A stretch of 64,000 nucleotides of DNA from Clostridia bacterium (GTDB lineage: Bacteria; Bacillota; Clostridia; Oscillospirales; Acutalibacteraceae). A model generated the notes under the pieces. The model made no database searches. It was not told the DNA's origin and saw nothing but the letters and a program-made list of their open reading frames with translations. Position numbers and translations under genes: made by a program. Positions 1 to 64,000 of this stretch are shown here, piece by piece; position 1 is the first letter of the stretch, and every line of letters begins with the position of its first letter. The stretch is from contig JAFTWE010000001.1 of the NCBI GenBank assembly GCA_017465465.1, forward strand, positions 51,460 through 115,459, read 5' to 3'.

Positions 1-1632
1 AACATAAGCATTTTTCGCCGTACCTGTTTCAACGGTCTGCACCATTGCATCAAGCACCTGGCGGCAGGTTGACTCGGAGATTACCTGACGGCGGGCATAA
101 GGCTGAGTTTCTTTAACCACATTGCCGTCGTTATCAACAACCTTGCTTACAACATAGGGCTGCATAAGCTTGCCGCCGTTGGCGATTGCATTGACTGCGG
201 TAATCATCTGAATACCGGTAACGCCGAAGGACTGACCGAAGGAACAGCTTGCAAGGTTAACCTTGCTCATTTCATCGGGGTCAAAGTAAATGGATTTGCC
301 CTCACCGGGAAGGTCAATGCCTGTTTTTTCGGTAAATCCGAAGGCTTCAAAGTATTTGCAAAAGCTGCTTACTCCCAAACGCTGACCAACTGTGATGAAG
401 TAGGTGTTACAGGAGTTTGCCAAGGCTGTGTTCGGAGTTTCAAGACCGTGAGCCTTATTTTTAAAGCAGTTATAAGGTGTATCAATAATTTTGATATGGC
501 TTGTGCAGTTGAAACTGTCCATAACCTCATTTTCTTCAATACCTGCCGCAAGAGTAAAAACCTTAAAAACTGAGCCCGGCTCGTAGACATCAGAAACTGC
601 GTTGTTACTCCACTGATTTTGTCTTGCTGATGAAATAGCTTCATTTTTTGCTTTTTCATCAACAATTTCATCAATCTGAGCCATTACAGATTCGTTGTAA
701 ATTGTGCTGGGAGAGTTGGGGTCATAGTCATTTTTTGTTGACATTGCGAGGATTGCGCCTGTGTCAACATCCATAATTATGCCGTAACAGGTGTCGCACT
801 TTGTATCTTTATAGCACTGGTCAAGAGCATCTTCAAGATAACGCTGAATTGTTTCATCAATGGTTAAAACAAGGCTTGAACCCTGCTCAGCATCATAAAC
901 GGTTTCAAAATCAACGGATGAATTTGTGTTCATTGCGCTGTTTGAATAAATCTGTCTGCCGTCGGTACCTGTTAAAATCTCGTCATATTCATATTCAAGA
1001 CCGTAGCGGCCTGTATCACCGTCACCCGTAAAGCCGATGAGGGTTGAAGCAAGATTTCCGCTCGGGTAATAGCGCTTGGTATCAGCCTCAATGCCGATAA
1101 AAAAGCTGTAATAAACCATTCGGTCATTGTTTGAAGAGTCTTTATAAAGAATATACTGCTTCATAAAGTCGCTTACCAAATCGCGCTGAGTTTTTTCAAC
1201 CTTGGCTTTTACAAGAACATATTTGTAGCTTGACTGACTGACAAACTTTTCTTTAAGCTCTGCGGCATCAAGCTCAAAAATCTCTGCGAGCTTATTGCTT
1301 ACATCATCAAGACCCTGCTTGAGCACTGATTCGGGAATTTTGCTTTGGGATGTTGTGAAGTTGCTGGGGTTAACATACACCTTCCACACTGCGGCGCTTT
1401 CAGCAAGGATGTTCATATTGCAGTCATAAATCACACCTCTTTGGGCGGTTATAACATTATCTTCAAGCTGGTTATTTTCAGCGTAGGCCTTGTATGTATC
1501 TCCGTTTACTATCTGCACATAAAACAGCGAGGCAATGTTAGCTATGAAAAGAATTATTATCAGAGCTAAAACAACAATACTTCTTATCATTGTTTCTTTT
1601 CTTGTTACCTTTTTGGATTTTTTGCCGGCCAT
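1..1632 (-). CDS. Class B penicillin-binding protein (FtsI/SpoVD-like), 3' end cut by window edge
   Basis: This is a septal or spore-cortex transpeptidase that cross-links peptidoglycan at the outer membrane face. It reads leftwards from ATG at 1632 and runs off the window after 544 residues. A short basic N-terminus is followed by one membrane segment (about residues 14-37). The PBP dimerisation domain comes next, then the transpeptidase domain. The active-site tetrad is SVFK with serine at about residue 354, and the second motif is SCN at about 407-409. The KTG motif lies just beyond the window, so PASTA repeats that would separate SpoVD from PBP2B cannot be seen. It follows mraZ, rsmH and an ftsL-like gene, the canonical order of the division cluster. 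The family call is secure; the SpoVD versus FtsI choice is open. Confidence 0.93.
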   Translation of the reverse strand, partial: MAGKKSKKVTRKETMIRSIVVLALIIILFIANIASLFYVQIVNGDTYKAYAENNQLEDNVITAQRGVIYDCNMNILAESAAVWKVYVNPSNFTTSQSKIPESVLKQGLDDVSNKLAEIFELDAAELKEKFVSQSSYKYVLVKAKVEKTQRDLVSDFMKQYILYKDSSNNDRMVYYSFFIGIEADTKRYYPSGNLASTLIGFTGDGDTGRYGLEYEYDEILTGTDGRQIYSNSAMNTNSSVDFETVYDAEQGSSLVLTIDETIQRYLEDALDQCYKDTKCDTCYGIIMDVDTGAILAMSTKNDYDPNSPSTIYNESVMAQIDEIVDEKAKNEAISSARQNQWSNNAVSDVYEPGSVFKVFTLAAGIEENEVMDSFNCTSHIKIIDTPYNCFKNKAHGLETPNTALANSCNTYFITVGQRLGVSSFCKYFEAFGFTEKTGIDLPGEGKSIYFDPDEMSKVNLASCSFGQSFGVTGIQMITAVNAIANGGKLMQPYVVSKVVDNDGNVVKETQPYARRQVISESTCRQVLDAMVQTVETGTAKNAYV

Positions 1633-1713
1633 AGCATTTCCCCCTTATAAGCATAATAATCAGCAAATTTCATCTGTAATCGTCAAAAATTTGGGTGGTT
1701 TTAAAATCACCGC

Positions 1714-1738
1714 AAGGGCGGATGAGAAATCCGCCCTT
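1714..1738. other. Hairpin between ftsL-like gene and PBP gene
   Basis: Arms AAGGGCGGAT (1714-1723) and ATCCGCCCTT (1729-1738) form a 10-bp perfect stem. A T-rich tail follows only on the plus strand. On the minus strand, the direction of the division genes, it has no U-run, so it is more likely an RNA-stability or processing element than a terminator of ftsL. A second small palindrome (GGTGGTTTTAAAATCACC) lies directly left of it. Confidence 0.6.
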
Positions 1739-1785
1739 TTATAATATGATTTTTATCATTCTTATTATTCATTTTTACAGGGCTT

Positions 1786-2214
1786 TCAGTTTACTTCATA
1801 ATAGTTAATCTGATAGCCGTCTTTTTTAATCATACCGAGATTTTTCTCAGCATAAGCAGAGATATTGACTATTGAATACATTGAATCAACAGTGCTTCTG
1901 AGCCTTACATTTTCACTTTCTGCTTCCTGCATAACTGTTTCAAGCTCCTGCTTCTGAGCGTCAAGGTCCATTACAACAGCTCTGCAATAAACAGAAGAAC
2001 CAAGGAAAACGAGGAGTAAAAGTGACACAAGGGCAATTTTAACAGCCTGACGGCGTGAGTATTTTGCCTCTTCCTTTAAATCTCTGCGACTGCGGGGCTT
2101 TTTGGGTACAACATGGGGTTTGACGGGAGCGTCAACCTTAGGAGCCGCCGAGCTTTTTCTGTTAATTGTATTGTCAAATAAATCAAAATCGTAAGCTAAA
2201 TTATTGGTAGCCAT
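1786..2214 (-). CDS. ftsL: FtsL-like cell division / septum formation initiator protein
   Basis: A 142-residue bitopic protein: a basic, proline- and lysine-rich cytoplasmic N-terminus (about residues 1-58), one membrane helix (about 60-80), then a heptad-like coiled coil (about 83-115) ending in a short extracellular tail. This is the FtsL/DivIC plan; FtsL bridges FtsB and the septal synthase. The position between rsmH and the PBP gene is where ftsL sits in Firmicutes. A GTG six bases upstream (2220) is in frame, but the AAAGGA ribosome site is 8 nt from the ATG at 2214 and only 2 nt from the GTG, so 2214 is chosen. FtsL sequence is poorly conserved, so the name rests on topology and position. 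Confidence 0.8.
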   Translation of the reverse strand: MATNNLAYDFDLFDNTINRKSSAAPKVDAPVKPHVVPKKPRSRRDLKEEAKYSRRQAVKIALVSLLLLVFLGSSVYCRAVVMDLDAQKQELETVMQEAESENVRLRSTVDSMYSIVNISAYAEKNLGMIKKDGYQINYYEVN

Positions 2215-2234
2215 GTGCACCGTCCTTTCTTATG

Positions 2235-3167
2235 TTACAAATTTATCTTTTCAATCACTCTTAATTTTGCACTTCGTGAGCGTGAATTTTCTTCAATTTC
2301 ATTTTTTGAAGGTGTTACGGGCTTGAACGGAATTTTACCCTTGGGAACTCTGCCGCACACACATACAGGAAATTCGGGAGGGCAAATGCAACCCTCGCAG
2401 AACTTTTTGAATTTATTTTTAACCACTCTGTCTTCAAGAGAATGGAAAGTGATTATCGCAAGTCTGCCGCCGACATTGAGGCGTTCAAACATATAATCAA
2501 GGGCTGTTTCAAGCTTGTCTATTTCTCCGTTGACCTGGATTCTTAAAGCCTGAAAGGTTTTTCTTGCCGGGTGACCGTCACGCCTGAACTTGGCAGGAAC
2601 TGAATCTCTTACGATATCTGCAAGCTCAAAGGTGGTTTCAATAGGCTTTTGCTCTCTCGCTTTAACAATATTCCTTGAAATCTGCGGAGCAAACTTTTCG
2701 TCACCGTAAGTAAAAAGAATTCTCTGAAGCTCCTGCTGTGAAAGTGAATTAACCAAATCTGCGGCTGAAACACCCCGCTGGCTCATTCGCATATCAAGCG
2801 GTGCATCCTTGTGAAAAGAGAAGCCCCTCTCCCCTGTGTCAAGCTGATGAGAGCTGACACCAAGGTCTGCCATTATTCCGTCGGCTCCGTTTTCTTCATA
2901 GCCTAAGGATGTCATAATTTCATTTATATTAACAAAATTGTCGTGAACAATCGTTACTCTCTTATCGCCGTCAAAACGGTTAGTCAGAGTTTCAATAGCC
3001 GAAGGGTCCTGGTCAATGCAAATCATTCTGCCGTAGGTTATTGATTCAAGAGCAAGTGCGCTGTGACCGCCGCCGCCCGCTGTGCAATCAAGATATACGC
3101 CGTCGGGTTTGATATTGAGGGCTTCAACTGTCTGCTCTCTTAAAACGGTGATGTGTTTAAATTCCAT
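2235..3167 (-). CDS. rsmH: 16S rRNA (cytosine1402-N4)-methyltransferase
   Basis: RsmH (MraW) methylates N4 of C1402 in the decoding centre of 16S rRNA using S-adenosylmethionine. The 310-residue length is typical. The SAM-binding loop DCTAGGGGHS appears at about residues 28-37. The conserved segments DLGVSSHQLD, RGFSFHKDAPLDMRM and ITFHSLEDR follow in family order, and a Cys-rich stretch (CEGCICPPEFPVC) sits near the C-terminus. Ribosome site GGAGGAG precedes ATG 3167. It is 15 nt downstream of mraZ and in the same operon. Confidence 0.97.
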   Translation of the reverse strand: MEFKHITVLREQTVEALNIKPDGVYLDCTAGGGGHSALALESITYGRMICIDQDPSAIETLTNRFDGDKRVTIVHDNFVNINEIMTSLGYEENGADGIMADLGVSSHQLDTGERGFSFHKDAPLDMRMSQRGVSAADLVNSLSQQELQRILFTYGDEKFAPQISRNIVKAREQKPIETTFELADIVRDSVPAKFRRDGHPARKTFQALRIQVNGEIDKLETALDYMFERLNVGGRLAIITFHSLEDRVVKNKFKKFCEGCICPPEFPVCVCGRVPKGKIPFKPVTPSKNEIEENSRSRSAKLRVIEKINL

Positions 3168-3182
3168 AAACTCTCCTCCGCC

Positions 3183-3650
3183 TTAGAAATACAGGCTGTC
3201 GATAAAGTCGGCTTCTTTGTCGGTAATATTGAAGATATCCTTATCATCCTCAGCAGCTTTAAGAAGAAGACTGCGGCCGTTACCTGAAAGCTGAACTGTT
3301 TTTTCAACGCCGATAGCTTTGAGGAAATCCTTGTCAATTTTAAGTCTGCCCTGAGAGTCAACAGTCTGCTCATCAAGCAAGGAGTATATGCGGTTAGACA
3401 TTGCTATGCGGTCTTTCGGGTTCTGGATAGCGTCAATTTTGGGCTGAGCGAATTCAAGCCAGCCGTCGTAAGTGTAGATGCAAATCTCCTTACGGTGAGG
3501 AGCGCAGAAAACATAAACAGCGTCATATTCCTTCTGAGAGCGTTCAAGCTGAGTGCGGAAACGGGCAGGAAGAGAGATTCTGCTTTTGTCGTCTAATGTT
3601 CTTGTGCACTGTTTGCCCACAAAAAGCTCAGGTTTTTTTGCAAATTCCAT
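3183..3650 (-). CDS. mraZ: Transcriptional regulator MraZ
   Basis: MraZ is an AbrB-like DNA-binding protein at the head of the division cluster that represses its own operon in species where it has been studied. The 155-residue protein carries the duplicated fold: first half with DDKSRISLPARFR (about residues 20-32), second half with VDSQGRLKIDKDFLKAIG (about 96-113). It is slightly longer than the usual ~143 residues because of an acidic C-terminal tail. A consensus promoter and three GGGA-type repeats lie just upstream. Confidence 0.95.
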   Translation of the reverse strand: MEFAKKPELFVGKQCTRTLDDKSRISLPARFRTQLERSQKEYDAVYVFCAPHRKEICIYTYDGWLEFAQPKIDAIQNPKDRIAMSNRIYSLLDEQTVDSQGRLKIDKDFLKAIGVEKTVQLSGNGRSLLLKAAEDDKDIFNITDKEADFIDSLYF

Positions 3651-3677
3651 TCCACACTCACTCCCTTTCTATTCCCA
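3651..3677 (-). promoter_or_regulatory. Candidate MraZ-binding repeats in the mraZ leader
   Basis: Read on the minus strand, TGGGA (3677-3673), AGGGA (3666-3662) and GTGGA (3655-3651) are spaced exactly 11 bp apart between the promoter and the mraZ start. MraZ of other bacteria binds short direct TGGG-type repeats near its own promoter, usually with about 10-bp period. The third copy is degenerate and the repeats overlap the ribosome site, so this is tentative. Confidence 0.45.
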
Positions 3678-3688
3678 GATGTACCACA

Positions 3689-3717
3689 ATTATATACCTT
3701 AATTCCTCTTGTGTCAA
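3689..3717 (-). promoter_or_regulatory. Promoter of the mraZ division operon
   Basis: On the minus strand: -35 TTGACA (3717-3712), a 17-bp spacer, and -10 TATAAT (3694-3689). This is a perfect vegetative sigma-A promoter with start expected near 3682. Confidence 0.9.
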
Positions 3718-3796
3718 TAACCTAAAACAAAAAATATTGAGATAATTAAACAAAACATTCGTGTTTGATTTGTGCAAAATACAAATATCAAAAATA

Positions 3797-3825
3797 TTGC
3801 ATAAATGAGAAAATAATGGTATAAT
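3797..3825 (+). promoter_or_regulatory. Promoter of the secreted metallophosphoesterase gene
   Basis: -35 TTGCAT (3797-3802), 17-bp spacer, -10 TATAAT (3820-3825), then CGGAGG 15 nt before the ATG at 3857. It is divergent from the mraZ promoter. Confidence 0.75.
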
Positions 3826-3856
3826 TATTTATCTTTTAAACGGAGGTAATTTTCAA

Positions 3857-5338
3857 ATGAACAAGATATGCAGAAAAGTCATCAGTGTTGTTCTTTGCCT
3901 TAGCCTTCTCCTTTCAATGGGTATGGTTTCAGCATTTGCAACAGATGGCACAGCAGTTGAAAGAGTTTCTTGTGTTGTTAACGGTGACACAGCTTCTCAG
4001 AGAGGCTTCACCTGGTACACAGAGGCAGAAACCGCAACAGAAATCAAAATTTTCAAAAATGCTGTTGCTGATGTAACAGACACCCTCACCCTTTCAAATG
4101 TTAAGTGTGAAGAGTGGGAAGGTCACTATATGCATCAGGTAACTGTTTCAGGCCTTGAAGCAGGCACACTTTACACCTATGTTGTTGGTGACGGCAATGT
4201 ATGGAGCGATGTAGGCACATTCACAACCGACGACGGTGATGACAAAATCAACTTCATCACAATCGCAGACGTTCAGGCAAGCTCTGAAGAGAACTTTGAA
4301 AAAGCTTCTTATGTTATGGAAGCTGCCGCAAAAATGATGCCCAACGCAGACTTTGTTGCTAACCTTGGTGACTACACTAACGACAGCACAAACGAAGAAT
4401 GGGACGCTTACTTCAAATATTTCCAGAAATATAACAATATGGCTACTCATGTTCCTGTTGCAGGTAACCATGACGGACTTGGTGTTTGGCATTGGTTTGA
4501 GAACATGTTCGCTCTTGACACAAGCGAAAGCGTTCAGAATCTCAACGGTGTAAACTACTCATTCGATTACGGTAATGTTCACTTTGCTGTTCTTAACACC
4601 AACGACCTTATTGCTATTTCAAACGCTCAGCTCAACTGGCTCAGAAACGATATGAACTCAACAGACGCTGACTGGAAAATCGTGCTCATGCACAAATCAC
4701 CTTACACTCTCGGTAAGGACGGTAAATGGCCTGATGCCCTCTACCTTTCAGAGGCTTTGACAAATGTTCTTGATGAGTGCAATGTTGATGTTGTTATGTC
4801 AGGTCACGACCATCAGTATCTTCGCACAAAGTCACTTTATGACAACGCAGTAGCAGAAGACGGCAACGGCACAACATACATCCTTGCAGGTACCGCAGGC
4901 ACAAAGAGATACGAGGTTCGCGAATTTATGCCCGGCACATATATGCAGACAGAATTCATCGACGCTCTCACAATCCAGAAGAACGGCTACGGCAACTACT
5001 GGGACGGCGAAGATTGGGACCAGACTGACCCCGAAAGAATCGGCGGTGTATTCTCAACAATGAGCATTGACGGCGGCGAGCTCAAGTTTGAAGCTTATGT
5101 TGTTAACGATGAAACACAGGAGCTCAAGCTCATCGACGAAATGACTATCACCAAAGAAACAGGTGAAAACGAAGCTACATTTGAAGGCGACAATTCAACA
5201 TCAACATTTGAATACGCTCTCGATGTTGTTCCCTCATTCCTCAGCCTTGCAGCTTATGCTATCGGCAACTGGCTTATCAAAACAGTATTTAATCTTCCTA
5301 AGATTCTCTACTATGTAATTAAGACAGACACATTCTAA
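3857..5338 (+). CDS. Secreted purple-acid-phosphatase-like metallophosphoesterase
   Basis: A 493-residue exported hydrolase of the calcineurin-like metallophosphoesterase superfamily. Residues 1-29 form a signal peptide (basic start, leucine-rich core, cleavage expected after AFA). An N-terminal Ig/fibronectin-like domain of the purple acid phosphatase type (about 35-125) is followed by the metal-binding core: DVQASS, GDYTND, GNHDG, MHKSPY and SGHDHQY carry the dinuclear metal ligands in family order. The C-terminal ~40 residues are strongly hydrophobic and may hold the enzyme at the membrane. Natural substrate (phosphomonoester or phosphodiester) cannot be read from sequence. It is a single-gene unit ending at a bidirectional terminator. 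Confidence 0.88.
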   Translation: MNKICRKVISVVLCLSLLLSMGMVSAFATDGTAVERVSCVVNGDTASQRGFTWYTEAETATEIKIFKNAVADVTDTLTLSNVKCEEWEGHYMHQVTVSGLEAGTLYTYVVGDGNVWSDVGTFTTDDGDDKINFITIADVQASSEENFEKASYVMEAAAKMMPNADFVANLGDYTNDSTNEEWDAYFKYFQKYNNMATHVPVAGNHDGLGVWHWFENMFALDTSESVQNLNGVNYSFDYGNVHFAVLNTNDLIAISNAQLNWLRNDMNSTDADWKIVLMHKSPYTLGKDGKWPDALYLSEALTNVLDECNVDVVMSGHDHQYLRTKSLYDNAVAEDGNGTTYILAGTAGTKRYEVREFMPGTYMQTEFIDALTIQKNGYGNYWDGEDWDQTDPERIGGVFSTMSIDGGELKFEAYVVNDETQELKLIDEMTITKETGENEATFEGDNSTSTFEYALDVVPSFLSLAAYAIGNWLIKTVFNLPKILYYVIKTDTF

Positions 5339-5350
5339 GACATAACAAAA

Positions 5351-5381
5351 GACCGTAGGAGTTAACCTACGGTCTTATTTT
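5351..5381. terminator. Bidirectional intrinsic terminator between convergent genes
   Basis: Perfect 9-bp stem GACCGTAGG / CCTACGGTC (5351-5359, 5366-5374) with a 6-nt loop. It is followed by TTATTTTTTT on the plus strand and by TTTTG on the minus strand, so it can serve both the phosphoesterase and the converging GH78 gene. Confidence 0.9.
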
Positions 5382-5388
5382 TTTGCTT

Positions 5389-7374
5389 TTAATAAGGCTT
5401 TACTTTATCCGAGAACACAATCAGCGGAGCTGTTGCCCAAGGGTGGAAAAGGCTTGTGTTTTTCTTCTGCTCCTTGCCCCAGGCTTCAAAGGTGGTGGTT
5501 GCACCCTCTTTGAGCATATTCAGCCAACAGCTTTCGTCGGTTGCAAGCTCTTCGGCAAGCTCCCTTTCCCCTTGCTTTACAAGGGCGGCAAGGGCAAAAT
5601 ATGCCATATACACACCCATTGAGTTAAGTCTTTTTTCTTTCAGCAGGTCAATTATGGCCTGCTTTGTTTTTTCATCAATTCCGATATTAAAAAGAAGAGG
5701 AAGAATATTTGAATGGATTGCGGAATGTGAAGTTTCACGGCTGTCACAAAACAAATTAGTTTCGCTGTTGTAAAAATAATCCAAATAACTCTCTTCCGCC
5801 TTTTTGGTTATACCTGTAATAGGCTTGTTCAAAAGCGAATATATTTCATCCATTGACTGCAAAAATCCGCACCAGAAGGCATTGATAACATTATGCACTC
5901 CGTCTCCTATGGGTTTGGTTAAGGGGAAATCGTAGCCGTCACGGAAGTTATCAGGCCAATCCACAAGATTCCACTTATCCTTTACTCCGTCAAGCAAAAA
6001 ATCTTCATTCATATACTGAGAAAAATGCTTATACATCCCTGTAAGATACGGCTCAGTCTTTTTAACAAAATCAAGGTCATTATCTACGCTGTAAACCCAA
6101 CACACCTGAGCGGGAAGCTGGAGGGAGTAATCAGCAATTTCCTGCATAAGCGATGCGCCCGAAACAGCCATAAGCCCCGGGCATATAAAAGAAGAATGGC
6201 AAAAATCCATGATAGCCTTTTTCATCATAGCTGTGTCTCCGGTAACGGCAACCTGCGCCCTTGCAGAAACAGAAGCGTCCCCGAGATACTGACCTTTTTC
6301 TCTCGACGGGCAATCGGAGAAGCATTCCTGAGTGCCGTATTTCACGGTATGTTTGCAAAGCTCAAGTATTTTTAAAAGGTCAGGGCTTTGAGTGGTGTAA
6401 GATGAATTATCCTCAAAGGGATAATGCCTGACAGTAAGCAGAATTTCATTAAGATTAACAGCTTCAGGAAACAGAATTTCAGCATAGCGAAAAGCCTTAT
6501 AGTCAAACTGACTTAATTCATCATTTCCGCCTGAAAGAATCCATTTATCTTCATAGGTGCAGTTGCAACGCATATCGTAGCGGACAGAGCCGTCGTTATT
6601 GAGCTCCTCACCCAATCTGATTGTAACGGTGTCTCCCCTGCCGCCCTTTGCTCTGAGTTTGATATAGCCAACCGCTTCAAAGCCGAAATCAACAAAAAGG
6701 CCGCCGTGAATCTTTTTGACTTCTTTGGGTTTAACATCATAAATTTCAAGCTGTTTTGTTGGTTGTTTAACGAGAGTATAATCAGCGTTTTTATATACAG
6801 CCGACTTACCCCAATCAGAATCATCAAAATCTGTTGCAAAAAAATTTACATTTTTATCGCGGCTGTCATAACATTCACAAAATGCGGTGTCATAACCAAC
6901 TTTTTCAAGTGCAGAAAATCCCGTGTGATTTTGGCAAAGCCAGCTTTCATCGCTGACAAGAACGGTTTCACCGTCAGCATCAAGTGACAGCCACAGCATC
7001 TGCCTTAAATCCCCTGACACCCACACGCGGTTGATAAGCCCCTGGTAATAGCAATGCACCGCAAAGGTATTGTCGCCCTCTGCAAGGTACGGCGTTACAT
7101 CAATTTCATTATAATAATTTGAGTCTGGATAAGATGATGCAGGGCCCTGAGTGACAAATTGACCGTTGATATAAAGCTTATAATAATCGTCGGCAGTTAT
7201 TTTGAGAGTTGCTTTTTTGGCTCTTTTTAAAGTGAATTTCTTTCTGAAAAGAATGTGTCTGTTTTGAAATCCTTCGGGAGAATTCGGCATTCTTTCTCCG
7301 CTGTGTTCTTTATGAAAAACATTTACGGGAACAAGATTGCAGAAATCAGGATGGCATATAAACTGAGGTTTCAT
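5389..7374 (-). CDS. GH78-type alpha-L-rhamnosidase-like glycoside hydrolase
   Basis: A 661-residue protein without signal peptide, so a cytoplasmic glycosidase. The N-terminal beta-sandwich has the rhamnosidase feature ADDYYKLYINGQFV followed by YNEIDVTPYLAEGDN. The (alpha/alpha)6 barrel carries the GH78 signature DCPSREKGQYLGD at about residue 345-357. It removes rhamnose or a related deoxysugar from oligosaccharides; the exact sugar is not determinable. TTG at 7392 is in frame, but ATG 7374 has the ribosome site GAGGAG 10 nt upstream and is preferred. Its 5' end overlaps the upstream membrane-protein gene by 29 nt, so the two are translationally linked. Confidence 0.85.
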   Translation of the reverse strand: MKPQFICHPDFCNLVPVNVFHKEHSGERMPNSPEGFQNRHILFRKKFTLKRAKKATLKITADDYYKLYINGQFVTQGPASSYPDSNYYNEIDVTPYLAEGDNTFAVHCYYQGLINRVWVSGDLRQMLWLSLDADGETVLVSDESWLCQNHTGFSALEKVGYDTAFCECYDSRDKNVNFFATDFDDSDWGKSAVYKNADYTLVKQPTKQLEIYDVKPKEVKKIHGGLFVDFGFEAVGYIKLRAKGGRGDTVTIRLGEELNNDGSVRYDMRCNCTYEDKWILSGGNDELSQFDYKAFRYAEILFPEAVNLNEILLTVRHYPFEDNSSYTTQSPDLLKILELCKHTVKYGTQECFSDCPSREKGQYLGDASVSARAQVAVTGDTAMMKKAIMDFCHSSFICPGLMAVSGASLMQEIADYSLQLPAQVCWVYSVDNDLDFVKKTEPYLTGMYKHFSQYMNEDFLLDGVKDKWNLVDWPDNFRDGYDFPLTKPIGDGVHNVINAFWCGFLQSMDEIYSLLNKPITGITKKAEESYLDYFYNSETNLFCDSRETSHSAIHSNILPLLFNIGIDEKTKQAIIDLLKEKRLNSMGVYMAYFALAALVKQGERELAEELATDESCWLNMLKEGATTTFEAWGKEQKKNTSLFHPWATAPLIVFSDKVKPY

Positions 7375-8569
7375 TTCTATTTTTCTCCTCAACTATTACA
7401 AGAGTAATTAAGATAAACGATATGAGCATAATGCAAAAGGTTCTGCAGCCTGATGCCCAGACAGTGGGCGAAAATCCCATCATCATTCGGCTTCCAAGCC
7501 CTAAAACCAGAACACTCATACAGTAAATTTTATTACCGTTGGATTTCACAAGGCTCAATATGCTGATTACAACCAAAACACCGATTATAATAAAAATTAT
7601 ATCCGCAACAGGCTCAAAGGAATAGACTGCCTTTTGCATTTTGTAATTCTTAAGCTCACCGAAAATATAAGGTGAAATAAAGCACAGCACCCCACTTAAG
7701 GCAGGAGGCAATAACGACAACAGCCTGAGCTTTGTGCTTTGCTTAAATGACATAACGCAAAGAAAAATCATAAATGCCAGCGAGCCTGCAAGGGTAAAAT
7801 AAATCTGAGAAGTTAAGCCGTAAAAGGTTGAAGAAAAGCCAAGCTCCAGCTTTTCAAAAATATTGAGAGATAAAAACTCAGGGAAGTACCTGCCGGTTTC
7901 ACGCACCATACGGTTGTTTTCACCGACGGTATTGATGTAATAAGAATAAGCAGTCATACCTGCCACAATTATGTTTTGAAAAATGAGGTAGAAATTTACC
8001 GTACGCTTTGAGAGAAGATAAACATTACCTGCAAGCAAAGCCACGAGCATCACCACAGCCATTTGCTGCATATTGGTGGCATAAAGCATCAACGGCAGAA
8101 CAAGAAGCCTTACAGAAAGCTTTGTTCTTTTACCGTAAATTAAATTTTTAAGCGGTAAAAGGCTGATTATACCAAAGGTTACAGGCCAAAGGTAATTAAC
8201 GGTGGTTGCAACAAAGCCTGCATCTACCATACACATTGTAGGGTAAACAGCAAGTATCGGTAACGCTTTGTGAACATTATCTGATGGCAGAATTTTGGGG
8301 ATTACCCAAACCAAAACTGTCAGCACCGCAGGATTTAAAATTCTCCACAAAAAATGAAAACGAGAAAAAATGTAGGTAAGCCCGTCAGTGAAAGGTCTTG
8401 CACTCCCCTGCAGAAAGTCAAAAAGACCTGCATCGGCAGACTTTGACAGGAAGATTTTATCATCACCCCAGTTAAGAGGCAAGACAAGATGCACCGCAAG
8501 AAAAACGAGATATAAAATTATGTAAAAGCGGTATTCTTTCGGAATATATTTTTCAATAAAAGCTTTCAT
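7346..8569 (-). CDS. Polytopic membrane protein (DUF6056-like), function unknown
   Basis: A 407-residue protein with about ten hydrophobic segments, starting with a cytoplasmic amphipathic stretch and a first helix at about residues 15-33. The overall plan, with a conserved-looking WGDD soon after helix 1 and long hydrophobic hairpins, recalls DUF6056 and glycosyltransferase-like (GT-C) membrane proteins, but no catalytic motif is convincing. It overlaps the downstream GH78 gene by 29 nt and probably forms a two-gene unit with it, hinting at a glycan-related role. Function not recognised. Confidence 0.7.
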   Translation of the reverse strand: MKAFIEKYIPKEYRFYIILYLVFLAVHLVLPLNWGDDKIFLSKSADAGLFDFLQGSARPFTDGLTYIFSRFHFLWRILNPAVLTVLVWVIPKILPSDNVHKALPILAVYPTMCMVDAGFVATTVNYLWPVTFGIISLLPLKNLIYGKRTKLSVRLLVLPLMLYATNMQQMAVVMLVALLAGNVYLLSKRTVNFYLIFQNIIVAGMTAYSYYINTVGENNRMVRETGRYFPEFLSLNIFEKLELGFSSTFYGLTSQIYFTLAGSLAFMIFLCVMSFKQSTKLRLLSLLPPALSGVLCFISPYIFGELKNYKMQKAVYSFEPVADIIFIIIGVLVVISILSLVKSNGNKIYCMSVLVLGLGSRMMMGFSPTVWASGCRTFCIMLISFILITLVIVEEKNRNETSVYMPS

Positions 8570-8620
8570 TTTATCACCGAGTTAATTCTATGCTTTCGAG
8601 GTTGCTTTGTCAAGGGTATC

Positions 8621-8669
8621 CGGCTCCCTTGTGCAAAGGGAGCTGTCACGAAGTGACTGAGGGATTGTA
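8621..8669. repeat. Dispersed intergenic repeat (two hairpins)
   Basis: Contains GGCTCCCTTGTGCAAAGGGAGC and GTCACGAAGTGAC followed by TGAGGGATTG. From memory, very similar intergenic units recur in Ruminococcaceae genomes; only one copy is in this window, so that statement rests on general knowledge. Confidence 0.55.
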
Positions 8670-8694
8670 ATAAATCGAAATTTTTCTATTTTTT

Positions 8695-8730
8695 GGCAGA
8701 TGCCCAATGGGCGCCCCTACGATGCTGACG
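8695..8730. repeat. Dispersed repeat fragment with GCCCCTACGAT signature
   Basis: Contains the small palindrome GCCCAATGGGC followed by GCCCCTACGATGCTG. The same layout (palindrome, then GCCCCTACGATATTG) recurs at 28621-28650, so these are two members of one repeat family in the window. Confidence 0.5.
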
Positions 8731-8763
8731 GTGGCATTTTTCAGGATATGGCGTATTTGCTCA

Positions 8764-8799
8764 TAAAAAAAGATAACACGGTGCTATTCCGTGTTATCT
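8764..8799 (-). terminator. Intrinsic terminator of the XRE regulator gene
   Basis: Perfect 11-bp stem AGATAACACGG / CCGTGTTATCT (8771-8781, 8789-8799), followed on the minus strand by seven U residues (8770-8764). It sits 5 bp after the regulator's stop. Confidence 0.92.
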
Positions 8800-8803
8800 C
8801 AGT

Positions 8804-9070
8804 TCATTCATCACGACCCAACAGCCAATTTACCGAAACGCCAAGTATATCGGCAATAGCATTGAGTTCTATATCAGATACAGGCCGTTTTTGTCCTTCA
8901 AGCAAAGACAATGCCGGCGTGCTCATTTCAATCCCTTTGAGTTGGAGTTTGGTGAGCAACTCAATTTGTTTCATACCTTGGGATTTTCGCGCCTCGGTTA
9001 CTCTGGCTCCAATTATATTCTTGTTGCCAAGTTCAAGTTTTCTCGGTTTGATGTTGCTCACCCCCTTCAA
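8804..9070 (-). CDS. XRE-family helix-turn-helix regulator
   Basis: An 88-residue single-domain DNA-binding protein. The Cro/C1-type helix-turn-helix runs from about residue 18 to 85, with ARVTEARKSQGMKQIELLTKL as helices 1-2, STPALSLLEGQKRPVSDIELNAIADIL as the recognition region and a closing VSVNWLLG. No effector domain is present. The start is uncertain: TTG 9070 (used here), CTG 9073 and GTG 9061 are possible, and two stops lie just upstream. It is divergent from a 73-residue small gene and separated from it by a palindrome that looks like its operator. Confidence 0.85.
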   Translation of the reverse strand: MKGVSNIKPRKLELGNKNIIGARVTEARKSQGMKQIELLTKLQLKGIEMSTPALSLLEGQKRPVSDIELNAIADILGVSVNWLLGRDE

Positions 9071-9075
9071 CAGTT

Positions 9076-9081
9076 ATTATA
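9076..9081 (-). promoter_or_regulatory. Possible -10 box of the XRE regulator gene
   Basis: TATAAT on the minus strand at 9081-9076 would start transcription near 9069, almost at the regulator's first codons. No good -35 is visible at the right distance, so the operator complex may also control this side. Confidence 0.35.
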
Positions 9082-9094
9082 TGTTTAAAGAGGC

Positions 9095-9123
9095 TTGATT
9101 TATTTGGTAATACCAAATATAAT
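9095..9123 (+). promoter_or_regulatory. Promoter of the small gene at 9160, with operator in its spacer
   Basis: -35 TTGATT (9095-9100), 17-bp spacer, -10 TATAAT (9118-9123). The spacer is almost completely filled by the palindrome TATTTGGT-AAT-ACCAAATA (9101-9119), so a bound repressor would block RNA polymerase. A further half site ACACCAAATA lies at 9138-9147, between the transcription start and the ribosome site. Confidence 0.8.
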
Positions 9124-9159
9124 AGTTTTATTTAACGACACCAAATAAAGGAGAAAACT

Positions 9160-9381
9160 ATGACTGTTGATTCACTTAAAAATGCTTTAAGAGATAAAAA
9201 AACTTGGGAAGAAATATTAAAAGAACAAGATACAATATTCCTTAGTGAAATAGAAGCTGCAAAAAGAAATAAAAATTTTAATCACTATGATTTTGAAAAA
9301 TTCATTCAATTTCTTGAAAGTAAAGAAAAAACCGAGTGTTACAAAGAACACTCGGATAAAAACAGTGGTATGCAATTTTAA
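9160..9381 (+). CDS. Small hypothetical protein under XRE control
   Basis: A 73-residue, highly charged, mostly helical soluble protein with no recognised domain. Ribosome site AAAGGAG is 6 nt from the ATG. It has its own promoter whose spacer carries the probable operator of the divergent XRE regulator, so it is likely the regulated target. The last third of the gene overlaps a hairpin that works as the terminator of the opposing GH4 gene, and its stop overlaps that gene's stop by 3-4 nt. A toxin, an antitoxin or a phage-type small protein are possible readings; nothing in the sequence decides. Confidence 0.65.
   Translation: MTVDSLKNALRDKKTWEEILKEQDTIFLSEIEAAKRNKNFNHYDFEKFIQFLESKEKTECYKEHSDKNSGMQF
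9325..9355 (-). terminator. Intrinsic terminator of the GH4 gene, inside the small plus-strand gene
   Basis: 9-bp stem CCGAGTGTT / AACACTCGG (9332-9340, 9347-9355), followed on the minus strand by a run of at least six U (9331-9326). It lies 23 bp beyond the GH4 stop but within the coding sequence of the opposing 73-residue gene. Confidence 0.85.
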
Positions 9382-10697
9382 TGATATTTTGGAAGGAAGT
9401 CGCCGTGGGCTTCGATAAGGTCGTCGACCATCTTTTTGATTGTGTCGATATCAAGCTCACTGCCTGTATGCGGGTCAAGCATTGCCGCCTGATAGATATG
9501 CTCTTTCTTAAGAGTTGCGGCGGCTTCTATGGTGAGAAGCTGAACATTGATGTTTGTCATATTCATTGCGGCACACTGAACAGGAAGAGCACCAACATGG
9601 CAAGGATGAACACCGTAGCCGTCAACAAGGCAAGGAACCTCAACGCAGGCATCTGCAGGAAGGTTTGTGATAAGGTGACCTGTGTTAAGCACATTACCTC
9701 CGATTTTATATGGGTTGCCTGTTACGATTGATTCCATAATATGTGAAGCGTATTCGTTGGAACGGTTATGCTCCTTAACGCCCTTTTCAAGCATTTCCTG
9801 ATATTCCTTTTTCCAGCCCTCAATCTGATTTACACAGCGGCGGGGATATTCATCAAGAGGAATGTTATAGCGGTCAATAAGTTCAGGGTATTTGCTCTTT
9901 ATGTAGAACATATTATATTCTGCATTATGCTCGCTTGACTCTGTGCAGTAATAGCCAAAATGCTTGATGTAGTCCATTCTGACCTTGTTTTTCTTTTCAG
10001 GGTCTGCAAGATAAGCATCAACTCTTGACTTGATTTCAGGGTAAAGGTCAACGCCGTTTTTATCTTTGATTTCAAGAAGCCAGCCCATGTGGTTAATACC
10101 TGCAATAAGCTCTTTTCTGCCTTCCAGCTTATCTTCCATACCAAGGTCGCGAAGAAGGTCCTCTGTGCAGGATTGAACGCTGTGGCAAAGACCTACAGTG
10201 TTAATGGGAGTATATCTCTGCATATAGCCTGAAAGCATAGCCATAGGATTGGTGTAATTAAGGAAAAGTGCATCAGGGCAAACCTCAGCCATATCATCAG
10301 CAAAATCTTTAAGCACGGGAATTGTGCGAAGAGCGCGCATAATTCCGCCGATGCCGAGAGTATCACCGATAGTCTGACGAAGTCCGTATTTCTTGGGAAC
10401 TTCAAAATCTATAATTGTGCAAGGGTCATAAAGACCAACCTGAATAGCATCAACAACGAAGTTTGCGCCTCTGAGGGCATCCTTTCTCTGCTCAACACCG
10501 AGGTAGCATTCAATTTTGCCGTAGCCGCCCTTTGTTTCACGCATTGCTTCAAGGATTGTTCTGCTCTCTTCAAGGCGTGTTGCATCGATATCGTAAAGAG
10601 CAAAAACGCTGTCACGAAGAGCTTCGGTGCACATACAGTCACCAATAACATTTCTTGCAAAAACGGTGCTTCCTGCACCCATAAATGTAATTTTCAT
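9378..10697 (-). CDS. GH4 family NAD-dependent glycosidase (alpha-galactosidase/alpha-galacturonidase type)
   Basis: A 439-residue cytoplasmic enzyme of glycoside hydrolase family 4, which cleaves by an NAD+/Mn2+ redox-elimination mechanism. The N-terminal Rossmann motif is GAGSTVFARN (residues 7-16). The pair LCHSVQ supplies the metal-binding Cys and His, and NYTNPMAM and the NHMGW region are typical of the MelA/LplD branch. Length matches. The C-terminal residues lack a membrane segment. Whether the substrate is an alpha-galactoside or alpha-galacturonide is not clear. It has its own promoter and terminator, so it is monocistronic. Confidence 0.9.
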   Translation of the reverse strand: MKITFMGAGSTVFARNVIGDCMCTEALRDSVFALYDIDATRLEESRTILEAMRETKGGYGKIECYLGVEQRKDALRGANFVVDAIQVGLYDPCTIIDFEVPKKYGLRQTIGDTLGIGGIMRALRTIPVLKDFADDMAEVCPDALFLNYTNPMAMLSGYMQRYTPINTVGLCHSVQSCTEDLLRDLGMEDKLEGRKELIAGINHMGWLLEIKDKNGVDLYPEIKSRVDAYLADPEKKNKVRMDYIKHFGYYCTESSEHNAEYNMFYIKSKYPELIDRYNIPLDEYPRRCVNQIEGWKKEYQEMLEKGVKEHNRSNEYASHIMESIVTGNPYKIGGNVLNTGHLITNLPADACVEVPCLVDGYGVHPCHVGALPVQCAAMNMTNINVQLLTIEAAATLKKEHIYQAAMLDPHTGSELDIDTIKKMVDDLIEAHGDFLPKYH

Positions 10698-10735
10698 AAA
10701 ATAAAACCTCCTGCCTTATATACTAAGACAAGAGG

Positions 10736-10764
10736 ATTATAACACACATAAAAATGAATGTAAA
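10736..10764 (-). promoter_or_regulatory. Promoter of the GH4 gene
   Basis: Minus strand -35 TTTACA (10764-10759), 17-bp spacer, -10 TATAAT (10741-10736). The ribosome site AGGAGG lies about 10 nt before the ATG at 10697. Confidence 0.85.
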
Positions 10765-10820
10765 TCAGTTTTTTATTTTCTATGTTTTAAACAAATGAAA
10801 GGCTGTACTTTTGTAAACAG

Positions 10821-11552
10821 TTATAAAATCACAAGCAATATGCCATACACAACAGGCTGATGTATCATATAAAAAATCAGTGAATGACGGCCTAAAAATT
10901 CAAGAGGTCTGCACCTGAACGAAGACAGATGTTTCATCAGCTTCAACCTGCTAAAAACAGGATTCAGATAATATCCGCAAACAAAAAGGAAAAGCCACGG
11001 AATTATCGGAAAATAATCGGCTGAATAAAAGCCTCTGAACGGAAAGCCGAGATAAGCAGTGAGATAGTTTTTATAAAAATCTTCCGGGATTTCAAAAAGC
11101 ACCGTTTCCCCTATTCCTATGAAGCCGTCTGAAATATTTTTGGTGAGCAAAAACATTAAAAGGAAAACCGCAAAGCCTAAAAACGGATTTATTTTTTTCA
11201 AAGCCTTATCAAGAGGAATCATCAAAAGCATTGACGAGCCCAACAGGCAAAGCACACCAAAAAGAATAATGCTGTTTTTCATAAACACAGCGGTAACGGC
11301 TGTTATGATTACAGATGCGCCCAGCACAATGATACCATTTTTCAGCTTCTTTTTGCCAAAGTGCCAGCAAAAGCCAGAAAGCAGAATAAATGTGTGGCAG
11401 ATAAGCTGTTGCCATATATGTGCACCGTCAGAGGTAAACCACGGCACATCAGCGTGAAAGATATTTACAACATCCCACAAGGCGTGATATAAAATCATAT
11501 TCACAAGGGCGAAGCCGCGAAGAGCATCAAGAACAAAATAGCGATTTTTCAT
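10821..11552 (-). CDS. DUF1624 / HGSNAT-like membrane acyltransferase
   Basis: A 243-residue protein with about seven membrane helices that begins with YFVLDALRGFALVNMILYH, the entry signature of the DUF1624 / heparan-alpha-glucosaminide N-acetyltransferase superfamily. A conserved GFPFRGFYSADYFPIIPW loop and a GRHSLIFYMIHQP C-terminal motif follow, as in that family. It probably transfers an acetyl group across the membrane to a sugar. An in-frame GTG at 11588 exists, but family proteins start right before the LDALRG motif, so ATG 11552 is chosen. It begins 2 nt after the stop of the secreted upstream gene and is in its operon, divergent from nanEKA. Confidence 0.8.
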   Translation of the reverse strand: MKNRYFVLDALRGFALVNMILYHALWDVVNIFHADVPWFTSDGAHIWQQLICHTFILLSGFCWHFGKKKLKNGIIVLGASVIITAVTAVFMKNSIILFGVLCLLGSSMLLMIPLDKALKKINPFLGFAVFLLMFLLTKNISDGFIGIGETVLFEIPEDFYKNYLTAYLGFPFRGFYSADYFPIIPWLFLFVCGYYLNPVFSRLKLMKHLSSFRCRPLEFLGRHSLIFYMIHQPVVYGILLVIL

Positions 11553-11553
11553 A

Positions 11554-12414
11554 TCAGAAATCAACTTTGTAATGATGAACAAATACACCTAAAACCTTGT
11601 TATAGTCAAGCACGTGCATAACGGCGCCGTCCTCTGTAGGCAAGAAGGTTAAGCCCTCTGCCTCAACATTGTCACCGCCTACATCGCGTATAAATTTCAC
11701 GGCAGTTTCACCTGTTTCAACATTGAAGCTGAGGATATTTTTGTAATTGCCGTTGTTTTCAATATCGTTAGAAAGGTAAAGTGTTCCGTTATAAAATTCA
11801 CCGCCCTGGATGCGGTCAATCTCGTCAAGACCTTTAATCGGGATTTCTTTAACGAGCTTCATTGAGTTGTTAACATCATAAGCATAAACTGTTTTAGCGT
11901 GAGACCATTTTGAAGCATACAAATAGCCTGTGTCAGGGTCAACGGCACACCAAGGCACACCATCGTCATAAATTTCATTAGGAAGGTCATAAACCTCACC
12001 GGTAGGTTTAAGTGTTTCACAGTCAAACACAACTATGCAGGCATAAACCTCGTCGCCGCCTTCAACCGGGGCATAGATTTTGCCGTTATAATAGCTGATT
12101 CCTCCGATGTGGTTATTGCCGCGGTCGGAGCATTTATCGGGCAACGGATTGATACGGCTTTTCTGAAGCTCCATATCTTCAACTGTAAACTTGCCGAGAA
12201 TAGTAAAATTTATTGCAGCCAAAGAGCCGCTTGTGTAGTAATACTCACCGTCTGTAGTTATTCCCTGGCCTGAAAGCAGTGCTTTTTCAAAAACCAAAAC
12301 ATCCTGAGAAACAAGCTCGGCAGATTCAGTGCTCTGAGCAACGGGGCTTGTGAGCAAAGTGATAAGTAAAATGGGTAAAGTGATTATCGACATAAGCTTT
12401 CTTATAATAAACAT
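11554..12414 (-). CDS. Secreted beta-propeller-like protein
   Basis: A 286-residue exported protein: signal peptide at about 1-27 with ILLITLLTSPVAQS as its core, then a series of ~45-residue blade-like repeats (GISYYNGKIYAPVEG, AVDPDTGYLYASKW, GGEFYNGTLYLSND, LTFLPTEDGAVMHV) resembling NHL/YncE or quinoprotein-type propellers. No catalytic signature is seen, so a binding or lyase-like role is only a guess. ATG 12414 is preferred over the in-frame start at 12462 because of the GGAG ribosome site 7 nt upstream and because the signal peptide starts there. Its promoter shares a box with the divergent sialic-acid operon. Confidence 0.75.
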   Translation of the reverse strand: MFIIRKLMSIITLPILLITLLTSPVAQSTESAELVSQDVLVFEKALLSGQGITTDGEYYYTSGSLAAINFTILGKFTVEDMELQKSRINPLPDKCSDRGNNHIGGISYYNGKIYAPVEGGDEVYACIVVFDCETLKPTGEVYDLPNEIYDDGVPWCAVDPDTGYLYASKWSHAKTVYAYDVNNSMKLVKEIPIKGLDEIDRIQGGEFYNGTLYLSNDIENNGNYKNILSFNVETGETAVKFIRDVGGDNVEAEGLTFLPTEDGAVMHVLDYNKVLGVFVHHYKVDF

Positions 12415-12438
12415 ATTTTTTCTCCTTATTTCAGATTT

Positions 12439-12489
12439 ACTGAATTCTAACATATTTTCCATAAAATATCAATAAATATTGAATTCAGT
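12439..12489. promoter_or_regulatory. Paired inverted operator boxes in the nan divergon
   Basis: ACTGAATTC (12439-12447) and its inverted copy GAATTCAGT (12481-12489) lie with centres 42 bp apart, four helical turns. The left copy overlaps the -10 of the minus-strand promoter and the right copy overlaps the -35 of the nanE promoter. A repressor binding both would silence both operons, possibly by looping. The regulator is not encoded next to it. Confidence 0.6.
12444..12472 (-). promoter_or_regulatory. Promoter of the secreted propeller/DUF1624 operon
   Basis: Minus strand -35 TTGATA (12472-12467), 17-bp spacer, -10 TAGAAT (12449-12444). The -10 overlaps the box ACTGAATTC at 12439-12447. 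Confidence 0.75.
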
Positions 12490-12507
12490 TTTTGGTTGTG
12501 ATATAAT
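12479..12507 (+). promoter_or_regulatory. Promoter of the nan operon
   Basis: -35 TTGAAT (12479-12484), 17-bp spacer, -10 TATAAT (12502-12507). The expected start at 12513-12515 coincides with the nanE ATG, so the mRNA would be leaderless. Confidence 0.8.
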
Positions 12508-12514
12508 TTTAACC

Positions 12515-13219
12515 ATGGAAAATATTAAAAACAAACAAATATTAAAGCAAATCGAAGGCGGACTTATTGTTTCCTGCCAGGCGTTGTCAACAGAGCCATT
12601 ATATGACAGCTACATAATGAGCAAAATAGCTTATGCCGCATCTCTCGGCGGTGCCGTGGGAATTAGAGCAAATACTGTTGTTGACATTCTCGCCATCAGA
12701 GAAAGGGTCAGCCTCCCGATTATCGGAATCATCAAAGAGGAATATCCCGACAGCGATGTTTACATCACCCCTACTATGAAAGAGGTTGATGCACTCGTTG
12801 AAATCGGGTGTGAAATTATTGCTCTTGATGCAACAAACAGAGTGAGACCGGGCGGAGTTACTTTCAGCGAATTTTTTAAAGAAGTTCGCCAAAAATACCC
12901 CGACCAGCTCTTTATGGCAGACACCTCTTGCTTTGATGAGGGCAAGCTTGCCCTTGAGCTGGGCTTTGACTTGCTCGGCACAACAATGAGCGGTTACACT
13001 CCTTACACCAAAGGCACTCCCCTTCCTGACTTCACTCTTATGAAGCGTTACAAAGAGGAGCTTGGTGCAACTGTTATTGCCGAAGGCGGTATCTGGGCAC
13101 CTGACGAATTGGTAAAAGCTTTTGAGAGCGGCGCTCACGCGGCAGTTGTGGGAACAGCCATTACAAGACCTATGGACATTACTAAGCGTTTTGTTAAAGC
13201 GTTGGAGGAAAGCAGATGA
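12515..13219 (+). CDS. nanE: N-acetylmannosamine-6-phosphate 2-epimerase
   Basis: NanE converts ManNAc-6-P to GlcNAc-6-P in the cytoplasm, the last dedicated step of sialic-acid breakdown. The 234-residue TIM-barrel shows GGLIVSCQAL near the N-terminus, the catalytic-lysine region IIGIIKEEY, ALDATNRVRP, and the phosphate-binding loops VIAEGGIW and AAVVGTAITRP. ATG 12515 is used: an in-frame TTG at 12479 coincides with the -35 box. There is no ribosome site before the ATG, consistent with a leaderless transcript. Its stop overlaps the nanK start (ATGA). Confidence 0.95.
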   Translation: MENIKNKQILKQIEGGLIVSCQALSTEPLYDSYIMSKIAYAASLGGAVGIRANTVVDILAIRERVSLPIIGIIKEEYPDSDVYITPTMKEVDALVEIGCEIIALDATNRVRPGGVTFSEFFKEVRQKYPDQLFMADTSCFDEGKLALELGFDLLGTTMSGYTPYTKGTPLPDFTLMKRYKEELGATVIAEGGIWAPDELVKAFESGAHAAVVGTAITRPMDITKRFVKALEESR

Positions 13220-14091
13220 AAATTCTCACCTTTGACATAGGCGGAACTGAAATAAAATATGCTTTGTGCGATGAGAATTTTAATTTGACCGAAAAAAATT
13301 CGATACCCACCAATGCCCACGAGGGCGGCCCAAAAATAATTGAGCGGGTTATTGAAATTATTAAGTCCTTTAGCGGAATTGACCGAATCGGCATTTCCAC
13401 AGCAGGTCAGGTTGACAGCGTTAAGGGTGAAATCGTTTACGCTACAGACACCATTCCCGGATACACAGGCGTTAAAATTAAGGAACTGGTTGAAAAGCAG
13501 ACAGGTATCCCCACCGCTGTTGAAAACGATGTTAATTCTGCCGCTGTCGGCGAGGCTGTTTTCGGTGCGGCTAAAGGATATCAGAATTTTATTTGCCTTA
13601 CCTACGGCACGGGAATCGGCGGAGCAATTTATCTTGACGGCAAGCTGTTTACAGGCAACTCATTTTCTGCAGGCGAATTCGGTCATATTGTAACCCACAA
13701 AGGCGGTAAAGATTGCACCTGCGGCGGTAACGGCTGTTATGAGGCTTATGCTTCAACAAGTGCGTTGGCAAACGCAGTTAAAGAAAAGCTTCACAAGGAT
13801 TTAAACGGCCGCGAGATTTTTGAAAGCTTCAGCAATCCTGAAATCAGACTTATTATTGACGAATGGATTGACGAAATTGTAACAGGACTTAAAGGGCTCA
13901 TTTATATTTTTAACCCCGCTCTTATTGTTGCAGGCGGCGGAATAATGAATGAAGAATATATTACTCAGGAAATAAACAAAAGACTGCAAAACGAGCTTAT
14001 GGCAAGCTTTCGCAAGGTTAAGGTAGTTAAAGCCCTTATGGGCAATGACGCCAACAAGCTCGGCGCGGCATATCTTGCATCACAATTATAA
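13216..14091 (+). CDS. nanK: ROK-family N-acetylmannosamine kinase
   Basis: A 291-residue ROK sugar kinase that phosphorylates ManNAc with ATP. The N-terminal phosphate loop is FDIGGTEIKYAL (about residues 5-16). ENDVNSAAVGE carries the catalytic aspartate, and GTGIGGAI and GEFGH are the sugar-binding elements. The zinc site is CTCGGNGCYE. The start overlaps the nanE stop by 4 nt, so the two are translationally coupled. Being placed between nanE and nanA supports the ManNAc kinase assignment over a generic glucokinase. Confidence 0.92.
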   Translation: MKILTFDIGGTEIKYALCDENFNLTEKNSIPTNAHEGGPKIIERVIEIIKSFSGIDRIGISTAGQVDSVKGEIVYATDTIPGYTGVKIKELVEKQTGIPTAVENDVNSAAVGEAVFGAAKGYQNFICLTYGTGIGGAIYLDGKLFTGNSFSAGEFGHIVTHKGGKDCTCGGNGCYEAYASTSALANAVKEKLHKDLNGREIFESFSNPEIRLIIDEWIDEIVTGLKGLIYIFNPALIVAGGGIMNEEYITQEINKRLQNELMASFRKVKVVKALMGNDANKLGAAYLASQL

Positions 14092-14113
14092 GATTTGTAT
14101 AGGAGTTTTAAGT

Positions 14114-14974
14114 ATGAAAGGTATTTTTACAGCACTTCTCACCCCATTTAAAGAGGATTACACAATCAACGAATCAGCACTTAAAAAGTTAGTTGAATTC
14201 AACCTTGAAAAAGGCATCAACGGCTTTTATGTCGGCGGTAGCACAGGCGAAAGCATGGTTATGACCAACGAGGAAAGAAAAGAAGTTTTCAGAATCGTTA
14301 AAGAAGCCGCAGGAGATAAAGTTCCTATGATTGCACACTGCGGCGCAATTTCAACTGACGCGGCTATTGATATGGCTAAGACTGCAGAAAGCCTCGGCTA
14401 CAATGCTGTTTCTGCTGTTGCTCCGTTTTATTATTCTTTCCCCGCTCCTGCTATCAAGCAGTATTACACCGACATCGTTGACAGTGTAAACATTCCTATG
14501 GTTGTTTACAACTTCCCCGGCGGTAACGGATTTACATTCACAGCAGACTATGCCGCTGAGATGTTTCAGGACAAGCGCTTCTGCGGAATCAAGCACACAT
14601 CCGCTGACCTTTACACCCTTCAGCAGTTCAAAGAAAAAATTGACGGCGTAACTGTTTTTAACGGCTTTGATGAAATGTGCCTCGGCGGACTTTCAATGGG
14701 TGCAGACGGTGCAATCGGAAGCACATATAACTTTATGGGTGATAAATTCCTTAAGATTTATGATGAATTCCACAACGGCAACATCAAAAAGGCACAGGAA
14801 ATCCAGAACGAAGCCAATTTAATTATTGCAGAAATGATTAAATACGGTGTTTTCCAGTGTGAAAAAGCTGTGCTTACACACCTTGGCATTGATATGGGCC
14901 CCTGCCGCAAGCCTTTCCTCCCATTGAGCAAAGACGGTTGGGACGCAATGAAGAAGGTTGCAGAATCTTTATAA
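14114..14974 (+). CDS. nanA: N-acetylneuraminate lyase
   Basis: A 286-residue class I aldolase of the DapA/NanA family that splits Neu5Ac into ManNAc and pyruvate. GGSTGE (about residues 41-46) binds the pyruvate carboxylate. The tyrosine of VVYNFPG (about 132) and the Schiff-base lysine of CGIKHTS (about 160) are in place. ATG 14114 has the ribosome site AGGAG with a 9-nt gap; the longer in-frame start at 14045 lies inside nanK and is rejected. Third gene of the nan operon. Confidence 0.95.
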   Translation: MKGIFTALLTPFKEDYTINESALKKLVEFNLEKGINGFYVGGSTGESMVMTNEERKEVFRIVKEAAGDKVPMIAHCGAISTDAAIDMAKTAESLGYNAVSAVAPFYYSFPAPAIKQYYTDIVDSVNIPMVVYNFPGGNGFTFTADYAAEMFQDKRFCGIKHTSADLYTLQQFKEKIDGVTVFNGFDEMCLGGLSMGADGAIGSTYNFMGDKFLKIYDEFHNGNIKKAQEIQNEANLIIAEMIKYGVFQCEKAVLTHLGIDMGPCRKPFLPLSKDGWDAMKKVAESL

Positions 14975-14993
14975 AAAGTGAGCGTGATTCTGA

Positions 14994-16256
14994 ATGTTCA
15001 AAAAACTGACTGATAAGATTTTTTTCAGCAACGGTGCAGGCGATTATTCAATTCCCCTTGTGCGGCTTGATGTTATGCCCGACGGTACGCCTGAAGAGCT
15101 TAAATATCTTTACGAAATTTCCACCGTTGATGACGGGCTTGATTATATCGGACATCCCGATGCAATCTTATTAAAAGACGGAAGCATTCTGGATGTTTAC
15201 CCGTCAGGCCACGGCAAAGGCGCTGTCAGAAGCAGAATAAGCTATGACGGCGGAGTAACATATACAGGCGAAATTGAAAATCAGCCAAAATCCTGGGAAA
15301 CCTCAAGAGAAACACCCACAATTTATCGACTTGAATTTTCCGACGGAACTCCCGATAAAATTCTTCTTGTTTCAGGCAACCCTGACTGGCACGACGGAAA
15401 GGGTTCAATCGGCGGATTCAACTTTTCACTTTCGGATGACGAGGGTAAAAGCTGGAGCGAATTCGAGCTTTGCTTTTCAAAAAAAGATGAGGTTACCGTA
15501 CTTCCCATTGTTTCAATGGCTTCACTTACAAGGCTTAAGGAAAACGGTAAATTTGTTGATAAATGGATGGGATTTTTCCACGACAGCAAGTTTGTAAACT
15601 ACAAAACAATTCTTTCTTTTGAAAACGGAAAGCCCGTATGGAGCATACCCGAACCGTATTTTGCTCAGCACAGAGCCATTGAGAAAAAGGCAAATATGTG
15701 TGAGGTTGAAGTAATCCGTTCTCAGCAAGGTCAAGGCGATGAGCTTTGCCTGATTGCAAGAAGCAACAACAAAAAGTATAACTCTTTGATTTCATTTTCA
15801 AACGACGAAGGTAAGACCTGGTCAGAGCCGAGGTTTGTTCCCTCTTCACTCAACGGCGAACGGCACAAGGCTGACTACTCCCCTGACGACAGACTTTTTA
15901 TCACCTTCCGCTCTATTGAAAGAGGCAAGGATAAAGCAAAAAAGCACTCCGCTGAGCGCGGCAAAAAATGGTTCAGCGAGGGTTGGGTTGCATGGGTAGG
16001 CACTTACGATGACCTAAAAAACGGCAAAGAGGGTCAATACAGAATTAAGCTTGCTCACACTTACCTCAAAAATCAAAAAGAGCCTGCGCTTTCGGCCAAT
16101 GCCGACACAGGCTACTGCGGAAATGTTGTTTTTGAAGACGGTATGATTGTTACATCAACCTACGGCTGTTTCGGTAACAAAACTGCTGACGGAAAATATC
16201 AGACCTATGTTGTTTCAAAAAGGCTCAAGCTTTCAGATGTTGACAAATTGATATAA
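14994..16256 (+). CDS. Sialidase-superfamily (Asp-box) protein, cytoplasmic
   Basis: A 420-residue six-bladed-propeller protein with three Asp-box repeats: SYDGGVTY (about 84-91), SDDEGKSW (about 143) and SNDEGKTW (about 264). It ends the nan operon and so probably acts on sialic-acid conjugates. Two oddities argue for caution. It has no signal peptide, whereas most GH33 sialidases are exported. The N-terminal FRIP motif that gives the first catalytic arginine reads YSIP (about 19-22), with serine replacing arginine, although RSNNK near residue 255 and other arginines remain. It may act on imported sialosides or have drifted to another substrate. Confidence 0.78.
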   Translation: MFKKLTDKIFFSNGAGDYSIPLVRLDVMPDGTPEELKYLYEISTVDDGLDYIGHPDAILLKDGSILDVYPSGHGKGAVRSRISYDGGVTYTGEIENQPKSWETSRETPTIYRLEFSDGTPDKILLVSGNPDWHDGKGSIGGFNFSLSDDEGKSWSEFELCFSKKDEVTVLPIVSMASLTRLKENGKFVDKWMGFFHDSKFVNYKTILSFENGKPVWSIPEPYFAQHRAIEKKANMCEVEVIRSQQGQGDELCLIARSNNKKYNSLISFSNDEGKTWSEPRFVPSSLNGERHKADYSPDDRLFITFRSIERGKDKAKKHSAERGKKWFSEGWVAWVGTYDDLKNGKEGQYRIKLAHTYLKNQKEPALSANADTGYCGNVVFEDGMIVTSTYGCFGNKTADGKYQTYVVSKRLKLSDVDKLI

Positions 16257-16262
16257 AAGCTA

Positions 16263-16299
16263 CAGGCTGTTTCACCAAGGTGAAGCAGCCTGATTTTTA
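16263..16299. terminator. Bidirectional intrinsic terminator after the nan operon
   Basis: A ~13-bp stem CAGGCTGTTTCACC / GGTGAAGCAGCCTG (16263-16276, 16279-16292; one G-U pair), followed by ATTTTTAT on the plus strand. It separates the convergent nan operon and glycosyltransferase gene. Confidence 0.88.
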
Positions 16300-17331
16300 T
16301 AGGAAATATTCTTTTGCGGCTTGCTCATATTTATTGAGAAGCAATAATCCCGCTATATAGCGGATGTGAAGGGCATTTTTTCCTGTGATTTTGTGATTTT
16401 TGCAATACATTGAGCCTGCTCTTCCAAAAGCCATATCAAAGCACTTGCGTTTAAACAGTTTATTATCTGACACGCTTTGAAAATCTTTAACAACAATATC
16501 CGTCTGCTTTTTAGACCTTGCACAAGCTATTCGCACAAAATCCCACATCAGGCAAGCTGTTGCAGAGCCAAGCTTTGCTTTGATTTTATTAGACCTGACA
16601 AAATTCTCATAGTCCTCAATAAGGGCTATATGGCGCCTGATGTAGTCACCCGGAACCGAGCTTGTCATAAGAGAATTTTCGTGGCGAAAATAATAATATA
16701 AACAATCATTTAAATGTGTATATTTTTTGCAGACAGTCCAGAACATCAAATTGAATAATGAATCTTCTGAAAACACCTTTTTGTAATCACAAAATCTTAT
16801 GTTAAACTCCTTAATTAAAGAAGCGTTATATATTGATGACCACACACAATAAGGCGCCTGACCTTTATGAATGTAATTTGCAAAAAAGCTTGCACAATCA
16901 AAAATCTCAATATCAATATTAACAGGGTCAAAAACATTTTCGACCTTTTCATTATTATGGTAGTTTTTGAATGTGCACATATCCGCTTTTTCAGCGAGGA
17001 TTTGTTCAAGAGATTTTTCAACCATTGTGGTTTCAAAGTAATCATCGCTGTCACAAAAGCAAACATAGTCCCCTGTCATAATGTCAAGGCCTGCATTTCT
17101 TGCAGAACTTACGCCTCCGTTTGGCTTGTGAATAACAATAACCCTGCTATCTTTTCCTGCATAAGTATCGCAGATTTCAGCGCTTTTGTCGGTTGAACCA
17201 TCATCAACTAAAATAATTTCAATATTTTTGTAAGTCTGATTTACCATTGAGGAAATACATCTGTCAATGTAATCCTCTCTGTTATAAATCGGAACGATGA
17301 TTGACACCTTTTTATTTTGCAAATCATTCAT
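16297..17331 (-). CDS. Family 2 glycosyltransferase
   Basis: A 344-residue GT-A fold transferase: VSIIVPIYNREDYI (about 9-22) binds the nucleotide sugar, ILVDDGSTD (about 40-48) and the DXD-like DSDDYF (about 93-98) coordinate the metal. The C-terminal half lacks membrane helices but has a basic, helical tail as in EpsJ/WcaA-type enzymes that work on lipid-linked or surface polysaccharides. It lies 23 nt downstream of the reductase gene and may be co-transcribed. The acceptor is unknown. Confidence 0.88.
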   Translation of the reverse strand: MNDLQNKKVSIIVPIYNREDYIDRCISSMVNQTYKNIEIILVDDGSTDKSAEICDTYAGKDSRVIVIHKPNGGVSSARNAGLDIMTGDYVCFCDSDDYFETTMVEKSLEQILAEKADMCTFKNYHNNEKVENVFDPVNIDIEIFDCASFFANYIHKGQAPYCVWSSIYNASLIKEFNIRFCDYKKVFSEDSLFNLMFWTVCKKYTHLNDCLYYYFRHENSLMTSSVPGDYIRRHIALIEDYENFVRSNKIKAKLGSATACLMWDFVRIACARSKKQTDIVVKDFQSVSDNKLFKRKCFDMAFGRAGSMYCKNHKITGKNALHIRYIAGLLLLNKYEQAAKEYFL

Positions 17332-17354
17332 TTAGCCGTATCCTACGCTTTCGC

Positions 17355-18557
17355 TTATTTCGCAACGGGGACATTGATTTCAAGGTCGGTAAGAGGGAAG
17401 GAGCAGCAAGGATGGATACAGCCGAACTTATAGTCTGCAAGGCGGCGGTATTCAAGAGCCTTCGGAACATAAACCTTACCTGAAAGAAGATGTGAATGGC
17501 AGAATCCGCACTCACCGCTTCTGCAACGAGCAGGAACAGAAATACCGTTCTTTTCAAGAGTCTGCATAACAGAATCTCCGCTGTTACCCTCAACAACATA
17601 GGTGTTATCCTGAATTGTTACGGTAATTTTAACTGTTTCGGGCACACTCTGGGGGTAATCTGCCTGAGTAGCAGGATTGTGGAATTCTCCGAACATTTCG
17701 TGACGGATATATTTCTTTTCCAAATCAAGCTTTTCAAGCTCTTTATCAACAAATTGATACATCTGCTGAGGTCCGCAAAGGAAAACTGAATATGCTTCAT
17801 CTGCAGGAGCATATTTTTTGATAAGCTCGGCTGTGATAAAGCCTTTTTCCATTCCCTTGGGGCATCTGCCTTTTTGATTGCTCAGAATATGAACAACCTT
17901 GATTTTGTCGCATTTGTCAGCAAGCTCATCAAGTTCTTCTTTAAAGAGGATATTTTTAGCATCACGGCTACCGTAAAGCAAGGTGAGCTCAAAATCTTCA
18001 TCACCGTCTGCAATAGCATTGGCCATTGAAATAAACGGAGTGATGCCGCTTCCGCCTGCAAGGCAGAGAACTTTTTTTGCATCGCGTAATGGCTGATATT
18101 CAAAGTTACCTGACGGAGCAGAAACCTCAACCTCACGGCCTACAGTCCATGTGTCAAAAATGTACTTTGACATAAGTCCGCCGTCAACTAATTTAATTGT
18201 TAAAACATACTTACCCTCAAGAGATTCTTTGGGTGAAGATGAAATTGAATACGCTCTGGTAATCGGCATATCTTCTATTGTTTCAAACACGGTGAGATAT
18301 TTACCTGCACCGAAATATGCAAGAGCATCAGTGCCTCTGTCGGGGTCAGGAACAAGAGTGTAGCTTCTGCAATCCTCTGAACGTTCAACAACTTCAGCGA
18401 TTTTAAGATACTGACGCTTTGGGTGAAGAGCTTTGGCAAGAGCCATTGCGTTGTCACCGAAATTCGGCAGTTCTGCTTTAGCTTCGTCAAATCTTCCCTG
18501 ACGGTATGAAAGCATTGACAAAAATTTCTTTGCTTTTAATGATTTGAGATTTGCCAT
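17355..18557 (-). CDS. Ferredoxin reductase-type flavoprotein with C-terminal [2Fe-2S] domain
   Basis: A 400-residue electron-transfer protein. An FAD-binding beta-barrel (RAYSISSSP at about 121-129) is followed by an NAD(P)-binding lobe (CLAGGSGITPF at about 166-176, FLCGPQQMYQFV at about 259-270). The C-terminal plant-type ferredoxin domain has CRSGECGFC (about 340-348), and a fourth cysteine in GCIHPCC. It moves electrons from NAD(P)H to a partner. It starts 1 bp after the CrtI-like gene ends, so the two flavoproteins probably work as a pair. N-terminal ~50 residues are an extra helical segment of unknown role. Confidence 0.88.
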   Translation of the reverse strand: MANLKSLKAKKFLSMLSYRQGRFDEAKAELPNFGDNAMALAKALHPKRQYLKIAEVVERSEDCRSYTLVPDPDRGTDALAYFGAGKYLTVFETIEDMPITRAYSISSSPKESLEGKYVLTIKLVDGGLMSKYIFDTWTVGREVEVSAPSGNFEYQPLRDAKKVLCLAGGSGITPFISMANAIADGDEDFELTLLYGSRDAKNILFKEELDELADKCDKIKVVHILSNQKGRCPKGMEKGFITAELIKKYAPADEAYSVFLCGPQQMYQFVDKELEKLDLEKKYIRHEMFGEFHNPATQADYPQSVPETVKITVTIQDNTYVVEGNSGDSVMQTLEKNGISVPARCRSGECGFCHSHLLSGKVYVPKALEYRRLADYKFGCIHPCCSFPLTDLEINVPVAK

Positions 18558-18558
18558 A

Positions 18559-20112
18559 TTATTTGCCCTCCTTTACTTTTTTAACAACAATTCCGCCGGC
18601 TTTTTCACCTGTGTAATATGCACAGCCGTAGCCGTCACCGCGCTCCTGTGAAGCGCCGCAGAAGAAGAAATTGCTGAACGGCTGGTCTTGTATATACTGA
18701 ACTGTTCTCGGAATCATACTATCCCACTTTTCGAGCATATAGCCGTAAGGTGTTCCAAACGGAGTGTTAAGATAACGGGCAAATGTGGGAGGAAGAGCAA
18801 TTTCAATCTCTTCAATATAAGGTGTGATTGAAATGTTAAGAGCCTTTTCGCAGGTTTCAATCATATCCTTTGCAACCTTGGTCTTAAACTTTTTATAATC
18901 CTGAGGCTTAACATCCTTCATAACATCGCCGAAGGTCATAGTTGTTAAGAAAAGCTGGCTTGTACCCTCAGGTGTGCAATCAGGAATAATTTCATTAAGA
19001 CAGTTGATAATGCAAAAACCGCTGAAGAAATCCTGCGCAGCTTCGTACTGCTTGTCAGAATCCGAATCGGGAGCAATGAAAACTGAATAATCCTTAATGC
19101 CAAGCTCCTCTTTTGTTTTGTTCATACCGAGATATACTGTGGTAAGTGAGCAAGCAACCTTTCTGGAATTGAGCATTTTAAGCTGCTTTGCGGGAATATC
19201 TTTTTCATCAAACAAATCTGCCCAAACAGCGTTTGGTGAAGAGTTGCAGATAAAATATTTGCCGTAAACAGTTTTTTCACCGTTGATTACAACTGCGGCA
19301 GGCTTACCGTCTTTCATAATAACCTTGGTAACCTCGGAATTATACCAGATATCTCCGCCGTTTCTGCGGATAACATCATCAATAGCAAGGCTCATTTCGT
19401 GGCTTCTGAGGTGTGGAATACCTGTGCCGTTTTTAATATAGCTGTGAACCATGGCAAGGTAATAAAGGAAGTCAAGCTGAGAGCCGGGTGAGCCTAAATA
19501 ACACCAATATGTATTGAAAATATCCTGAGCCTTTTTGGGCATACCAAGGGCATCAAGACCTTCGTTCATGGTGTGAGAAACCATTCTCATAATATCGGGC
19601 AAATCTTTAACACTGCCAACAAGCTTTGATGGATTTTCAAGGTTATCAAAAGCCTTAAACATACGGGTGGATAAATCAAATGCCGCCATACAGCTATCAT
19701 AAGAGCCTGGAACAAGCTCTTCGAGCTTCTTTGCAAAGTTATGAAAGCCTACAGGCATACGGGCATCAACGGTAACCTCTACACCGTCTTCATTGATAAA
19801 GGTATCTGTATCGCCCTCTTTTGCAGGAACAACAAGGCGGAAGGTGGAATCGTGTCTGTGCCAATCCACATCGCCCTCAAAGCGGTTAAACATATCCTCA
19901 ATAGTGCCAACCTCGTCGGGTGCACCAACACCTGCAAGCTCGTGGAGTGACGGCTCAAACTCAAATCTTCCGCGAACAAATGAAGATGCAGAACCGCCGG
20001 GGATATTGTGCCTTTCAAGAAGTAAGGTAGAAAGCCCCTCTCTGGCACAGGTTGCCGCCGCGGCAAGGCCGCCGTTACCTGCACCGATAACAATTACATC
20101 ATATTGCTTCAT
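18559..20112 (-). CDS. Phytoene dehydrogenase-like (CrtI-type) FAD oxidoreductase
   Basis: A 517-residue flavoprotein with the dinucleotide-binding motif VIVIGAGNGGLAAA (residues 5-18) and LLERHNIPGGSASSF, typical of the CrtI/retinol-saturase branch of amine-oxidase-like enzymes. The C-terminal FFFCGASQERGDGYGCAYYTG closes the FAD site. No carotenoid genes accompany it. The following gene encodes a [2Fe-2S] reductase, so the pair may reduce or desaturate a lipid-like substrate under anaerobic conditions. Substrate unknown. It has a strong promoter and a 14-bp palindrome in its leader. Confidence 0.85.
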   Translation of the reverse strand: MKQYDVIVIGAGNGGLAAAATCAREGLSTLLLERHNIPGGSASSFVRGRFEFEPSLHELAGVGAPDEVGTIEDMFNRFEGDVDWHRHDSTFRLVVPAKEGDTDTFINEDGVEVTVDARMPVGFHNFAKKLEELVPGSYDSCMAAFDLSTRMFKAFDNLENPSKLVGSVKDLPDIMRMVSHTMNEGLDALGMPKKAQDIFNTYWCYLGSPGSQLDFLYYLAMVHSYIKNGTGIPHLRSHEMSLAIDDVIRRNGGDIWYNSEVTKVIMKDGKPAAVVINGEKTVYGKYFICNSSPNAVWADLFDEKDIPAKQLKMLNSRKVACSLTTVYLGMNKTKEELGIKDYSVFIAPDSDSDKQYEAAQDFFSGFCIINCLNEIIPDCTPEGTSQLFLTTMTFGDVMKDVKPQDYKKFKTKVAKDMIETCEKALNISITPYIEEIEIALPPTFARYLNTPFGTPYGYMLEKWDSMIPRTVQYIQDQPFSNFFFCGASQERGDGYGCAYYTGEKAGGIVVKKVKEGK

Positions 20113-20125
20113 AATTTATCCTCCA

Positions 20126-20139
20126 TTTCAATATTGAAA
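20126..20139. promoter_or_regulatory. Palindromic operator candidate TTTCAATATTGAAA
   Basis: A perfect 14-bp palindrome in the 5' leader of the CrtI-like gene, between its transcription start and ribosome site. A second palindrome AACAATTGTT (20180-20189) abuts the -35 box. Both are suited to a MarR/TetR-type dimer; no such regulator is adjacent. Confidence 0.5.
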
Positions 20140-20152
20140 GAGTTATAAGAAT

Positions 20153-20181
20153 ATTTTATCAGTTTAAACAATCAATGTCAA
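20153..20181 (-). promoter_or_regulatory. Promoter of the CrtI-like/reductase operon
   Basis: Minus strand -35 TTGACA (20181-20176), 17-bp spacer, -10 TAAAAT (20158-20153). Ribosome site GGAGG precedes the ATG at 20112. Confidence 0.88.
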
Positions 20182-20256
20182 CAATTGTTAAAGAATGAAT
20201 TAAATCGGGGATTACAGTCATCCCTTTGACAGATATGGTCATCGTACACTACATAC

Positions 20257-20276
20257 GGCAGGAGCAAGCCCCTGCC
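20257..20276. repeat. Short dispersed palindromic repeat
   Basis: GGCAGGAGCAAGCCCCTGCC followed by CTAC, at the left border of the mobile-element remnant. GC-rich and palindromic, similar in style to the repeat remnants near 8.7 and 28.6 kb. Confidence 0.4.
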
Positions 20277-21460
20277 CTACAAATTTGCAAAGAAAAAAAT
20301 CGAGAGGGCACTCAGACTCTCCCTAACGAATTTACCTGTACTACCGTGATAAACCGTCAATAATTTTCCGTTCTCATCTCTGATTAAACTGTCAGGCATT
20401 GCATTTTCCGCCACTTCATCAACCATACGCTGAGCGGTTTCCATTTCTCCCGACTCAACTGCATCAAGGTATTGACGGTTGGAAAACTTTACTGATTCTC
20501 TTTTATCACCTGTCCGATTATGTTCATCGTTTCCTGCGGAGTCAGATTCGGATATTTTTTTTCCAATTTGTCCGCTATATCCAACATCATTTTTTCGGTT
20601 TTCATTTCCGAGCAGGTTGCGAAAATCTCCTCCTTGCTCAGACCGCAAGCCGACAACATTCCCATAAAATGAGTCAGTTTTTTTCTGTATAAGCGTTCAT
20701 ATATCGCACTCACTTTCTTATAATTGCCTCTTGTTATTTCAATTGTTCCTCCGTTGCCGTCAGCTTCAAGAAGTCGGTAATCCCCTGACTTTTTGCAGAA
20801 GATTTTTGTGTCTCCTTCTTTCGTGCCGGCACTGTTTGCCCACCTCATAACAAGAGAAGTGTATTCATCATAGTAACTTCTTTTACTATACTCCATTCCG
20901 CCGTCAGTTTCAACCGTATTTTCACCCTGAGTACCGATTACGGTATTTGAACGCAGGGCATCTTCAAGAGCGTTATCCCAAAGAGCCTGAATTTCACTCC
21001 ACTGACGGATGTTTTCTTCAAAAATTCGGGCTTCAATGGTTCTTGCGGTAACTCCCTCAAAGGCTTTTTTGATTTTATTCACAAAATCTGATACCCAGTC
21101 CCTGATTTTCCGGGCAAGGGTGAGGTTTTCTTTTGCAAGGCGTTCAACGGCATTGCTGTCTTTGAGCAACATTTCACAGGCATCTGCCACAACTTCACGA
21201 GAGGCCTCGTCATAACTGAGTTTGTGACCTGCCTTTTCTGCGTTATCTCTCTGTGCCGCAATCAATCTCTTTACGGTATTAGAATCTCTGCTGTTAAGGG
21301 TATCATAAACAAAGTTTCTCAGGTTTCTGTACTGCTCAGGAGACCACTTTTCAATGAAGTGTGTCAGCTCGTGTGAAGCTGTGCGGAGCATTGCACGGTC
21401 AAGCTCGCCCTGTTTGAAAGCGTCATCAATACCCGCTTCAATATCAAGATAAAAGAGCCC
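20277..21460 (-). pseudogene. Remnant of a phage/mobile-element polyvalent protein gene (frameshifted, both ends lost)
   Basis: The reading frame starts abruptly at 21460 (a stop codon at 21463-21461, inside the upstream gene's terminator) without a start codon. It encodes a metallopeptidase-like helix SHELTHFIEKW, then long helical segments. The frame stops at 20489 (VIKENQ-stop), but the homologous text continues in another frame from about 20500 (SVKFSNRQYLDAVESGEMETAQRMV, then IRDENGKLLTVYHGS). That is a frameshift. This architecture is known from very large phage or conjugative-element proteins of Clostridia that carry several toxin- or peptidase-like domains; YHGS begins what is usually an ADP-ribosyltransferase-like fold, lost here. 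It is a decayed fragment flanked by intact genes. Confidence 0.75.
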
Positions 21461-21475
21461 CTATCGGAGCTCTTT
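21452..21475 (-). terminator. Intrinsic terminator overlapping the phosphoesterase stop codon
   Basis: 10-bp stem AAAGAGCCCC / GGAGCTCTTT (one G-U pair, loop TATC), followed on the minus strand by TTTTAT. The stem begins within the stop codon at 21476-21474 and marks the border to the mobile-element remnant. Confidence 0.88.
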
Positions 21476-22607
21476 AATCTTTATATGTAACCTTTCTGCC
21501 GGTTAATTTGTGAATCCAGAATCTGCCGAAGCGGTGGGAGGATTTCATCAAAGTGCCTCTCCATTTAACATCAAAGGCTGTTTTGCAGCCGAAGGTGTCA
21601 CCTTTTGCTTTAGCGGCTTTAACATCTTTCATGGTAATCATATCATACCAATGAACAACACGGCTTGTGTAGGTGCTTGGAGTTTTCTCGTTCACTTCCA
21701 AAATTCTGTAGCCGCATTGAGATGAAAAGGCATCACCGTTATAGCGGGTGCTCAAAGAATTGCAGATGTCAATCCCCTTGTGCTTTACACCGAAAGCATT
21801 TGTATGGTCGTGACCCGAAAAAATAGCAAGCACATCGCCCTTTTCAACCATTGCTTCAAACTGGCCGTAATTTTCATATCCGCTGCAGGGTGTTTCGGTG
21901 AGAGTGCCGAAATTTTCTTTGCATGGGTCAAACATATAATAGTCATCTTTATTATACATGTGGCTGTATGAGAAAAAGCGCTTTTTATCACTCTTTTTTA
22001 AAGCATCATACACATCTGCAACAATCATGTGCTGAAAAGCAAAAGAATAAACCTTTTCACCGTTAGCCTTGGTGAGCTCATCAGATTTTTGCTTATACCA
22101 TTCAACCTGGTCAGCAAGAACACAGCCGTAATGACCCTTGCCGTCGTAATCGTTTGAGTCAAAGACCCAGAGGTTGAATTTCATCTTTTCCCCATTACTT
22201 GACAAAACAGGGATATTATACGTTCCGCAACCTGAAAGCAAATCACCGTCATCAATGCTGATTGAGCAGGAATAGGTGTTGTAATAAGCCATAAGCTCCT
22301 CTCGTGACATAGAGCCGACCTCAGAATCGTGATTACCGAAAGTTACTGCAACAGGGATTTTTCTTGCTTCAAACACATTCATAAGCTTATCTATGTAGCC
22401 TTTGGTTTTGGCGGAGTCATCACAGTTCTGAACATTGTCACCCGTGATGATTACAGCATCGGGCTTTTCCCGGTCGCAAGCATTTGCCATAAGCCAAACT
22501 GACGCTTCTATATTATCATCCTCAAGGTGGGTGTCGGTAATGTGCATAACCTTTAATCTGCCGTCTGAATTAAACCTCAAAGGCTTTGCAGTGGTTGAGT
22601 TAATCAT
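21474..22607 (-). CDS. Calcineurin-like metallophosphoesterase (cytoplasmic)
   Basis: A 377-residue phosphoesterase with the full ligand series: DTHLEDDN (about 25-32), GDNVQN (about 56), GNHDSE (about 92-97), QHMIV and GHDHTNAFG. There is no signal peptide or membrane segment. It resembles the PhoD/DCR2-type enzymes of the superfamily; substrate unknown. It lies 16 nt after the GH42 gene and shares its promoter, which hints at a role in the same sugar-related pathway. Confidence 0.87.
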   Translation of the reverse strand: MINSTTAKPLRFNSDGRLKVMHITDTHLEDDNIEASVWLMANACDREKPDAVIITGDNVQNCDDSAKTKGYIDKLMNVFEARKIPVAVTFGNHDSEVGSMSREELMAYYNTYSCSISIDDGDLLSGCGTYNIPVLSSNGEKMKFNLWVFDSNDYDGKGHYGCVLADQVEWYKQKSDELTKANGEKVYSFAFQHMIVADVYDALKKSDKKRFFSYSHMYNKDDYYMFDPCKENFGTLTETPCSGYENYGQFEAMVEKGDVLAIFSGHDHTNAFGVKHKGIDICNSLSTRYNGDAFSSQCGYRILEVNEKTPSTYTSRVVHWYDMITMKDVKAAKAKGDTFGCKTAFDVKWRGTLMKSSHRFGRFWIHKLTGRKVTYKD

Positions 22608-22623
22608 TTAAAAAGTCCTCCAT

Positions 22624-24627
22624 TTATTCCAAAACCAGATATCCGCAAATAGGGAGTGTGATTTCACCGCTGAGAGCTTTACCGTTTAAAACATCTGTAT
22701 ACTCTCTGTCAAGAGTAGCCTTAGCTTCACCGTCGGCAAAGTTCATTACAAAAATGAGATTGCCGCGTTTTCTGACGCTTATGCCCTCACCTGCTTTAAT
22801 AGAGCAGTCGGGAGTGATTGAAGCTTCACCTGAAAGCTTGTTGCAGAATTCATCGGCAAAATCGCCGTCGTTTCTGAAAGCTACATAATAGGCCTTGCCG
22901 TTGCCGTAATTATTTACTGTTACTGCAGGACGGTTTTTGTAGAAATCCTCTTCATATTCACCGAGAACGGTTGCACCATTTGAATGAATCAAATCACAGA
23001 CCTTGACAACATCGTAGCTCTTACCCGAATATGAAACTGAATTTTTCATAGTGTCGGGAAGTGAATCGGTTTCTTCACACCAGATACCGAAAATATCCTT
23101 AAGATTATCTGCAGGGAAACCGCCGAGGTAACAAAGGTCGTCTTTATCTACAAGGCAGGAAAGGTATGTAGTAACAAAATTACCGCCGTTTTTAACATAA
23201 GATTCAATGCGCTCTTTTGTTCCGTCCTTGAGCATATACAAAAACGGAGCCACAACCAGCTTATACTCAGAAAAATCGTCTTCCATTGAAATAACATCAA
23301 CGCTGACGCCTTTTTTCCAGAAAGCCTTGTACCACTTGATACATTCATCAAAGTAATCACGGTGGTCGTTATTATAGCCACAAAAATATTTAACTGCCCA
23401 ACTGTTTTCCCAGTCAGCAACAACGGCAACCTGACTATTGCACTCTTCGCCAACAACATCGCTGAGCTTTTCAAGAACCTCGCCAAGATGTGAAACCTCT
23501 TTGAATACTCTTGTGTTTTCGTGTCCGCAATGGTCAACCACAGCACCGTGATACTTTTCGTGTCCGCCGCGGCTTTTGCGCCATTGGAAATACTGCACGC
23601 TGTCTGCACCGTGGGCAACCGCCTGAATTGACGAAAGCTCCTGCCTGCCGGGGCGAGGCAGTTTATTTACATTGTGCCAGTTAACAAGTGACGGTGTGCT
23701 TTCCATCATAAAGAAGGGCTTGCCGCCGCCCATTGTGCGGAAAGCGTCGTGAACAAATGCTGTGTCACAGGCTTCTTTTTCGTTATATCCTCTGTCCCAC
23801 GCGGGGTAATTATCCCAGGAAACAAGGTCAAGCTTTTTGGCAAATTTCTGATAATCAATGCCGTCATAAAGCTTCATAAAGTTAGTGGTTACGGGAATAT
23901 CGGGAGTGATTTCACGCAAAGGCGCAATTTCATTTTCAAAGAAAGAAATGTGGCTGTCGGTTACAAAACGGCGCCAGGCAAGCTTCATTGCAGAAACATG
24001 GTTTTCTCCCCTGAATTTAGGTGAATTGATTTGTGACCAGTCAGTTACCTGATGGCTCCAGAAGCCGTTCCACCACTTAAAATTAAGCTCATCAAGGCTG
24101 TTATGATATTCTACCTTAAGCCAATCTCTGAAAGCCTGCTGACAAAGGTCACAATGGCACTCACCGCAATATTCATTTGAAATATGCCACATTTTAACAG
24201 CAGGATGATTTTTGTATCTTTCTGCAAGGCGGCGGTTGATATTTTGCACCTTTTCTCTGTAAACAGGTGAAGTGAGGCAATGATTGTGGCGAACGCCGTA
24301 TTCATTGCGGATTCCCGTTTCTTCAACACGAAGCACCTCAGGATACTTCTGACTCAGCCATACAGGTCTTGCGCCCGACGGAGTAGCCAGAATAACATCC
24401 TTGCCGTTTTTATGGAGCTTATCAAGAATTTCATCAAGAAAATCGAAGTTATACACACCCTCCTCAGGCTCAAGCATTGCCCAGGAAAAGATGCCGACTG
24501 TTGCACTGTTGACATGAGCCAGATTCATAAGGCGCATATCCTCATCCCAGATTTCGGGGGTATCTATCCATTGGTCGGGGTTGTAGTCCCCTCCGTGAAT
24601 TATATGGTCAAAAAAAGACGGTTTCAT
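22624..24627 (-). CDS. GH42 beta-galactosidase
   Basis: A 667-residue cytoplasmic family 42 enzyme that hydrolyses beta-galactosides. The N-terminal GGDYNPDQW is characteristic. The acid/base is E152 in HISNEYCGECHCDLC, where the clustered cysteines (154, 157, 159, 162, with C117) form the GH42 zinc site. The nucleophile is the glutamate of FFMMESTPS near residue 310. The trimerisation domain (about 390-590) and a small C-terminal beta domain are present. First gene of a two-gene operon with the metallophosphoesterase. Confidence 0.95.
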   Translation of the reverse strand: MKPSFFDHIIHGGDYNPDQWIDTPEIWDEDMRLMNLAHVNSATVGIFSWAMLEPEEGVYNFDFLDEILDKLHKNGKDVILATPSGARPVWLSQKYPEVLRVEETGIRNEYGVRHNHCLTSPVYREKVQNINRRLAERYKNHPAVKMWHISNEYCGECHCDLCQQAFRDWLKVEYHNSLDELNFKWWNGFWSHQVTDWSQINSPKFRGENHVSAMKLAWRRFVTDSHISFFENEIAPLREITPDIPVTTNFMKLYDGIDYQKFAKKLDLVSWDNYPAWDRGYNEKEACDTAFVHDAFRTMGGGKPFFMMESTPSLVNWHNVNKLPRPGRQELSSIQAVAHGADSVQYFQWRKSRGGHEKYHGAVVDHCGHENTRVFKEVSHLGEVLEKLSDVVGEECNSQVAVVADWENSWAVKYFCGYNNDHRDYFDECIKWYKAFWKKGVSVDVISMEDDFSEYKLVVAPFLYMLKDGTKERIESYVKNGGNFVTTYLSCLVDKDDLCYLGGFPADNLKDIFGIWCEETDSLPDTMKNSVSYSGKSYDVVKVCDLIHSNGATVLGEYEEDFYKNRPAVTVNNYGNGKAYYVAFRNDGDFADEFCNKLSGEASITPDCSIKAGEGISVRKRGNLIFVMNFADGEAKATLDREYTDVLNGKALSGEITLPICGYLVLE

Positions 24628-24656
24628 AAAAGCTCTCCTTTGCTGTGTTGATGATT

Positions 24657-24686
24657 ATTATATAATATAAGCACGCACCTTTGCAA
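24657..24686 (-). promoter_or_regulatory. Promoter of the GH42 operon
   Basis: Minus strand -35 TTGCAA (24686-24681), 18-bp spacer, -10 TATAAT (24662-24657), then AAAGGAG shortly before the ATG at 24627. Confidence 0.7.
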
Positions 24687-24695
24687 GAGAATATA

Positions 24696-24722
24696 ACAAA
24701 AAGGCAGGGATTAACCCTGCCT
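24696..24722 (-). terminator. Intrinsic terminator of the Ig/DUF4474 gene
   Basis: Stem AAGGCAGGG / CCCTGCCTT (24701-24709, 24714-24722) with a 4-5 nt loop, followed on the minus strand by TTTTTG. Confidence 0.85.
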
Positions 24723-24729
24723 TAAAATA

Positions 24730-25881
24730 TTAAAGAACAGCTGATGTGAGCAAAACCAAAACCGCAAAAGCGCCTACAAACGGAAGAAGTATCGGAGCCA
24801 CGGGAAGTACAAGAAGTGAGCCCACAATACCTGCGCCGACCTTAATGAGCATTGTGCTTTCAGCCTCAGACACATTCTGCCAGCTGAAGTGAATATCACT
24901 GCCCTCGATATAGAATGAGTCTGTTCCCATAGCATCCTTTGTTTCGCTGAGTTCAAGTCCGCATTCTGCCAGACCGTCAGCCACAAGGGCGGTCATTTCT
25001 TCATCCTTAAAGGTAATTCTGCCTGTTAAACGAAGCTCGTCAGCAGGCTCCTCCTGCCTGAGGTGTCCGTTTTTAAAGCCTGTGCACCACCAATAATAAT
25101 CATATTCTCTTGTAAATTCACGGTTCCAGTTGCCCTGGATATCCTCGTGCCAGAGAGTCATTTCCATTTTGAGCCAATCCTCTTCTGCTGGGCAGTTGAA
25201 CATTGTCCAGGCATCAATACCGTCATCAGAATGAGGTTTGTTATAAATGCCGATTTCACCGCCGTAGAACACGAGACCGTACTGACCCTTCCACATTTGG
25301 AGCATCCAGTCCTTATCTTCATAAGTGAAGAAAACGCGGATATAGTCATATTCAAGAAGAATATAGGGTGAAACGAAGTCATAAATTTTGCCGAAGCCGA
25401 AATTATACTGCCAGGCCTCTTTGTCGTTGGTGTAATAATAATCGTCAACATAGCTGTACTGATAGCTGAGCACCTGTTTATCTTCAAGGAGATTTTTTAA
25501 CCATGAAGAGTTTTTGGTAACATTGATAGCAAAGTCGCCTGTCAGGGTTTCACCCTCAACCACAGCCTGAGCTCTGATAATTGCTCTGCCTACATTCACA
25601 CCTTTAACAACACCGTTGCTGTCAACCGTTGCAACATTTTCGTCAGAAGAAGTCCAGGTGATTTCGGGCTGAACATCAACATTGGTTACGGTAGCGGTCA
25701 TCTGAATTGTTTTTCTTTTAGCTACTGAAAGGTGGTCACTTTTCATAACGAGTGCGTGACCCTCACTAAGAGAGCCGTCAGCCTGCTCAGAAGCAAACGC
25801 ATTCAACGGTGAAACAGATATCACCGTAATCAATACAAGTAAAATTGCAAGAACACGGGGTACAAATCTTTTGATTTTCAT
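24730..25881 (-). CDS. Secreted Ig-like (Big_2) plus DUF4474 surface protein
   Basis: A 383-residue exported protein. Signal peptide at about 1-30 (cleavage near AFA). A bacterial Ig-like Big_2 domain (about 46-125) contains ITWTSSDENVATVDSNGVVKGVNVGRA split over its usual strands. The rest matches the aromatic DUF4474 type (YDYIRVFFTYEDKDWMLQMWKGQYG region, about 185-215). A long hydrophobic C-terminus (about 350-383) anchors it in the membrane. Function of DUF4474 is unknown; adhesion or envelope association is inferred from the Ig domain. Own promoter and terminator. Confidence 0.8.
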   Translation of the reverse strand: MKIKRFVPRVLAILLVLITVISVSPLNAFASEQADGSLSEGHALVMKSDHLSVAKRKTIQMTATVTNVDVQPEITWTSSDENVATVDSNGVVKGVNVGRAIIRAQAVVEGETLTGDFAINVTKNSSWLKNLLEDKQVLSYQYSYVDDYYYTNDKEAWQYNFGFGKIYDFVSPYILLEYDYIRVFFTYEDKDWMLQMWKGQYGLVFYGGEIGIYNKPHSDDGIDAWTMFNCPAEEDWLKMEMTLWHEDIQGNWNREFTREYDYYWWCTGFKNGHLRQEEPADELRLTGRITFKDEEMTALVADGLAECGLELSETKDAMGTDSFYIEGSDIHFSWQNVSEAESTMLIKVGAGIVGSLLVLPVAPILLPFVGAFAVLVLLTSAVL

Positions 25882-25908
25882 AAGTTCCTCCTAAAAAATT
25901 ATGGGAAT

Positions 25909-25937
25909 ATTTTATCATAACAGGAAATTTCTGTCAA
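25909..25937 (-). promoter_or_regulatory. Promoter of the Ig/DUF4474 gene
   Basis: Minus strand -35 TTGACA (25937-25932), 17-bp spacer, -10 TAAAAT (25914-25909); AGGAGG 6-7 nt before ATG 25881. Confidence 0.85.
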
Positions 25938-26010
25938 TCGAAAGCCGCCGACAGTTTCTGACTTAGTGTTGCTTTTAGTTTAAATTGCTTCCACGATTTT
26001 TTCTTAACAC

Positions 26011-26039
26011 TTGACTAAAAAAGAATCATAAAGTAAAAT
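26011..26039 (+). promoter_or_regulatory. Promoter of the GPH transporter gene
   Basis: -35 TTGACT (26011-26016), 17-bp spacer, -10 TAAAAT (26034-26039), 30 bp before the ATG at 26069. Confidence 0.82.
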
Positions 26040-26068
26040 TAAATTATAAAGTGAAAAGGAGGCAGGCT

Positions 26069-27538
26069 ATGGCTACTCAAGAAAAAGCTAACCGAACGAT
26101 TGCCCGCGGGCGACGGTATGTCGGCAGAGCAGAAACCATTGCTTACATAGCGCAGGACTTTGCGGACAGCTTTTCCATCGGCAAATATCAGAACAGATTT
26201 ATCTGGGACGTTGTTGGCATTGACTTTAAAATAAATGCGGCCGTCACTCTGTTTACCGGCGCGTGGGATGTTATCAACGACACCTTCATCAGCGCCATTG
26301 TTGACAGAACGAGAACCCGTTGGGGCAAATTCAGACCTTATCTTATATGGATGAAAATGCCTCTTACCCTATTCGGTATGCTGTTTTGGTTCACTCCCAT
26401 ATTCTTTCCAAATACGGCACCGACTTATCTTCCGAAGCTTATTTATTATTTTGCATTCAACATAATAAATGAAACCGCCAACACCTTTATGTCCATTTCA
26501 AAAACAGGTCTGCTTTCCACCATAACGCCAAATCCCGAAGAGAGGGTGCGGCTTATTTCTCAGGCGAATCTGTTTTCAAGGTTTCTTGGCGAGCAGCTGC
26601 CGGAATGGATAATGGGCATACTAATTGACCTTATCAATTCTAAAGCGGTCAAGTGGAAGCTGCAAAATCTTTTTATCGGTATGGGTGCGGCAACAGCCAT
26701 TCTTTCATCCTTAATGACCTTCTGGTTCTATATGGTTTCAAAAGAGCGTGTTATGCAGTCGGTAGAAAAGCCAAGCATTATGCAAGGATTTAAGGCCATA
26801 CTTAACAACAAGCCTCTTCTGATTATTACCCTTTCAGATTTCTTTGCGGGCTTCAGCATAGGTCAGAGCCGTTCAGACTATTACATTGATGTTTTGGGCA
26901 GTGCCTCGTTGCAGACTATCGTAGGCATCCCCGCCTACCCTATTCTTAACCTGAGCTATCTTTGGGTTGCCCCGTTGAGAAGAAAATTCACCTCAAAAAC
27001 ACTTTGGGTTGTTGAAGATTTATGGACCGACATCTGCTGGCTGGTTGTGTTCGGCGTCGGCTCTATCAACAAAAACTTTATGAGCCGCAAATTTATGATT
27101 CCTACAATGATGATTGAGGAATTTGTTGAAATGTTTGTTTACGGTGTACGCCACACCATTCCAGAAGAGCTTCGCAACGAAGCAATGGACTATTGTGAAT
27201 GGAAAAACGGCTACCGAGTTGAAGCTATGACAGGCGTTGCCAAAAGCCTTGTTACAAAAATTCAGGGCATTATTATGAGCTCGGTTACAAACCTTGTGCT
27301 TTCCAAAATCGGATATGTTCAGGGTAAAAAAATCGGCACCCAGAGCGACAGAGCAAAATGGTGGCTCTTTGCATTGGGAACAGGAATTCCGATTATTACA
27401 AGCAGTTTGGGAATTATTCCAAAGCTGTTTTATCCAATCAACAACCAGGTTCGCGACAGAATGTATGCTGACCTTGCCGAAAGACGCAAGGCTATTGCAG
27501 AGCAGATGGACGCAGAAGAGGTTGAAGTTCAAGTTTAA
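26069..27538 (+). CDS. GPH-family (MelB/LacS-like) sugar:cation symporter
   Basis: A 489-residue polytopic transporter with about twelve membrane segments. The first loop has WDVINDTFISAIVDRTRTRWGKFRPYL, with segments up to 20 residues matching the hallmark of glycoside-pentoside-hexuronide:cation symporters (an Asp pair and the RxRxGxxRP element). ATG 26069 has an ideal AAAGGAGG site 6 nt upstream; the earlier in-frame start at 26051 would precede that site and is rejected. It is close to the GH42 operon, so it may import a galactoside or another oligosaccharide. The C-terminus is long and charged but has no EIIA domain. Ends at a strong terminator. Confidence 0.88.
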   Translation: MATQEKANRTIARGRRYVGRAETIAYIAQDFADSFSIGKYQNRFIWDVVGIDFKINAAVTLFTGAWDVINDTFISAIVDRTRTRWGKFRPYLIWMKMPLTLFGMLFWFTPIFFPNTAPTYLPKLIYYFAFNIINETANTFMSISKTGLLSTITPNPEERVRLISQANLFSRFLGEQLPEWIMGILIDLINSKAVKWKLQNLFIGMGAATAILSSLMTFWFYMVSKERVMQSVEKPSIMQGFKAILNNKPLLIITLSDFFAGFSIGQSRSDYYIDVLGSASLQTIVGIPAYPILNLSYLWVAPLRRKFTSKTLWVVEDLWTDICWLVVFGVGSINKNFMSRKFMIPTMMIEEFVEMFVYGVRHTIPEELRNEAMDYCEWKNGYRVEAMTGVAKSLVTKIQGIIMSSVTNLVLSKIGYVQGKKIGTQSDRAKWWLFALGTGIPIITSSLGIIPKLFYPINNQVRDRMYADLAERRKAIAEQMDAEEVEVQV

Positions 27539-27543
27539 TAATT

Positions 27544-27583
27544 TACCGCAGAAGATACAAGCGTATCGACTGCGGTATTTTTA
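27544..27583 (+). terminator. Intrinsic terminator of the transporter gene
   Basis: Two-part stem TACCGCAG..CTGCGGTA enclosing GATAC/GTATC (27544-27577), followed by TTTTTATT. Confidence 0.9.
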
Positions 27584-27631
27584 TTGGCAAAATATCAAGT
27601 TAAAAGAATCCTATTAGACCGTGTAAAATTC

Positions 27632-27665
27632 AAAAAAATCTCAAGTCCCTGAAGACTTGAGATTT
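27632..27665 (-). terminator. Intrinsic terminator of the lipoprotein gene
   Basis: Perfect 11-bp stem AATCTCAAGTC / GACTTGAGATT (27638-27648, 27655-27665) with U-run on the minus strand. On its right edge sits TTGGTGCGAG, matching the 3' end of tRNA-Leu plus CCA. The identical hairpin recurs at 28848-28875. Confidence 0.85.
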
Positions 27666-27732
27666 TGGTGCGAGTGTTCATAGTGGATTATTAAAAATTA
27701 TTTGTTTGATTATATTTATAGTTAGTGCATTT

Positions 27733-28260
27733 TTAGCGAATTTTATAAGAAAAAACCTTTGTTCCTTTAGTGGTTGGAACTGCCATTTTAATAACAAGAG
27801 GATTATTTTCTTGCTCCTCAACTTCTGTGGGAACAGCAATCGCAACTTCAACAGTTACTGCATCACTTAGAGGCTCTAAATCGCTCAAAACAGAGTCAGT
27901 TGAACATAAATCAAGATTACCTAACATATCATCATATGAAAATAAATATCCGTCATTATAATCTACGCAAGGAATTGCCGAGTACATTAATGAATCCTTA
28001 TTTCCATCTATGGTTTTGATATAACCTAATTTAGTTTTTCCTATATTTTTTATTGAAAAAGTGAGAATTACAAAAATTTTGCCATCTCCCATTCCAATGG
28101 AATTATAGGTTTCAGCAAATTCACAAGATTGTAATGTCAATTGTGCACAATCAGTAGAAACCATGTCACCAACTGAATATTCATTTTTCGAGCCACTATC
28201 ACAAGCAACAAATGACAAGCTCATTATTGCAACCAAGAGTAATGCGATAATTTTTTTCAT
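27733..28260 (-). CDS. Putative lipoprotein (DUF4352-like Ig-fold)
   Basis: A 175-residue lipoprotein: short signal peptide with lipobox FVAC (cysteine at residue 20), then a beta-rich domain resembling DUF4352/telomeric-repeat-like Ig folds (VGDMVSTDCAQLTLQSCEF, then IFVILTFSIKNIGKTKLGY). ATG 28260 has AAGGAAG 6 nt upstream; the longer frame to 28374 runs through a terminator and is rejected. Function unknown, probably ligand or envelope binding. It lies directly downstream of the candidate structured RNA, which could be its leader. Confidence 0.75.
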   Translation of the reverse strand: MKKIIALLLVAIMSLSFVACDSGSKNEYSVGDMVSTDCAQLTLQSCEFAETYNSIGMGDGKIFVILTFSIKNIGKTKLGYIKTIDGNKDSLMYSAIPCVDYNDGYLFSYDDMLGNLDLCSTDSVLSDLEPLSDAVTVEVAIAVPTEVEEQENNPLVIKMAVPTTKGTKVFSYKIR

Positions 28261-28282
28261 GATTATCTTCCTTTTTTTATTA

Positions 28283-28340
28283 TTGCGGAACAATTTATTA
28301 ACACCGCACCAAGTGATATAACACCTTTTTATCTCCGCAA
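28283..28340 (-). other. Inverted repeat in the lipoprotein leader
   Basis: On the minus strand, TTGCGGA (28340-28334) can pair with TCCGCAA (28289-28283), a 7-bp stem enclosing about 44 nt, ending 10-15 nt before the ribosome site of the lipoprotein gene. It could gate translation if the upstream RNA reads through. Confidence 0.4.
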
Positions 28341-28374
28341 AATAAAAAAGTGCGCCAACCGAAGTTGAACGCAC
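28341..28374 (-). terminator. Intrinsic terminator of the candidate RNA
   Basis: Minus strand hairpin GTGCG..CGCAC with inner CAAC/GTTG around a CGAA-type loop (28350-28374), followed by TTTTTTATT (28349-28341). Confidence 0.85.
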
Positions 28375-28560
28375 CGAAAACGCAAACTCCGATTGTCGCT
28401 ACACAAACTAAATCAGAATTAGGGTATATTTATCCATCATACATATTTAGTGGAGTTTGCGGTTTTACCAACTCTCAAAATATGTATGACCAAATAAAGG
28501 TATAATTATCCCTAAAAAAGAAAATGATACCTCTAATTCTAATTATTCAGTTTGTGTAGC
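28345..28560 (-). ncRNA. Candidate structured non-coding RNA or regulatory leader
   Basis: On the minus strand transcription should begin at about 28560. The first 12 nt, GCTACACAAACT (28560-28549), pair perfectly with AGTTTGTGTAGC (28409-28398). Inside this closing stem, AGAATTAG/CTAATTCT and GGTAT/ATACC extend an imperfect rod, and CATACATATTT (28488-28478) pairs with AAATATGTATG (28448-28438) to form an inner stem. The sequence CGCAAACTCC within the inner loop (28461-28452) is also perfectly complementary to GGAGTTTGCG (28390-28381) just outside the closing stem, giving a pseudoknot or a switch. A strong terminator ends it. Alternatives are a MITE with imperfect terminal repeats, a 6S-like RNA, or an attenuator for the lipoprotein gene. 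No known family recognised. Confidence 0.55.
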
Positions 28561-28566
28561 ATAATC

Positions 28567-28595
28567 AGTATATACTCTTTTTCGTAAAAAATCAA
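28567..28595 (-). promoter_or_regulatory. Promoter of the candidate RNA
   Basis: Minus strand -35 TTGATT (28595-28590), 17-bp spacer, -10 TATACT (28572-28567). The predicted start, about 7 nt further, falls exactly on the first base of the closing stem. A 15-bp palindrome GTTATTTTAAATAAC (28599-28613) abuts the -35. Confidence 0.7.
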
Positions 28596-28614
28596 TAAGT
28601 TATTTTAAATAACA

Positions 28615-28740
28615 AAAAGCGGACTGCCAATGGCAGCCCCTACGATATTGCAGGTTGACGTAGGCATGTTTTGTAAGGGTCGACGACCTCGGCGACCCGT
28701 TTGCGGCCAATTCGTGAATTGACCCTACTATTTTGCGGCT
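28615..28740. repeat. Dispersed intergenic repeat cluster
   Basis: GC-rich patch with several palindromes: ACTGCCAATGGCAG, GGGTCGACGACCTCGGCGACCC-like and GCCAATTCGTGAATTG. The GCCCCTACGAT signature is shared with 8713-8723. Composition differs from the AT-rich flanks. No gene is seen; together with the candidate RNA and the tRNA relics it fills the 28261-29077 gap. Confidence 0.55.
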
Positions 28741-28757
28741 GTGTTTGAAAAAAAGAA

Positions 28758-28792
28758 AAATCCCTTGATAGCTAAAGGCTTCAAGAGATTTT
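28758..28792 (-). terminator. Terminator-like hairpin in the repeat patch
   Basis: AAATCCCTTGA / TCAAGAGATTT (one mismatch-tolerant pair) enclosing AGC..GGCT, followed on the minus strand by TTTTTCTTTTTTT. There is no gene upstream on that strand other than the tRNA-derived repeat, so it may be a relic. Confidence 0.5.
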
Positions 28793-28847
28793 GAAACAAC
28801 GTGTAACATGACTGTTCTTCGCCAAACCTGAATTTGAGCAAAAGAAA

Positions 28848-29034
28848 AATCTCAAGTCCCTGAAGACTTGAGATTCTTGGTGCGAGAGACGGGACACGGC
28901 TTTGCTACGCAAATCCTGCGTCTTCGGCGACCGTCGCTAAGCAACAGTACCCGCCTCAGACTTCGTCGCTAAAAACAGTTCACCGAACTGTTTTCTTAAC
29001 GCTCCTCACCCCCTTGGGGTTCAAGTCCCGTCAA
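28848..29034. repeat. tRNA-Leu-derived repeat with terminator copy
   Basis: TTGGTGCGAGAGACGGGAC at 28877-28895 is identical to 29077-29095, the 3' end of tRNA-Leu plus CCA, exactly 200 bp away. Left of it stands the same hairpin as at 27638-27665. At the other end GGGTTCAAGTCCCGTC (29017-29032, plus strand) is a reversed copy of the tRNA T-arm (29088-29103). The inside is a GC-rich stretch with a AAACAGTTC/GAACTGTTT hairpin (28973-28993). It looks like an insertion or recombination product at the tRNA 3' end rather than a functional tRNA, as no anticodon arm is present. Confidence 0.6.
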
Positions 29035-29040
29035 GACAAA

Positions 29041-29073
29041 AAAAAATAACCGAATGTCAAAAGACATTCGGTT
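29041..29073 (-). terminator. Intrinsic terminator of tRNA-Leu
   Basis: Perfect 11-bp stem AACCGAATGTC / GACATTCGGTT (29048-29058, 29063-29073), loop of four A/U, then ATTTTTTTTT on the minus strand, 4 nt after the CCA end. Confidence 0.93.
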
Positions 29074-29077
29074 AATT

Positions 29078-29161
29078 TGGTGCGAGAGACGGGACTTGAA
29101 CCCGTACGGGATTACCACACGCCCCTCAAACGTGCGCGTCTGCCGATTCCGCCACTCTCGC
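29078..29161 (-). tRNA. tRNA-Leu (anticodon GAG)
   Basis: On the minus strand: acceptor GCGAGAG (29161-29155) pairs with CTCTCGC (29088-29082), discriminator A, and encoded CCA (29080-29078). The D-arm has the GGCGGAATCGGCAGACGC class II pattern, the anticodon loop is TTGAGGG giving anticodon GAG (codons CUC/CUU), there is a long variable arm, and the T-arm is ACGGG-TTCAAGT-CCCGT. Stand-alone gene with a consensus promoter and its own terminator. Confidence 0.95.
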
Positions 29162-29193
29162 GTATCTTTGTTATCTCGCTGACAACATTAGAG

Positions 29194-29222
29194 ATTATAG
29201 CAGATGAGTTATCGTTTGTCAA
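29194..29222 (-). promoter_or_regulatory. Promoter of tRNA-Leu
   Basis: Minus strand -35 TTGACA (29222-29217), 17-bp spacer, -10 TATAAT (29199-29194): full consensus, as expected for a stable RNA. Confidence 0.93.
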
Positions 29223-29254
29223 CACTTTTTTAAAAGTTTTTTTAATTTTTTTGA

Positions 29255-29292
29255 AAAAATTTTTGCTCCCCGAAAAATTACTTTCAGGGAGC
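29255..29292 (-). terminator. Intrinsic terminator of the pot operon
   Basis: Stem GCTCCC(T)GAAA / TTT(T)CGGGGAGC (29265-29292), followed on the minus strand by AAAAATTTTTTC, just after the potD stop. Confidence 0.82.
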
Positions 29293-29297
29293 AGCTT

Positions 29298-30491
29298 TTA
29301 ATCGTAATAAGAAGCTCTGATTCGCTGGCGGACTTTTACAAAAATCACCAAAGCAATGGAAATAACGCAGAATGAAATCAGGCCTATGTAAATACCTGTG
29401 TTTTCATTGCCGTCGATTTTAAGGTTATCCCAAAGAGAGGTCATCATAAGCTGTGTCTGTGAGTCAAGGTGGTGGAAATAGTTAGTCACAGGCATATCCT
29501 CTTTTGAGGGGTACAGAATCTCATTACCCTTGAAAGAATAATCATCGTTATTGATAACCGTTTTATTGGGAGTTGCGTAGCAGATATACTCTGCGTTTGC
29601 AAGGGCAACATCCTCACGAAGCAGGAAGTTTATATAAAGCTCTGCTGCTTCTTTGTTCTGTGAGCTTGTGGGGATGCAGATTGAATCCACAAAAATGTTT
29701 GTGCCCTCTTTCGGATAATAAAATGCAAGGTCAGAGTTGTTATCATACATAGAAAGGAAGTCCCCTGCATAATATGCGCAGATTGCCGCCTCTCCGCTTT
29801 CCATTTTATTATAGACCTCATCCATTACATAAGACTGAACAAGGGGCTTCTGAGCCTTTAAAAGCTCATATGCCTTATCCCAATCAGCTCCGTTGGTGGA
29901 ATTGATATCAAGACCCGCATACCACTGAGCGGTGGCAAAAGCATCACGGGGGTTATTAAAATTCATAATTTGCCCCGAATACTTTTCATCCCACATTAAA
30001 GACCAGCTGTCAGGCTCACCCTCAACTACGGTGGTGTTATAAATAACGCCTACCATACCCACATTATAAGGAACTGAATATTCGTTATTAGGGTCGAAAT
30101 ACAAATTTTTGTATTCGTCCATTATGTTTGAATAATTGGGAATATTGCTGAAATCAATCTTTTGCACAAGCTCCTCAGCAATCAGGCGCTCAATCATATA
30201 ATCAGAGGGAATTACTATATCATAATCCGCACCGCCTGATTTGAGCTTGTTATACATATTTTCATTAGAGTCAAAGGTTGTGTAGTTAACCTTGATGCCC
30301 GTTTCTTCTTCAAAAAGGGCGTTAACATCGAGGGTGTCATCAGCGCCGTCTGAAATATATTCACCCCAGTTATACACATTGATTTCTGTGCCTTTGAGGT
30401 GGGAATAATCTTTATTTTCTGCGGCAAAGGCAGGAACAACGCTCAAAGCGCAAACTAAAAGGCAGGCAATAATGCACATCACTTTTTTCAT
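29298..30491 (-). CDS. potD: Spermidine/putrescine ABC transporter substrate-binding protein, C-terminally anchored
   Basis: A 397-residue polyamine-binding protein of the PotD family: signal peptide (about 1-23), then EINVYNWGEYI (about 36-46), the usual start of the first lobe, plus YDIVIPSDYMIERL and VPYNVGMVGVIYN. Unusually it has no lipobox but carries a C-terminal membrane helix (about residues 364-384) followed by a basic cytoplasmic tail. It is therefore anchored at its C-terminus, unlike the lipid anchor normal in Gram-positives. Start overlaps the potC stop by 4 nt. Last gene of potABCD. Confidence 0.93.
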   Translation of the reverse strand: MKKVMCIIACLLVCALSVVPAFAAENKDYSHLKGTEINVYNWGEYISDGADDTLDVNALFEEETGIKVNYTTFDSNENMYNKLKSGGADYDIVIPSDYMIERLIAEELVQKIDFSNIPNYSNIMDEYKNLYFDPNNEYSVPYNVGMVGVIYNTTVVEGEPDSWSLMWDEKYSGQIMNFNNPRDAFATAQWYAGLDINSTNGADWDKAYELLKAQKPLVQSYVMDEVYNKMESGEAAICAYYAGDFLSMYDNNSDLAFYYPKEGTNIFVDSICIPTSSQNKEAAELYINFLLREDVALANAEYICYATPNKTVINNDDYSFKGNEILYPSKEDMPVTNYFHHLDSQTQLMMTSLWDNLKIDGNENTGIYIGLISFCVISIALVIFVKVRQRIRASYYD

Positions 30492-31309
30492 TTCACTGCC
30501 CCCTTTTCCTTTGACTGCTCGCCCTTAAGGCTGTTCATATTAACCAAAACGAGCAAAATCAAAATCACAACAAAAATAATTGTTGAAAGAGCATACATAT
30601 CGGGAGTTACTCGCTTCTTAGTCATTGAATAAATCCTGATAGGCAAGGTCTGAAACTTTGGTCCGCTTACAAAATAGCTGATGATAAAGTCATCAAGAGA
30701 TAAAGTAAAAGCCATTATAAAGCCAGACATAATTCCCGGCTTAATTGCAGGCAAAACTACCTTGCGGATAGCTTTACCCGGTGCACAGCCCAAATCCTGC
30801 GCGGCTTCGGCAAGGTTGGGGTTAATCTGCTCCAGCTTCGGCATTATGTTGAGAATAACATAAGGAAGGCTGAAGGTTACATGGGCAATAAACAATGTCC
30901 AGAAACCGAGCACACCGTTGATTCTGAGAAATGAGCCGATAAAAACGAACAGGAGCATCATTGAAACACCTGTTACGATTTCGGGATTCATCATAGGGAT
31001 ATTGGTAATAGTCATAATACCTGAACGGCGCCAGGATTTTTTCATTTTGTCAATACCCAAAGCCGCCAGAGTACCGATAACCGTGGAAGTTACGGCTGAG
31101 GTTATTGCAAGAATGAGTGTGTTATAAAAGGCTTTGATTGTTTCTTCATCTTTAAAAAGCTCCTGATACCATCTGAAAGAAAAGCCTTCAAAAACGCCCG
31201 TTGAGTTGGATGAATTAAAGGAATACACCGCAACAATGAGCATTGGCACATACAAAAATGCAAAAACGAGAAGAACATATATCGTTGACGGAAGCTTGGC
31301 TTTTTTCAT
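30488..31309 (-). CDS. potC: Spermidine/putrescine ABC transporter permease PotC
   Basis: A 273-residue inner-membrane permease with six helices. The EAA loop that docks the ATPase reads EAAQDLGCAPGKAIRKVVLPAIKPG (segments, about residues 166-190). GGAGG lies 9 nt before ATG 31309. Overlaps potB by 4 nt and potD by 4 nt, so the four genes are translationally coupled. Confidence 0.94.
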   Translation of the reverse strand: MKKAKLPSTIYVLLVFAFLYVPMLIVAVYSFNSSNSTGVFEGFSFRWYQELFKDEETIKAFYNTLILAITSAVTSTVIGTLAALGIDKMKKSWRRSGIMTITNIPMMNPEIVTGVSMMLLFVFIGSFLRINGVLGFWTLFIAHVTFSLPYVILNIMPKLEQINPNLAEAAQDLGCAPGKAIRKVVLPAIKPGIMSGFIMAFTLSLDDFIISYFVSGPKFQTLPIRIYSMTKKRVTPDMYALSTIIFVVILILLVLVNMNSLKGEQSKEKGAVK

Positions 31310-32139
31310 AAGACCATACCTCCCCCAACATCCTCAGAGCTGCTGAATTTATTCATAAATGCCATACAAATTAAAATCAACACCATAAGAACAAGCGAAA
31401 GTGCGGCGCCGAAATTGAAGTTGTTTGAAACCTGGAACTGCATTTCAATAACGTCACCGATAAGAGCAAAGGTGCCTCCGCCCAATTTTTGTGAAATGTA
31501 AAAGGTGCTGACGCTCGGCACAAACACCATTGTAACGCCTGAAACAACACCTGAAACAGACAGCGGAAAAACCACCTTTGAAAACACTCTGATTTTGCCT
31601 GCGCCCAAATCCTGAGCTGCCTCAATAAGGCTCCTGTCAAGCTTGGCAAGAACGGTATAAATAGGCAGAATCATATAAGGCAGGAAGTTATAAACCATAC
31701 CTAAAATAACGGCTCCGCCCGTGTTAATCATGTGAACAGGCTCCATACCTAACAAACCGAGGAGCTTATTTATAATTCCTGAATCTTCAAGAATGTTCAT
31801 CCACGCATAGGTGCGGATAAGAAAATTCATCCACATAGGAATCATAACAAGCATCATCATTGTTGTCTGCACTCTGACCTTCATCTGTGAAATGATATAT
31901 GCCAGAGGATATGCAATCACAAGGCAGATAACGGTTGCAACAATACCGTACCACAGGCTTCGGAGAAATGTGTCGGTATAATCACTGAGTCGATAGATAT
32001 TTTCAAGAGTGAATTCCCCTTGTGCATTGGTAAAGGAATAATATGCAACCATTATAAGAGGAACAACAATAAAAATTGCAGACCAGACAAGGTGGGGTGC
32101 GGCGCAGAGCTTCTGACGCAAAAGATTCTTTTTGTTCAT
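31306..32139 (-). CDS. potB: Spermidine/putrescine ABC transporter permease PotB
   Basis: A 277-residue permease with six helices and EAA loop EAAQDLGAGKIRVFSKVVFP (about residues 172-191). An in-frame GTG at 32145 overlaps the potA stop, but GAGGAG lies 5 nt before ATG 32139, which is chosen. Partner of PotC in the membrane channel. Confidence 0.93.
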   Translation of the reverse strand: MNKKNLLRQKLCAAPHLVWSAIFIVVPLIMVAYYSFTNAQGEFTLENIYRLSDYTDTFLRSLWYGIVATVICLVIAYPLAYIISQMKVRVQTTMMMLVMIPMWMNFLIRTYAWMNILEDSGIINKLLGLLGMEPVHMINTGGAVILGMVYNFLPYMILPIYTVLAKLDRSLIEAAQDLGAGKIRVFSKVVFPLSVSGVVSGVTMVFVPSVSTFYISQKLGGGTFALIGDVIEMQFQVSNNFNFGAALSLVLMVLILICMAFMNKFSSSEDVGGGMVL

Positions 32140-32141
32140 GC

Positions 32142-33263
32142 TCACTCCTCCTCAACGATGTCGGAAAGATGTTCAATTTCATCACTGAATGAGCTGTAAT
32201 CGCCGAACTTGCCTGAATACTTTGACTTTTTCATAATGTGAATTGCATCAGGCTCAATGAAAAGACCGATTTTGTTGCCTACGGCTTCGTAGTCGGTAGT
32301 CTGAATCATCCACTTAAAGCCGCCGATGTCAACAATAATTTCAAAATGAACGCCCTTGAAGGTAACAGAAGTTACCACGCCTGTGAGCATACCCTTTTCA
32401 ATGGGGACAATGTCAACATCCTCAGGGCGGACAACAACGTCAACAGCCTCACCCTTGGCAAAGCCTTTATCAAGGCATTCAAATTCTGCGCCCGAGAACT
32501 TACATTTGAAGTCTTCGAGCATATAGCCGTCAAGAATGTTACTTTCACCGATAAAGTCGGCAACAAAGGCATTCTTGGGCTCGTTATAAATATCCTCAGG
32601 AGTGCCGATTTGCTGAATAACACCGCCGTCCATAACAACAATGGTGTCAGACATTGAAAGGGCTTCTTCCTGGTCGTGGGTAACATAAATGAATGTGATA
32701 CCCAATCTCTGCTGTATATTTTTAAGCTCAACCTGCATATCCTTACGCAATTTAAGGTCAAGGGCGCCGAGAGGCTCATCAAGCAAAAGCACCTTGGGGT
32801 CAACCGCCAAAGCTCGGGCAATGGCAACACGCTGCTGCTGACCGCCTGAAAGGCAGTCTACCGAACGCTTTTCAAAGCCGTTGAGGTTAACAAGAGCAAG
32901 CATTTCTTTAACCTTGTCGCGGATATCGGACTCTTTCATTTTCTTGAGTCGCAGGCCGAAAGCAATATTTTCATAAACATTCAGGTTCGGGAAAAGGGCA
33001 TAACGCTGAAAAATGGTGTTAACCTGTCTCTTATGAGGCGGTACACCATTAACTACTTTATTACCGAATATAACCTCGCCACTGTCAGGCTCAAGGAAGC
33101 CTGCAATGATTCTTAAAGTAGTTGTCTTACCGCAGCCCGAAGGACCTAAAAAAGTAATAAACTCCTTATCTCGGATGTAAAGATTCAGGTTTTCCAGAAT
33201 CTTGTTACCTCCAAGCTCAATCGAGATATTTTTTAAATCAATAACTACAGGATTGTTTTTCAA
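32142..33263 (-). CDS. potA: Spermidine/putrescine ABC transporter ATPase PotA
   Basis: A 373-residue ATPase with Walker [10 protein letters not shown] (about 38-46), Q-loop FQRYALFP, signature [15 protein letters not shown] (about 138-152), Walker [12 protein letters not shown] and H-loop THDQEEAL, and a C-terminal TOBE domain (about 280-350). The start codon is TTG (33263-33261) with AGGGG 8 nt upstream; no better ATG exists. First gene of the operon. Confidence 0.95.
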
Positions 33264-33314
33264 TTATGCAGCCCCTCTCTTTGCCGTATGAGGCAAGAAA
33301 TTTAACTAACTAAT

Positions 33315-33343
33315 AGGATAAAATATATTTAACAAAATGTCAA
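33315..33343 (-). promoter_or_regulatory. Promoter of the pot operon
   Basis: Minus strand -35 TTGACA (33343-33338), 17-bp spacer, -10 TATCCT (33320-33315). The ~45-nt leader holds a small TTGCC/GGCAA hairpin before the ribosome site. Confidence 0.75.
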
Positions 33344-33404
33344 TATTTTTAAAAAAGAATTTGTTTGAAAGTTGTCAGATTAAGTCACATTCAGCACTTA
33401 AATT

Positions 33405-33441
33405 CACAAAAATCGGACCTCTTATTTCTAAGGCCCGATTT
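33405..33441 (-). terminator. Intrinsic terminator of the VTT-domain gene
   Basis: Stem AAATCGG-(G)CCT / AGG-(T)CCGATTT (33410-33441) with a long loop, followed on the minus strand by TTG and A/T-rich sequence. Confidence 0.7.
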
Positions 33442-33445
33442 CGCA

Positions 33446-34135
33446 TTATTCAGGTTTTTTCTTTTTGTTAGACATCTTTTTCATAAGCACAGTTGCACAA
33501 ACCGCAAAAATCGGAATGGGCAAAATATAAAGGAAGCTCAGCGGGTTTGAAACATCGCCCTTATAGCCGAGAAGTGTCCACAAAATATCAATGGGAAGCA
33601 TACCTAAATTGGCGGCAATAAGATACTTGGGGAAGCTTATGTTCATTGCACCGAAAAGCACGCTTGAAAGGTCGCTGGGCAAAAGGCCTGACGCCTTAAT
33701 GCAAAATACAACTGCGGACTGATTGGCTTCGGTGAAATCATCAATCTTCTTTACCTTGGGGAATTTCTTTTTAAGGGTGTCAACCATTGACTTACCTGTA
33801 AATCTGCCGAGGAAATATGTAAGGAGCATACTAAGAGCATTGCCTACAAAGTTAACAGCAACAGCAACCCAGAAGTTGTCAAACACAATTCCCGATATTG
33901 CAAAAAGAAGAGCCGGAGGGAACACAAGAGCAAAGGATTTTACAACAGAAATCACTATCATAAGCACCGCTATTGTAACTGCTCCGCCCTGAAAATAGGT
34001 TGAAAGCTCTTTTGCGTTTGCAGGTGTTATGTTATATTTTATCATCAACACAACCATAGCAACGAGCATAATCACCATAAAAACTGATGACGCAATCTGC
34101 AACACCTTAACTAATTTTTCATTTTTATTATTCAC
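33446..34135 (-). CDS. TVP38/TMEM64-family (VTT domain) membrane protein
   Basis: A 229-residue protein with about six hydrophobic segments and the VTT (DedA-like/SNARE-associated) core: FPPALLFAISGIVF (about 72-85), ALSMLLTYFLGRFTGKS (about 97-113) and a following amphipathic re-entrant region. Family members act as lipid scramblases or flippases, or in undecaprenyl-phosphate recycling; the exact substrate here is unknown. Apparently monocistronic. Confidence 0.85.
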   Translation of the reverse strand: MNNKNEKLVKVLQIASSVFMVIMLVAMVVLMIKYNITPANAKELSTYFQGGAVTIAVLMIVISVVKSFALVFPPALLFAISGIVFDNFWVAVAVNFVGNALSMLLTYFLGRFTGKSMVDTLKKKFPKVKKIDDFTEANQSAVVFCIKASGLLPSDLSSVLFGAMNISFPKYLIAANLGMLPIDILWTLLGYKGDVSNPLSFLYILPIPIFAVCATVLMKKMSNKKKKPE

Positions 34136-34186
34136 AGTATCACTCCTCTGCTTTCAGCAGATTTTATCATAAAAATAAGGTTTGTG

Positions 34187-34654
34187 TCAAACAAGACCGT
34201 TTTCACGAAGATAGTTCACAAAGCCGTTACAGCCTTGGCACACATCAAGGTATGTTTCCTGAAAATCACCGGTGTACCATGGGTCGGCAATGCTTTCACC
34301 GGGTCGGTTGGCATAATCAAGCAAAAAGCTCACCTTGCCATCAGGGTCTGAGCCGATTATCCGCATCAGGTTACGCAGATTAAATGAATCCATAATGATG
34401 ATAAAATCATATTTATCGTAATCACTTTTGGTTATCTGCACCGCAGTTTTGCCCTTGACGGAAATATCGTGGCGGGCAAGAATGTTGGCCGTTCCTCGGT
34501 GAACGGGGTTTCCGATTTCTTCGGTACTTGTTGCAGCAGAGGCGATAAAGAATTTATCCGCTATCCCCTGCTTTTTGACAATATCTTTTAAAACAAACTC
34601 TGCCATAGGTGAACGACAGATGTTCCCATGGCACACAAAACAAACTTTAATCAT
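34187..34654 (-). CDS. Low-molecular-weight protein tyrosine phosphatase
   Basis: A 155-residue cytoplasmic phosphatase. The P-loop CHGNICRS (C8 nucleophile, R14) starts right after the first strand and the general acid lies in DPWYTG (about 124-129). Length and layout match Wzb/YwlE-type enzymes, which act on tyrosine kinases of polysaccharide synthesis or on protein-arginine phosphate. It is 4 nt downstream of the GH16 gene. Confidence 0.93.
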   Translation of the reverse strand: MIKVCFVCHGNICRSPMAEFVLKDIVKKQGIADKFFIASAATSTEEIGNPVHRGTANILARHDISVKGKTAVQITKSDYDKYDFIIIMDSFNLRNLMRIIGSDPDGKVSFLLDYANRPGESIADPWYTGDFQETYLDVCQGCNGFVNYLRENGLV

Positions 34655-34658
34655 AGTA

Positions 34659-35522
34659 TCACATCTTATCTGTATATTGATATGCTCTTACATAATCGAC
34701 TATAAATTCACAGCCCTCACCGTTATCGGGTATGTCGACATTGCTGCCGGGCACAGCATTTTCGCCGCTCATTTCAACAGAAAGAATAAGGTATTCAGGC
34801 TCCTGACTTACTCCTCCGAAGTCGGTGCGGTAGCTCTCTTTGCCGTTTATGTAAAAGATATATTCGTTTTCATTCCATTCAACAGCGTAAGTGTTAAACT
34901 CCTCATAAGGGTTGCCTTTCAGAAGAGATTTCTTTGCCCTCCACTGCTGATGAGCGTCACCGTAGCCGTCAAAATGAAGGTTGGCTGAAACTGCATTTTC
35001 CTGAAATTCACCGTAATAAGGGCTTTCCATAATATCAATTTCGGTGCCGTCAGTGCCTGTTCCGTTTTCCTGATACACACCGTCATTCATCATCCAGAAT
35101 GCACTCCAGATGCCCACACCCTTTGGAAGAATACAGCGGCACTCAAAATAGCCGTAGCGCTGACTAAATCCGTTTGGTGCATCGGAATCGGTATCAATAC
35201 CTGCAGAGTACCAGCCTGCACCCTTGCCGCCCATTCCCTCTGAAAGGTATGTTACGGGGATAATCATATTGCCGTCTTTAGTTTCGGCAAGGTACTGATT
35301 CCAGTAACTGCCCTTTCTGACCTCGGAAGAATCACCGTAAGTATAGTGACCTGACCACACACTGCGGTCAAGCTCAGCATCAAATTCATCGCTGAAAGTG
35401 AGGGTAAATTTTGACATATCCACTTCATCACCAACGGCATAAAAGGGAATGTCCAACGCCATACAAATTAAAGCAATAAAGCTGAGAAAGCCTGAAAAAA
35501 TTCTTGTGAACAAGTTACACAT
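34659..35522 (-). CDS. Secreted GH16 endo-beta-glucanase-like enzyme
   Basis: A 287-residue exported glycosidase. Hydrophobic signal or anchor at about 7-28. The GH16 jelly roll starts with FSDEFDAELDRSVWSGHY, and the catalytic motif is DGTEIDIMES with the two glutamates E-I-D-I-M-E at about residues 159-164. FHVY-like strand YAVEWNENEYIFYINGK follows. It should hydrolyse a beta-1,3 or mixed-linkage glucan or a galactan; no carbohydrate-binding module is present. Confidence 0.9.
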   Translation of the reverse strand: MCNLFTRIFSGFLSFIALICMALDIPFYAVGDEVDMSKFTLTFSDEFDAELDRSVWSGHYTYGDSSEVRKGSYWNQYLAETKDGNMIIPVTYLSEGMGGKGAGWYSAGIDTDSDAPNGFSQRYGYFECRCILPKGVGIWSAFWMMNDGVYQENGTGTDGTEIDIMESPYYGEFQENAVSANLHFDGYGDAHQQWRAKKSLLKGNPYEEFNTYAVEWNENEYIFYINGKESYRTDFGGVSQEPEYLILSVEMSGENAVPGSNVDIPDNGEGCEFIVDYVRAYQYTDKM

Positions 35523-35531
35523 AAAATCACC

Positions 35532-36026
35532 CTATTCAACAATAGTGTATTTTGAAAGCTCTTTTAGCATTTCGTCATAGGTTTTGGATTTATAATCCTT
35601 AGTTTTATCGGCTTTTATTATCTTGTTTTTCTTATCAACAGTAGCCTCACTCTTGGCATTTATACCTGCCTCAAGGGCATTGAAATAAGCATCATTTTTA
35701 ACAATGCGGTAAACAGTTACGCTTGACACAACATTGTCTTTGAATTTACATTCATAAACAAGGGTGTAGTGAACTGTGTCAATATAAGCAACGAGCTTTT
35801 CCCCCTCGTCGGTTTCACCGATAGAATCAAAATACTTTTTCTGAGGCTCAGAAAGATTTTCGATAACCGATGAGTCTTTTTTGGTAGCAAGCTCCTCTAA
35901 TTGATGAGCAATTTGCTCCGCCTCTTTGGGAATTTCACGCTCGCTCTTTACTTCCTCCTCCTTTTTGCAGGAAGTGAAGCAAAGCACAACCGACAACAGC
36001 AATAAAACAGAAATCAGCTTTTTCAT
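35532..36026 (-). CDS. Lipoprotein of unknown function
   Basis: A 164-residue lipoprotein: lipobox CFTSC (cysteine at about 20) after a leucine-rich signal, then a lysine- and glutamate-rich helical linker and a small mixed domain (about 55-130). No family recognised. ATG 36026 overlaps the folD stop (ATGA); the TTG three bases earlier is not preferred. Translational coupling to folD suggests co-expression only. Confidence 0.78.
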   Translation of the reverse strand: MKKLISVLLLLSVVLCFTSCKKEEEVKSEREIPKEAEQIAHQLEELATKKDSSVIENLSEPQKKYFDSIGETDEGEKLVAYIDTVHYTLVYECKFKDNVVSSVTVYRIVKNDAYFNALEAGINAKSEATVDKKNKIIKADKTKDYKSKTYDEMLKELSKYTIVE

Positions 36027-36880
36027 CAAATCACTCCATTTTGAATTTTAGCGGCGGTAACTGTGTTACACATAAGCATTGCAATAGTCATCGGTCCTAC
36101 TCCGCCGGGCACCGGGGTAATATAGCCAGCCTTGGGTTCAACCGAAGCAAAATCAACATCGCCGCAGAGCTTGTTGTTTTCATCGCGGTGAATACCAACA
36201 TCAATTACGACTGCGCCCTCTTTTACCATATCGGCAGTTACAAACAGCGGTCTGCCGACGGCGGCAACAAGAATATCTGCCTGTGATGTGATTTCGGCAA
36301 GATTTTTTGTTTTGGAATGGCAGGTGGTAACAGTTCCGTTAGCATTAAGAAGCAAAGAGCTGATTGGCTTACCAACGATATTACTTCTGCCGATTACAAC
36401 GCAGTTTTTTCCCTCAGGTGAAATGCCTTCATATTTCATCATTTCCATAATTCCTGCAGGGGTACAGGGCAAAAGCTTGCCGTTACCGATTGAAACCTTA
36501 CCCACATTTACAGGGTGGAAGCAGTCAACATCCTTATCGGGGTCAATGGCGTTTATAACTGAGGTTTCATCAAGATGCTTTGGCAAAGGAAGCTGACAGA
36601 GAATTCCGTTAACATCGGCTCTCTGATTAAGCTCGTTTACCAAATCAAGAAGCTCCTGCTGAGTGGTGTTTTCAGGCAAGGCATATTCATAAGAAACTAT
36701 GCCGAGCTTTTCGCAAGCCTTCTTTTTATTAGCAACATACACCTTTGAGGCAGGGTCTTCACCAACAATGATAACAGCTAACGAAACGCTGATGCCTTTT
36801 TCATTGAGATATTTAACCTCATCGGTCATTTTTGATTGAATGAAAGCGGAAACCTCTTTGCCGCTGATAATTTTAGCCAT
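36026..36880 (-). CDS. folD: Methylene-THF dehydrogenase / methenyl-THF cyclohydrolase
   Basis: A 284-residue bifunctional one-carbon enzyme making 10-formyl-THF from 5,10-methylene-THF via NADP+. Catalytic lysine in YVANKKKACEK (about 48-58), QLPLPKH (about 97-103), nucleotide motif GRSNIVGKPIS (about 164-174) and C-terminal PGGVGPMT (about 261-268). Typical length. Confidence 0.97.
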   Translation of the reverse strand: MAKIISGKEVSAFIQSKMTDEVKYLNEKGISVSLAVIIVGEDPASKVYVANKKKACEKLGIVSYEYALPENTTQQELLDLVNELNQRADVNGILCQLPLPKHLDETSVINAIDPDKDVDCFHPVNVGKVSIGNGKLLPCTPAGIMEMMKYEGISPEGKNCVVIGRSNIVGKPISSLLLNANGTVTTCHSKTKNLAEITSQADILVAAVGRPLFVTADMVKEGAVVIDVGIHRDENNKLCGDVDFASVEPKAGYITPVPGGVGPMTIAMLMCNTVTAAKIQNGVI

Positions 36881-36885
36881 AAGTG

Positions 36886-37554
36886 TTACTCCTTTATCAA
36901 TGTGTATTCACCTGAGCGGAGAATACGCAGTAAATCGCTGTTTGTTTTTATTTTTTCTTTTGTTTCAATGCCGCCTGAAATTTTGCTGTCGGGGTGGTGA
37001 TAATCACTGCCTGATGTTAAAATTTCAAGCCCCTCTCCCCTTGCCCATAAAAGGGATTTTTCATTTTCAATGGGATTTTTGGTTTTGCCGTTATGTACCT
37101 CAACCCCATCAAGGAATCGCGGCTTGGCACGGCGGACATATCCCCTGAAAGGGTGCGCCTGAACAAGAACTGCGCCTGCTGACTTTACCTTTTCATACAA
37201 GGTCTTTTGATTATCAAGAAGAAAATTGCCCGAATTTCTGACAAAATCTTCATCAATTCCGTAAACAAGATAATCATTGGGGGTAAATAAAAATCGGATT
37301 TCCATACCGAGCAAAACGGTAAAATCATCACCCGCCGCATCAAGAGCGGCTTTGTACCCGCTCAGATAACGCTCGGCATTCTTTTTATAATTAAAATAAC
37401 TGTACGGCGGAAAGGTAAGCCCTGAAAAATGGTCGGTGATTACAATTCCGTCATAGCCTGCATTTTTATATTTTTCAACTGTTTGTGTCGCAGGGGCCGT
37501 GGCGCAGGTGCTTACCTCCCCTGTGTGGCAATGAAGCTCATATTTATAAGACAT
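36886..37554 (-). CDS. PHP-domain metal-dependent phosphoesterase
   Basis: A 222-residue protein of the polymerase-and-histidinol-phosphatase superfamily. Ligands: HCHT (about 6-9), TDHF (about 39-42), GMEIRFLF, AHPFRG and GSDYHH. These bind a trinuclear metal centre and hydrolyse phosphoesters (histidinol phosphatase-like or nucleotidase). ATG 37554 is used because AAGGAA lies 5 nt before it and the metal motif directly follows. Substrate unknown; it is 5 nt upstream of folD. Confidence 0.85.
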   Translation of the reverse strand: MSYKYELHCHTGEVSTCATAPATQTVEKYKNAGYDGIVITDHFSGLTFPPYSYFNYKKNAERYLSGYKAALDAAGDDFTVLLGMEIRFLFTPNDYLVYGIDEDFVRNSGNFLLDNQKTLYEKVKSAGAVLVQAHPFRGYVRRAKPRFLDGVEVHNGKTKNPIENEKSLLWARGEGLEILTSGSDYHHPDSKISGGIETKEKIKTNSDLLRILRSGEYTLIKE

Positions 37555-37569
37555 ATAATTCCTTCTAAC

Positions 37570-37595
37570 ACAAAGAGCCACCTTTCGGCGGCTCT
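37570..37595 (-). terminator. Hairpin after the ChbG-like gene
   Basis: Stem AGAGCCACC / GGCGGCTCT with G-U pairs (37574-37582, 37587-37595), then TTTGTGTT on the minus strand. The U-run is weak, so partial read-through into the PHP gene is likely. Confidence 0.6.
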
Positions 37596-37598
37596 GAA

Positions 37599-38474
37599 TT
37601 ACTTTGAACGCATTTTAATAAGCTCTCTGTAGCTGATAAGCTCAACGCCGTGGTCCTCAAGATACTTATGTACATACGGGTCCTTCATAAGCTGGTATTC
37701 CCATACTCTGTCCTGCCATCTTGCGGTAATACCCTTAAGCTCATCACACTCAACCGACGGATGAATGAAGGTTTCTGTTACGCCTTCAGGAATATCTGTC
37801 CACTGCTTGAGAATGATTTCACGGTATTTTTCATAGCTTTCACGCATATCATCGTTCCAATCAGGGAACATAAGATAATCGGGAATAATAACATTATACT
37901 TTTTACCCCAGCGCTTTGAAAGAAGAGTAACTGCGCTGTAAAGGATATAAGGTGTGCCATTGGGGCAGATACGCTTATCATGCTTAACATAAAGGCGATA
38001 AGCATAGCCGTATTCACCGCAGATGCGAAGAGTCATTTTAGAAAGGCCCAGTCTGCCTGTGTAATGACCGTAGAGAGAACCCATGTGATTGTCGATATGT
38101 GAAGGCTTCATTCCCCAAGAATGAGCAAGGTCAATCTGAGCGCGGATTTCCTTTTCAAGGTCTTCATAAGAAGCGTTCTTTTCAACCTGGTCACTTTCGT
38201 GCCACATAAAGCCCTCTTCATCAAGAAGAGATTTGCCGTCGGTAAGGGGCTTCCAACGGTATTTGCCCCATTCACTTGTCATTGTGAGGTGAACACCGAT
38301 AGGATATTCAGGATGTGCAATCGAAAAATCAACAGCGTGCTTAGCCGCAGGGCAAGGAATCATAACGGTTGATGATTTGAGCCAGCCGCCTTCAAAAAGT
38401 TCTTCAACAGCTTCGTTGGCAGCGTTACACATTCCGTAATCGTCTGCATTAACAATCAAATATTTTTTAGCCAC
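37599..38474 (-). CDS. YdjC/ChbG-family carbohydrate deacetylase
   Basis: A 291-residue enzyme of the YdjC/ChbG family, which removes an acetyl group from N-acetylated di- or oligosaccharides. Metal ligands: NADDYG (about 8-13), HIDNHMGS (about 131-138) and HPSVE. GTG 38474 is chosen because GGAGG lies 8 nt upstream and the DDYG strand starts right after; the in-frame ATG at 38555 adds an implausible tail. Cytoplasmic. Confidence 0.87.
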   Translation of the reverse strand: MAKKYLIVNADDYGMCNAANEAVEELFEGGWLKSSTVMIPCPAAKHAVDFSIAHPEYPIGVHLTMTSEWGKYRWKPLTDGKSLLDEEGFMWHESDQVEKNASYEDLEKEIRAQIDLAHSWGMKPSHIDNHMGSLYGHYTGRLGLSKMTLRICGEYGYAYRLYVKHDKRICPNGTPYILYSAVTLLSKRWGKKYNVIIPDYLMFPDWNDDMRESYEKYREIILKQWTDIPEGVTETFIHPSVECDELKGITARWQDRVWEYQLMKDPYVHKYLEDHGVELISYRELIKMRSK

Positions 38475-38568
38475 TTTTATAACCTCCGCAAGCAAATGCT
38501 TCGTTTTATTTTTTAACCAATTTAGTTTAACATAACCAACAAAAAAAATCAACAAAATAACCCTATTA

Positions 38569-39240
38569 TTATTTTATTTTTAGCTTTTTCAGAAAATATT
38601 TTTGTTCAGGTGTGATTCTTAGGCTCTCAGTTGCCTTTTGAATTGCCTTATTATGCTCCCACACAGGTAGCTTTTTATTGGTAAATATTTTTATAGCTTC
38701 ATCGTACTGCTTGCTCAGAGCAGTTGCGAAATACCAAGCTATCATCATTTTAACATAATAATGCTCACTTCTCACCGAAGCTACCATATCAAGATATTTG
38801 GGGTCAAATTTATCGTCAAGGAAAAATTTCATCAGCATTTCAATACCAAAACGCACAGTATACGAATGAGAAGAATTCATCCACTCAATAGCTTTGATAT
38901 CAGGCAGGTTCTTTTTAAAGCACTTCGGAGTCAGCATATCGCAGGTTGCCCAGTTGTCGATATACGGCAAAAATGCTTCGAGCAGGCAAAGGGTTTTGTC
39001 ATAATCCTTATTCATTTCAATAAGAAAAGCGTGAAGATTATTTTCTTCATAATAAGTGTGGGGAAGCTTTTGCAAAAAAGCCTCTGCCTCAGGAGTGCCG
39101 TAAATACTTTTTGCAAATTTACGAAGCTCAGGCACACGCACACCTATAACCGTATTTTTATCTACCGTAGGCATAAGGCGTGAATGAAAATCGCGATAAC
39201 CTGAATCCTGCATTGAAAATAAGCTTTCCTGAATGTTCAT
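38569..39240 (-). CDS. DNA alkylation repair protein (AlkD/ALK HEAT-repeat family)
   Basis: A 223-residue all-helical protein of the AlkD-like family: VIGVRVPELRKFAK (about 32-45), DNWATCDML (about 89-97) and VRFGIEMLMKFFLD (about 121-134). AlkD removes 3- or 7-alkyl purines without flipping the base. ATG 39240 follows a weak ribosome site and is the first in-frame ATG with coding homology; the in-frame codon at 39273 is not used. Apparently monocistronic. Confidence 0.87.
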   Translation of the reverse strand: MNIQESLFSMQDSGYRDFHSRLMPTVDKNTVIGVRVPELRKFAKSIYGTPEAEAFLQKLPHTYYEENNLHAFLIEMNKDYDKTLCLLEAFLPYIDNWATCDMLTPKCFKKNLPDIKAIEWMNSSHSYTVRFGIEMLMKFFLDDKFDPKYLDMVASVRSEHYYVKMMIAWYFATALSKQYDEAIKIFTNKKLPVWEHNKAIQKATESLRITPEQKYFLKKLKIK

Positions 39241-39284
39241 AAAATCACCGGTTCCATTGTACCACAACCACAAATTATTGCAAG

Positions 39285-39312
39285 AAAAAACTAAGGCAGG
39301 ATTACTCCTGCC
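39285..39312 (-). terminator. Intrinsic terminator after spoVM
   Basis: Stem GGCAGGA / TCCTGCC (39295-39312, loop TTAC/GTAA), followed on the minus strand by TTAGTTTTTTC. Confidence 0.88.
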
Positions 39313-39318
39313 AAACAG

Positions 39319-39405
39319 TTATGTAATATCCTCTTTTTTGATGCCGAAGATGAGTCTGAGAATTCCTCGAAGTGCCTTTGGGCTTTTTACCAATACAACT
39401 TGCAT
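39319..39405 (-). CDS. spoVM: Sporulation protein SpoVM (28 residues)
   Basis: A tiny amphipathic membrane peptide that recognises the convex forespore surface and recruits SpoIVA to start coat assembly. The sequence MQVVLVKSPKALRG with the following hydrophobic helix and terminal FGIKKEDIT follows the Clostridia SpoVM pattern (KSPK..LRGILR..FGIKKE). The proline at position 9 is the residue that bends the N-terminal loop in the B. subtilis protein. Ribosome site AAGGAGG is 6 nt from the ATG. It is 11 nt after a 52-residue membrane-protein gene and is followed by a terminator. Confidence 0.88.
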   Translation of the reverse strand: MQVVLVKSPKALRGILRLIFGIKKEDIT

Positions 39406-39416
39406 AGTGCTCCTCC

Positions 39417-39575
39417 TTACTTTGCTATGACGATGCCGAGAATTATTATCACAACAGCAAGAACTGCTATGAGAATTGAATTTGAGCAACAAAATGACAC
39501 CACCAGCCCTAAGCCGAATGCTGCTATTATTGCTCCCCAGTTGACATTCCCTCGCCTGCCGCCGCGACATCTCAT
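39417..39575 (-). CDS. Small membrane protein of 52 residues upstream of spoVM
   Basis: An ORF below common gene-finder limits: a short arginine- and glycine-rich start (MRCRGGRRGNVNWG), then two hydrophobic segments (about 14-29 and 33-50) broken by FCCSNS, ending in lysine. It is 11 nt before spoVM and shares its transcript. Its ribosome-site region GGTGG lies inside a 14-bp hairpin that ends 5 nt before the ATG. No function is known; the hairpin position and the spoVM neighbour suggest sporulation-linked control. The codons look normal for the genome. Confidence 0.72.
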   Translation of the reverse strand: MRCRGGRRGNVNWGAIIAAFGLGLVVSFCCSNSILIAVLAVVIIILGIVIAK

Positions 39576-39621
39576 AAAAACACCACCGTCATAGCTTTTA
39601 CTACATACTATGACGGCGGTG
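39576..39621 (-). terminator. Terminator-like hairpin between thiN and the spoVM unit
   Basis: 14-bp stem CTATGACGGCGGTG / CACCACCGTCATAG (39608-39621 and 39581-39594; one G-U pair), followed on the minus strand by GTTTTTATG. It can terminate the thiN transcript and also masks the GGTGG ribosome site of the 52-residue gene. Confidence 0.8.
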
Positions 39622-39629
39622 AAATTCGG

Positions 39630-40268
39630 TTACTGATTTTCTTTTGAAATTACAACTAAGAGTGTACCTTTTTTAACGGTTACCTTGCCTTGGGGTGCAA
39701 TTACAAAGTTGCTTGTTGCAAGAGTATCGTAAGGAAAAAGTGAGATGTTATCAACCTCATAATAAAAGCCTTCCATAGTTACTCCGTGAGCAGGTCCGTT
39801 GAGCGGGAAGAACGATACCTTTTCATTGACATTTCTTTCAATAAAGGCTTTATCGTTTTTGAGAATAAACGCAAAGTTATTTTCGTCGGCAAGAATAGCA
39901 GTTGCACCCTTTTTGTCGGCAAACAGGAGTGTCTGGATATTGGCAAAGGTGTGGTCAAACCGACCGCCCATTCCGCCGAAAATCACAAAGCTCTTACAGC
40001 CTCTTTTAATGCCTTCTTTAACAGCGAGCATTGTATCGGTGTCATCCTTTTCAATGGGAAAAGTGAGAATTTCAGTATCGGTATCAGGCTTTTTGGAGGA
40101 ATCAAAATCACCTAAATATAAATCTGCTTTCAAGCCCAACGGCTCAAGGTGTTTCTGACCGCCGTCTGCGCAGACGATAAAATCATCCTCTGCAATCTTT
40201 GGCTTAATTGCAGAATAATCTTTGATTTCTGCCGCGCCTAAAATTACCCATCTTTTCAAAGCTGCCAC
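39630..40268 (-). CDS. thiN: Thiamine pyrophosphokinase
   Basis: A 212-residue cytoplasmic enzyme transferring pyrophosphate from ATP to thiamine. ADGGQKHL (about 34-41), GDFDS (about 53-57), EKDDTDTMLA (about 73-82) and GGMGGRFDHTFANI (about 98-111) form the active site. Overlaps the rsgA 3' end by 13 nt. Standard in the prkC-rsgA-rpe-thiN region of Firmicutes, though rpe is missing here. Confidence 0.95.
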   Translation of the reverse strand: MAALKRWVILGAAEIKDYSAIKPKIAEDDFIVCADGGQKHLEPLGLKADLYLGDFDSSKKPDTDTEILTFPIEKDDTDTMLAVKEGIKRGCKSFVIFGGMGGRFDHTFANIQTLLFADKKGATAILADENNFAFILKNDKAFIERNVNEKVSFFPLNGPAHGVTMEGFYYEVDNISLFPYDTLATSNFVIAPQGKVTVKKGTLLVVISKENQ

Positions 40269-41134
40269 TCCTTAATATCCTTAACCTCATTATACAAGGT
40301 TTTGTAGCTGAGGTGTCTTGATTCGCTGATTTCACCGTTTTCAACGGCTTTTATGATACTGCAGCCCTTATCATTCACATGGGCGCAGGAGGTAAATTTG
40401 CAGGTGCCGATGTACTCATCAAACTCTTTAAAGCAATACTGCAAATCGTCTTTTAAAATAATCTCTCCGCTTTCAAAATCGAGCGAAGAAAAGCCCGGTG
40501 TATCGGCAACATATCCGTCACCGATTTTATAAAGCTCAACATGGCGTGTGGTATGGCGTCCGCGGCCAAGCTTTGAGCTTATCTCCCCTGTTTCACGGTT
40601 TTGTTCGGGGTCAATGAAATTGAGAAGTGTTGACTTACCTACACCGGTATTTCCGGTAAAGGCGCTTGTGCAGCCTGCGATTTCTGCTTTGATTTCATCA
40701 GCACCGCTGCCGTCTTGTGAAGAAAAGGCATAAGCCTTAATCCCTGCAAGACGATAAATTTCCAAAAGCTCGTCGCAAGGCTTTAAGTCTGTTTTGGTAA
40801 ACACCACTATAGGCTCAATTTTATTATGCTCGGCAATAACGGTGAGCCTGTCAATTATAAGCGTGTTTGGGTTTGGCTCGCAGGTGGAGGAAACCACAAA
40901 AAGCTTATCAATATTAGCAACAGGCGGGCGGGCAAGAACATTCTTCCTCGGTGCGATAGCCTCGATAGAGTTATAACCGGTTTCCTGCACGCTGATTGTT
41001 ACCTTATCACCTGCCACGGGAGTGATTTTTTCTTTACGAAAAATTCCCTTGGCTTTACATTCAAATATTTGGTTGGCGGCCTCTACATAATAGAAGCCGC
41101 CAATGCCTTTAATAATAATTCCGTCGTACTGCAT
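40256..41134 (-). CDS. rsgA: Ribosome small subunit-dependent GTPase A
   Basis: A 292-residue circularly permuted GTPase that helps 30S subunit maturation. OB-fold N-domain, then the permuted G motifs in the order G4 FTKTD (about 118), G1 GNTGVGKST (about 161-169), G3 DTPGFSS (about 207). C-terminal zinc knuckle CKFTSCAHVNDKGCSI. Its ATG overlaps the prkC stop (TAATG). Confidence 0.97.
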   Translation of the reverse strand: MQYDGIIIKGIGGFYYVEAANQIFECKAKGIFRKEKITPVAGDKVTISVQETGYNSIEAIAPRKNVLARPPVANIDKLFVVSSTCEPNPNTLIIDRLTVIAEHNKIEPIVVFTKTDLKPCDELLEIYRLAGIKAYAFSSQDGSGADEIKAEIAGCTSAFTGNTGVGKSTLLNFIDPEQNRETGEISSKLGRGRHTTRHVELYKIGDGYVADTPGFSSLDFESGEIILKDDLQYCFKEFDEYIGTCKFTSCAHVNDKGCSIIKAVENGEISESRHLSYKTLYNEVKDIKEWQL

Positions 41135-43155
41135 TATACACCTGTGTATTCTGATGATGGTTCGGTTGAAGATGGTTCTGTGGGGTCTTCAACAGGCTCG
41201 GTTGGCTGCTGAAGAATATGAGTTGTTTCATTATAAATATTGGGTGAAGCCGATGTGAAATTGATTGAGCATTCATAATAAAGCTGATTGTCAATATAAG
41301 CCTCAAGCTTATCATTTGCACCGTATCCCTTAACCTCAACAGAATAATCTATGCCAATCATAAGCACATTTTCATCAGTTTTAATAACCTCTCCGTTGAG
41401 GAGAACCTCAACCTTTCTAAAATCACCTGAAAGAGGAAGTCTGAACTTAACTGTGGTTGTAACGCTTGGGTCAGGACCCTTACTTACATAGATGATAACC
41501 TCTGTGCCTTCGGGAACCTTGGCTTTGTCGGCAACGCTCTGAGCTGTTACAATACCAACAGGGATTGTTTCGTCAAAAACCTCTTCAACCTTAACATCAA
41601 GGTTTAACGAAGCGAGGAGTGTTTTTGCGTCGGCAGTTTTAAGACCTGTTACATCTTTAACGGTTACATATTCAATTTCTTCGCCCTCATAAGCGTTATA
41701 TTCAACAGTTACAACATCGCCGACTGTTGCCATAGCGCCTGATGACGGAGAAACCTTAACAACCGTACCCGGGTCAATGCCTGCAAGCTCAACCTTACGG
41801 GGCTTAACGGTAAAGCCCAAGCCCTCAAGCTGAGAAACAACATAGGCATAATCGTTGCCTACGAGATTATCGGGAATTGCAATCTGCTCACTGCTGACAG
41901 CAATGGTGAGCTGAATAACGGTTTTATCGGCATCAATTTTTGTGCCTGCCTCAGGAGTCTGGGTAATAACAGTTCCGGGAGCCTTAGAGTCATCATTTGT
42001 AACAAGGGGCTCGGCAAAGTTAAAGTCCTCATAAACTCCGTCGATTTCATTATAATAATTCATACCCACAAATTTGGGCACTTCTGTTTTGCTGAAAAGA
42101 CCGATATCTACCCAACCGAAGTGAACGGCGGCAACGCTTAACACACCGATTGCCACAACCAAAGCGGCAATAATGCCCACAAGAACGGGAATTGTTCGGT
42201 TTTTAACAACCTCTTCTTCCTCGTCTTCTTCATCTTCGATTTTAACGGGGGCCTTTGAAACGGGAGCTTTCTTTATCGGCTTTGTAGGCTCTGTATCAAC
42301 AAAGAAAGAATAATTAAATCGGATTGACGGATTGCGCTTGAACTCTTCAAGGTCAAGAATCATTTCAGCCGCAGACTGATAACGCTCATTGACATTCTTT
42401 TTCATAGCGCGCATAATAATCTGCTCAAGGCCTACAGGAATGTCGGGATTAACCTTGGTGGGAAGCTCGGGGTCATTCTGAAGCTGCATAATAGCAACAG
42501 AAACAGAGCTGTCTGCCACAAAGGGCAACTTACCTGTGAGCATTTCATAGAACATTACGCCTACGGAATATAAATCTGCTCTGTCATCGGTAACATCGCC
42601 CCTCGCCTGCTCAGGGCTGATGTAGTGAACGGAGCCGATTGTTGAATCGGAAAGAGTGCGTGTTTCACTTCTGCTGAAGCGGGCAATACCAAAGTCGGTA
42701 ACTCTGATTGTTCCGTTTTCAAGGAGCATAATGTTCTGAGGCTTGATATCTCTGTGAACAACGCCCTTATCGTGAGCGTGCTGGAGGGCGCGAAGAATCT
42801 GCATAACAAAATACACAGCTTCCTTCTGGTTGATAACCTCCTGCTGCTCGATATATTCCTTAAGAGTGATGCCTTCAACATATTCCATAACTATGTATTG
42901 AAGCTTATCACCGTAGCTCACATCAAAAACTCTTACGATGTTGGGGTGAGAAAGAACTGCGATAGCCTTGGATTCATTTTTAAATCTGCGGCGGAATTCT
43001 TCATTGGCAAGGTATTCGTCTTTAAGCACCTTAACAGCAACAATGCGGTCATCAATAATGTCATAAGCCTTATAAACAACTGCCATGCCGCCAACGCCGA
43101 TTATTTCACGGATTTCATATCTGCCGTCAAGTCGTTTTCCTACATAACTTTCCAT
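41134..43155 (-). CDS. prkC: Ser/Thr protein kinase with PASTA domains (PrkC/Stk1)
   Basis: A 673-residue transmembrane kinase. Kinase domain (about 10-270): G-loop GVGGMAVVYKA, catalytic HRDIKPQN, DFGIARF, and PEQARGDVTDDRADLYS. One membrane helix at about 330-352. Extracellular: three PASTA repeats (about 368-430, 433-500, 501-567), which sense muropeptides, and a C-terminal beta domain ending in a Ser/Thr/Pro-rich tail. ATG 43155 has GAGGTG 6 nt upstream; the earlier GTG at 43164 overlaps that site. Neighbouring stp gene encodes the opposing phosphatase. Confidence 0.96.
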   Translation of the reverse strand: MESYVGKRLDGRYEIREIIGVGGMAVVYKAYDIIDDRIVAVKVLKDEYLANEEFRRRFKNESKAIAVLSHPNIVRVFDVSYGDKLQYIVMEYVEGITLKEYIEQQEVINQKEAVYFVMQILRALQHAHDKGVVHRDIKPQNIMLLENGTIRVTDFGIARFSRSETRTLSDSTIGSVHYISPEQARGDVTDDRADLYSVGVMFYEMLTGKLPFVADSSVSVAIMQLQNDPELPTKVNPDIPVGLEQIIMRAMKKNVNERYQSAAEMILDLEEFKRNPSIRFNYSFFVDTEPTKPIKKAPVSKAPVKIEDEEDEEEEVVKNRTIPVLVGIIAALVVAIGVLSVAAVHFGWVDIGLFSKTEVPKFVGMNYYNEIDGVYEDFNFAEPLVTNDDSKAPGTVITQTPEAGTKIDADKTVIQLTIAVSSEQIAIPDNLVGNDYAYVVSQLEGLGFTVKPRKVELAGIDPGTVVKVSPSSGAMATVGDVVTVEYNAYEGEEIEYVTVKDVTGLKTADAKTLLASLNLDVKVEEVFDETIPVGIVTAQSVADKAKVPEGTEVIIYVSKGPDPSVTTTVKFRLPLSGDFRKVEVLLNGEVIKTDENVLMIGIDYSVEVKGYGANDKLEAYIDNQLYYECSINFTSASPNIYNETTHILQQPTEPVEDPTEPSSTEPSSEYTGV

Positions 43156-43165
43156 ACAATTCACC

Positions 43166-43894
43166 TCAGTTTGAAAGAGCTACAACCGTAATGTTATCGC
43201 CGCCGCCGTTTTCGTTGGCAAGCTTAACAAGGCTGTCTGCTATTTCATATCTGTCACTGTCCTGCGAAACGGAATAAATATCAGCTTCGCTGACATAGTT
43301 TGTCAAGCCGTCTGTGCAAATGAGAACAATATCATTTTCTTTGTTCATTTCTTCACGGAAGAAGTCCGCTCTGACTTCTTCATCAACACCTAAAGCTCTT
43401 GTGATAATATTCTTCTTCGGGTGATATCTTGCCTCTTCCTTGGTAATTTCACCTCTGTCAACCATACCCTGAACAACAGAATGGTCGGTGGTAACCTGGA
43501 AAAGAGAATCGGAGATGATATATGCTCTGCTGTCACCAACGCTGGCAACATAAACAATATCAACATTAACAATAACCGCAACAACGGTTGTGCCCATTCC
43601 TGCAAGAGCTTCATTCATCTTTGCCGCATCAAGCACAAGAGCGTTTGCACTTTCAATAGCAGAAACAAGAAGATTTTTGATAGAATTGTCACTCATCCCC
43701 TGGTGGTAACAGGTTGCTATTTTTTCTGAAATAACCTTTACGGCAGTTGCAGAGGCAACATTACCGCCTGCGGTGCCGCCCATACCGTCACACACAACTG
43801 CCCACGCCACATTACCCGGAAGCTCTCCGGCGGCGTAAGAATCCTGATTGTTGGCACGGACTATGCCTTTATCACTTTTTGCAGATATTTTCAT
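43166..43894 (-). CDS. stp: PP2C-type Ser/Thr phosphatase (Stp/PrpC)
   Basis: A 242-residue phosphatase counteracting PrkC. Motifs: ANNQDSYA (about 14-21), CDGMGGTAGG (about 36-45), SVGDSRAY (about 116-123), DHSVVQGMV, CTDGLTNYV and GGGDNITVV bind two metals. ATG 43894 has GGAGGGAG 5 nt upstream; the longer frame to 43951 extends into rlmN and is rejected. Confidence 0.95.
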   Translation of the reverse strand: MKISAKSDKGIVRANNQDSYAAGELPGNVAWAVVCDGMGGTAGGNVASATAVKVISEKIATCYHQGMSDNSIKNLLVSAIESANALVLDAAKMNEALAGMGTTVVAVIVNVDIVYVASVGDSRAYIISDSLFQVTTDHSVVQGMVDRGEITKEEARYHPKKNIITRALGVDEEVRADFFREEMNKENDIVLICTDGLTNYVSEADIYSVSQDSDRYEIADSLVKLANENGGGDNITVVALSN

Positions 43895-43896
43895 TG

Positions 43897-44952
43897 TTAC
43901 TCCCTCCCTGATGGAGATTGTTTTTCGTGCCTTGAGCGAAGCTGACCGCAAGAGGCATCTATATCTGAACCAAGGCTTCTTCTCACAGTAACATTCACAC
44001 CTTGGGAACTGAGAATGTCACAGAAAGTTTTGAGTGCTTTTTCTCCGCTCCGTTTATGGGAGCTTTCGTCAATTTCATTGGCAGGAATCAGATTAACATG
44101 GCAAAGCATACCTTTAACAAGCTGTGCCAGGCGCTTTGCACATTCGGGTGAATCATTGAAACCTGCAATCATTGCATATTCAAAAGAAATTCTTCTGGAA
44201 GTTTTTTTAGCATATAATCTGCAAACCTTCATAAGCTCGTCTAACGGATATTTACGGTTGACGGGCATAATCTTTGAGCGCAGTTCATTTTCGGGAGCGT
44301 GGAGAGAAACAGACAGGGTTATCTGCAGATTCTTTTCCATAAGCTCATACATACGCGGAACAATTCCGCAGGTTGAAAGAGATATATTTCTCATACCCAG
44401 GTTCAGCCCTTTGTCATCCCCTGCTAAAGCGAGAAAACGCATAGCATTGTCAAAATTATCAAGGGGCTCACCCATTCCCATTATAACAACATGAGAAACA
44501 CGGATATTCATATCCCTTTGGGCGGCGTGAATCTGGCCTATCATTTCACCTGCTGAGAGGTTGCGGACACATCCGCTTTTGGTGGAGGCGCAGAACATAC
44601 ATCCCATTTTACAGCCCACCTGTGATGAAATGCACAGAGTATAGCCGTATTTATATTTCATTAAAACGGATTCAATAAACTCACCGTCATGAAGACGGAA
44701 AAGGTACTTAACCGTTCCGTCAATTTTTGAAACTCGTTTTAACTCGATTTCACAACAATGAAGAGGATATTTTTCACTCAGAGTCTGACGCAAATCCTTT
44801 GAGATGTTGGTCATCTCATCATAGCTTGAAACGCCGGCCTTCTGAAGCCAGGAATAAAGCTGGTCTGCTCTGAACTTAGGAAGACCCAAGTCGGAGCAAA
44901 GCTGACGGATTTCGTCATTATTCATTGATTTTATGTCGGTAACAAGGCTCAA
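43897..44952 (-). CDS. rlmN: 23S rRNA (adenine2503-C2)-methyltransferase
   Basis: A 351-residue radical-SAM enzyme. [4Fe-4S] motif CKMGCMFC (about 107-114), GMGEPL (about 155-160), and a C-terminal conserved cysteine in SLGSDIDASCGQL which forms the covalent intermediate. Methylates C2 of A2503 in 23S rRNA and some tRNAs. Its start overlaps the rsmB stop by 4 nt. Confidence 0.97.
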   Translation of the reverse strand: MSLVTDIKSMNNDEIRQLCSDLGLPKFRADQLYSWLQKAGVSSYDEMTNISKDLRQTLSEKYPLHCCEIELKRVSKIDGTVKYLFRLHDGEFIESVLMKYKYGYTLCISSQVGCKMGCMFCASTKSGCVRNLSAGEMIGQIHAAQRDMNIRVSHVVIMGMGEPLDNFDNAMRFLALAGDDKGLNLGMRNISLSTCGIVPRMYELMEKNLQITLSVSLHAPENELRSKIMPVNRKYPLDELMKVCRLYAKKTSRRISFEYAMIAGFNDSPECAKRLAQLVKGMLCHVNLIPANEIDESSHKRSGEKALKTFCDILSSQGVNVTVRRSLGSDIDASCGQLRSRHEKQSPSGRE

Positions 44953-46271
44953 GAGTCAATCCTCCTGCGAATAGCTGAAACAAAGAAGCCGTCACTGTTA
45001 TGAATGTGGGGCATCAATGTTATCCAGTCGGTATCTTCCCCGAAGCGTTGCAGCTCGGGAAGCACCCTGACTGATTCAAAATCGCTGTTTTCACTGAGAA
45101 AACGCATAATAATTTCTTCATTTTCTGCCGGGTTGAGGGAGCAGGTGGAATACACCAGAACTCCGCCTTTTTTAAGATAATCGGCAGACACTTTCAATAT
45201 AGAATACTGTATTTCAGGTAATTTGTCAACCTCAGCGCCGTTCTTGAAGCGTATCTCAGGCTTGCGGCGGATAACACCAAGCCCTGCACAGGGAACATCG
45301 CAAAGGATTTTATCAGCCGACGGAAAAGTGCTGTTATGTAAGCTTCCGTCGTTTGAAACGGTGTCGATTACGGAAATTCCGAGCCTTTCGGCACCGCTTT
45401 TAATAAGATTAAGTCTGCCCTCGTAAATATCACAGGCAATGATTTTACCCTGATTTTTCATATACTGAGCTGTGGTAAAAGACTTACCGCCGGGGGCTGA
45501 GCAGATATCAAGAACAGTTTCCCCTGCTTTTGCGTTAAGTGCCCTGCAGCAAAGCTGAGAAGCTGTATCCTGCACATGGAAAAGTCCGTCATCATAAGCA
45601 CTGAGCTTTTTCAGGCTGCCTGCTTTTTCGAGAATAATTGCATTCTCATCAAAATCAGCCTTACGGCAGTTGACATTCTGAGAAAGGAGAGCTTCAACCA
45701 GCTCATCTCTTGTGGTTTTAAGGGTGTTGACCCTGAGAACTGTTTCTGCCCCGCCCAACGATGCCTTGGCAATGCCTACGGCATTTTCTTCACCGTAAGC
45801 GTCCTTCCACAGCTTTATGAGCCACTTGGGGCAGGAATATTTGATTGAATAATAGTAAAGGCCCTTTTTATCGGGAAGAACAAGCCCTTGCTTATCAATT
45901 TTGCGAAGCACCGCATTCACAAGCCCTGAGGCAAAGGAACAGCCGTTATTTTTAACGAGCTTAACACTTTCATTAACTGCGGCTGAGGGTGGAATTTTAT
46001 CCATAAACAAAAGCTGATATGCGCCCATTCTCAAAGCGGTCAGCACCTGCGCCTTAAGCTTTGAAAGAGGCTGAGTGAGGCACTGCTCAAGCTGATAATC
46101 AAGGGTGATTATTCTTTCAACAGTGCCGTAAACCAAGGCAGAAACAAAGGCTTTATCCACCGAGCTTAAGTTCTGAGCATCAAGCTCGGCATCAAGAGCA
46201 AGGTTAGAATAAGCAGAGTCTTTATGAATTTTTAAAAGAATATCAAAAGCACTTTGCCTTGGTGATTTCAT
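44949..46271 (-). CDS. rsmB: 16S rRNA (cytosine967-C5)-methyltransferase
   Basis: A 440-residue enzyme with an N-terminal NusB-like RNA-binding domain (about 1-130) and a Rossmann-type catalytic domain. SAM loop CSAPGGKSFT (about 257-266); two catalytic cysteines in CDVPCAGLG (about 326) and YSTCSLNPAENE (about 384-395). Standard length. Confidence 0.96.
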   Translation of the reverse strand: MKSPRQSAFDILLKIHKDSAYSNLALDAELDAQNLSSVDKAFVSALVYGTVERIITLDYQLEQCLTQPLSKLKAQVLTALRMGAYQLLFMDKIPPSAAVNESVKLVKNNGCSFASGLVNAVLRKIDKQGLVLPDKKGLYYYSIKYSCPKWLIKLWKDAYGEENAVGIAKASLGGAETVLRVNTLKTTRDELVEALLSQNVNCRKADFDENAIILEKAGSLKKLSAYDDGLFHVQDTASQLCCRALNAKAGETVLDICSAPGGKSFTTAQYMKNQGKIIACDIYEGRLNLIKSGAERLGISVIDTVSNDGSLHNSTFPSADKILCDVPCAGLGVIRRKPEIRFKNGAEVDKLPEIQYSILKVSADYLKKGGVLVYSTCSLNPAENEEIIMRFLSENSDFESVRVLPELQRFGEDTDWITLMPHIHNSDGFFVSAIRRRIDS

Positions 46272-46273
46272 AA

Positions 46274-46996
46274 TTATCTCCTTCGGTTACCTGTGAAGCG
46301 CAAAATATAATAAAGAAGGTTTGCAACTGAGGTTGCCAAAGCGGCAACATAAGTCATTGCGGCGGCTGAAAGCACTTTTTTAGCGCCCTGAATTTCGCCT
46401 GCATCATATAAAAGACCGTCAGACTCAATAACATCCATAGCTCGTTTGCTTGCATTGAATTCAACAGGAAGTGTTACAAGCTGAAAAACAGCAACCAAGC
46501 CGTAAAGACCGAGACCGACATAAATCATCATTTCACCGATAGCAGCCATATTTGCAAGGGCGGCAACAAACATACCGATAAAAGCAATCAGAATACCGTA
46601 TCTTGAGCCAAAGTTGCAAACAGGAACAAGGGCTGTGCGGATTTTGTTGGGAAGATAGCCCTCAGCGTGCTGAGCGGCGTGACCTGCCTCGTGGCAAGCA
46701 ATACCAACAGCGGCAACAGATGTGCTGTTATAAACACCCTCTGAAAGTCTGATTACCTTTTCGTTAGGTGAATAATGGTCGGTCAGCTTGCCTGAAACGG
46801 GCTGAATTGTAACATCGGTAACGCCGTAGTGATTTAAAATCATCTGCGCCGCGGCAGCTCCTGTTAAGCCCTTCATATTTCTGACTGATGAATACTTGTT
46901 ATATGCGCCCTTTACCTTAGCCTGAGCAATCAGACCAAGAATAAAAACAGGAAGCATAAAAAGAAGATATGAAAAATAACCGTAACCGTAAAACAT
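46274..46996 (-). CDS. Zinc metallopeptidase of the YugP family (membrane)
   Basis: A 240-residue integral membrane protease: N-terminal helix (about 5-25), zinc site HEAGHAAQH (about 107-115) between membrane segments, then three or four more helices. Substrates are unknown; family members are conserved in Firmicutes next to fmt/def/rsmB. Starts 12 nt after fmt ends. Confidence 0.9.
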   Translation of the reverse strand: MFYGYGYFSYLLFMLPVFILGLIAQAKVKGAYNKYSSVRNMKGLTGAAAAQMILNHYGVTDVTIQPVSGKLTDHYSPNEKVIRLSEGVYNSTSVAAVGIACHEAGHAAQHAEGYLPNKIRTALVPVCNFGSRYGILIAFIGMFVAALANMAAIGEMMIYVGLGLYGLVAVFQLVTLPVEFNASKRAMDVIESDGLLYDAGEIQGAKKVLSAAAMTYVAALATSVANLLYYILRFTGNRRR

Positions 46997-47007
46997 AGAA
47001 TCAATCC

Positions 47008-47934
47008 TTATTTAAAATATTCCCCTGCCGGAATAGGATTTCCCCTCAAAAAGTCGGCGGCGGGCATAGCCTTTTTGCCCTGAGCCTGAAGTGTTACTAT
47101 TTCAACACCGTTGCCGTCACCGCAGGCAACAACAAGACGCTTACCGCTTTCAACAATTTCACCCGCTGAGCCTTTAACTGCACCTGCAAGAATTGTTTTG
47201 TGAATTTTAAACAGTCTTTCACCGCAAACAGCAGTTGCACCGGGCCAGGGAGAAAGTCCTCTTACTTTATTATGAACTTCTGCGGCAGTTAAATTCCAAT
47301 CAATGGGGCAAAGCTCTTTTGTGAGCATCGGTGCATAATTTGAAAGTGAATCGTCCTGCTTCTGAGGTGTGATTTCACCCTTTTCCAAGGCTTTGATGGT
47401 ATCACTCATAACCTGAGCGCCCATAACACTTAATTTATCGTGAAGCTCACCTGCAGTTTCGTTTTCACCGATTTTAGTTTCAGCCTTTAAAAGCATATCA
47501 CCTGTATCAAGACCCACATCCATCTGCATTGAAGTAACACCGCTGACCTTTTCACCGTCAACAACGCTCCACTGAATAGGTGCGGCGCCTCTGTATTTCG
47601 GAAGAAGAGATGCGTGGATATTGACACAGCCGTATTTCGGAATATCAAGTATATTCTTCGGCAAAATCTGACCGTAAGCCACAACGATTATGATATCGGG
47701 GTTAATTTCACTCAGCACTTCAAAAGCGTCACTGTTACGAAGCCTTTGAGGCTGATAAACAGGAATATCATATTTTAAAGCAGTTTCTTTAACGGGAGGA
47801 GGCATCATGTGATGACCTCTGCCCTTTGGCTTGTCGGGCTGAGTGTAAACTGCGGCAACCTCGTGACCGTCACTTACCAATCTTTCAAGGCAAGGAACAG
47901 AAAACTCGGGTGTTCCCATAAAAACAACTTTCAT
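47008..47934 (-). CDS. fmt: Methionyl-tRNA formyltransferase
   Basis: A 308-residue enzyme that formylates initiator Met-tRNA with 10-formyl-THF (supplied via FolD). Markers: GTPEFSVP (about 7-14), NIHASLLPKYRGAAPIQW (about 110-127), and GVTSMQMDVGLDTGDML (about 137-153). C-terminal OB domain present. ATG overlaps the def stop by 1 nt. Confidence 0.97.
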   Translation of the reverse strand: MKVVFMGTPEFSVPCLERLVSDGHEVAAVYTQPDKPKGRGHHMMPPPVKETALKYDIPVYQPQRLRNSDAFEVLSEINPDIIIVVAYGQILPKNILDIPKYGCVNIHASLLPKYRGAAPIQWSVVDGEKVSGVTSMQMDVGLDTGDMLLKAETKIGENETAGELHDKLSVMGAQVMSDTIKALEKGEITPQKQDDSLSNYAPMLTKELCPIDWNLTAAEVHNKVRGLSPWPGATAVCGERLFKIHKTILAGAVKGSAGEIVESGKRLVVACGDGNGVEIVTLQAQGKKAMPAADFLRGNPIPAGEYFK

Positions 47935-48401
47935 TATTCTACCTCATCAGGTTCCAACATTCTGACAACCTTATCAATATAAAGAGTTCCGTCAAGGTGG
48001 TCAAGCTCGTGGCAGAAGCAACGCGCCTTTAAATCTTCACCTTTGTAAATAACCCATTTACCCTCACGGTTCTGAGCCTTTACAATAACCCACTTCGGAC
48101 GGCGGGTAATACCGTATTCACCGGGAACGGAAAGGCAACCCTCTGCCTCTTCCTGAATTTCTTCACTTTTTTCGGTAATTTCGGGATTAACAAGCTCAAT
48201 ATAGCCGTCACCCACATCAATTACAACAACTCTTTTTAACACACCAACCTGAGGCGCGGCAAGACCTGCACCCTCGGCTTTATAAAGAGTTTCTTTCATA
48301 TCGTCAAGAAGGTCCCACAGGCGTTTGTCAAACACTTCAACCTTACGGCTGGTTTTACGCAAAATCGGGTCTTCTTTAGTTACAATTTTTCTTAAAGCCA
48401 T
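47934..48401 (-). CDS. def: Peptide deformylase
   Basis: A 155-residue metal-dependent deformylase. Motif 1 GAGLAAPQVG (about 44-53), motif 2 EGCLSVPG (about 91-98) and the metal site HELDHLDG (about 133-140). Type 1 length. It removes formyl groups added by Fmt, encoded next door. Confidence 0.97.
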   Translation of the reverse strand: MALRKIVTKEDPILRKTSRKVEVFDKRLWDLLDDMKETLYKAEGAGLAAPQVGVLKRVVVIDVGDGYIELVNPEITEKSEEIQEEAEGCLSVPGEYGITRRPKWVIVKAQNREGKWVIYKGEDLKARCFCHELDHLDGTLYIDKVVRMLEPDEVE

Positions 48402-48412
48402 AGTTATTACCT

Positions 48413-50857
48413 CTAAATTAAAGTCTGTGAATTCATATCAATGTAAACAGTAACATCGCTGAAAGAATTTTTCTTTAAAAAAGATATCAGTAAATCCCCC
48501 AAATCCTTTCTGAAACGGGTACTGTTTTTGCATTTTAAAATAAGTCTGTGTCTGTATTTATTGCTGATTTTGGACACCCTTGCAGGCATAGGACCAAGAG
48601 CAATAAGATTATGGGCAGAAAGTGAGGACTTCACCATTTCGAAAAAGCTCTGCGAAGCTGCCCTTATCTTTGCTTCATTTGTGCCAACAAAGCCGATTAA
48701 GCATAAATCGCAAAACGGCGGATAAATCAGCATTTTTCGCATTTCAATTTCTTCATTATAGAAGCTGTCATAATCCTGCTCGGCGGCAAGACGAATCACT
48801 TCATTTTCGGGGTTAATTGTCTGTATGATTGCCGTGCCCTCATACTGACCTCTGCCTGAGCGGCCGACCACCTGAGTGATTAAATCAAATGTGCGCTCCT
48901 GAGAACGGAAATCATCGCTGAAAAGCTGACTGTCGGCTGAAATTACACCAACCAGGGTTACATTTTCAAAGTCAAGCCCTTTAGCCACCATCTGAGTGCC
49001 GAGCATAATATCATACTCGTGATTTGCAAATGCCTTTAGCTTTTCTTCGTGAGAAAAGCGTGACATTGTGGTATCGGCATCCATTCTCAGTACCCTTGCT
49101 CCAGGGAGCAGATTTTCAAGCTCCTCCTGAATTTTTTGAGTGCCAAAGCCTGAATATCGCATATCGTTACTGCCGCACTCAGGGCATTTTGTGGTAAAAG
49201 GAACTGAGTAACCGCAGTAATGGCACATCAATCTGCCGTTAGCGTGATGATATGTCATTGAAATACTGCACGACGGGCAGGTCACAACCTCACCACAGCT
49301 TTTGCAGGCAACAAAGGTATTGAAGCCTCGCCTGTTCATCAATAAAATTGACTGGCGCTTGTTTTGGAGGTTTTCCTTAAGGGCATCTGCCAAATCGTGG
49401 CTAAGACCCATAGAATCATCAAGCCCGTTTAAGAGCATATCAACAACCTTAACCTTCGGAAGCTGAGCCTGAGCATAGCGCTTTGAAAGGCGGTTGAGCT
49501 GATATTTTCCGCTTTTGGCAAGTGCATAGGTTTCAATAGAAGGCGTTGCCGAAGCAAGCACAAGAACAGCTTTGTTTTTAACACACCTGAAGCGGGCAAC
49601 ATCCTTGGCATTGTAGCGCGGAGTCTGCTCAGATTTGTAGGTATGCTCCTGCTCCTCATCAATAATAATAAGACCGATATTTTCAACAGGGGCAAAAACT
49701 GCGCTTCGGGTGCCGATAACGATTTTAGCCTCTTTGTTTTTAACTCTCTTCCATTCATCGGCACGCTGACCGACTGAAAGGGCGGAGTGAAAAACAGCAA
49801 TTTCCTTGCCGTAACGCTTGTGAAAAAGATTGAGCGTCTGAGGGGTCAGGGAAATTTCGGGCACCATAACAATAACGGTTTTGCCTTTTTTGATTATTTC
49901 ATCAATAAGGCGAAGGTATACGCTGGTTTTGCCCGAGCCCGTTACACCAAAAAGAAGTGAAGCACCGCCCTTGCCCTCATTATAAAGAGAAAGGACATTT
50001 TCGTAAGCATTTTGCTGCTCTTCGGTTAAAACAATTTCTTTCGGGGCTTCGGGAGAAGCAATATCTTCATAAGGATTTCTGCTGATTTCATTGTCATAGT
50101 AACTAACAAGGCCCTTTCTTTCAAGGGCAGACACCACCGCAGGGGTGAAGCCTGTGAAATAGCAGATTTCTTTGATTGAAGCTGTGCCTACATCCTGCAA
50201 GAGATGAAGCACCTCTTTTTGCTTTGCCGAAAGCTTTAATTCACCGTCAACAGCCCTCTCGCCGTCTTCAGTCAGGCGCACCATACGGACTGTTTTATCG
50301 CCAAGTCGGCGGACAGCCTCGTTGTTGGTGCAAAGCCAGCCTTTTTTCAGCATCCGTTCAAGAATACCGCTGTCATTTTTATAGCCGTATTTTGAAAGGA
50401 TTTTGGCGCCCTCTTTATACTCGTTTGACTTTTGTAAAAAGGAATAAATTTCCTTTTCGTCAGCGGTCATGGAAGAAGTGTCGGCATCGGGAACGGCTGT
50501 GTAGGTAACAACGGTTTTATGAGTTACACCTACGGGCAAAACAGCTTTATACGCTTCAAACAGCGTACAGAAGGTTCTGTCTTTAAGCCAGAGCACCAGC
50601 TCCAGCATTTCACCGTTAATAAGCGGAGCTTCATCAATAAGCTTTAAAACACACTTCAGTCCCTTTGCAGAGTCAACCTCTGTTTTGCTCACAATAAAGC
50701 CCTGCCTGCCCTTGTTGCCAGCCCCGAAAGGCACCATAACCCTGCAACCGGGAACAGCTTTTTCGGCAAATTCGGCGGGGAGCAGGTATGTATATTCTAT
50801 ATCAAAATGATACGCCGTATTTTCAACAGCAACGGTTACAGCCGTTTTAGAAGACAT
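48413..50857 (-). CDS. priA: Primosomal replication restart helicase PriA
   Basis: An 814-residue 3'-5' helicase that reloads the replisome at stalled forks. N-terminal 3'-DNA-binding and winged-helix domains (about 1-270), Walker A GVTGSGKTS (about 306-314), Walker B DEEQEH (about 399), eight zinc-binding cysteines in CKSCGEVVTCPSC..CHYCGY..CPECGS (about 525-565), motifs V/VI near QVVGRSGRGQ. Slightly longer than E. coli PriA. Confidence 0.96.
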   Translation of the reverse strand: MSSKTAVTVAVENTAYHFDIEYTYLLPAEFAEKAVPGCRVMVPFGAGNKGRQGFIVSKTEVDSAKGLKCVLKLIDEAPLINGEMLELVLWLKDRTFCTLFEAYKAVLPVGVTHKTVVTYTAVPDADTSSMTADEKEIYSFLQKSNEYKEGAKILSKYGYKNDSGILERMLKKGWLCTNNEAVRRLGDKTVRMVRLTEDGERAVDGELKLSAKQKEVLHLLQDVGTASIKEICYFTGFTPAVVSALERKGLVSYYDNEISRNPYEDIASPEAPKEIVLTEEQQNAYENVLSLYNEGKGGASLLFGVTGSGKTSVYLRLIDEIIKKGKTVIVMVPEISLTPQTLNLFHKRYGKEIAVFHSALSVGQRADEWKRVKNKEAKIVIGTRSAVFAPVENIGLIIIDEEQEHTYKSEQTPRYNAKDVARFRCVKNKAVLVLASATPSIETYALAKSGKYQLNRLSKRYAQAQLPKVKVVDMLLNGLDDSMGLSHDLADALKENLQNKRQSILLMNRRGFNTFVACKSCGEVVTCPSCSISMTYHHANGRLMCHYCGYSVPFTTKCPECGSNDMRYSGFGTQKIQEELENLLPGARVLRMDADTTMSRFSHEEKLKAFANHEYDIMLGTQMVAKGLDFENVTLVGVISADSQLFSDDFRSQERTFDLITQVVGRSGRGQYEGTAIIQTINPENEVIRLAAEQDYDSFYNEEIEMRKMLIYPPFCDLCLIGFVGTNEAKIRAASQSFFEMVKSSLSAHNLIALGPMPARVSKISNKYRHRLILKCKNSTRFRKDLGDLLISFLKKNSFSDVTVYIDMNSQTLI

Positions 50858-50890
50858 ACCGCACCTCCCTGAATTATGTAAGTAGTTTTA

Positions 50891-51124
50891 TTAAAGATTT
50901 CTGATTTCTTCAGGCTCTACGATTTCGTATTCGCCCTTTACGATTTCATCAATAGCGATGCTTACAGGCTTTTCTGTAAGGATAATCTTATTTTCTTCAG
51001 CTTCTTCTGAAATTTCTCTTGCTCTTTTAGCAGTTGCTCTTACCAATGAGTAACGGCTGATGTGACCTGAAAGAACTTCCTTCAAATCGGGGTTGAATTT
51101 TAAATCTCTGTCCTGTGTAAACAT
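50891..51124 (-). CDS. rpoZ: RNA polymerase omega subunit
   Basis: A 77-residue omega subunit: the YSLVRATAKRAREISEEAEE helix (about 25-44) is the beta'-binding segment and the C-terminus is acidic. Between gmk and priA, as in most Clostridia. It stabilises RNA polymerase assembly. Confidence 0.92.
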   Translation of the reverse strand: MFTQDRDLKFNPDLKEVLSGHISRYSLVRATAKRAREISEEAEENKIILTEKPVSIAIDEIVKGEYEIVEPEEIRNL

Positions 51125-51145
51125 GATTATATCTCCTTTAAATTA

Positions 51146-51721
51146 TTATTTTTTTAACTGCAAGGCTCTGATTACGGCTGTTAAATCATCAACAGCGTCC
51201 TCAAGCCTGTCATTTATTATGTGATAATCATAATTGGGGCTGTATGCAAGCTCGTCCTGTGCGATATTGAGCCTGCGAAGAATATCTTCGTCAGTTTCTG
51301 TTCCTCTTTCGCGAAGGCGTTTTTCAAGAATTTCAAGGCTTGGCGGCACAATAAAAGCACCGATTGAATGAGGATAAATCTGCTTGATTTGTTCCGCACC
51401 CTGAACCTCAATTTTTAAAATAACAATATCACCGTTTTTCAGGTGTTCATCTACATAGGATTTAGGTGTGCCGTAATAATTGACACCGTATCTTGCATAT
51501 TCAAGAAAAAAGTTCTGCTCAATGAGCTTTTCAAACTCATCAACCGAAACAAATTTATAGTCAACACCGTCAACCTCTCCGTCACGGGGAGCACGGGTGG
51601 TGTATGAAACGGATTTCCACACACCGGGGACCTTTTTCTTAAGGTATTCTATAAGAACTGAATCCTTACCTGCACCTGCAGGGCCTGAAAAGACTAATAA
51701 TGTTCCGTCAGACACCGTCAT
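51146..51721 (-). CDS. gmk: Guanylate kinase
   Basis: A 191-residue kinase converting GMP to GDP. P-loop [10 protein letters not shown] (about 12-21), guanine-binding [17 protein letters not shown] (about 35-51), and lid [22 protein letters not shown] 51721 is preferred over in-frame TTG 51736; its start overlaps the remA 3' end by 14 nt. Confidence 0.96.
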
Positions 51722-51968
51722 TTCCCTCCCCCACAAGCTCGCCTACACGGTTAGCAAGTGTTTCTGTCTGCAGATAAGAAAGGATAATCTGGTCGCAGTC
51801 GGTGATTACAACTGCCCTTGTCTTTCTGCCGTGGGTGGCATCAATAAGCCTGCCCTTTTCTCTGTAATCCTGAATCAGGCGCTTAATCGGTGCTGAATCG
51901 GGGTTTACTATAGCTGTCATTCTTTCGGCATTAAACATACTGCCGAAGCCGATATTAACAAGTTTCAT
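51708..51968 (-). CDS. remA: Extracellular matrix regulatory protein RemA (DUF370)
   Basis: An 86-residue DNA-binding regulator. [18 protein letters not shown] (about 4-21), [13 protein letters not shown] (about 43-55) match RemA, which in Bacillus forms rings on DNA and activates matrix and osmoprotection genes. Located between yicC and gmk as in Bacillus. Confidence 0.93.
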
Positions 51969-51980
51969 ACGACCTCCAAC

Positions 51981-52859
51981 TTACTCTATATTCTGCACCT
52001 GTTCGCGGATTTTTTCAATTTCAGACTTGATATCAAGCACGCGTCTTGCAATTTCAACATCCTGAGCCTTTGAGCCGATTGTGTTAGCCTCACGGTTCAT
52101 TTCCTGAACAAGGAAGTCCATCTTTCTGCCGATAGCCTCTTCACAGTCAAGGAAGGTGCGAAGCTGGTCGATATGAGAACGAAGTCTTACAGTTTCTTCC
52201 GCAACGGCAATTTTGTCGGCATAAATTGCGGCCTCAGTTAAAAGACGCTGTTCTTCAACATGGGTGTCACCCAAAACATCTCTCATTCTTGCAAGGAGCT
52301 TTTCGTTATATTCTTTAACCGTTTCAGGTGAACGCTTTTCTATAAAAGCAACATTTTCAAGAATAAAATCAGCTCTTGAAGAAATGTCGTTCTTCATTTT
52401 TTCACCCTCAACAGCTCTCATATTGATAAAGCTGTCAACAGCCTCCTCTGCGGTAGCCTTAACAGCCGCCCAGATTTTTTCTTCATCAGCCTCTTCACGG
52501 CGGACAAGAAGAACATCCTGAAATCTGCCTAAAGAAGAAGCGTTGATGCCGTTGTCAATTCCGTAACGCTCTGAAAGCTCATTGAAAGCGTCAACATATC
52601 CCTTTGCAAGAGAATGGTTTACTTCAACAACAACATTATCATCCTCAAGATTTTCAACCTGAATGTAGCATTCAATTTTACCTCTGGCTACCTTAGACTG
52701 AACAAAAGATTTCATTTTTTCATCAAGGAAACCGTAAATTCTCGGGTATCTTGAAGAAAATTCAAAATATCTGTGGTTTACACTTTTTATTTCAACAGTT
52801 ACATTAAGAGAGTCAATGCTTTTATTGGCTCTGCCGTAACCGGTCATACTCTTTATCAT
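51981..52859 (-). CDS. yicC: YicC-family endoribonuclease
   Basis: A 292-residue protein with the YicC N-domain (MTGYGRA at about 4-10, EIKSVNHRYFEFSSRYP at about 22-38) and C-terminal DUF1732 (GRKMDFLVQEMNREANTIGSK, segments at about 255-275). YicC-type proteins are RNases that act on small RNAs in E. coli. ATG 52859 has AAAGGA 9 nt upstream; GTG 52877 overlaps this site. Confidence 0.92.
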   Translation of the reverse strand: MIKSMTGYGRANKSIDSLNVTVEIKSVNHRYFEFSSRYPRIYGFLDEKMKSFVQSKVARGKIECYIQVENLEDDNVVVEVNHSLAKGYVDAFNELSERYGIDNGINASSLGRFQDVLLVRREEADEEKIWAAVKATAEEAVDSFINMRAVEGEKMKNDISSRADFILENVAFIEKRSPETVKEYNEKLLARMRDVLGDTHVEEQRLLTEAAIYADKIAVAEETVRLRSHIDQLRTFLDCEEAIGRKMDFLVQEMNREANTIGSKAQDVEIARRVLDIKSEIEKIREQVQNIE

Positions 52860-52877
52860 TTTCGCTGTTCCTTTCAC

Positions 52878-53237
52878 TTAATGTTTGCAACAATGGCCTG
52901 CCAACAAAAACGGAATTTCACCTGAAAGCCTGTCCCCGTTTTTTTCAAAGCCTAACATTTTGGCAACCTCAACGGCTTCATCTGCAGAGTAATAAGCTAT
53001 GTAAGCATTTCTGTTGGCACCGTAATTTAGAGAGCTTCTTATAAGCCCCTCCTGAGTTTCAGGGTCTTTATCAAAAACGGAAACCTCGATTATTTCCATA
53101 GTATATCCGTCAAGATAAAACACTGAAAGACCGCATTCTTTTCCGCTTTCATCATAGCCGATATAGCCCAGGGCACGGTCATCGTTTTTATATTTTTCGG
53201 GAAGTTCTTTATTTGTTTTGGGTTTAAAGGTTAACAT
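52878..53237 (-). CDS. Hypothetical protein with GNAT-like fold
   Basis: A 119-residue cytoplasmic protein. Strand and helix pattern (YIGYDESGKECGLSVFYLDG, then IIEVSVFDKD, then LIRSSLNYGANRNAYIAYY) resembles a small or partial GNAT acetyltransferase, but the acetyl-CoA loop is not convincing. C-terminus ends in HCCKH, possibly a metal site. It sits in the housekeeping operon between rluB and yicC, 9 nt after rluB. Confidence 0.6.
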   Translation of the reverse strand: MLTFKPKTNKELPEKYKNDDRALGYIGYDESGKECGLSVFYLDGYTMEIIEVSVFDKDPETQEGLIRSSLNYGANRNAYIAYYSADEAVEVAKMLGFEKNGDRLSGEIPFLLAGHCCKH

Positions 53238-53246
53238 AGCTTCTCC

Positions 53247-53990
53247 TTATTTCTTAGCGGTTTTCATACCTGATGAAACCATAAGCTTATGAACTTCATC
53301 ATCTGTGAGGTTACGCCATTTACCCTGCTGAAGCATACCTAATTTTATTGAACCGATTGCAGTTCTCTTAAGCCTTGCAACCTCAAGCCCCATAGCTTCG
53401 CACATCTTTCTTATCTGGCGGTTTCTGCCCTCGTGAAGTATCATTTCAAGCACAACTCTGCCCTCTTCTTTTTGAATAATGCGGGCATCTGCAGGGGCAG
53501 TCATTTTGCCGTCAATTTCAATACCTGTGCTGAATTTCACGAGCATATCTTCGGTAACCTGAGGGCGGACCGTAACTCTGTAGGTTTTGGGAACGTGCTT
53601 TGATGGGTGAGTCATTGCGTTGGCAAAGGCTCCGTCATTTGTTAAAAGAAGCATACCCTCGGAATCCTTGTCTAATCTGCCCACGGGGTAAACCCTTGCG
53701 CCAACATCTTCAACAAGCTGAGCCACACACTTTCTGCCGCGCTCATCCTCCATAGTGGTTATAAAGCCTCTCGGCTTATGAAGCATTACATAATACAGTT
53801 TTTTAGAAAAGACAACCTTTTTACCGTTGACGGTAACTGTATCCTTTTTGGGATTGATTTTATCACCAAGCTGTGCAGGTCTGCCGTTTACCTTAACCTT
53901 GCCGTTAAGAATAAGCTCCTCTGCCTTGCGGCGTGAGGCTATTGCACACTGGGAAAGGAATTTTTGAAGCCTGATTCTACCATCAGTCAT
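53247..53990 (-). CDS. rluB: RluB-family 23S rRNA pseudouridine synthase
   Basis: A 247-residue enzyme with an N-terminal S4 RNA-binding domain (about 5-50, RLQKFLSQCAIASRRKAEELI) and the RsuA/RluB catalytic core with aspartate in GRLDKDSEGMLLLTNDG (about 101-117) and EGRNRQIRKM (about 193-202). Typically modifies U2605 in 23S rRNA. Its start overlaps the dacF stop by 4 nt. Confidence 0.92.
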   Translation of the reverse strand: MTDGRIRLQKFLSQCAIASRRKAEELILNGKVKVNGRPAQLGDKINPKKDTVTVNGKKVVFSKKLYYVMLHKPRGFITTMEDERGRKCVAQLVEDVGARVYPVGRLDKDSEGMLLLTNDGAFANAMTHPSKHVPKTYRVTVRPQVTEDMLVKFSTGIEIDGKMTAPADARIIQKEEGRVVLEMILHEGRNRQIRKMCEAMGLEVARLKRTAIGSIKLGMLQQGKWRNLTDDEVHKLMVSSGMKTAKK

Positions 53991-55123
53991 TGGAATTTCT
54001 CCTTAAAATAGTTTTTTATTCGGGTGAAAAGCGACTGCTTTTCTTTTTTATTTTCTGTTTTTTGCAAAGTGACATCTTCATTAGCTGTTACAGGTGAAGC
54101 TGCAATAACTTCATCACCCTGGAACCACCTTACCTGCCCCACTACCTGCCCTTTTTTAACAGGAGCATATAAAAAGTGCTCAGATAAAAACACACTTTTA
54201 ACATCGTCTGTTTTGCCCACGGCCAAAGCCTTTTCACAACTGAGTGAAACGCTGTTACTTATTCCGCCCACAACAGGAAGAGTTAAACCGTCAGCAGAAA
54301 AAGCACATTCAAAGCTTTGGGTCACAGAAAAGCCGTAATCAAGCATTTCACGGTGGTCCTGCCAATCATCAGGAGCATTGAGTGTAACCGCAACAAGGGT
54401 AACTCCGCCACGCTGTGCGCAGGAAACAAGACATCGTCCGCTTTTTTTGGTAAAGCCGGTTTTGATGCCTACTGCACCGTCATAGCTTGAAAGCAGACGG
54501 TTATGATTGGTAAGTGTTCTGCGGTAGGGAGGATTTCCGTAATACACCGCGGCACTTTTTTGAGAGCAGATATAAAGAAACTCGGTATTTTTAACGGCTT
54601 CACAGCCGAGCAAAGCCATATCGTAAGCCGTGGAATAATGATTTTGGTCATCAAGGCCTGACGGAGTTACGAAATTGGTATTTTTCATACCGATTTTTTT
54701 GGCACGGTTATTCATCATCAAAGCAAAATTTTCCACACTTCCGCCCAAGGCGATTGCCGTAACATTGGCGGCATCATTGCCCGATTGAAGAAGCATACCG
54801 TAAGCTAATCCCTCCAAAGTAACAGTATCCCCGGGGAGAAGCCCCATTGAAGTTCCTTCTATGCCAAGCATAGATGAAGTTACTTTAATTTTTCGGTTTG
54901 GGGTATATTCTTCAATGGCTAAAAGCGAGGTCATAATTTTGGTTGTGCTGGCCATTGAGTGCTTTTCATAAGCGTTTTTTTCATAAATCAGCTCACCCGT
55001 CTGCACACACATAAGTGCGGCACACTCAGCGCTGATTTGCGGCGTTTCAAGCGCATTAACATTAAAGCAAAAAGCACTAAACGCCATTATGACAGCTAAA
55101 ACAAATGACAATAACCGTTTCAT
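53987..55123 (-). CDS. dacF: D-alanyl-D-alanine carboxypeptidase (DacF-type PBP)
   Basis: A 378-residue exported class C PBP. Signal peptide (about 1-24), active-site STTK (about 58-61, in HSMASTTKIMTS), SGN (about 114-116), KTG (about 216-218, in GIKTGFTKKSG), and a C-terminal amphipathic anchor helix after a PBP5 C-domain. It trims the terminal D-Ala of stem peptides. The neighbouring ytfJ and scpAB order is typical for the sporulation gene dacF. Confidence 0.93.
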   Translation of the reverse strand: MKRLLSFVLAVIMAFSAFCFNVNALETPQISAECAALMCVQTGELIYEKNAYEKHSMASTTKIMTSLLAIEEYTPNRKIKVTSSMLGIEGTSMGLLPGDTVTLEGLAYGMLLQSGNDAANVTAIALGGSVENFALMMNNRAKKIGMKNTNFVTPSGLDDQNHYSTAYDMALLGCEAVKNTEFLYICSQKSAAVYYGNPPYRRTLTNHNRLLSSYDGAVGIKTGFTKKSGRCLVSCAQRGGVTLVAVTLNAPDDWQDHREMLDYGFSVTQSFECAFSADGLTLPVVGGISNSVSLSCEKALAVGKTDDVKSVFLSEHFLYAPVKKGQVVGQVRWFQGDEVIAASPVTANEDVTLQKTENKKEKQSLFTRIKNYFKEKFQ

Positions 55124-55166
55124 TCAATCATCACCCGTACATTATATGCACAGGCTATGACAAAAA

Positions 55167-55598
55167 TCAGTTGTTCTGCTCAAAAACAGAGTTATCTTCA
55201 ATTACTTCTGTAGGGGCATCCTTTTTGCCCTTAAGCTTGTCTACAACCTCGGTAAGCTTGTCTACAAGGTCGGGAATCATACCCACAACTCTTTCAACAG
55301 AAGCATCGGGACCCTCTGAAATATATTTGATTGAAACATTGCCGTTATTGATAACAAGGAAAGCCACGGGAGTGAGGGTTACACCTGCTCCGCCGCCACC
55401 GCCGAAAAGGTCTTTAGATGACTTTGTGGGGAAATCTGTTCCGCCTGAAGCAAAGCCGTAGGTTACCTTTGAAACAGGAATAACCTTAATGCCGTTACCT
55501 GCATCAATAGGGTCACCGATGATTGTGCGGGAGTCAACCATATCCTTGATTTTTTCAATAGTAGTACCTAAGATACCTGCTGCTGACTGTTCTTTCAT
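55167..55598 (-). CDS. ytfJ: Spore protein GerW/YtfJ
   Basis: A 143-residue sporulation protein of the YtfJ family, with SRTIIGDPIDAGNGIKVIPVSKV (segments at about 22-45), the glycine run FGGGGGAGVTLTPVAFLVI (about 65-83) and an acidic tail. In Bacillus it is in the spore core and affects germination. Between DUF2953 and dacF as in most spore-forming Clostridia. Confidence 0.93.
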   Translation of the reverse strand: MKEQSAAGILGTTIEKIKDMVDSRTIIGDPIDAGNGIKVIPVSKVTYGFASGGTDFPTKSSKDLFGGGGGAGVTLTPVAFLVINNGNVSIKYISEGPDASVERVVGMIPDLVDKLTEVVDKLKGKKDAPTEVIEDNSVFEQNN

Positions 55599-56365
55599 TA
55601 TATAGTTCCACCTTTCTTAGCTGAAGCCTCAGCCTCAGCGGTTGATTGATTATTATTATCGGTTCCCTGAGGAGCCGTGTTATCCGTTTTTTCTGTTTTT
55701 GGTTGATTTTTGGCATTTGAAATAAACACCTTAATAAGCTCAACCAGAAGCTTGATACCCATTACCAATGCCGCACCGATAAGCTTTGAGGGAATAACTG
55801 CAAGGTGAAGAGAAAAAGCACCTTCGGTTTTACCCCCGAGGAAATCGGGCTGAACCTTAACTGAGCAATTTTTAGAATGAACAATACTTAAAATATAGCC
55901 CATTGCAGGGTAAACAGCACTGCACATTTTACCGTAGCTGATTGCGGCATCTGCACTGTTACCGCCGCCTACATTGATACGAAGCCACAATCGGCGGATA
56001 TAAAAGCTTCTTCCGATACCTTTTAAACCTGAACCAAGCTTTTTGGCTATGTTTGAAATAAGCTCTAAAATTCCCGTAACACCTTGGTTGTTATAGAAGG
56101 TTTTGATGAAATTTTCTTTAGGCTCGGCGGGTGTCTGCGGCTCTTCGGCCGGCTTTTCCTCCGCAGGCTTTTCTTCTTTGGGTTTCTTTTCTTTCTTCGG
56201 TTTTTTCTTTTTCTTGTCTGCAGGCGGATAAATGTAAAACTTCACAAAAAGCCAACGCACAGCAAGCACGAAGCTTTCTTTATATTCGGCGTAAACATTC
56301 ACAGGTAACGACAGTATCACCAGCAAAAACAAAAGTATACCGAGAATAATATATAAAGCTAACAT
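55598..56365 (-). CDS. DUF2953 membrane-associated protein
   Basis: A 255-residue protein: N-terminal membrane helix (about 2-22), then a long charged KKKKPKKEKKPKEEK and proline/glutamate-rich linker (about 52-85), then the DUF2953 domain (about 95-215) and another hydrophobic segment. YtfI in Bacillus is a relative next to ytfJ. Function unknown, sporulation-linked by position. Overlaps ytfJ by 1 nt. Confidence 0.85.
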   Translation of the reverse strand: MLALYIILGILLFLLVILSLPVNVYAEYKESFVLAVRWLFVKFYIYPPADKKKKKPKKEKKPKEEKPAEEKPAEEPQTPAEPKENFIKTFYNNQGVTGILELISNIAKKLGSGLKGIGRSFYIRRLWLRINVGGGNSADAAISYGKMCSAVYPAMGYILSIVHSKNCSVKVQPDFLGGKTEGAFSLHLAVIPSKLIGAALVMGIKLLVELIKVFISNAKNQPKTEKTDNTAPQGTDNNNQSTAEAEASAKKGGTI

Positions 56366-56395
56366 TCAATCACCTCCTGATAAATTTAAACTGAT

Positions 56396-56971
56396 TTATT
56401 CGCTTTTTTCTTCGCTTTCTCCTGCTAAGTCGAGGGAGAGCTGGTCGGGTAACTCTTGCTTTTCCGGTAAATCCTCATGCTCCGGCAAGTCGGGTAATTC
56501 GTCGAGAGAAGTTACGCTGAAGCATTTTAAAAATTCGGGTGTTGTGCCGTAAAGAAGGGGTCTTCCCGGCAAATCAAGTCTGCCCTTTTCTTCTACAAGA
56601 CCCTTCTGACAAAGGGTTGAAATAACGCCTGAGCAATCCACACCTCTCACCTGCTCAATAAAAGACTTTGTAACAGGCTGATTATATGCCACAACTGCAA
56701 GCACCTCAAAAGCGGCTGTTGAAAGCGGTGAATTCTTTTTAATTTCAAGCACTGCTCTGATTTTATCGGCATACTCGGAACGGGTGCAAAGCTGGAACTG
56801 ATTGTCCATACGCACAAGGCAGATTCCGCTGCCTCTTTCATCAAGCGATGCTCCGAGATTCATAAGCAGATTTTCCGCATATTCGGGCTCGATTTCAAGA
56901 GCCTCTGCTATGCGCTCATATTCAATAGGCTCGCCCGAAGCAAAAAGTATTGCTTCAACCGCCGCCTGCAT
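56396..56971 (-). CDS. scpB: Chromosome segregation and condensation protein ScpB
   Basis: A 191-residue winged-helix protein: MQAAVEAILFASGEPI at the start, then the second wHTH with KNSPLSTAAFEVLAVVAYNQPVTK in pieces and RGVDCSGVISTL. ScpB dimerises and binds ScpA in the Smc condensin. ATG 56971 is chosen, with AAGG 8 nt upstream, just after the scpA stop; the earlier in-frame starts lie inside scpA. Acidic proline-rich C-terminal tail is longer than usual. Confidence 0.93.
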   Translation of the reverse strand: MQAAVEAILFASGEPIEYERIAEALEIEPEYAENLLMNLGASLDERGSGICLVRMDNQFQLCTRSEYADKIRAVLEIKKNSPLSTAAFEVLAVVAYNQPVTKSFIEQVRGVDCSGVISTLCQKGLVEEKGRLDLPGRPLLYGTTPEFLKCFSVTSLDELPDLPEHEDLPEKQELPDQLSLDLAGESEEKSE

Positions 56972-56975
56972 CTCG

Positions 56976-57719
56976 TCAACCTTCAAAATAATCCTCTCCA
57001 ATTTCATAATCAGGGTCATCGGCAATCATTTCAATTTCCATTTCATTGCCCTCACCCGAAACGGCAATTTTTTTATCCTTAGTCAATGACAGCAACGCAA
57101 GGAAGGTTGCCACCATTTCGGAACGGGAATCTGCCGTTTCAAAAAACTCCGTGAATTTCTGCTTTTTCTTTTTAAAAAGTCGGGTCATTATGTATTTAAC
57201 CCTTGCCGCAATAGGAACAATTTTGTGAGCAACAATTCCTGAAAATGCTTCAATAGGCGGAGGCAGGTTTCTTTTACCTCTGCCGACAGCCGAAAGATAC
57301 GCTCTGAAAAGCTCCAACGGCTCGTGAAGCCTCTTATATTTCATATCGGGCGGAATCTTCTCAGGCGCTCTTGCAATATGCTCCAAATCAACCTGCTCGC
57401 TTAATTTTTTAGCCATAATCTGGCAGTCGCGGTATTCCGAAAGCTCACCCTGAAGCTCTTCCTTAAGTGCCTGTGCCTCCTCCTCGTGAACGGGAAGAAG
57501 TGACACGGTTTTGATATAAACCAATCGTGCCGCCATTTCAATAAATTCACTGGCAACACCCATATCCGCCTCCTGCATCATACGGACATACTCAAGGTAT
57601 TGCTCCACAAGCTGAAGAATCGGGATATCGTTTATATCAATTTTATGCTTACTTATAAGGTGCAAAAGCAGGTCCATAGGGCCTTCAAACACCTCTAATT
57701 TGTAGGATAAAGTTTCCAT
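56976..57719 (-). CDS. scpA: Chromosome segregation and condensation protein ScpA
   Basis: A 247-residue kleisin. The N-terminus reads YKLEVFEGPMDLLLHLISKHKIDINDIPI (segments, about 6-34) and binds the Smc neck; the C-terminal wHTH (about 170-230) binds the Smc head. Part of the Smc-ScpAB condensin. Confidence 0.95.
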   Translation of the reverse strand: METLSYKLEVFEGPMDLLLHLISKHKIDINDIPILQLVEQYLEYVRMMQEADMGVASEFIEMAARLVYIKTVSLLPVHEEEAQALKEELQGELSEYRDCQIMAKKLSEQVDLEHIARAPEKIPPDMKYKRLHEPLELFRAYLSAVGRGKRNLPPPIEAFSGIVAHKIVPIAARVKYIMTRLFKKKKQKFTEFFETADSRSEMVATFLALLSLTKDKKIAVSGEGNEMEIEMIADDPDYEIGEDYFEG

Positions 57720-57730
57720 AAAATACTCCG

Positions 57731-58399
57731 TTAAAAAACTAATAATGCCGCCTGCTTAAACAAATTCAGAATGAAATTGGTTGCATAGGACAGCGGTGTT
57801 GAAAGCACACCGAAAAGAAGAAGAGCCATAATCACAAGAATAAGATAACGCTCATACTTCATAAGCTTAAAATAAAGATGTGACGGAAGCACTGCGGTGA
57901 GCACTCTTGAGCCGTCAAGGGGCGGAATGGGAATGAGATTGAACACTGCAAGGTTTACATTGATTATGGCGCAATACTGAAAGAAAACATAAAGTGCCAG
58001 AGCAACTGTGTTATCGGAAGTAAAATTCTGACCGATAAACACAAAAACAAAGGTGCTCAAAAATGCCATAATCAAATTTGATATCGGTCCTGCAAGGGCA
58101 ATTATTGCGCCTGCAAGCTTTTTGTTTTTCATTTTAACTCTGCCGAGGTTTACGGGAACGGGCTTTGCATAGCCGAAGCCGACGAGCAAAATCATAATTG
58201 CGCCAATCCAGTCAATATGGGCAAATGGCGACAGAGTGAGTCTGCCCTGATTGTTGGCAGTTTCATCGCCCATTTTATAAGCAACCCAACCGTGAGCAAA
58301 TTCGTGAATGGGCAAAACGCAGAACACCACAAAGGCGCTGACGCAAAGGCCGATAATTATATCAACCATATCTCCGCCCATTATTAAGTCTAATAACAT
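57731..58399 (-). CDS. Site-2 protease-like M50 membrane peptidase
   Basis: A 222-residue membrane metalloprotease: zinc motif HEFAHGW (about 28-34) in the first transmembrane helix and the NPDG-type loop NLIPIPPLDGSRV (about 148-160). This compact form (YwhC-like) lacks PDZ domains. Located between prmC and scpA as in Clostridia. Substrate unknown. Confidence 0.9.
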   Translation of the reverse strand: MLLDLIMGGDMVDIIIGLCVSAFVVFCVLPIHEFAHGWVAYKMGDETANNQGRLTLSPFAHIDWIGAIMILLVGFGYAKPVPVNLGRVKMKNKKLAGAIIALAGPISNLIMAFLSTFVFVFIGQNFTSDNTVALALYVFFQYCAIINVNLAVFNLIPIPPLDGSRVLTAVLPSHLYFKLMKYERYLILVIMALLLFGVLSTPLSYATNFILNLFKQAALLVF

Positions 58400-58403
58400 A
58401 TAA

Positions 58404-59249
58404 TCACCTGTTTTTAGCGGCGGTAACTACTCTTTGAATACCGCTTAAATCGTTAATTGTATCGGTAATACTTCCTGCAAGGAAGAAAAGCTGTGACACA
58501 TCCTCAGCCTGAGCTTCACCGCACTCAACAGCCATAAAGCTACCCTTTTGCAAGCGGTAAAGCCAGTTTTCTGCAAGAATTTTATAAAAATCAAGACCGT
58601 CTTTTCCGCCGTCAAGAGCCATAGACGGCTCGCGCTGAACTTCCTTTTGAAGAGTCGGCAATTCATCTGATTTGATATACGGCGGATTTGACAAAATCAA
58701 ATCGGGGGTAATCCCCTGCAACAGCCTTTTGTCGGCAATATCACCGCTGATAATTTCAACATTTTTTGCCTTATTGAGCTTAATATTCTTTTTAAGGTAT
58801 GTGAGTGCATCCTGTGACTTTTCAACGGCATAAACCTTTGCCTTAGGAAAAAGCTTGGCAACACTCACGGCGATGCAACCGCTGCCTGAGCACAAATCAA
58901 AAACAACGGGAGCCTTTTTATCCTTCAGATTATCCTTTGCAAAGTCCACAAGAAGCTCGGTTTCGGGTCTTGGGATAAGCACACCTTCACCCACATAAAA
59001 CGGGTAGCCCATAAATTCCCACTCGCCGAGAATATATTGCAGCGGCTCCCCTGCTATCCTCCTTCGGATAAGCGACAGAAACTCCACCTCAGTTTTTTTG
59101 TTGACCTCTTTATCCTTTTTGAGAGCAAACTGAGCTGAGTTTATTCCCAATGCTTTTTCAATAAGCCAACGGGCATCAAAAAATGCGTTTTCAACAAAAG
59201 CATAATCGAGCATTTCTGCCCCTTGACGGTAAAGCTCATTAACTGTCAT
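58404..59249 (-). CDS. prmC: Release factor glutamine methyltransferase
   Basis: A 281-residue SAM methyltransferase that modifies the GGQ glutamine of RF1 and RF2. N-terminal helical domain (about 1-80), GSGCIAVS (about 120-127) and the diagnostic NPPY (about 185-188). Overlaps DUF1385 by 1 nt. No prfA is adjacent within the window. Confidence 0.96.
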   Translation of the reverse strand: MTVNELYRQGAEMLDYAFVENAFFDARWLIEKALGINSAQFALKKDKEVNKKTEVEFLSLIRRRIAGEPLQYILGEWEFMGYPFYVGEGVLIPRPETELLVDFAKDNLKDKKAPVVFDLCSGSGCIAVSVAKLFPKAKVYAVEKSQDALTYLKKNIKLNKAKNVEIISGDIADKRLLQGITPDLILSNPPYIKSDELPTLQKEVQREPSMALDGGKDGLDFYKILAENWLYRLQKGSFMAVECGEAQAEDVSQLFFLAGSITDTINDLSGIQRVVTAAKNR

Positions 59250-60250
59250 TATTCATCTTCCTCTGTTAATTCAACGGGGATAATAACCTCTTCTTCTTCA
59301 ATACCGAGGCATTTTTTAGTAGCGGCAATAGCTACTTCAATAATATCATCAGTAGGCTCTTTTGTGGTAATTCTCTGCATCCACAAGCCGGGAGCTGATG
59401 TTATTTTCACAAAAAGGTTGTTGTGTGCGCCTGCATATTTCAAAACCTCGTAGCCAATGGAAAGAAGCACAGGCAAAAGAAGAATTTTAACAGCCATCCA
59501 AACAAGTCTTGACTCACGAAGACCCGGGAAAAGAATAGCAACAAGGCTTGTTACAACAATGCTTATAAGAATAACAAGGAAAATAAAGCTTGTTCCGCAT
59601 CTTGGGTGGAAGCGTGTCTGCTTTTTGATATTTTCAACGGTTAAGTCCAGTCCGCTTTCGTAACAGGCTATGGACTTATGCTCCGCACCGTGATACATAA
59701 ACATTCTTCGGATTTCTTTCATAAAGCTGACAGCGTACATATAACCGACAAAAAGCACACCGCGTACTATGCCCTCAATAAGAGGCTTGAATTTTGTGAT
59801 ATCGGCTTCAAGCAAATAATCAATACCGTCAGCTAAAAGGCTGGGAAGATAAACAAAAAGCAAAAATGCAAGACCGAAGCCGAGAACAGCTGAAATAACG
59901 CCGATTACAGCCATCATCTTAGGTCCGAAATGGTCGGTAAGCCATTTATCAAGCTTTGACATTTCTTCTTCATTGCCGTCTTCAAGCTCCATAGAGGTCT
60001 TTTCGGCAGATTCCATAATAGCCTTATATGAGAAAATCATCTGGTCCACAAAATTGATTGGACCTCTGATAAAAGGAATTTTTGCAAGCTTTAATTTATC
60101 CTTGAGCATTTTCTGCTCTTTGAGCTGTGTTTCGATTGAGCCGTCAGGCATTCTCAAAGACATACCCACACCCTCGGGGCCAATCATCATAATACCCTCC
60201 ATCAGCGCTGAGCCGCCGATTGAGTATTTTTTATTTTCCTGTGACATCAT
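59249..60250 (-). CDS. DUF1385 membrane protein
   Basis: A 333-residue protein of the DUF1385 family: IGGSALMEGIMMIGPEG (about 11-27), HGAEHKSIACYE (about 190-201, His and Cys-rich), HPRCGTSF (about 216-223) and four or five membrane helices. Usually found beside prmC/prfA in Firmicutes. Conserved HxAEH suggests a metal site. Function unknown. ATG 60250 overlaps the kinase stop. Confidence 0.9.
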   Translation of the reverse strand: MMSQENKKYSIGGSALMEGIMMIGPEGVGMSLRMPDGSIETQLKEQKMLKDKLKLAKIPFIRGPINFVDQMIFSYKAIMESAEKTSMELEDGNEEEMSKLDKWLTDHFGPKMMAVIGVISAVLGFGLAFLLFVYLPSLLADGIDYLLEADITKFKPLIEGIVRGVLFVGYMYAVSFMKEIRRMFMYHGAEHKSIACYESGLDLTVENIKKQTRFHPRCGTSFIFLVILISIVVTSLVAILFPGLRESRLVWMAVKILLLPVLLSIGYEVLKYAGAHNNLFVKITSAPGLWMQRITTKEPTDDIIEVAIAATKKCLGIEEEEVIIPVELTEEDE

Positions 60251-61758
60251 TCATCCTCCTGTGAAATTCGTTCATTTTCAGCCGCAATAGCTGCTTCTAT
60301 GTCCCACTCCTCGCCGATTTCAACATGGTCAATGTCAAACGAAATCGTAACGGTTGTTCCCTCACCGAGAACACTGTCAAGCTCAAGAGTGCCGTTATGA
60401 AGCTTAACAATTTCATCTGCAACGGCAAGTCCGATACCTGAGCCGTGGACTGTCATATTTGTTTTATAAAATTTCTCTTTAACATGGGGCAAATCTTCAG
60501 GAGAAATACCGCAGCCTGTATCGGTGATTGAAATAACTATGGTGTCATTTGCAATCTCTGCAGTAACCATAATTTTGCCGCCCTGCTTTGTGTATTTAAG
60601 GGCATTGTCAAGAATATTGACAAATACCTGCTTAATTCTGTCGGCATCGCCGTCCATAGGTGCGGGCAGGTCGGGTGCATTATAAACAAGGTCAACACCC
60701 TCTCTTGTGGAACGGTCTTTAAAAGCAAAAACCGTTTCGTCAAGCTCGGCGAGAACATCCATTTTTTCAATTCTCAAAGCAAGACCGCCGTTCTGAATTC
60801 GGGAGAAATCAAGCAATTCTTCAACAATTCCCGAAAGTCGCGTTGCCTCATCAATAATAACATTCATACCTCTTTGGGTAAGCACCGGGTCGGTGTCACT
60901 AACCTGAAGGATTGTTTCACCCCAGCCCTTGATGGCGGTAAGAGGAGTTCTGAGTTCGTGAGAAACCGTAGAAATAAAGTCATTTTTCAGCCTGTCAGCC
61001 GCGCTGATTTCAGTTGCCATATCGTTAATTGAACGGCAAAGCTGACCGATTTCATCATCATAAAGGTAATGGTCAATCCTTGCATCAAGGTTGCCACCTG
61101 CTATGAGCTTGGTGGTGTCGTTGATTTCACGAATGGGCTTTACAATGGAGCTTACAAAAATCATACCTGAAATAAGCACAAGCCCCACAAGAAGCAGGAA
61201 CACCAGAACAATAACGATGTAAAGGGTTACAATCTGCTCATCAATAGCTTCAAGAGAAGTGATATATCTCACAGCACCGCGGATGTTTGAAGAATCATCC
61301 TTAATAAGGTTGGTGACAGACATTATTTTTTCGCCTGATTTTAGTTCTCCCGTCCAGGTGGTGTAAAGAAGCTCTTCTTCGCTGTCGATAGCCTCGTAAT
61401 AATCGGGCATTTCGGGGTATTCCACACTAAAGCCGCTTGATGAAATAATCACCTTACCTGTTTTATCAATAACCCAGACCTCAATAAAGGATTTTTCAGA
61501 AAATTCTGAAACATATTCCCTTGCGCCGTTTAAAAATTCGGCATCGGTGGTGTAGTTATCAAAGTAGTGGGTAACAATTCCGTTTGAATAGCTTTTGAGC
61601 TTATTAGAAACAGCTTCATAATAATAGCTTCTGATAAAAAGTGAGCTGATTACACACAAAATCGCAAGAATGGCTATGGTAACTGTGGCAGATTTTAAAA
61701 ACCAACGCTTTGTAAGACCTACAAGCTTCGGTGACTTTTCTTTCTTCTGCTTTGCCAT
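60247..61758 (-). CDS. Membrane sensor histidine kinase
   Basis: A 503-residue kinase. Two membrane helices (about 28-50 and 173-198) flank an extracellular double-Cache/PAS-like sensor (about 50-170). HAMP domain (about 200-250), H-box STVSHELRTPLTAIKGWGET (about 266-285), N-box NILDNALKYT, G1 DTGCGI, G2 GSGIGLAV. It phosphorylates the response regulator encoded just before it. ATG 61758 is used (AAAGGAG 8 nt upstream). Confidence 0.94.
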   Translation of the reverse strand: MAKQKKEKSPKLVGLTKRWFLKSATVTIAILAILCVISSLFIRSYYYEAVSNKLKSYSNGIVTHYFDNYTTDAEFLNGAREYVSEFSEKSFIEVWVIDKTGKVIISSSGFSVEYPEMPDYYEAIDSEEELLYTTWTGELKSGEKIMSVTNLIKDDSSNIRGAVRYITSLEAIDEQIVTLYIVIVLVFLLLVGLVLISGMIFVSSIVKPIREINDTTKLIAGGNLDARIDHYLYDDEIGQLCRSINDMATEISAADRLKNDFISTVSHELRTPLTAIKGWGETILQVSDTDPVLTQRGMNVIIDEATRLSGIVEELLDFSRIQNGGLALRIEKMDVLAELDETVFAFKDRSTREGVDLVYNAPDLPAPMDGDADRIKQVFVNILDNALKYTKQGGKIMVTAEIANDTIVISITDTGCGISPEDLPHVKEKFYKTNMTVHGSGIGLAVADEIVKLHNGTLELDSVLGEGTTVTISFDIDHVEIGEEWDIEAAIAAENERISQEDE

Positions 61759-61786
61759 TTTGCTCACTCCTTTCAGAATAAATTAT

Positions 61787-62485
61787 TTATGAAACCCATT
61801 TGTAGCCCATACCCCAGATTGTTAAAAGATGCTTGGGGTTTGACGGCTCATCTTCAATCTTTTTGCGGATTCTTCTGATATTTACATCCACGATTTTATC
61901 TTCATCCTCATGACCCTCGCCCCACACCTTTTTGAGAATGGAGGTACGGCTGAGAGCTGAACCCTGATTTTCAAAGAAATACTGCAAAATCTGGAACTCA
62001 ACCTGAGTAAGGTCAATGGGAATATTGTTTTTGGTTAAAACTCTGTTTTTGGTATTAAGTCTGAAAGCGCCTGATACAATTTCATCATTTGAATCTGCAG
62101 GCTTTTCAAGCATTGCCACGCGGCGGTAAATTGCATCTACTCTTGCCATAAGCTCCGAGGGAGAAAATGGCTTTGTAACATAATCGTCTGCACCGTTTAA
62201 AAGACCTGTGACCTTGTCCATCTCCTGAGTTTTGGCGGTGAGCATCATAATGCCGAGAGAATTGCTTTTTTCTCTCAGGCGCTTGCACACCTCAAGGCCG
62301 TCCATATTAGGCATCATAATATCAAGAAGCGCTACGGCAACATCACCGTCACAAGCCTCATATTTTGCCAAAGCCTCAAGTCCGTCGGCGGCTTCTATTG
62401 TTTCATAGCCTGCACGCTTTAAGTTAATTACAATAAATTCTCTGATTGCCTGTTCGTCCTCGGCAACAAGAACTCTTTTTGCCAT
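61787..62485 (-). CDS. OmpR/PhoB-type response regulator
   Basis: A 232-residue regulator: receiver domain with acidic pair EDE (about 9-11), phospho-aspartate in LLDIMMPNMDG (about 54-64) and VTKPFSP (about 103-109); winged-helix C-domain (about 135-232) ending in GMGYKWVS. It is the cognate partner of the following kinase. Targets unknown. Confidence 0.95.
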   Translation of the reverse strand: MAKRVLVAEDEQAIREFIVINLKRAGYETIEAADGLEALAKYEACDGDVAVALLDIMMPNMDGLEVCKRLREKSNSLGIMMLTAKTQEMDKVTGLLNGADDYVTKPFSPSELMARVDAIYRRVAMLEKPADSNDEIVSGAFRLNTKNRVLTKNNIPIDLTQVEFQILQYFFENQGSALSRTSILKKVWGEGHEDEDKIVDVNIRRIRKKIEDEPSNPKHLLTIWGMGYKWVS

Positions 62486-62488
62486 ATC

Positions 62489-63823
62489 TCACCCTCCTAT
62501 GTCAGTAACGGAAAAGCCGTCTTTAAAATGATTATCTTTAACTCCGAATGATTTACCCGATGCTGTAATCAGGTATTCATAAGCTTTATTGTTATATTCG
62601 GTCAATCTGCTGTAGCCGTCAAGACCCGGTGTGTCGGTTGCGTGAGAAACAACGGTAAACAGCAAATCTCCGAGATGCTCGCTGGCAGATTTATTCCATC
62701 GGTAGAAATACCACTGAGAGTCAAGGCTTGTGATTGTGATTTTACCAACCCAACTGCTCGGAATATCAAGCGAATAGCCCTCTGCGGTGTTATAAAGGCA
62801 ATATTTTTCTGCCTTTAATTTGCCGTCTGCAAAAGAACACCATTTAACATAATAGATGCTTTCTTCCTGCAAAGCGCCCGATTTTACCTGAGTGGAGCCT
62901 ACAACCTCAACACCCACGGGAACTTCAAGCTTGCCGTCAGAGTCAATATCGCTCACAGGAATTCGGAAGCTTCGCCAGGTGGCGGTGGTTGACTGGGTTT
63001 CAGAATCAAACAGCGGAGCGTTAAGGGAGTTGGTTTTATCATCCCAGCTGAGGATTTCGGTTATCATATCGTGCTCATTTTTAAAAGCATCAACATAAAT
63101 ATAACCGTCATCGCCCACAGTAATCTGATTATAGCCCGAAACATTGCCGTCAATGCTTATTGTAGAAAGCTCATTTATTGCGCGCTTATTTTCTTCAATT
63201 TTAAACACATTTGCCGTAGCTGACGGAACAACCCCTGTTGTATCAAGGTTTACAAAAAACAGCTCCTTGCCGCCGTCTGAATCAACATCAATCATTTCAA
63301 GCAGATTGTATTGATATGAGCCAAGGCCCGTAAAGGCATTAGGAAGAGATAAATCAGGCTCATAAACCGAAACCTGCTTATTAAAGGTGGAAAGATTCCA
63401 GCCGATAATAATTTCTTTTATGCCGTCGCCGTTCATATCCTCAATAACAACGGTGTCAATAGAAGAGCCGAGACCTGTTACGGACTTTATATATTTCCAC
63501 TCTTCATTTTCTTTTTGAAAAATACCTACGCTGACAGTTTCTTCAGTTTCTTTAACCGAATAGAAAACCATTGCTTCTTCCATAGAATCTGAATTAAAAT
63601 CGTCAATGATAAATGCAGACTTATGCTCACCGTTGATAGGGGCAATAAGTGCGGCATTGGTGCCGACTTCAGTTTCAAAAATATCCTGCAAGGCCTGATG
63701 TCCGCCCGTAAGCTTGGGAGGGCTCATAAGAGTTTCAGGAGCTTTAAGGCTTAAGGAACAGCCGTTAAACAGCAAAGCAATCATAACAACGCTCATTATT
63801 AAAGCAACTATTCTTGTTTTCAA
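62489..63823 (-). CDS. Lipoprotein with FG-GAP-like repeats in a two-component operon
   Basis: A 444-residue lipoprotein: signal peptide with lipobox LFNGC (cysteine at about 22), then four or more calcium-loop repeats of FG-GAP/VCBS type (IDDFNSDSMEEAMVF, IEDMNGDGIKEIIIG, MIDVDSDGGKELFFV, VSDIDSDGKLEVPVG). A beta-propeller exposed at the cell surface is expected. The start is TTG 63823 with GGAGG 7 nt upstream; the codons before it do not encode a signal. Only 3 nt precede the response regulator, so it is likely an accessory or signal-binding component of that system. Confidence 0.82.
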   Translation of the reverse strand: MKTRIVALIMSVVMIALLFNGCSLSLKAPETLMSPPKLTGGHQALQDIFETEVGTNAALIAPINGEHKSAFIIDDFNSDSMEEAMVFYSVKETEETVSVGIFQKENEEWKYIKSVTGLGSSIDTVVIEDMNGDGIKEIIIGWNLSTFNKQVSVYEPDLSLPNAFTGLGSYQYNLLEMIDVDSDGGKELFFVNLDTTGVVPSATANVFKIEENKRAINELSTISIDGNVSGYNQITVGDDGYIYVDAFKNEHDMITEILSWDDKTNSLNAPLFDSETQSTTATWRSFRIPVSDIDSDGKLEVPVGVEVVGSTQVKSGALQEESIYYVKWCSFADGKLKAEKYCLYNTAEGYSLDIPSSWVGKITITSLDSQWYFYRWNKSASEHLGDLLFTVVSHATDTPGLDGYSRLTEYNNKAYEYLITASGKSFGVKDNHFKDGFSVTDIGG

Positions 63824-63845
63824 AGCTATTCCTCCGTTTCGTGGC

Positions 63846-63859
63846 ATAGGTACACCTAT
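63846..63859. promoter_or_regulatory. Inverted repeat ATAGGT-AC-ACCTAT in the lipoprotein leader
   Basis: 14-bp palindrome just downstream of the transcription start and 22 nt before the TTG start at 63823. Candidate operator for the response-regulator operon or a short mRNA hairpin. Confidence 0.4.
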
Positions 63860-63880
63860 ACTTATACTATTATTCGTAAC

Positions 63881-63910
63881 ATTATATCACAAACTAATCA
63901 AGTTTTACAA
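63881..63910 (-). promoter_or_regulatory. Promoter of the lipoprotein/two-component operon
   Basis: Minus strand extended -10 TGATATAAT (TATAAT 63886-63881) with a -35 candidate TTGTAA at about 63910-63905 and an 18-bp spacer. Confidence 0.65.
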
Positions 63911-63949
63911 TATCTAACGGTTAAATTTTTGTAAATAAAACGATTATTT

Positions 63950-64000
63950 TTGCTTTATTTTTTATTATGTGTTATAATTTTTTTGAGGTGTTGTAAATGA
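63950..64000 (+). promoter_or_regulatory. Promoter and start of a gene running off the right edge
   Basis: -35 TTGCTT (63950-63955), 17-bp spacer, extended -10 TGTTATAAT (TATAAT 63973-63978), ribosome site GAGGTG (63985-63990), then ATG at 63997-63999. Only four bases of the coding sequence are in the window, so the product cannot be named. Confidence 0.7.

Follow-up and report, generated by a model that had tools for sequence, protein, structure and literature searches.

The closest described system is the guanidine-IV RNA (GGAM-1), for which it has been proposed that formation of the full terminator is prevented by a rigid fold (PMC7736828). In the literature covered, that proposal is the nearest mechanism in print to the terminator control proposed here for an RNA element in the window, a stretch of 64,000 nucleotides from a Clostridia bacterium (GCA_017465465.1, contig JAFTWE010000001.1, positions 51,460 to 115,459). 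Guanidine-IV shares with the element a possible pseudoknot, a Rho-independent terminator within the structure, a position upstream of several unrelated genes, and a terminator that would be controlled although no classical antiterminator overlaps it (PMC7736828). The two differ in sequence and size, and the element is order-restricted and has no Rfam match; guanidine-IV occurs mostly before sugE, whereas the element lies before surface and accessory genes (PMC7736828). The type III antitoxin RNAs ToxI and CptI resemble the element in their order of pseudoknot RNA, terminator and then gene, and in their tandem copies, but the copies of the element are about 155-215 nt long, have their own promoters and terminators, and precede unrelated genes. 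The element is also rod-like and about 190-215 nt long, like 6S RNA (RF00013), but has a pseudoknot and 4-11 copies in eight chosen genomes. Pseudoknots of the telomerase type and those of SAM-II and preQ1-II contain U.A-U triples, and the element resembles them in a crossing helix with an A5-U5 part and a conserved extra U-run.

The element lies on the minus strand (28560-28345) and is one member of a large family of structured RNAs. The promoter named in the original prediction, TTGATT (28595-28590) and TATACT (28572-28567) with a spacing of 17 nt, was read in the sequence of the minus strand (28567..28595). The transcription start is predicted at 28560, the first base of the closing stem P1, and the 5' strand of P1, GCTACACAAACT (28549..28560), was found to be perfectly complementary to the 3' strand AGTTTGTGTAGC (28398..28409), as had been claimed. 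Within P1, the predicted fold contains P2 (28533..28544 with 28411..28422, 92% paired), P3, a 12-nt repeat paired at 100% (TCATACATATTT, 28478..28489, with 28437..28448), and an apical hairpin, P4 (28453..28476), which is a rival pairing to the pseudoknot. The middle strand AAAACCGCAAACTCC (28452..28466) is common to both. A perfect 10-bp pairing of CGCAAACTCC (28461-28452) with GGAGTTTGCG (28390-28381) crosses the closing stem, and the pseudoknot 3' strand as delimited by repeat search and covariation, GGAGTTTGCGTTTT, occupies 28377..28390. Between this strand and P1 lies the joining segment GACAATC (28391..28397), the fourth base of which (28394) co-varies with P1 base 28405 in a putative alternative hairpin termed P1*. 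RNA folding and covariation in relatives predict an intrinsic terminator consisting of a UUCG hairpin and T6 (28344..28374), in agreement with the terminator first proposed; a simple terminator scan did not list it, probably because of its unequal arms. The downstream gene (27733..28260, minus strand) encodes a 175-aa lipoprotein-like protein, and its start codon is 84 nt past the U-tract. Two further perfect repeats had been described as interlocking with the closing stem in the order a-b-c-a'-c'-b'. Both are present, but the order was found to be a-b-c-b'-a'-c': the closing stem is crossed by the 10-bp pairing alone and encloses the 12-nt repeat.

When folded together with its promoter, the element had a minimum free energy of -85.5 kcal/mol compared to -46.25 kcal/mol (SD 3.85) for shuffled sequences (z = -10.2), and 0 of 200 shuffles were as good. 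Among 40 relatives drawn at random from the 132 non-redundant ones, z had a median of -8.8; 39 were below -3 and one was at -0.2. The original prediction had assigned the RNA to no known class and suggested an Infernal/Rfam scan. This was run with cmscan against 4227 Rfam 15 families and gave no match over the element in the window at gathering scores; at E ≤ 1, no Rfam match overlapped the element in 20 fetched loci including the window's own. The element thus belongs to a structured RNA family that is described by no Rfam family. No description was found in titles and abstract starts either, and overlap is possible with the thousands of candidate RNAs from human microbiomes in PMC8040213, a source available in part. 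The rod outline and unpaired middle had been likened to 6S RNA. However, RF00013 does not match the element, which is multi-copy, and a separate 6S was found elsewhere in the same genome (C30:28112-28303, 62.1 bits, cut-off 46.4). Since the genome has its own 6S, the element is almost certainly not a 6S-like RNA. Another 6S lies beside a relative of the element at a further locus (L031).

Searched as DNA, the element matched at 3 other positions in the window's genome, at one of them only over 29 nt of the promoter, and in 18 of 60 related genomes, its own included. The 20-mer RCWATCGGAGTTTGCGTTTT was present in at least 120 stretches from named genomes, most of which were Clostridia MAGs of gut origin, from ruminants among others; the cultured Pumilibacter intestinalis (L109) also carries it, as do three IMG/VR contigs. 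The only match in phage records, over 53 nt, was in a record without annotation, and plasmid records gave no match to the element. In 154 loci, 156 occurrences of the motif had a P1 partner that matched (5 others were rejected); 150 of the 156 were distinct, and these yielded 132 non-redundant members, 122 large and 10 short. A covariance model built from 48 large members (R1) recovered the shorter subtype, and a second model (R2) was built from 32 short members. Matches to R1 were found in 67 of 200 genomes of the window's family. Matches to R2 were found in 103 of 295 genomes of the window's order (own included) from 20 families, in 72 of 226 good genomes, and, in a phylum-wide draw, in 1 of 398 genomes, which was the window's own; because stricter filters were used in these distribution runs and 7-12 candidates were scored per genome, missing matches do not prove absence. 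Eight genomes chosen for having matches carried 5, 4, 7, 7, 11, 11, 7 and 5 copies, respectively. The five copies of the window's genome are on contigs C20 (the window), C6, C41, C30 and C53. Overall, the original prediction of a structured RNA stands without the 6S kinship and the interlocked order, and it had missed the leader position, the multiple copies and the order-wide spread.

Covariation was measured in two alignments, one of 48 large members and one of 32 short members, the latter found nearly all without the 20-mer. Over P1, pseudoknot and terminator, 97.4% of 1711 cells were paired in the large set and 16 pairs changed on both sides, and the corresponding values for the short set were 97.0% and 15 pairs. 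In the large set, 0 of 500 shuffles reached any of the five measures, and slid versions paired at 28-45%. Two-sided changes were found in 9 of 12 pairs of P1 and 6 of 10 pairs of the terminator in the large subtype, and RNAalifold recovered both helices unprompted in the short set. The covariance search suggested originally yielded a closing stem and a terminator with many compensatory changes among relatives. The pseudoknot was 98.4% paired in the large set, where 1 of 14 pairs changed on both sides and 10 of 14 varied one-sidedly with nearly all cells still pairing. In the short set it was 96.5% paired and 3 of 9 pairs showed two-sided changes (for example, G-C in 25 members and A-U in 7). 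Compensatory changes in the crossing pairing, which had been named as possible support, come mainly from the short subtype, those of the large set being mostly one-sided. The small number in the large set is partly explained by most loci having been found via the 3' strand: at least 120 loci came from the exact 20-mer, which contains that strand, and its invariance in those loci is due to this choice. Among P1 cells, 1288 were Watson-Crick, 41 were G-U, 0 were A-C and 21 were other, as expected for an RNA of the minus strand, the G-U count being read with the P1 search having rewarded G-U. These comparisons point to a conserved secondary structure with compensatory changes, as in a structured leader RNA, and to a terminator, predicted and covarying, that would serve as the expression platform.

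The window's promoter by itself is weak, matching at 9 of 12 positions, and a 2-kb scan found 10 promoter-like sites compared to 5.9 in shuffles; it is convincing because the promoters of the relatives are conserved. When 148 members were aligned on the -10 box (2 were left out for having too little flank), they showed TG one base ahead of TATAMT (an extended -10) and a TTGA-type -35. A -35 box matching at 5 or more of 6 positions was present in 63 of 148 members and in 4 of 148 after shuffling. The distance from the end of the -10 box to P1 was 6 nt in 115 members and 7 nt in 23 (138 of 148 at a fixed distance), the P1 search having favored -10 boxes anywhere 5-11 nt upstream, with no preference for 6; this conserved spacing agrees with the predicted start at the first base of P1. 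In 189 distinct elements, which are the profile matches in the first 233 loci, an ORF start lay within 320 nt in 186, with a Shine-Dalgarno-like motif in 169. A start of at least 40 codons with a strong Shine-Dalgarno sequence was found no more than 40 nt past the element in 110 of 181 cases, compared to 2 of 172 on the opposite side and 37 of 945 random positions. Where the start and its Shine-Dalgarno sequence directly follow the terminator, there is no room for another promoter. The position on the same strand directly before genes appears to be that of a leader. By sequence comparison, promoter spacing, P1 with the terminator, the crossing pairing and this position before genes all support a 5' leader RNA, which probably acts as a transcription attenuator. 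Its kind would then be that of a structured 5' leader with a terminator, in a family outside Rfam. A 29-nt stretch at L004 (1501-1529), 93% like the element's promoter region, lies directly before a gene without the RNA.

The genes behind the element are of many kinds. Of 158 non-redundant downstream proteins, 147 were scanned, and the matches listed, which cover 25 of 56 families, included BspA-type LRR_5 (18), AMP-binding (4), SHOCT (4), DUF6273 (3), MazE/AbrB (3), zinc ribbons (3), CHAP (2) and dockerin (2). The window's 175-aa protein had no Pfam match, and defence genes appeared as scattered single PADLOC matches among the 147 proteins. Crude rules assigned a lipobox to 26 of 186 and a hydrophobic N-terminus to 98 of 186, as raw counts without a background rate. 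A fixed tie to a gene family was not found: relatives of the AMP-binding protein carry the leader in 1 of 4 cases, and at 30 loci of AbrB-like relatives there was no full match and one weak partial match. This inconsistent carriage was counted against the leader reading. The diversity of the 147 proteins also bears on the possibility of a type III toxin-antitoxin system, in which tandem pseudoknot RNA and a terminator would precede a toxin gene. The order of parts is the same, tandem copies occur, and at L184 (1867-2833) four of them immediately precede a gene encoding a PIN7-domain protein. The proteins encoded downstream are, however, diverse and unrelated, ToxN is absent among the matches listed (25 of 56 families), and every copy carries a promoter and a terminator of its own, making this explanation extremely unlikely.

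The boundaries of the conserved sequence were compared with those of mobile DNA, a MITE or cassette whose inverted repeats would merely resemble RNA stems. A block that is 93.6% alike, ends at about the start codon and has different genes behind it is common to the window's element and one from a second genome of the genus (L001 and L005), which favors mobility; against two other elements, the alike block of the window's element ends in the signal peptide. Exact 31-bp direct repeats (27634-27664 and 28845-28875), which are terminator-like hairpins, flank the unit of element and lipoprotein gene, and their 28-bp core has just two occurrences in the genome when up to 2 mismatches are allowed. 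However, long direct repeats around the element-gene unit, considered as a sign of mobility, showed no enrichment, occurring at 6 of 75 elements (two from one tandem array) compared to 11 of 261 control positions. The many identical scattered copies that would have marked a MITE were looked for in the genome and only diverged relatives were found, the matches being partial (82-83% alike over 62-63 nt, and the 29-nt promoter stretch) with no near-identical second copy. Together with the one-strand G-U pattern and the constant orientation to genes, these diverged copies speak strongly against a MITE, and mobile DNA in general is a very unlikely explanation. The 3' end of the tRNA-Leu(GAG) gene (29078-29161, minus strand) is repeated exactly over 19 nt (28877-28895 and 29077-29095), 200 bp apart, in an att-like duplication.

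In ten tandem loci, picked for closely spaced matches, 2-4 copies were found in one orientation, 63-247 nt apart and 59-83% alike. At two of them (L185 and L266), a decayed start of a gene lies past the first copy, and an intact version of that gene follows the second. Within 260 nt of the C53 copy in the window's genome, there is no ORF of at least 40 aa with a Shine-Dalgarno sequence. Tandem copies with a lost gene and a gene-less copy are the main evidence that the RNA may act by itself, that is, as a stand-alone small RNA gene acting in trans, with the gene behind reached merely by leaky termination. The predicted promoter and terminator of each copy, and the retention of P1 and the terminator at this level of likeness by gene-less upstream copies, are consistent with such an RNA. 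On the other hand, the start codon and Shine-Dalgarno sequence directly past the terminator in 110 of 181 cases argue against it, and the tandem loci were chosen for being tandem and their duplications may be of any age. We consider a stand-alone RNA rather unlikely and retain the 5' leader as the preferred reading. At L267, two elements (730-892 and 3208-3369) are 98% alike and about 2.3 kb apart.

As a leader, the element would act as follows. Transcription would begin with the first base of P1, and the resulting fold would decide whether RNA polymerase stops at the terminator 215 nt on or reads through into the gene behind. The middle strand AAAA(A)NGCAAAUUCC would first close the weak hairpin P4, and GGAGUUUGCGUUUU would then capture it from P4, making the pseudoknot. 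The middle strand can pair locally, over at least 5 nt, in 146 of 150 relatives, and the median energy of P4 was -4.9 kcal/mol compared to -17.7 kcal/mol for the pseudoknot in the 150 members; in a shuffled-sequence control with 60 of those members, the best duplex had a median of -7.1 kcal/mol. GGAGUUUGCGUUUU ends 0 to a few nt ahead of the terminator stem, and a rigid pseudoknot in this place could hinder or favor the full terminator, as proposed for guanidine-IV. No antiterminator overlapping the terminator is conserved among members. Pairing of the middle strand with the terminator 5' arm was considered as one; it is possible by eye in some members, and in L028-like members the arm does not follow. 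A role for the GGAG of the pseudoknot strand in loading ribosomes, or for a leader peptide, was also rejected, the longest stop-free stretches varying widely; start codons 8-22 nt past GGAG in 145 of 150 members are mostly TTG or GTG, supplied anyway by the U-run and terminator.

A further exchange may take place at the 5' end. In 144 of 150 members, base 8 of the P1 3' strand makes a standard pair with the fourth base of the joining segment. On a tree built without P1 and the joining segment (118 sequences, 234 branches), these two bases, with totals of 14 and 13 changes, change jointly on 11 branches (P about 1e-14). In the short subtype, no excess covariation of P1* was found, 182 of 500 shuffles doing as well. 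We read the co-changing bases as an alternative hairpin, P1*, in which the P1 3' strand would fold back on the joining segment and open the closing stem; a base triple may account for them instead.

These findings describe a covarying RNA that is absent from Rfam and is present in several copies per genome in about one in three of the genomes sampled from a major gut order. They suggest that surface lipoproteins and BspA-type proteins are subject to a level of control that has gone unrecognised. The terminator has no classical antiterminator, and the two strand exchanges predicted next to it offer a testable case of control by a neighboring rigid fold. More tentatively, and with considerable doubt, the family might be a new signal-sensing RNA class in which a terminator-docking pseudoknot, perhaps locked by U.A-U triples, and a 5'-end exchange control shuffled surface and accessory genes order-wide, the RNA, and not the gene, being the unit that is kept and duplicated.

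In the large-subtype alignment (A1), columns 109-112 form a conserved unpaired U-run, with T in 40-42 of 48 members per column. One idea, and no more than that, is a U.A-U triple in which this run would join the A5-U5 part of the pseudoknot as a third strand. A U-run of at least 5 was present in 115 of 126 members compared to 51 of 126 in shuffles.
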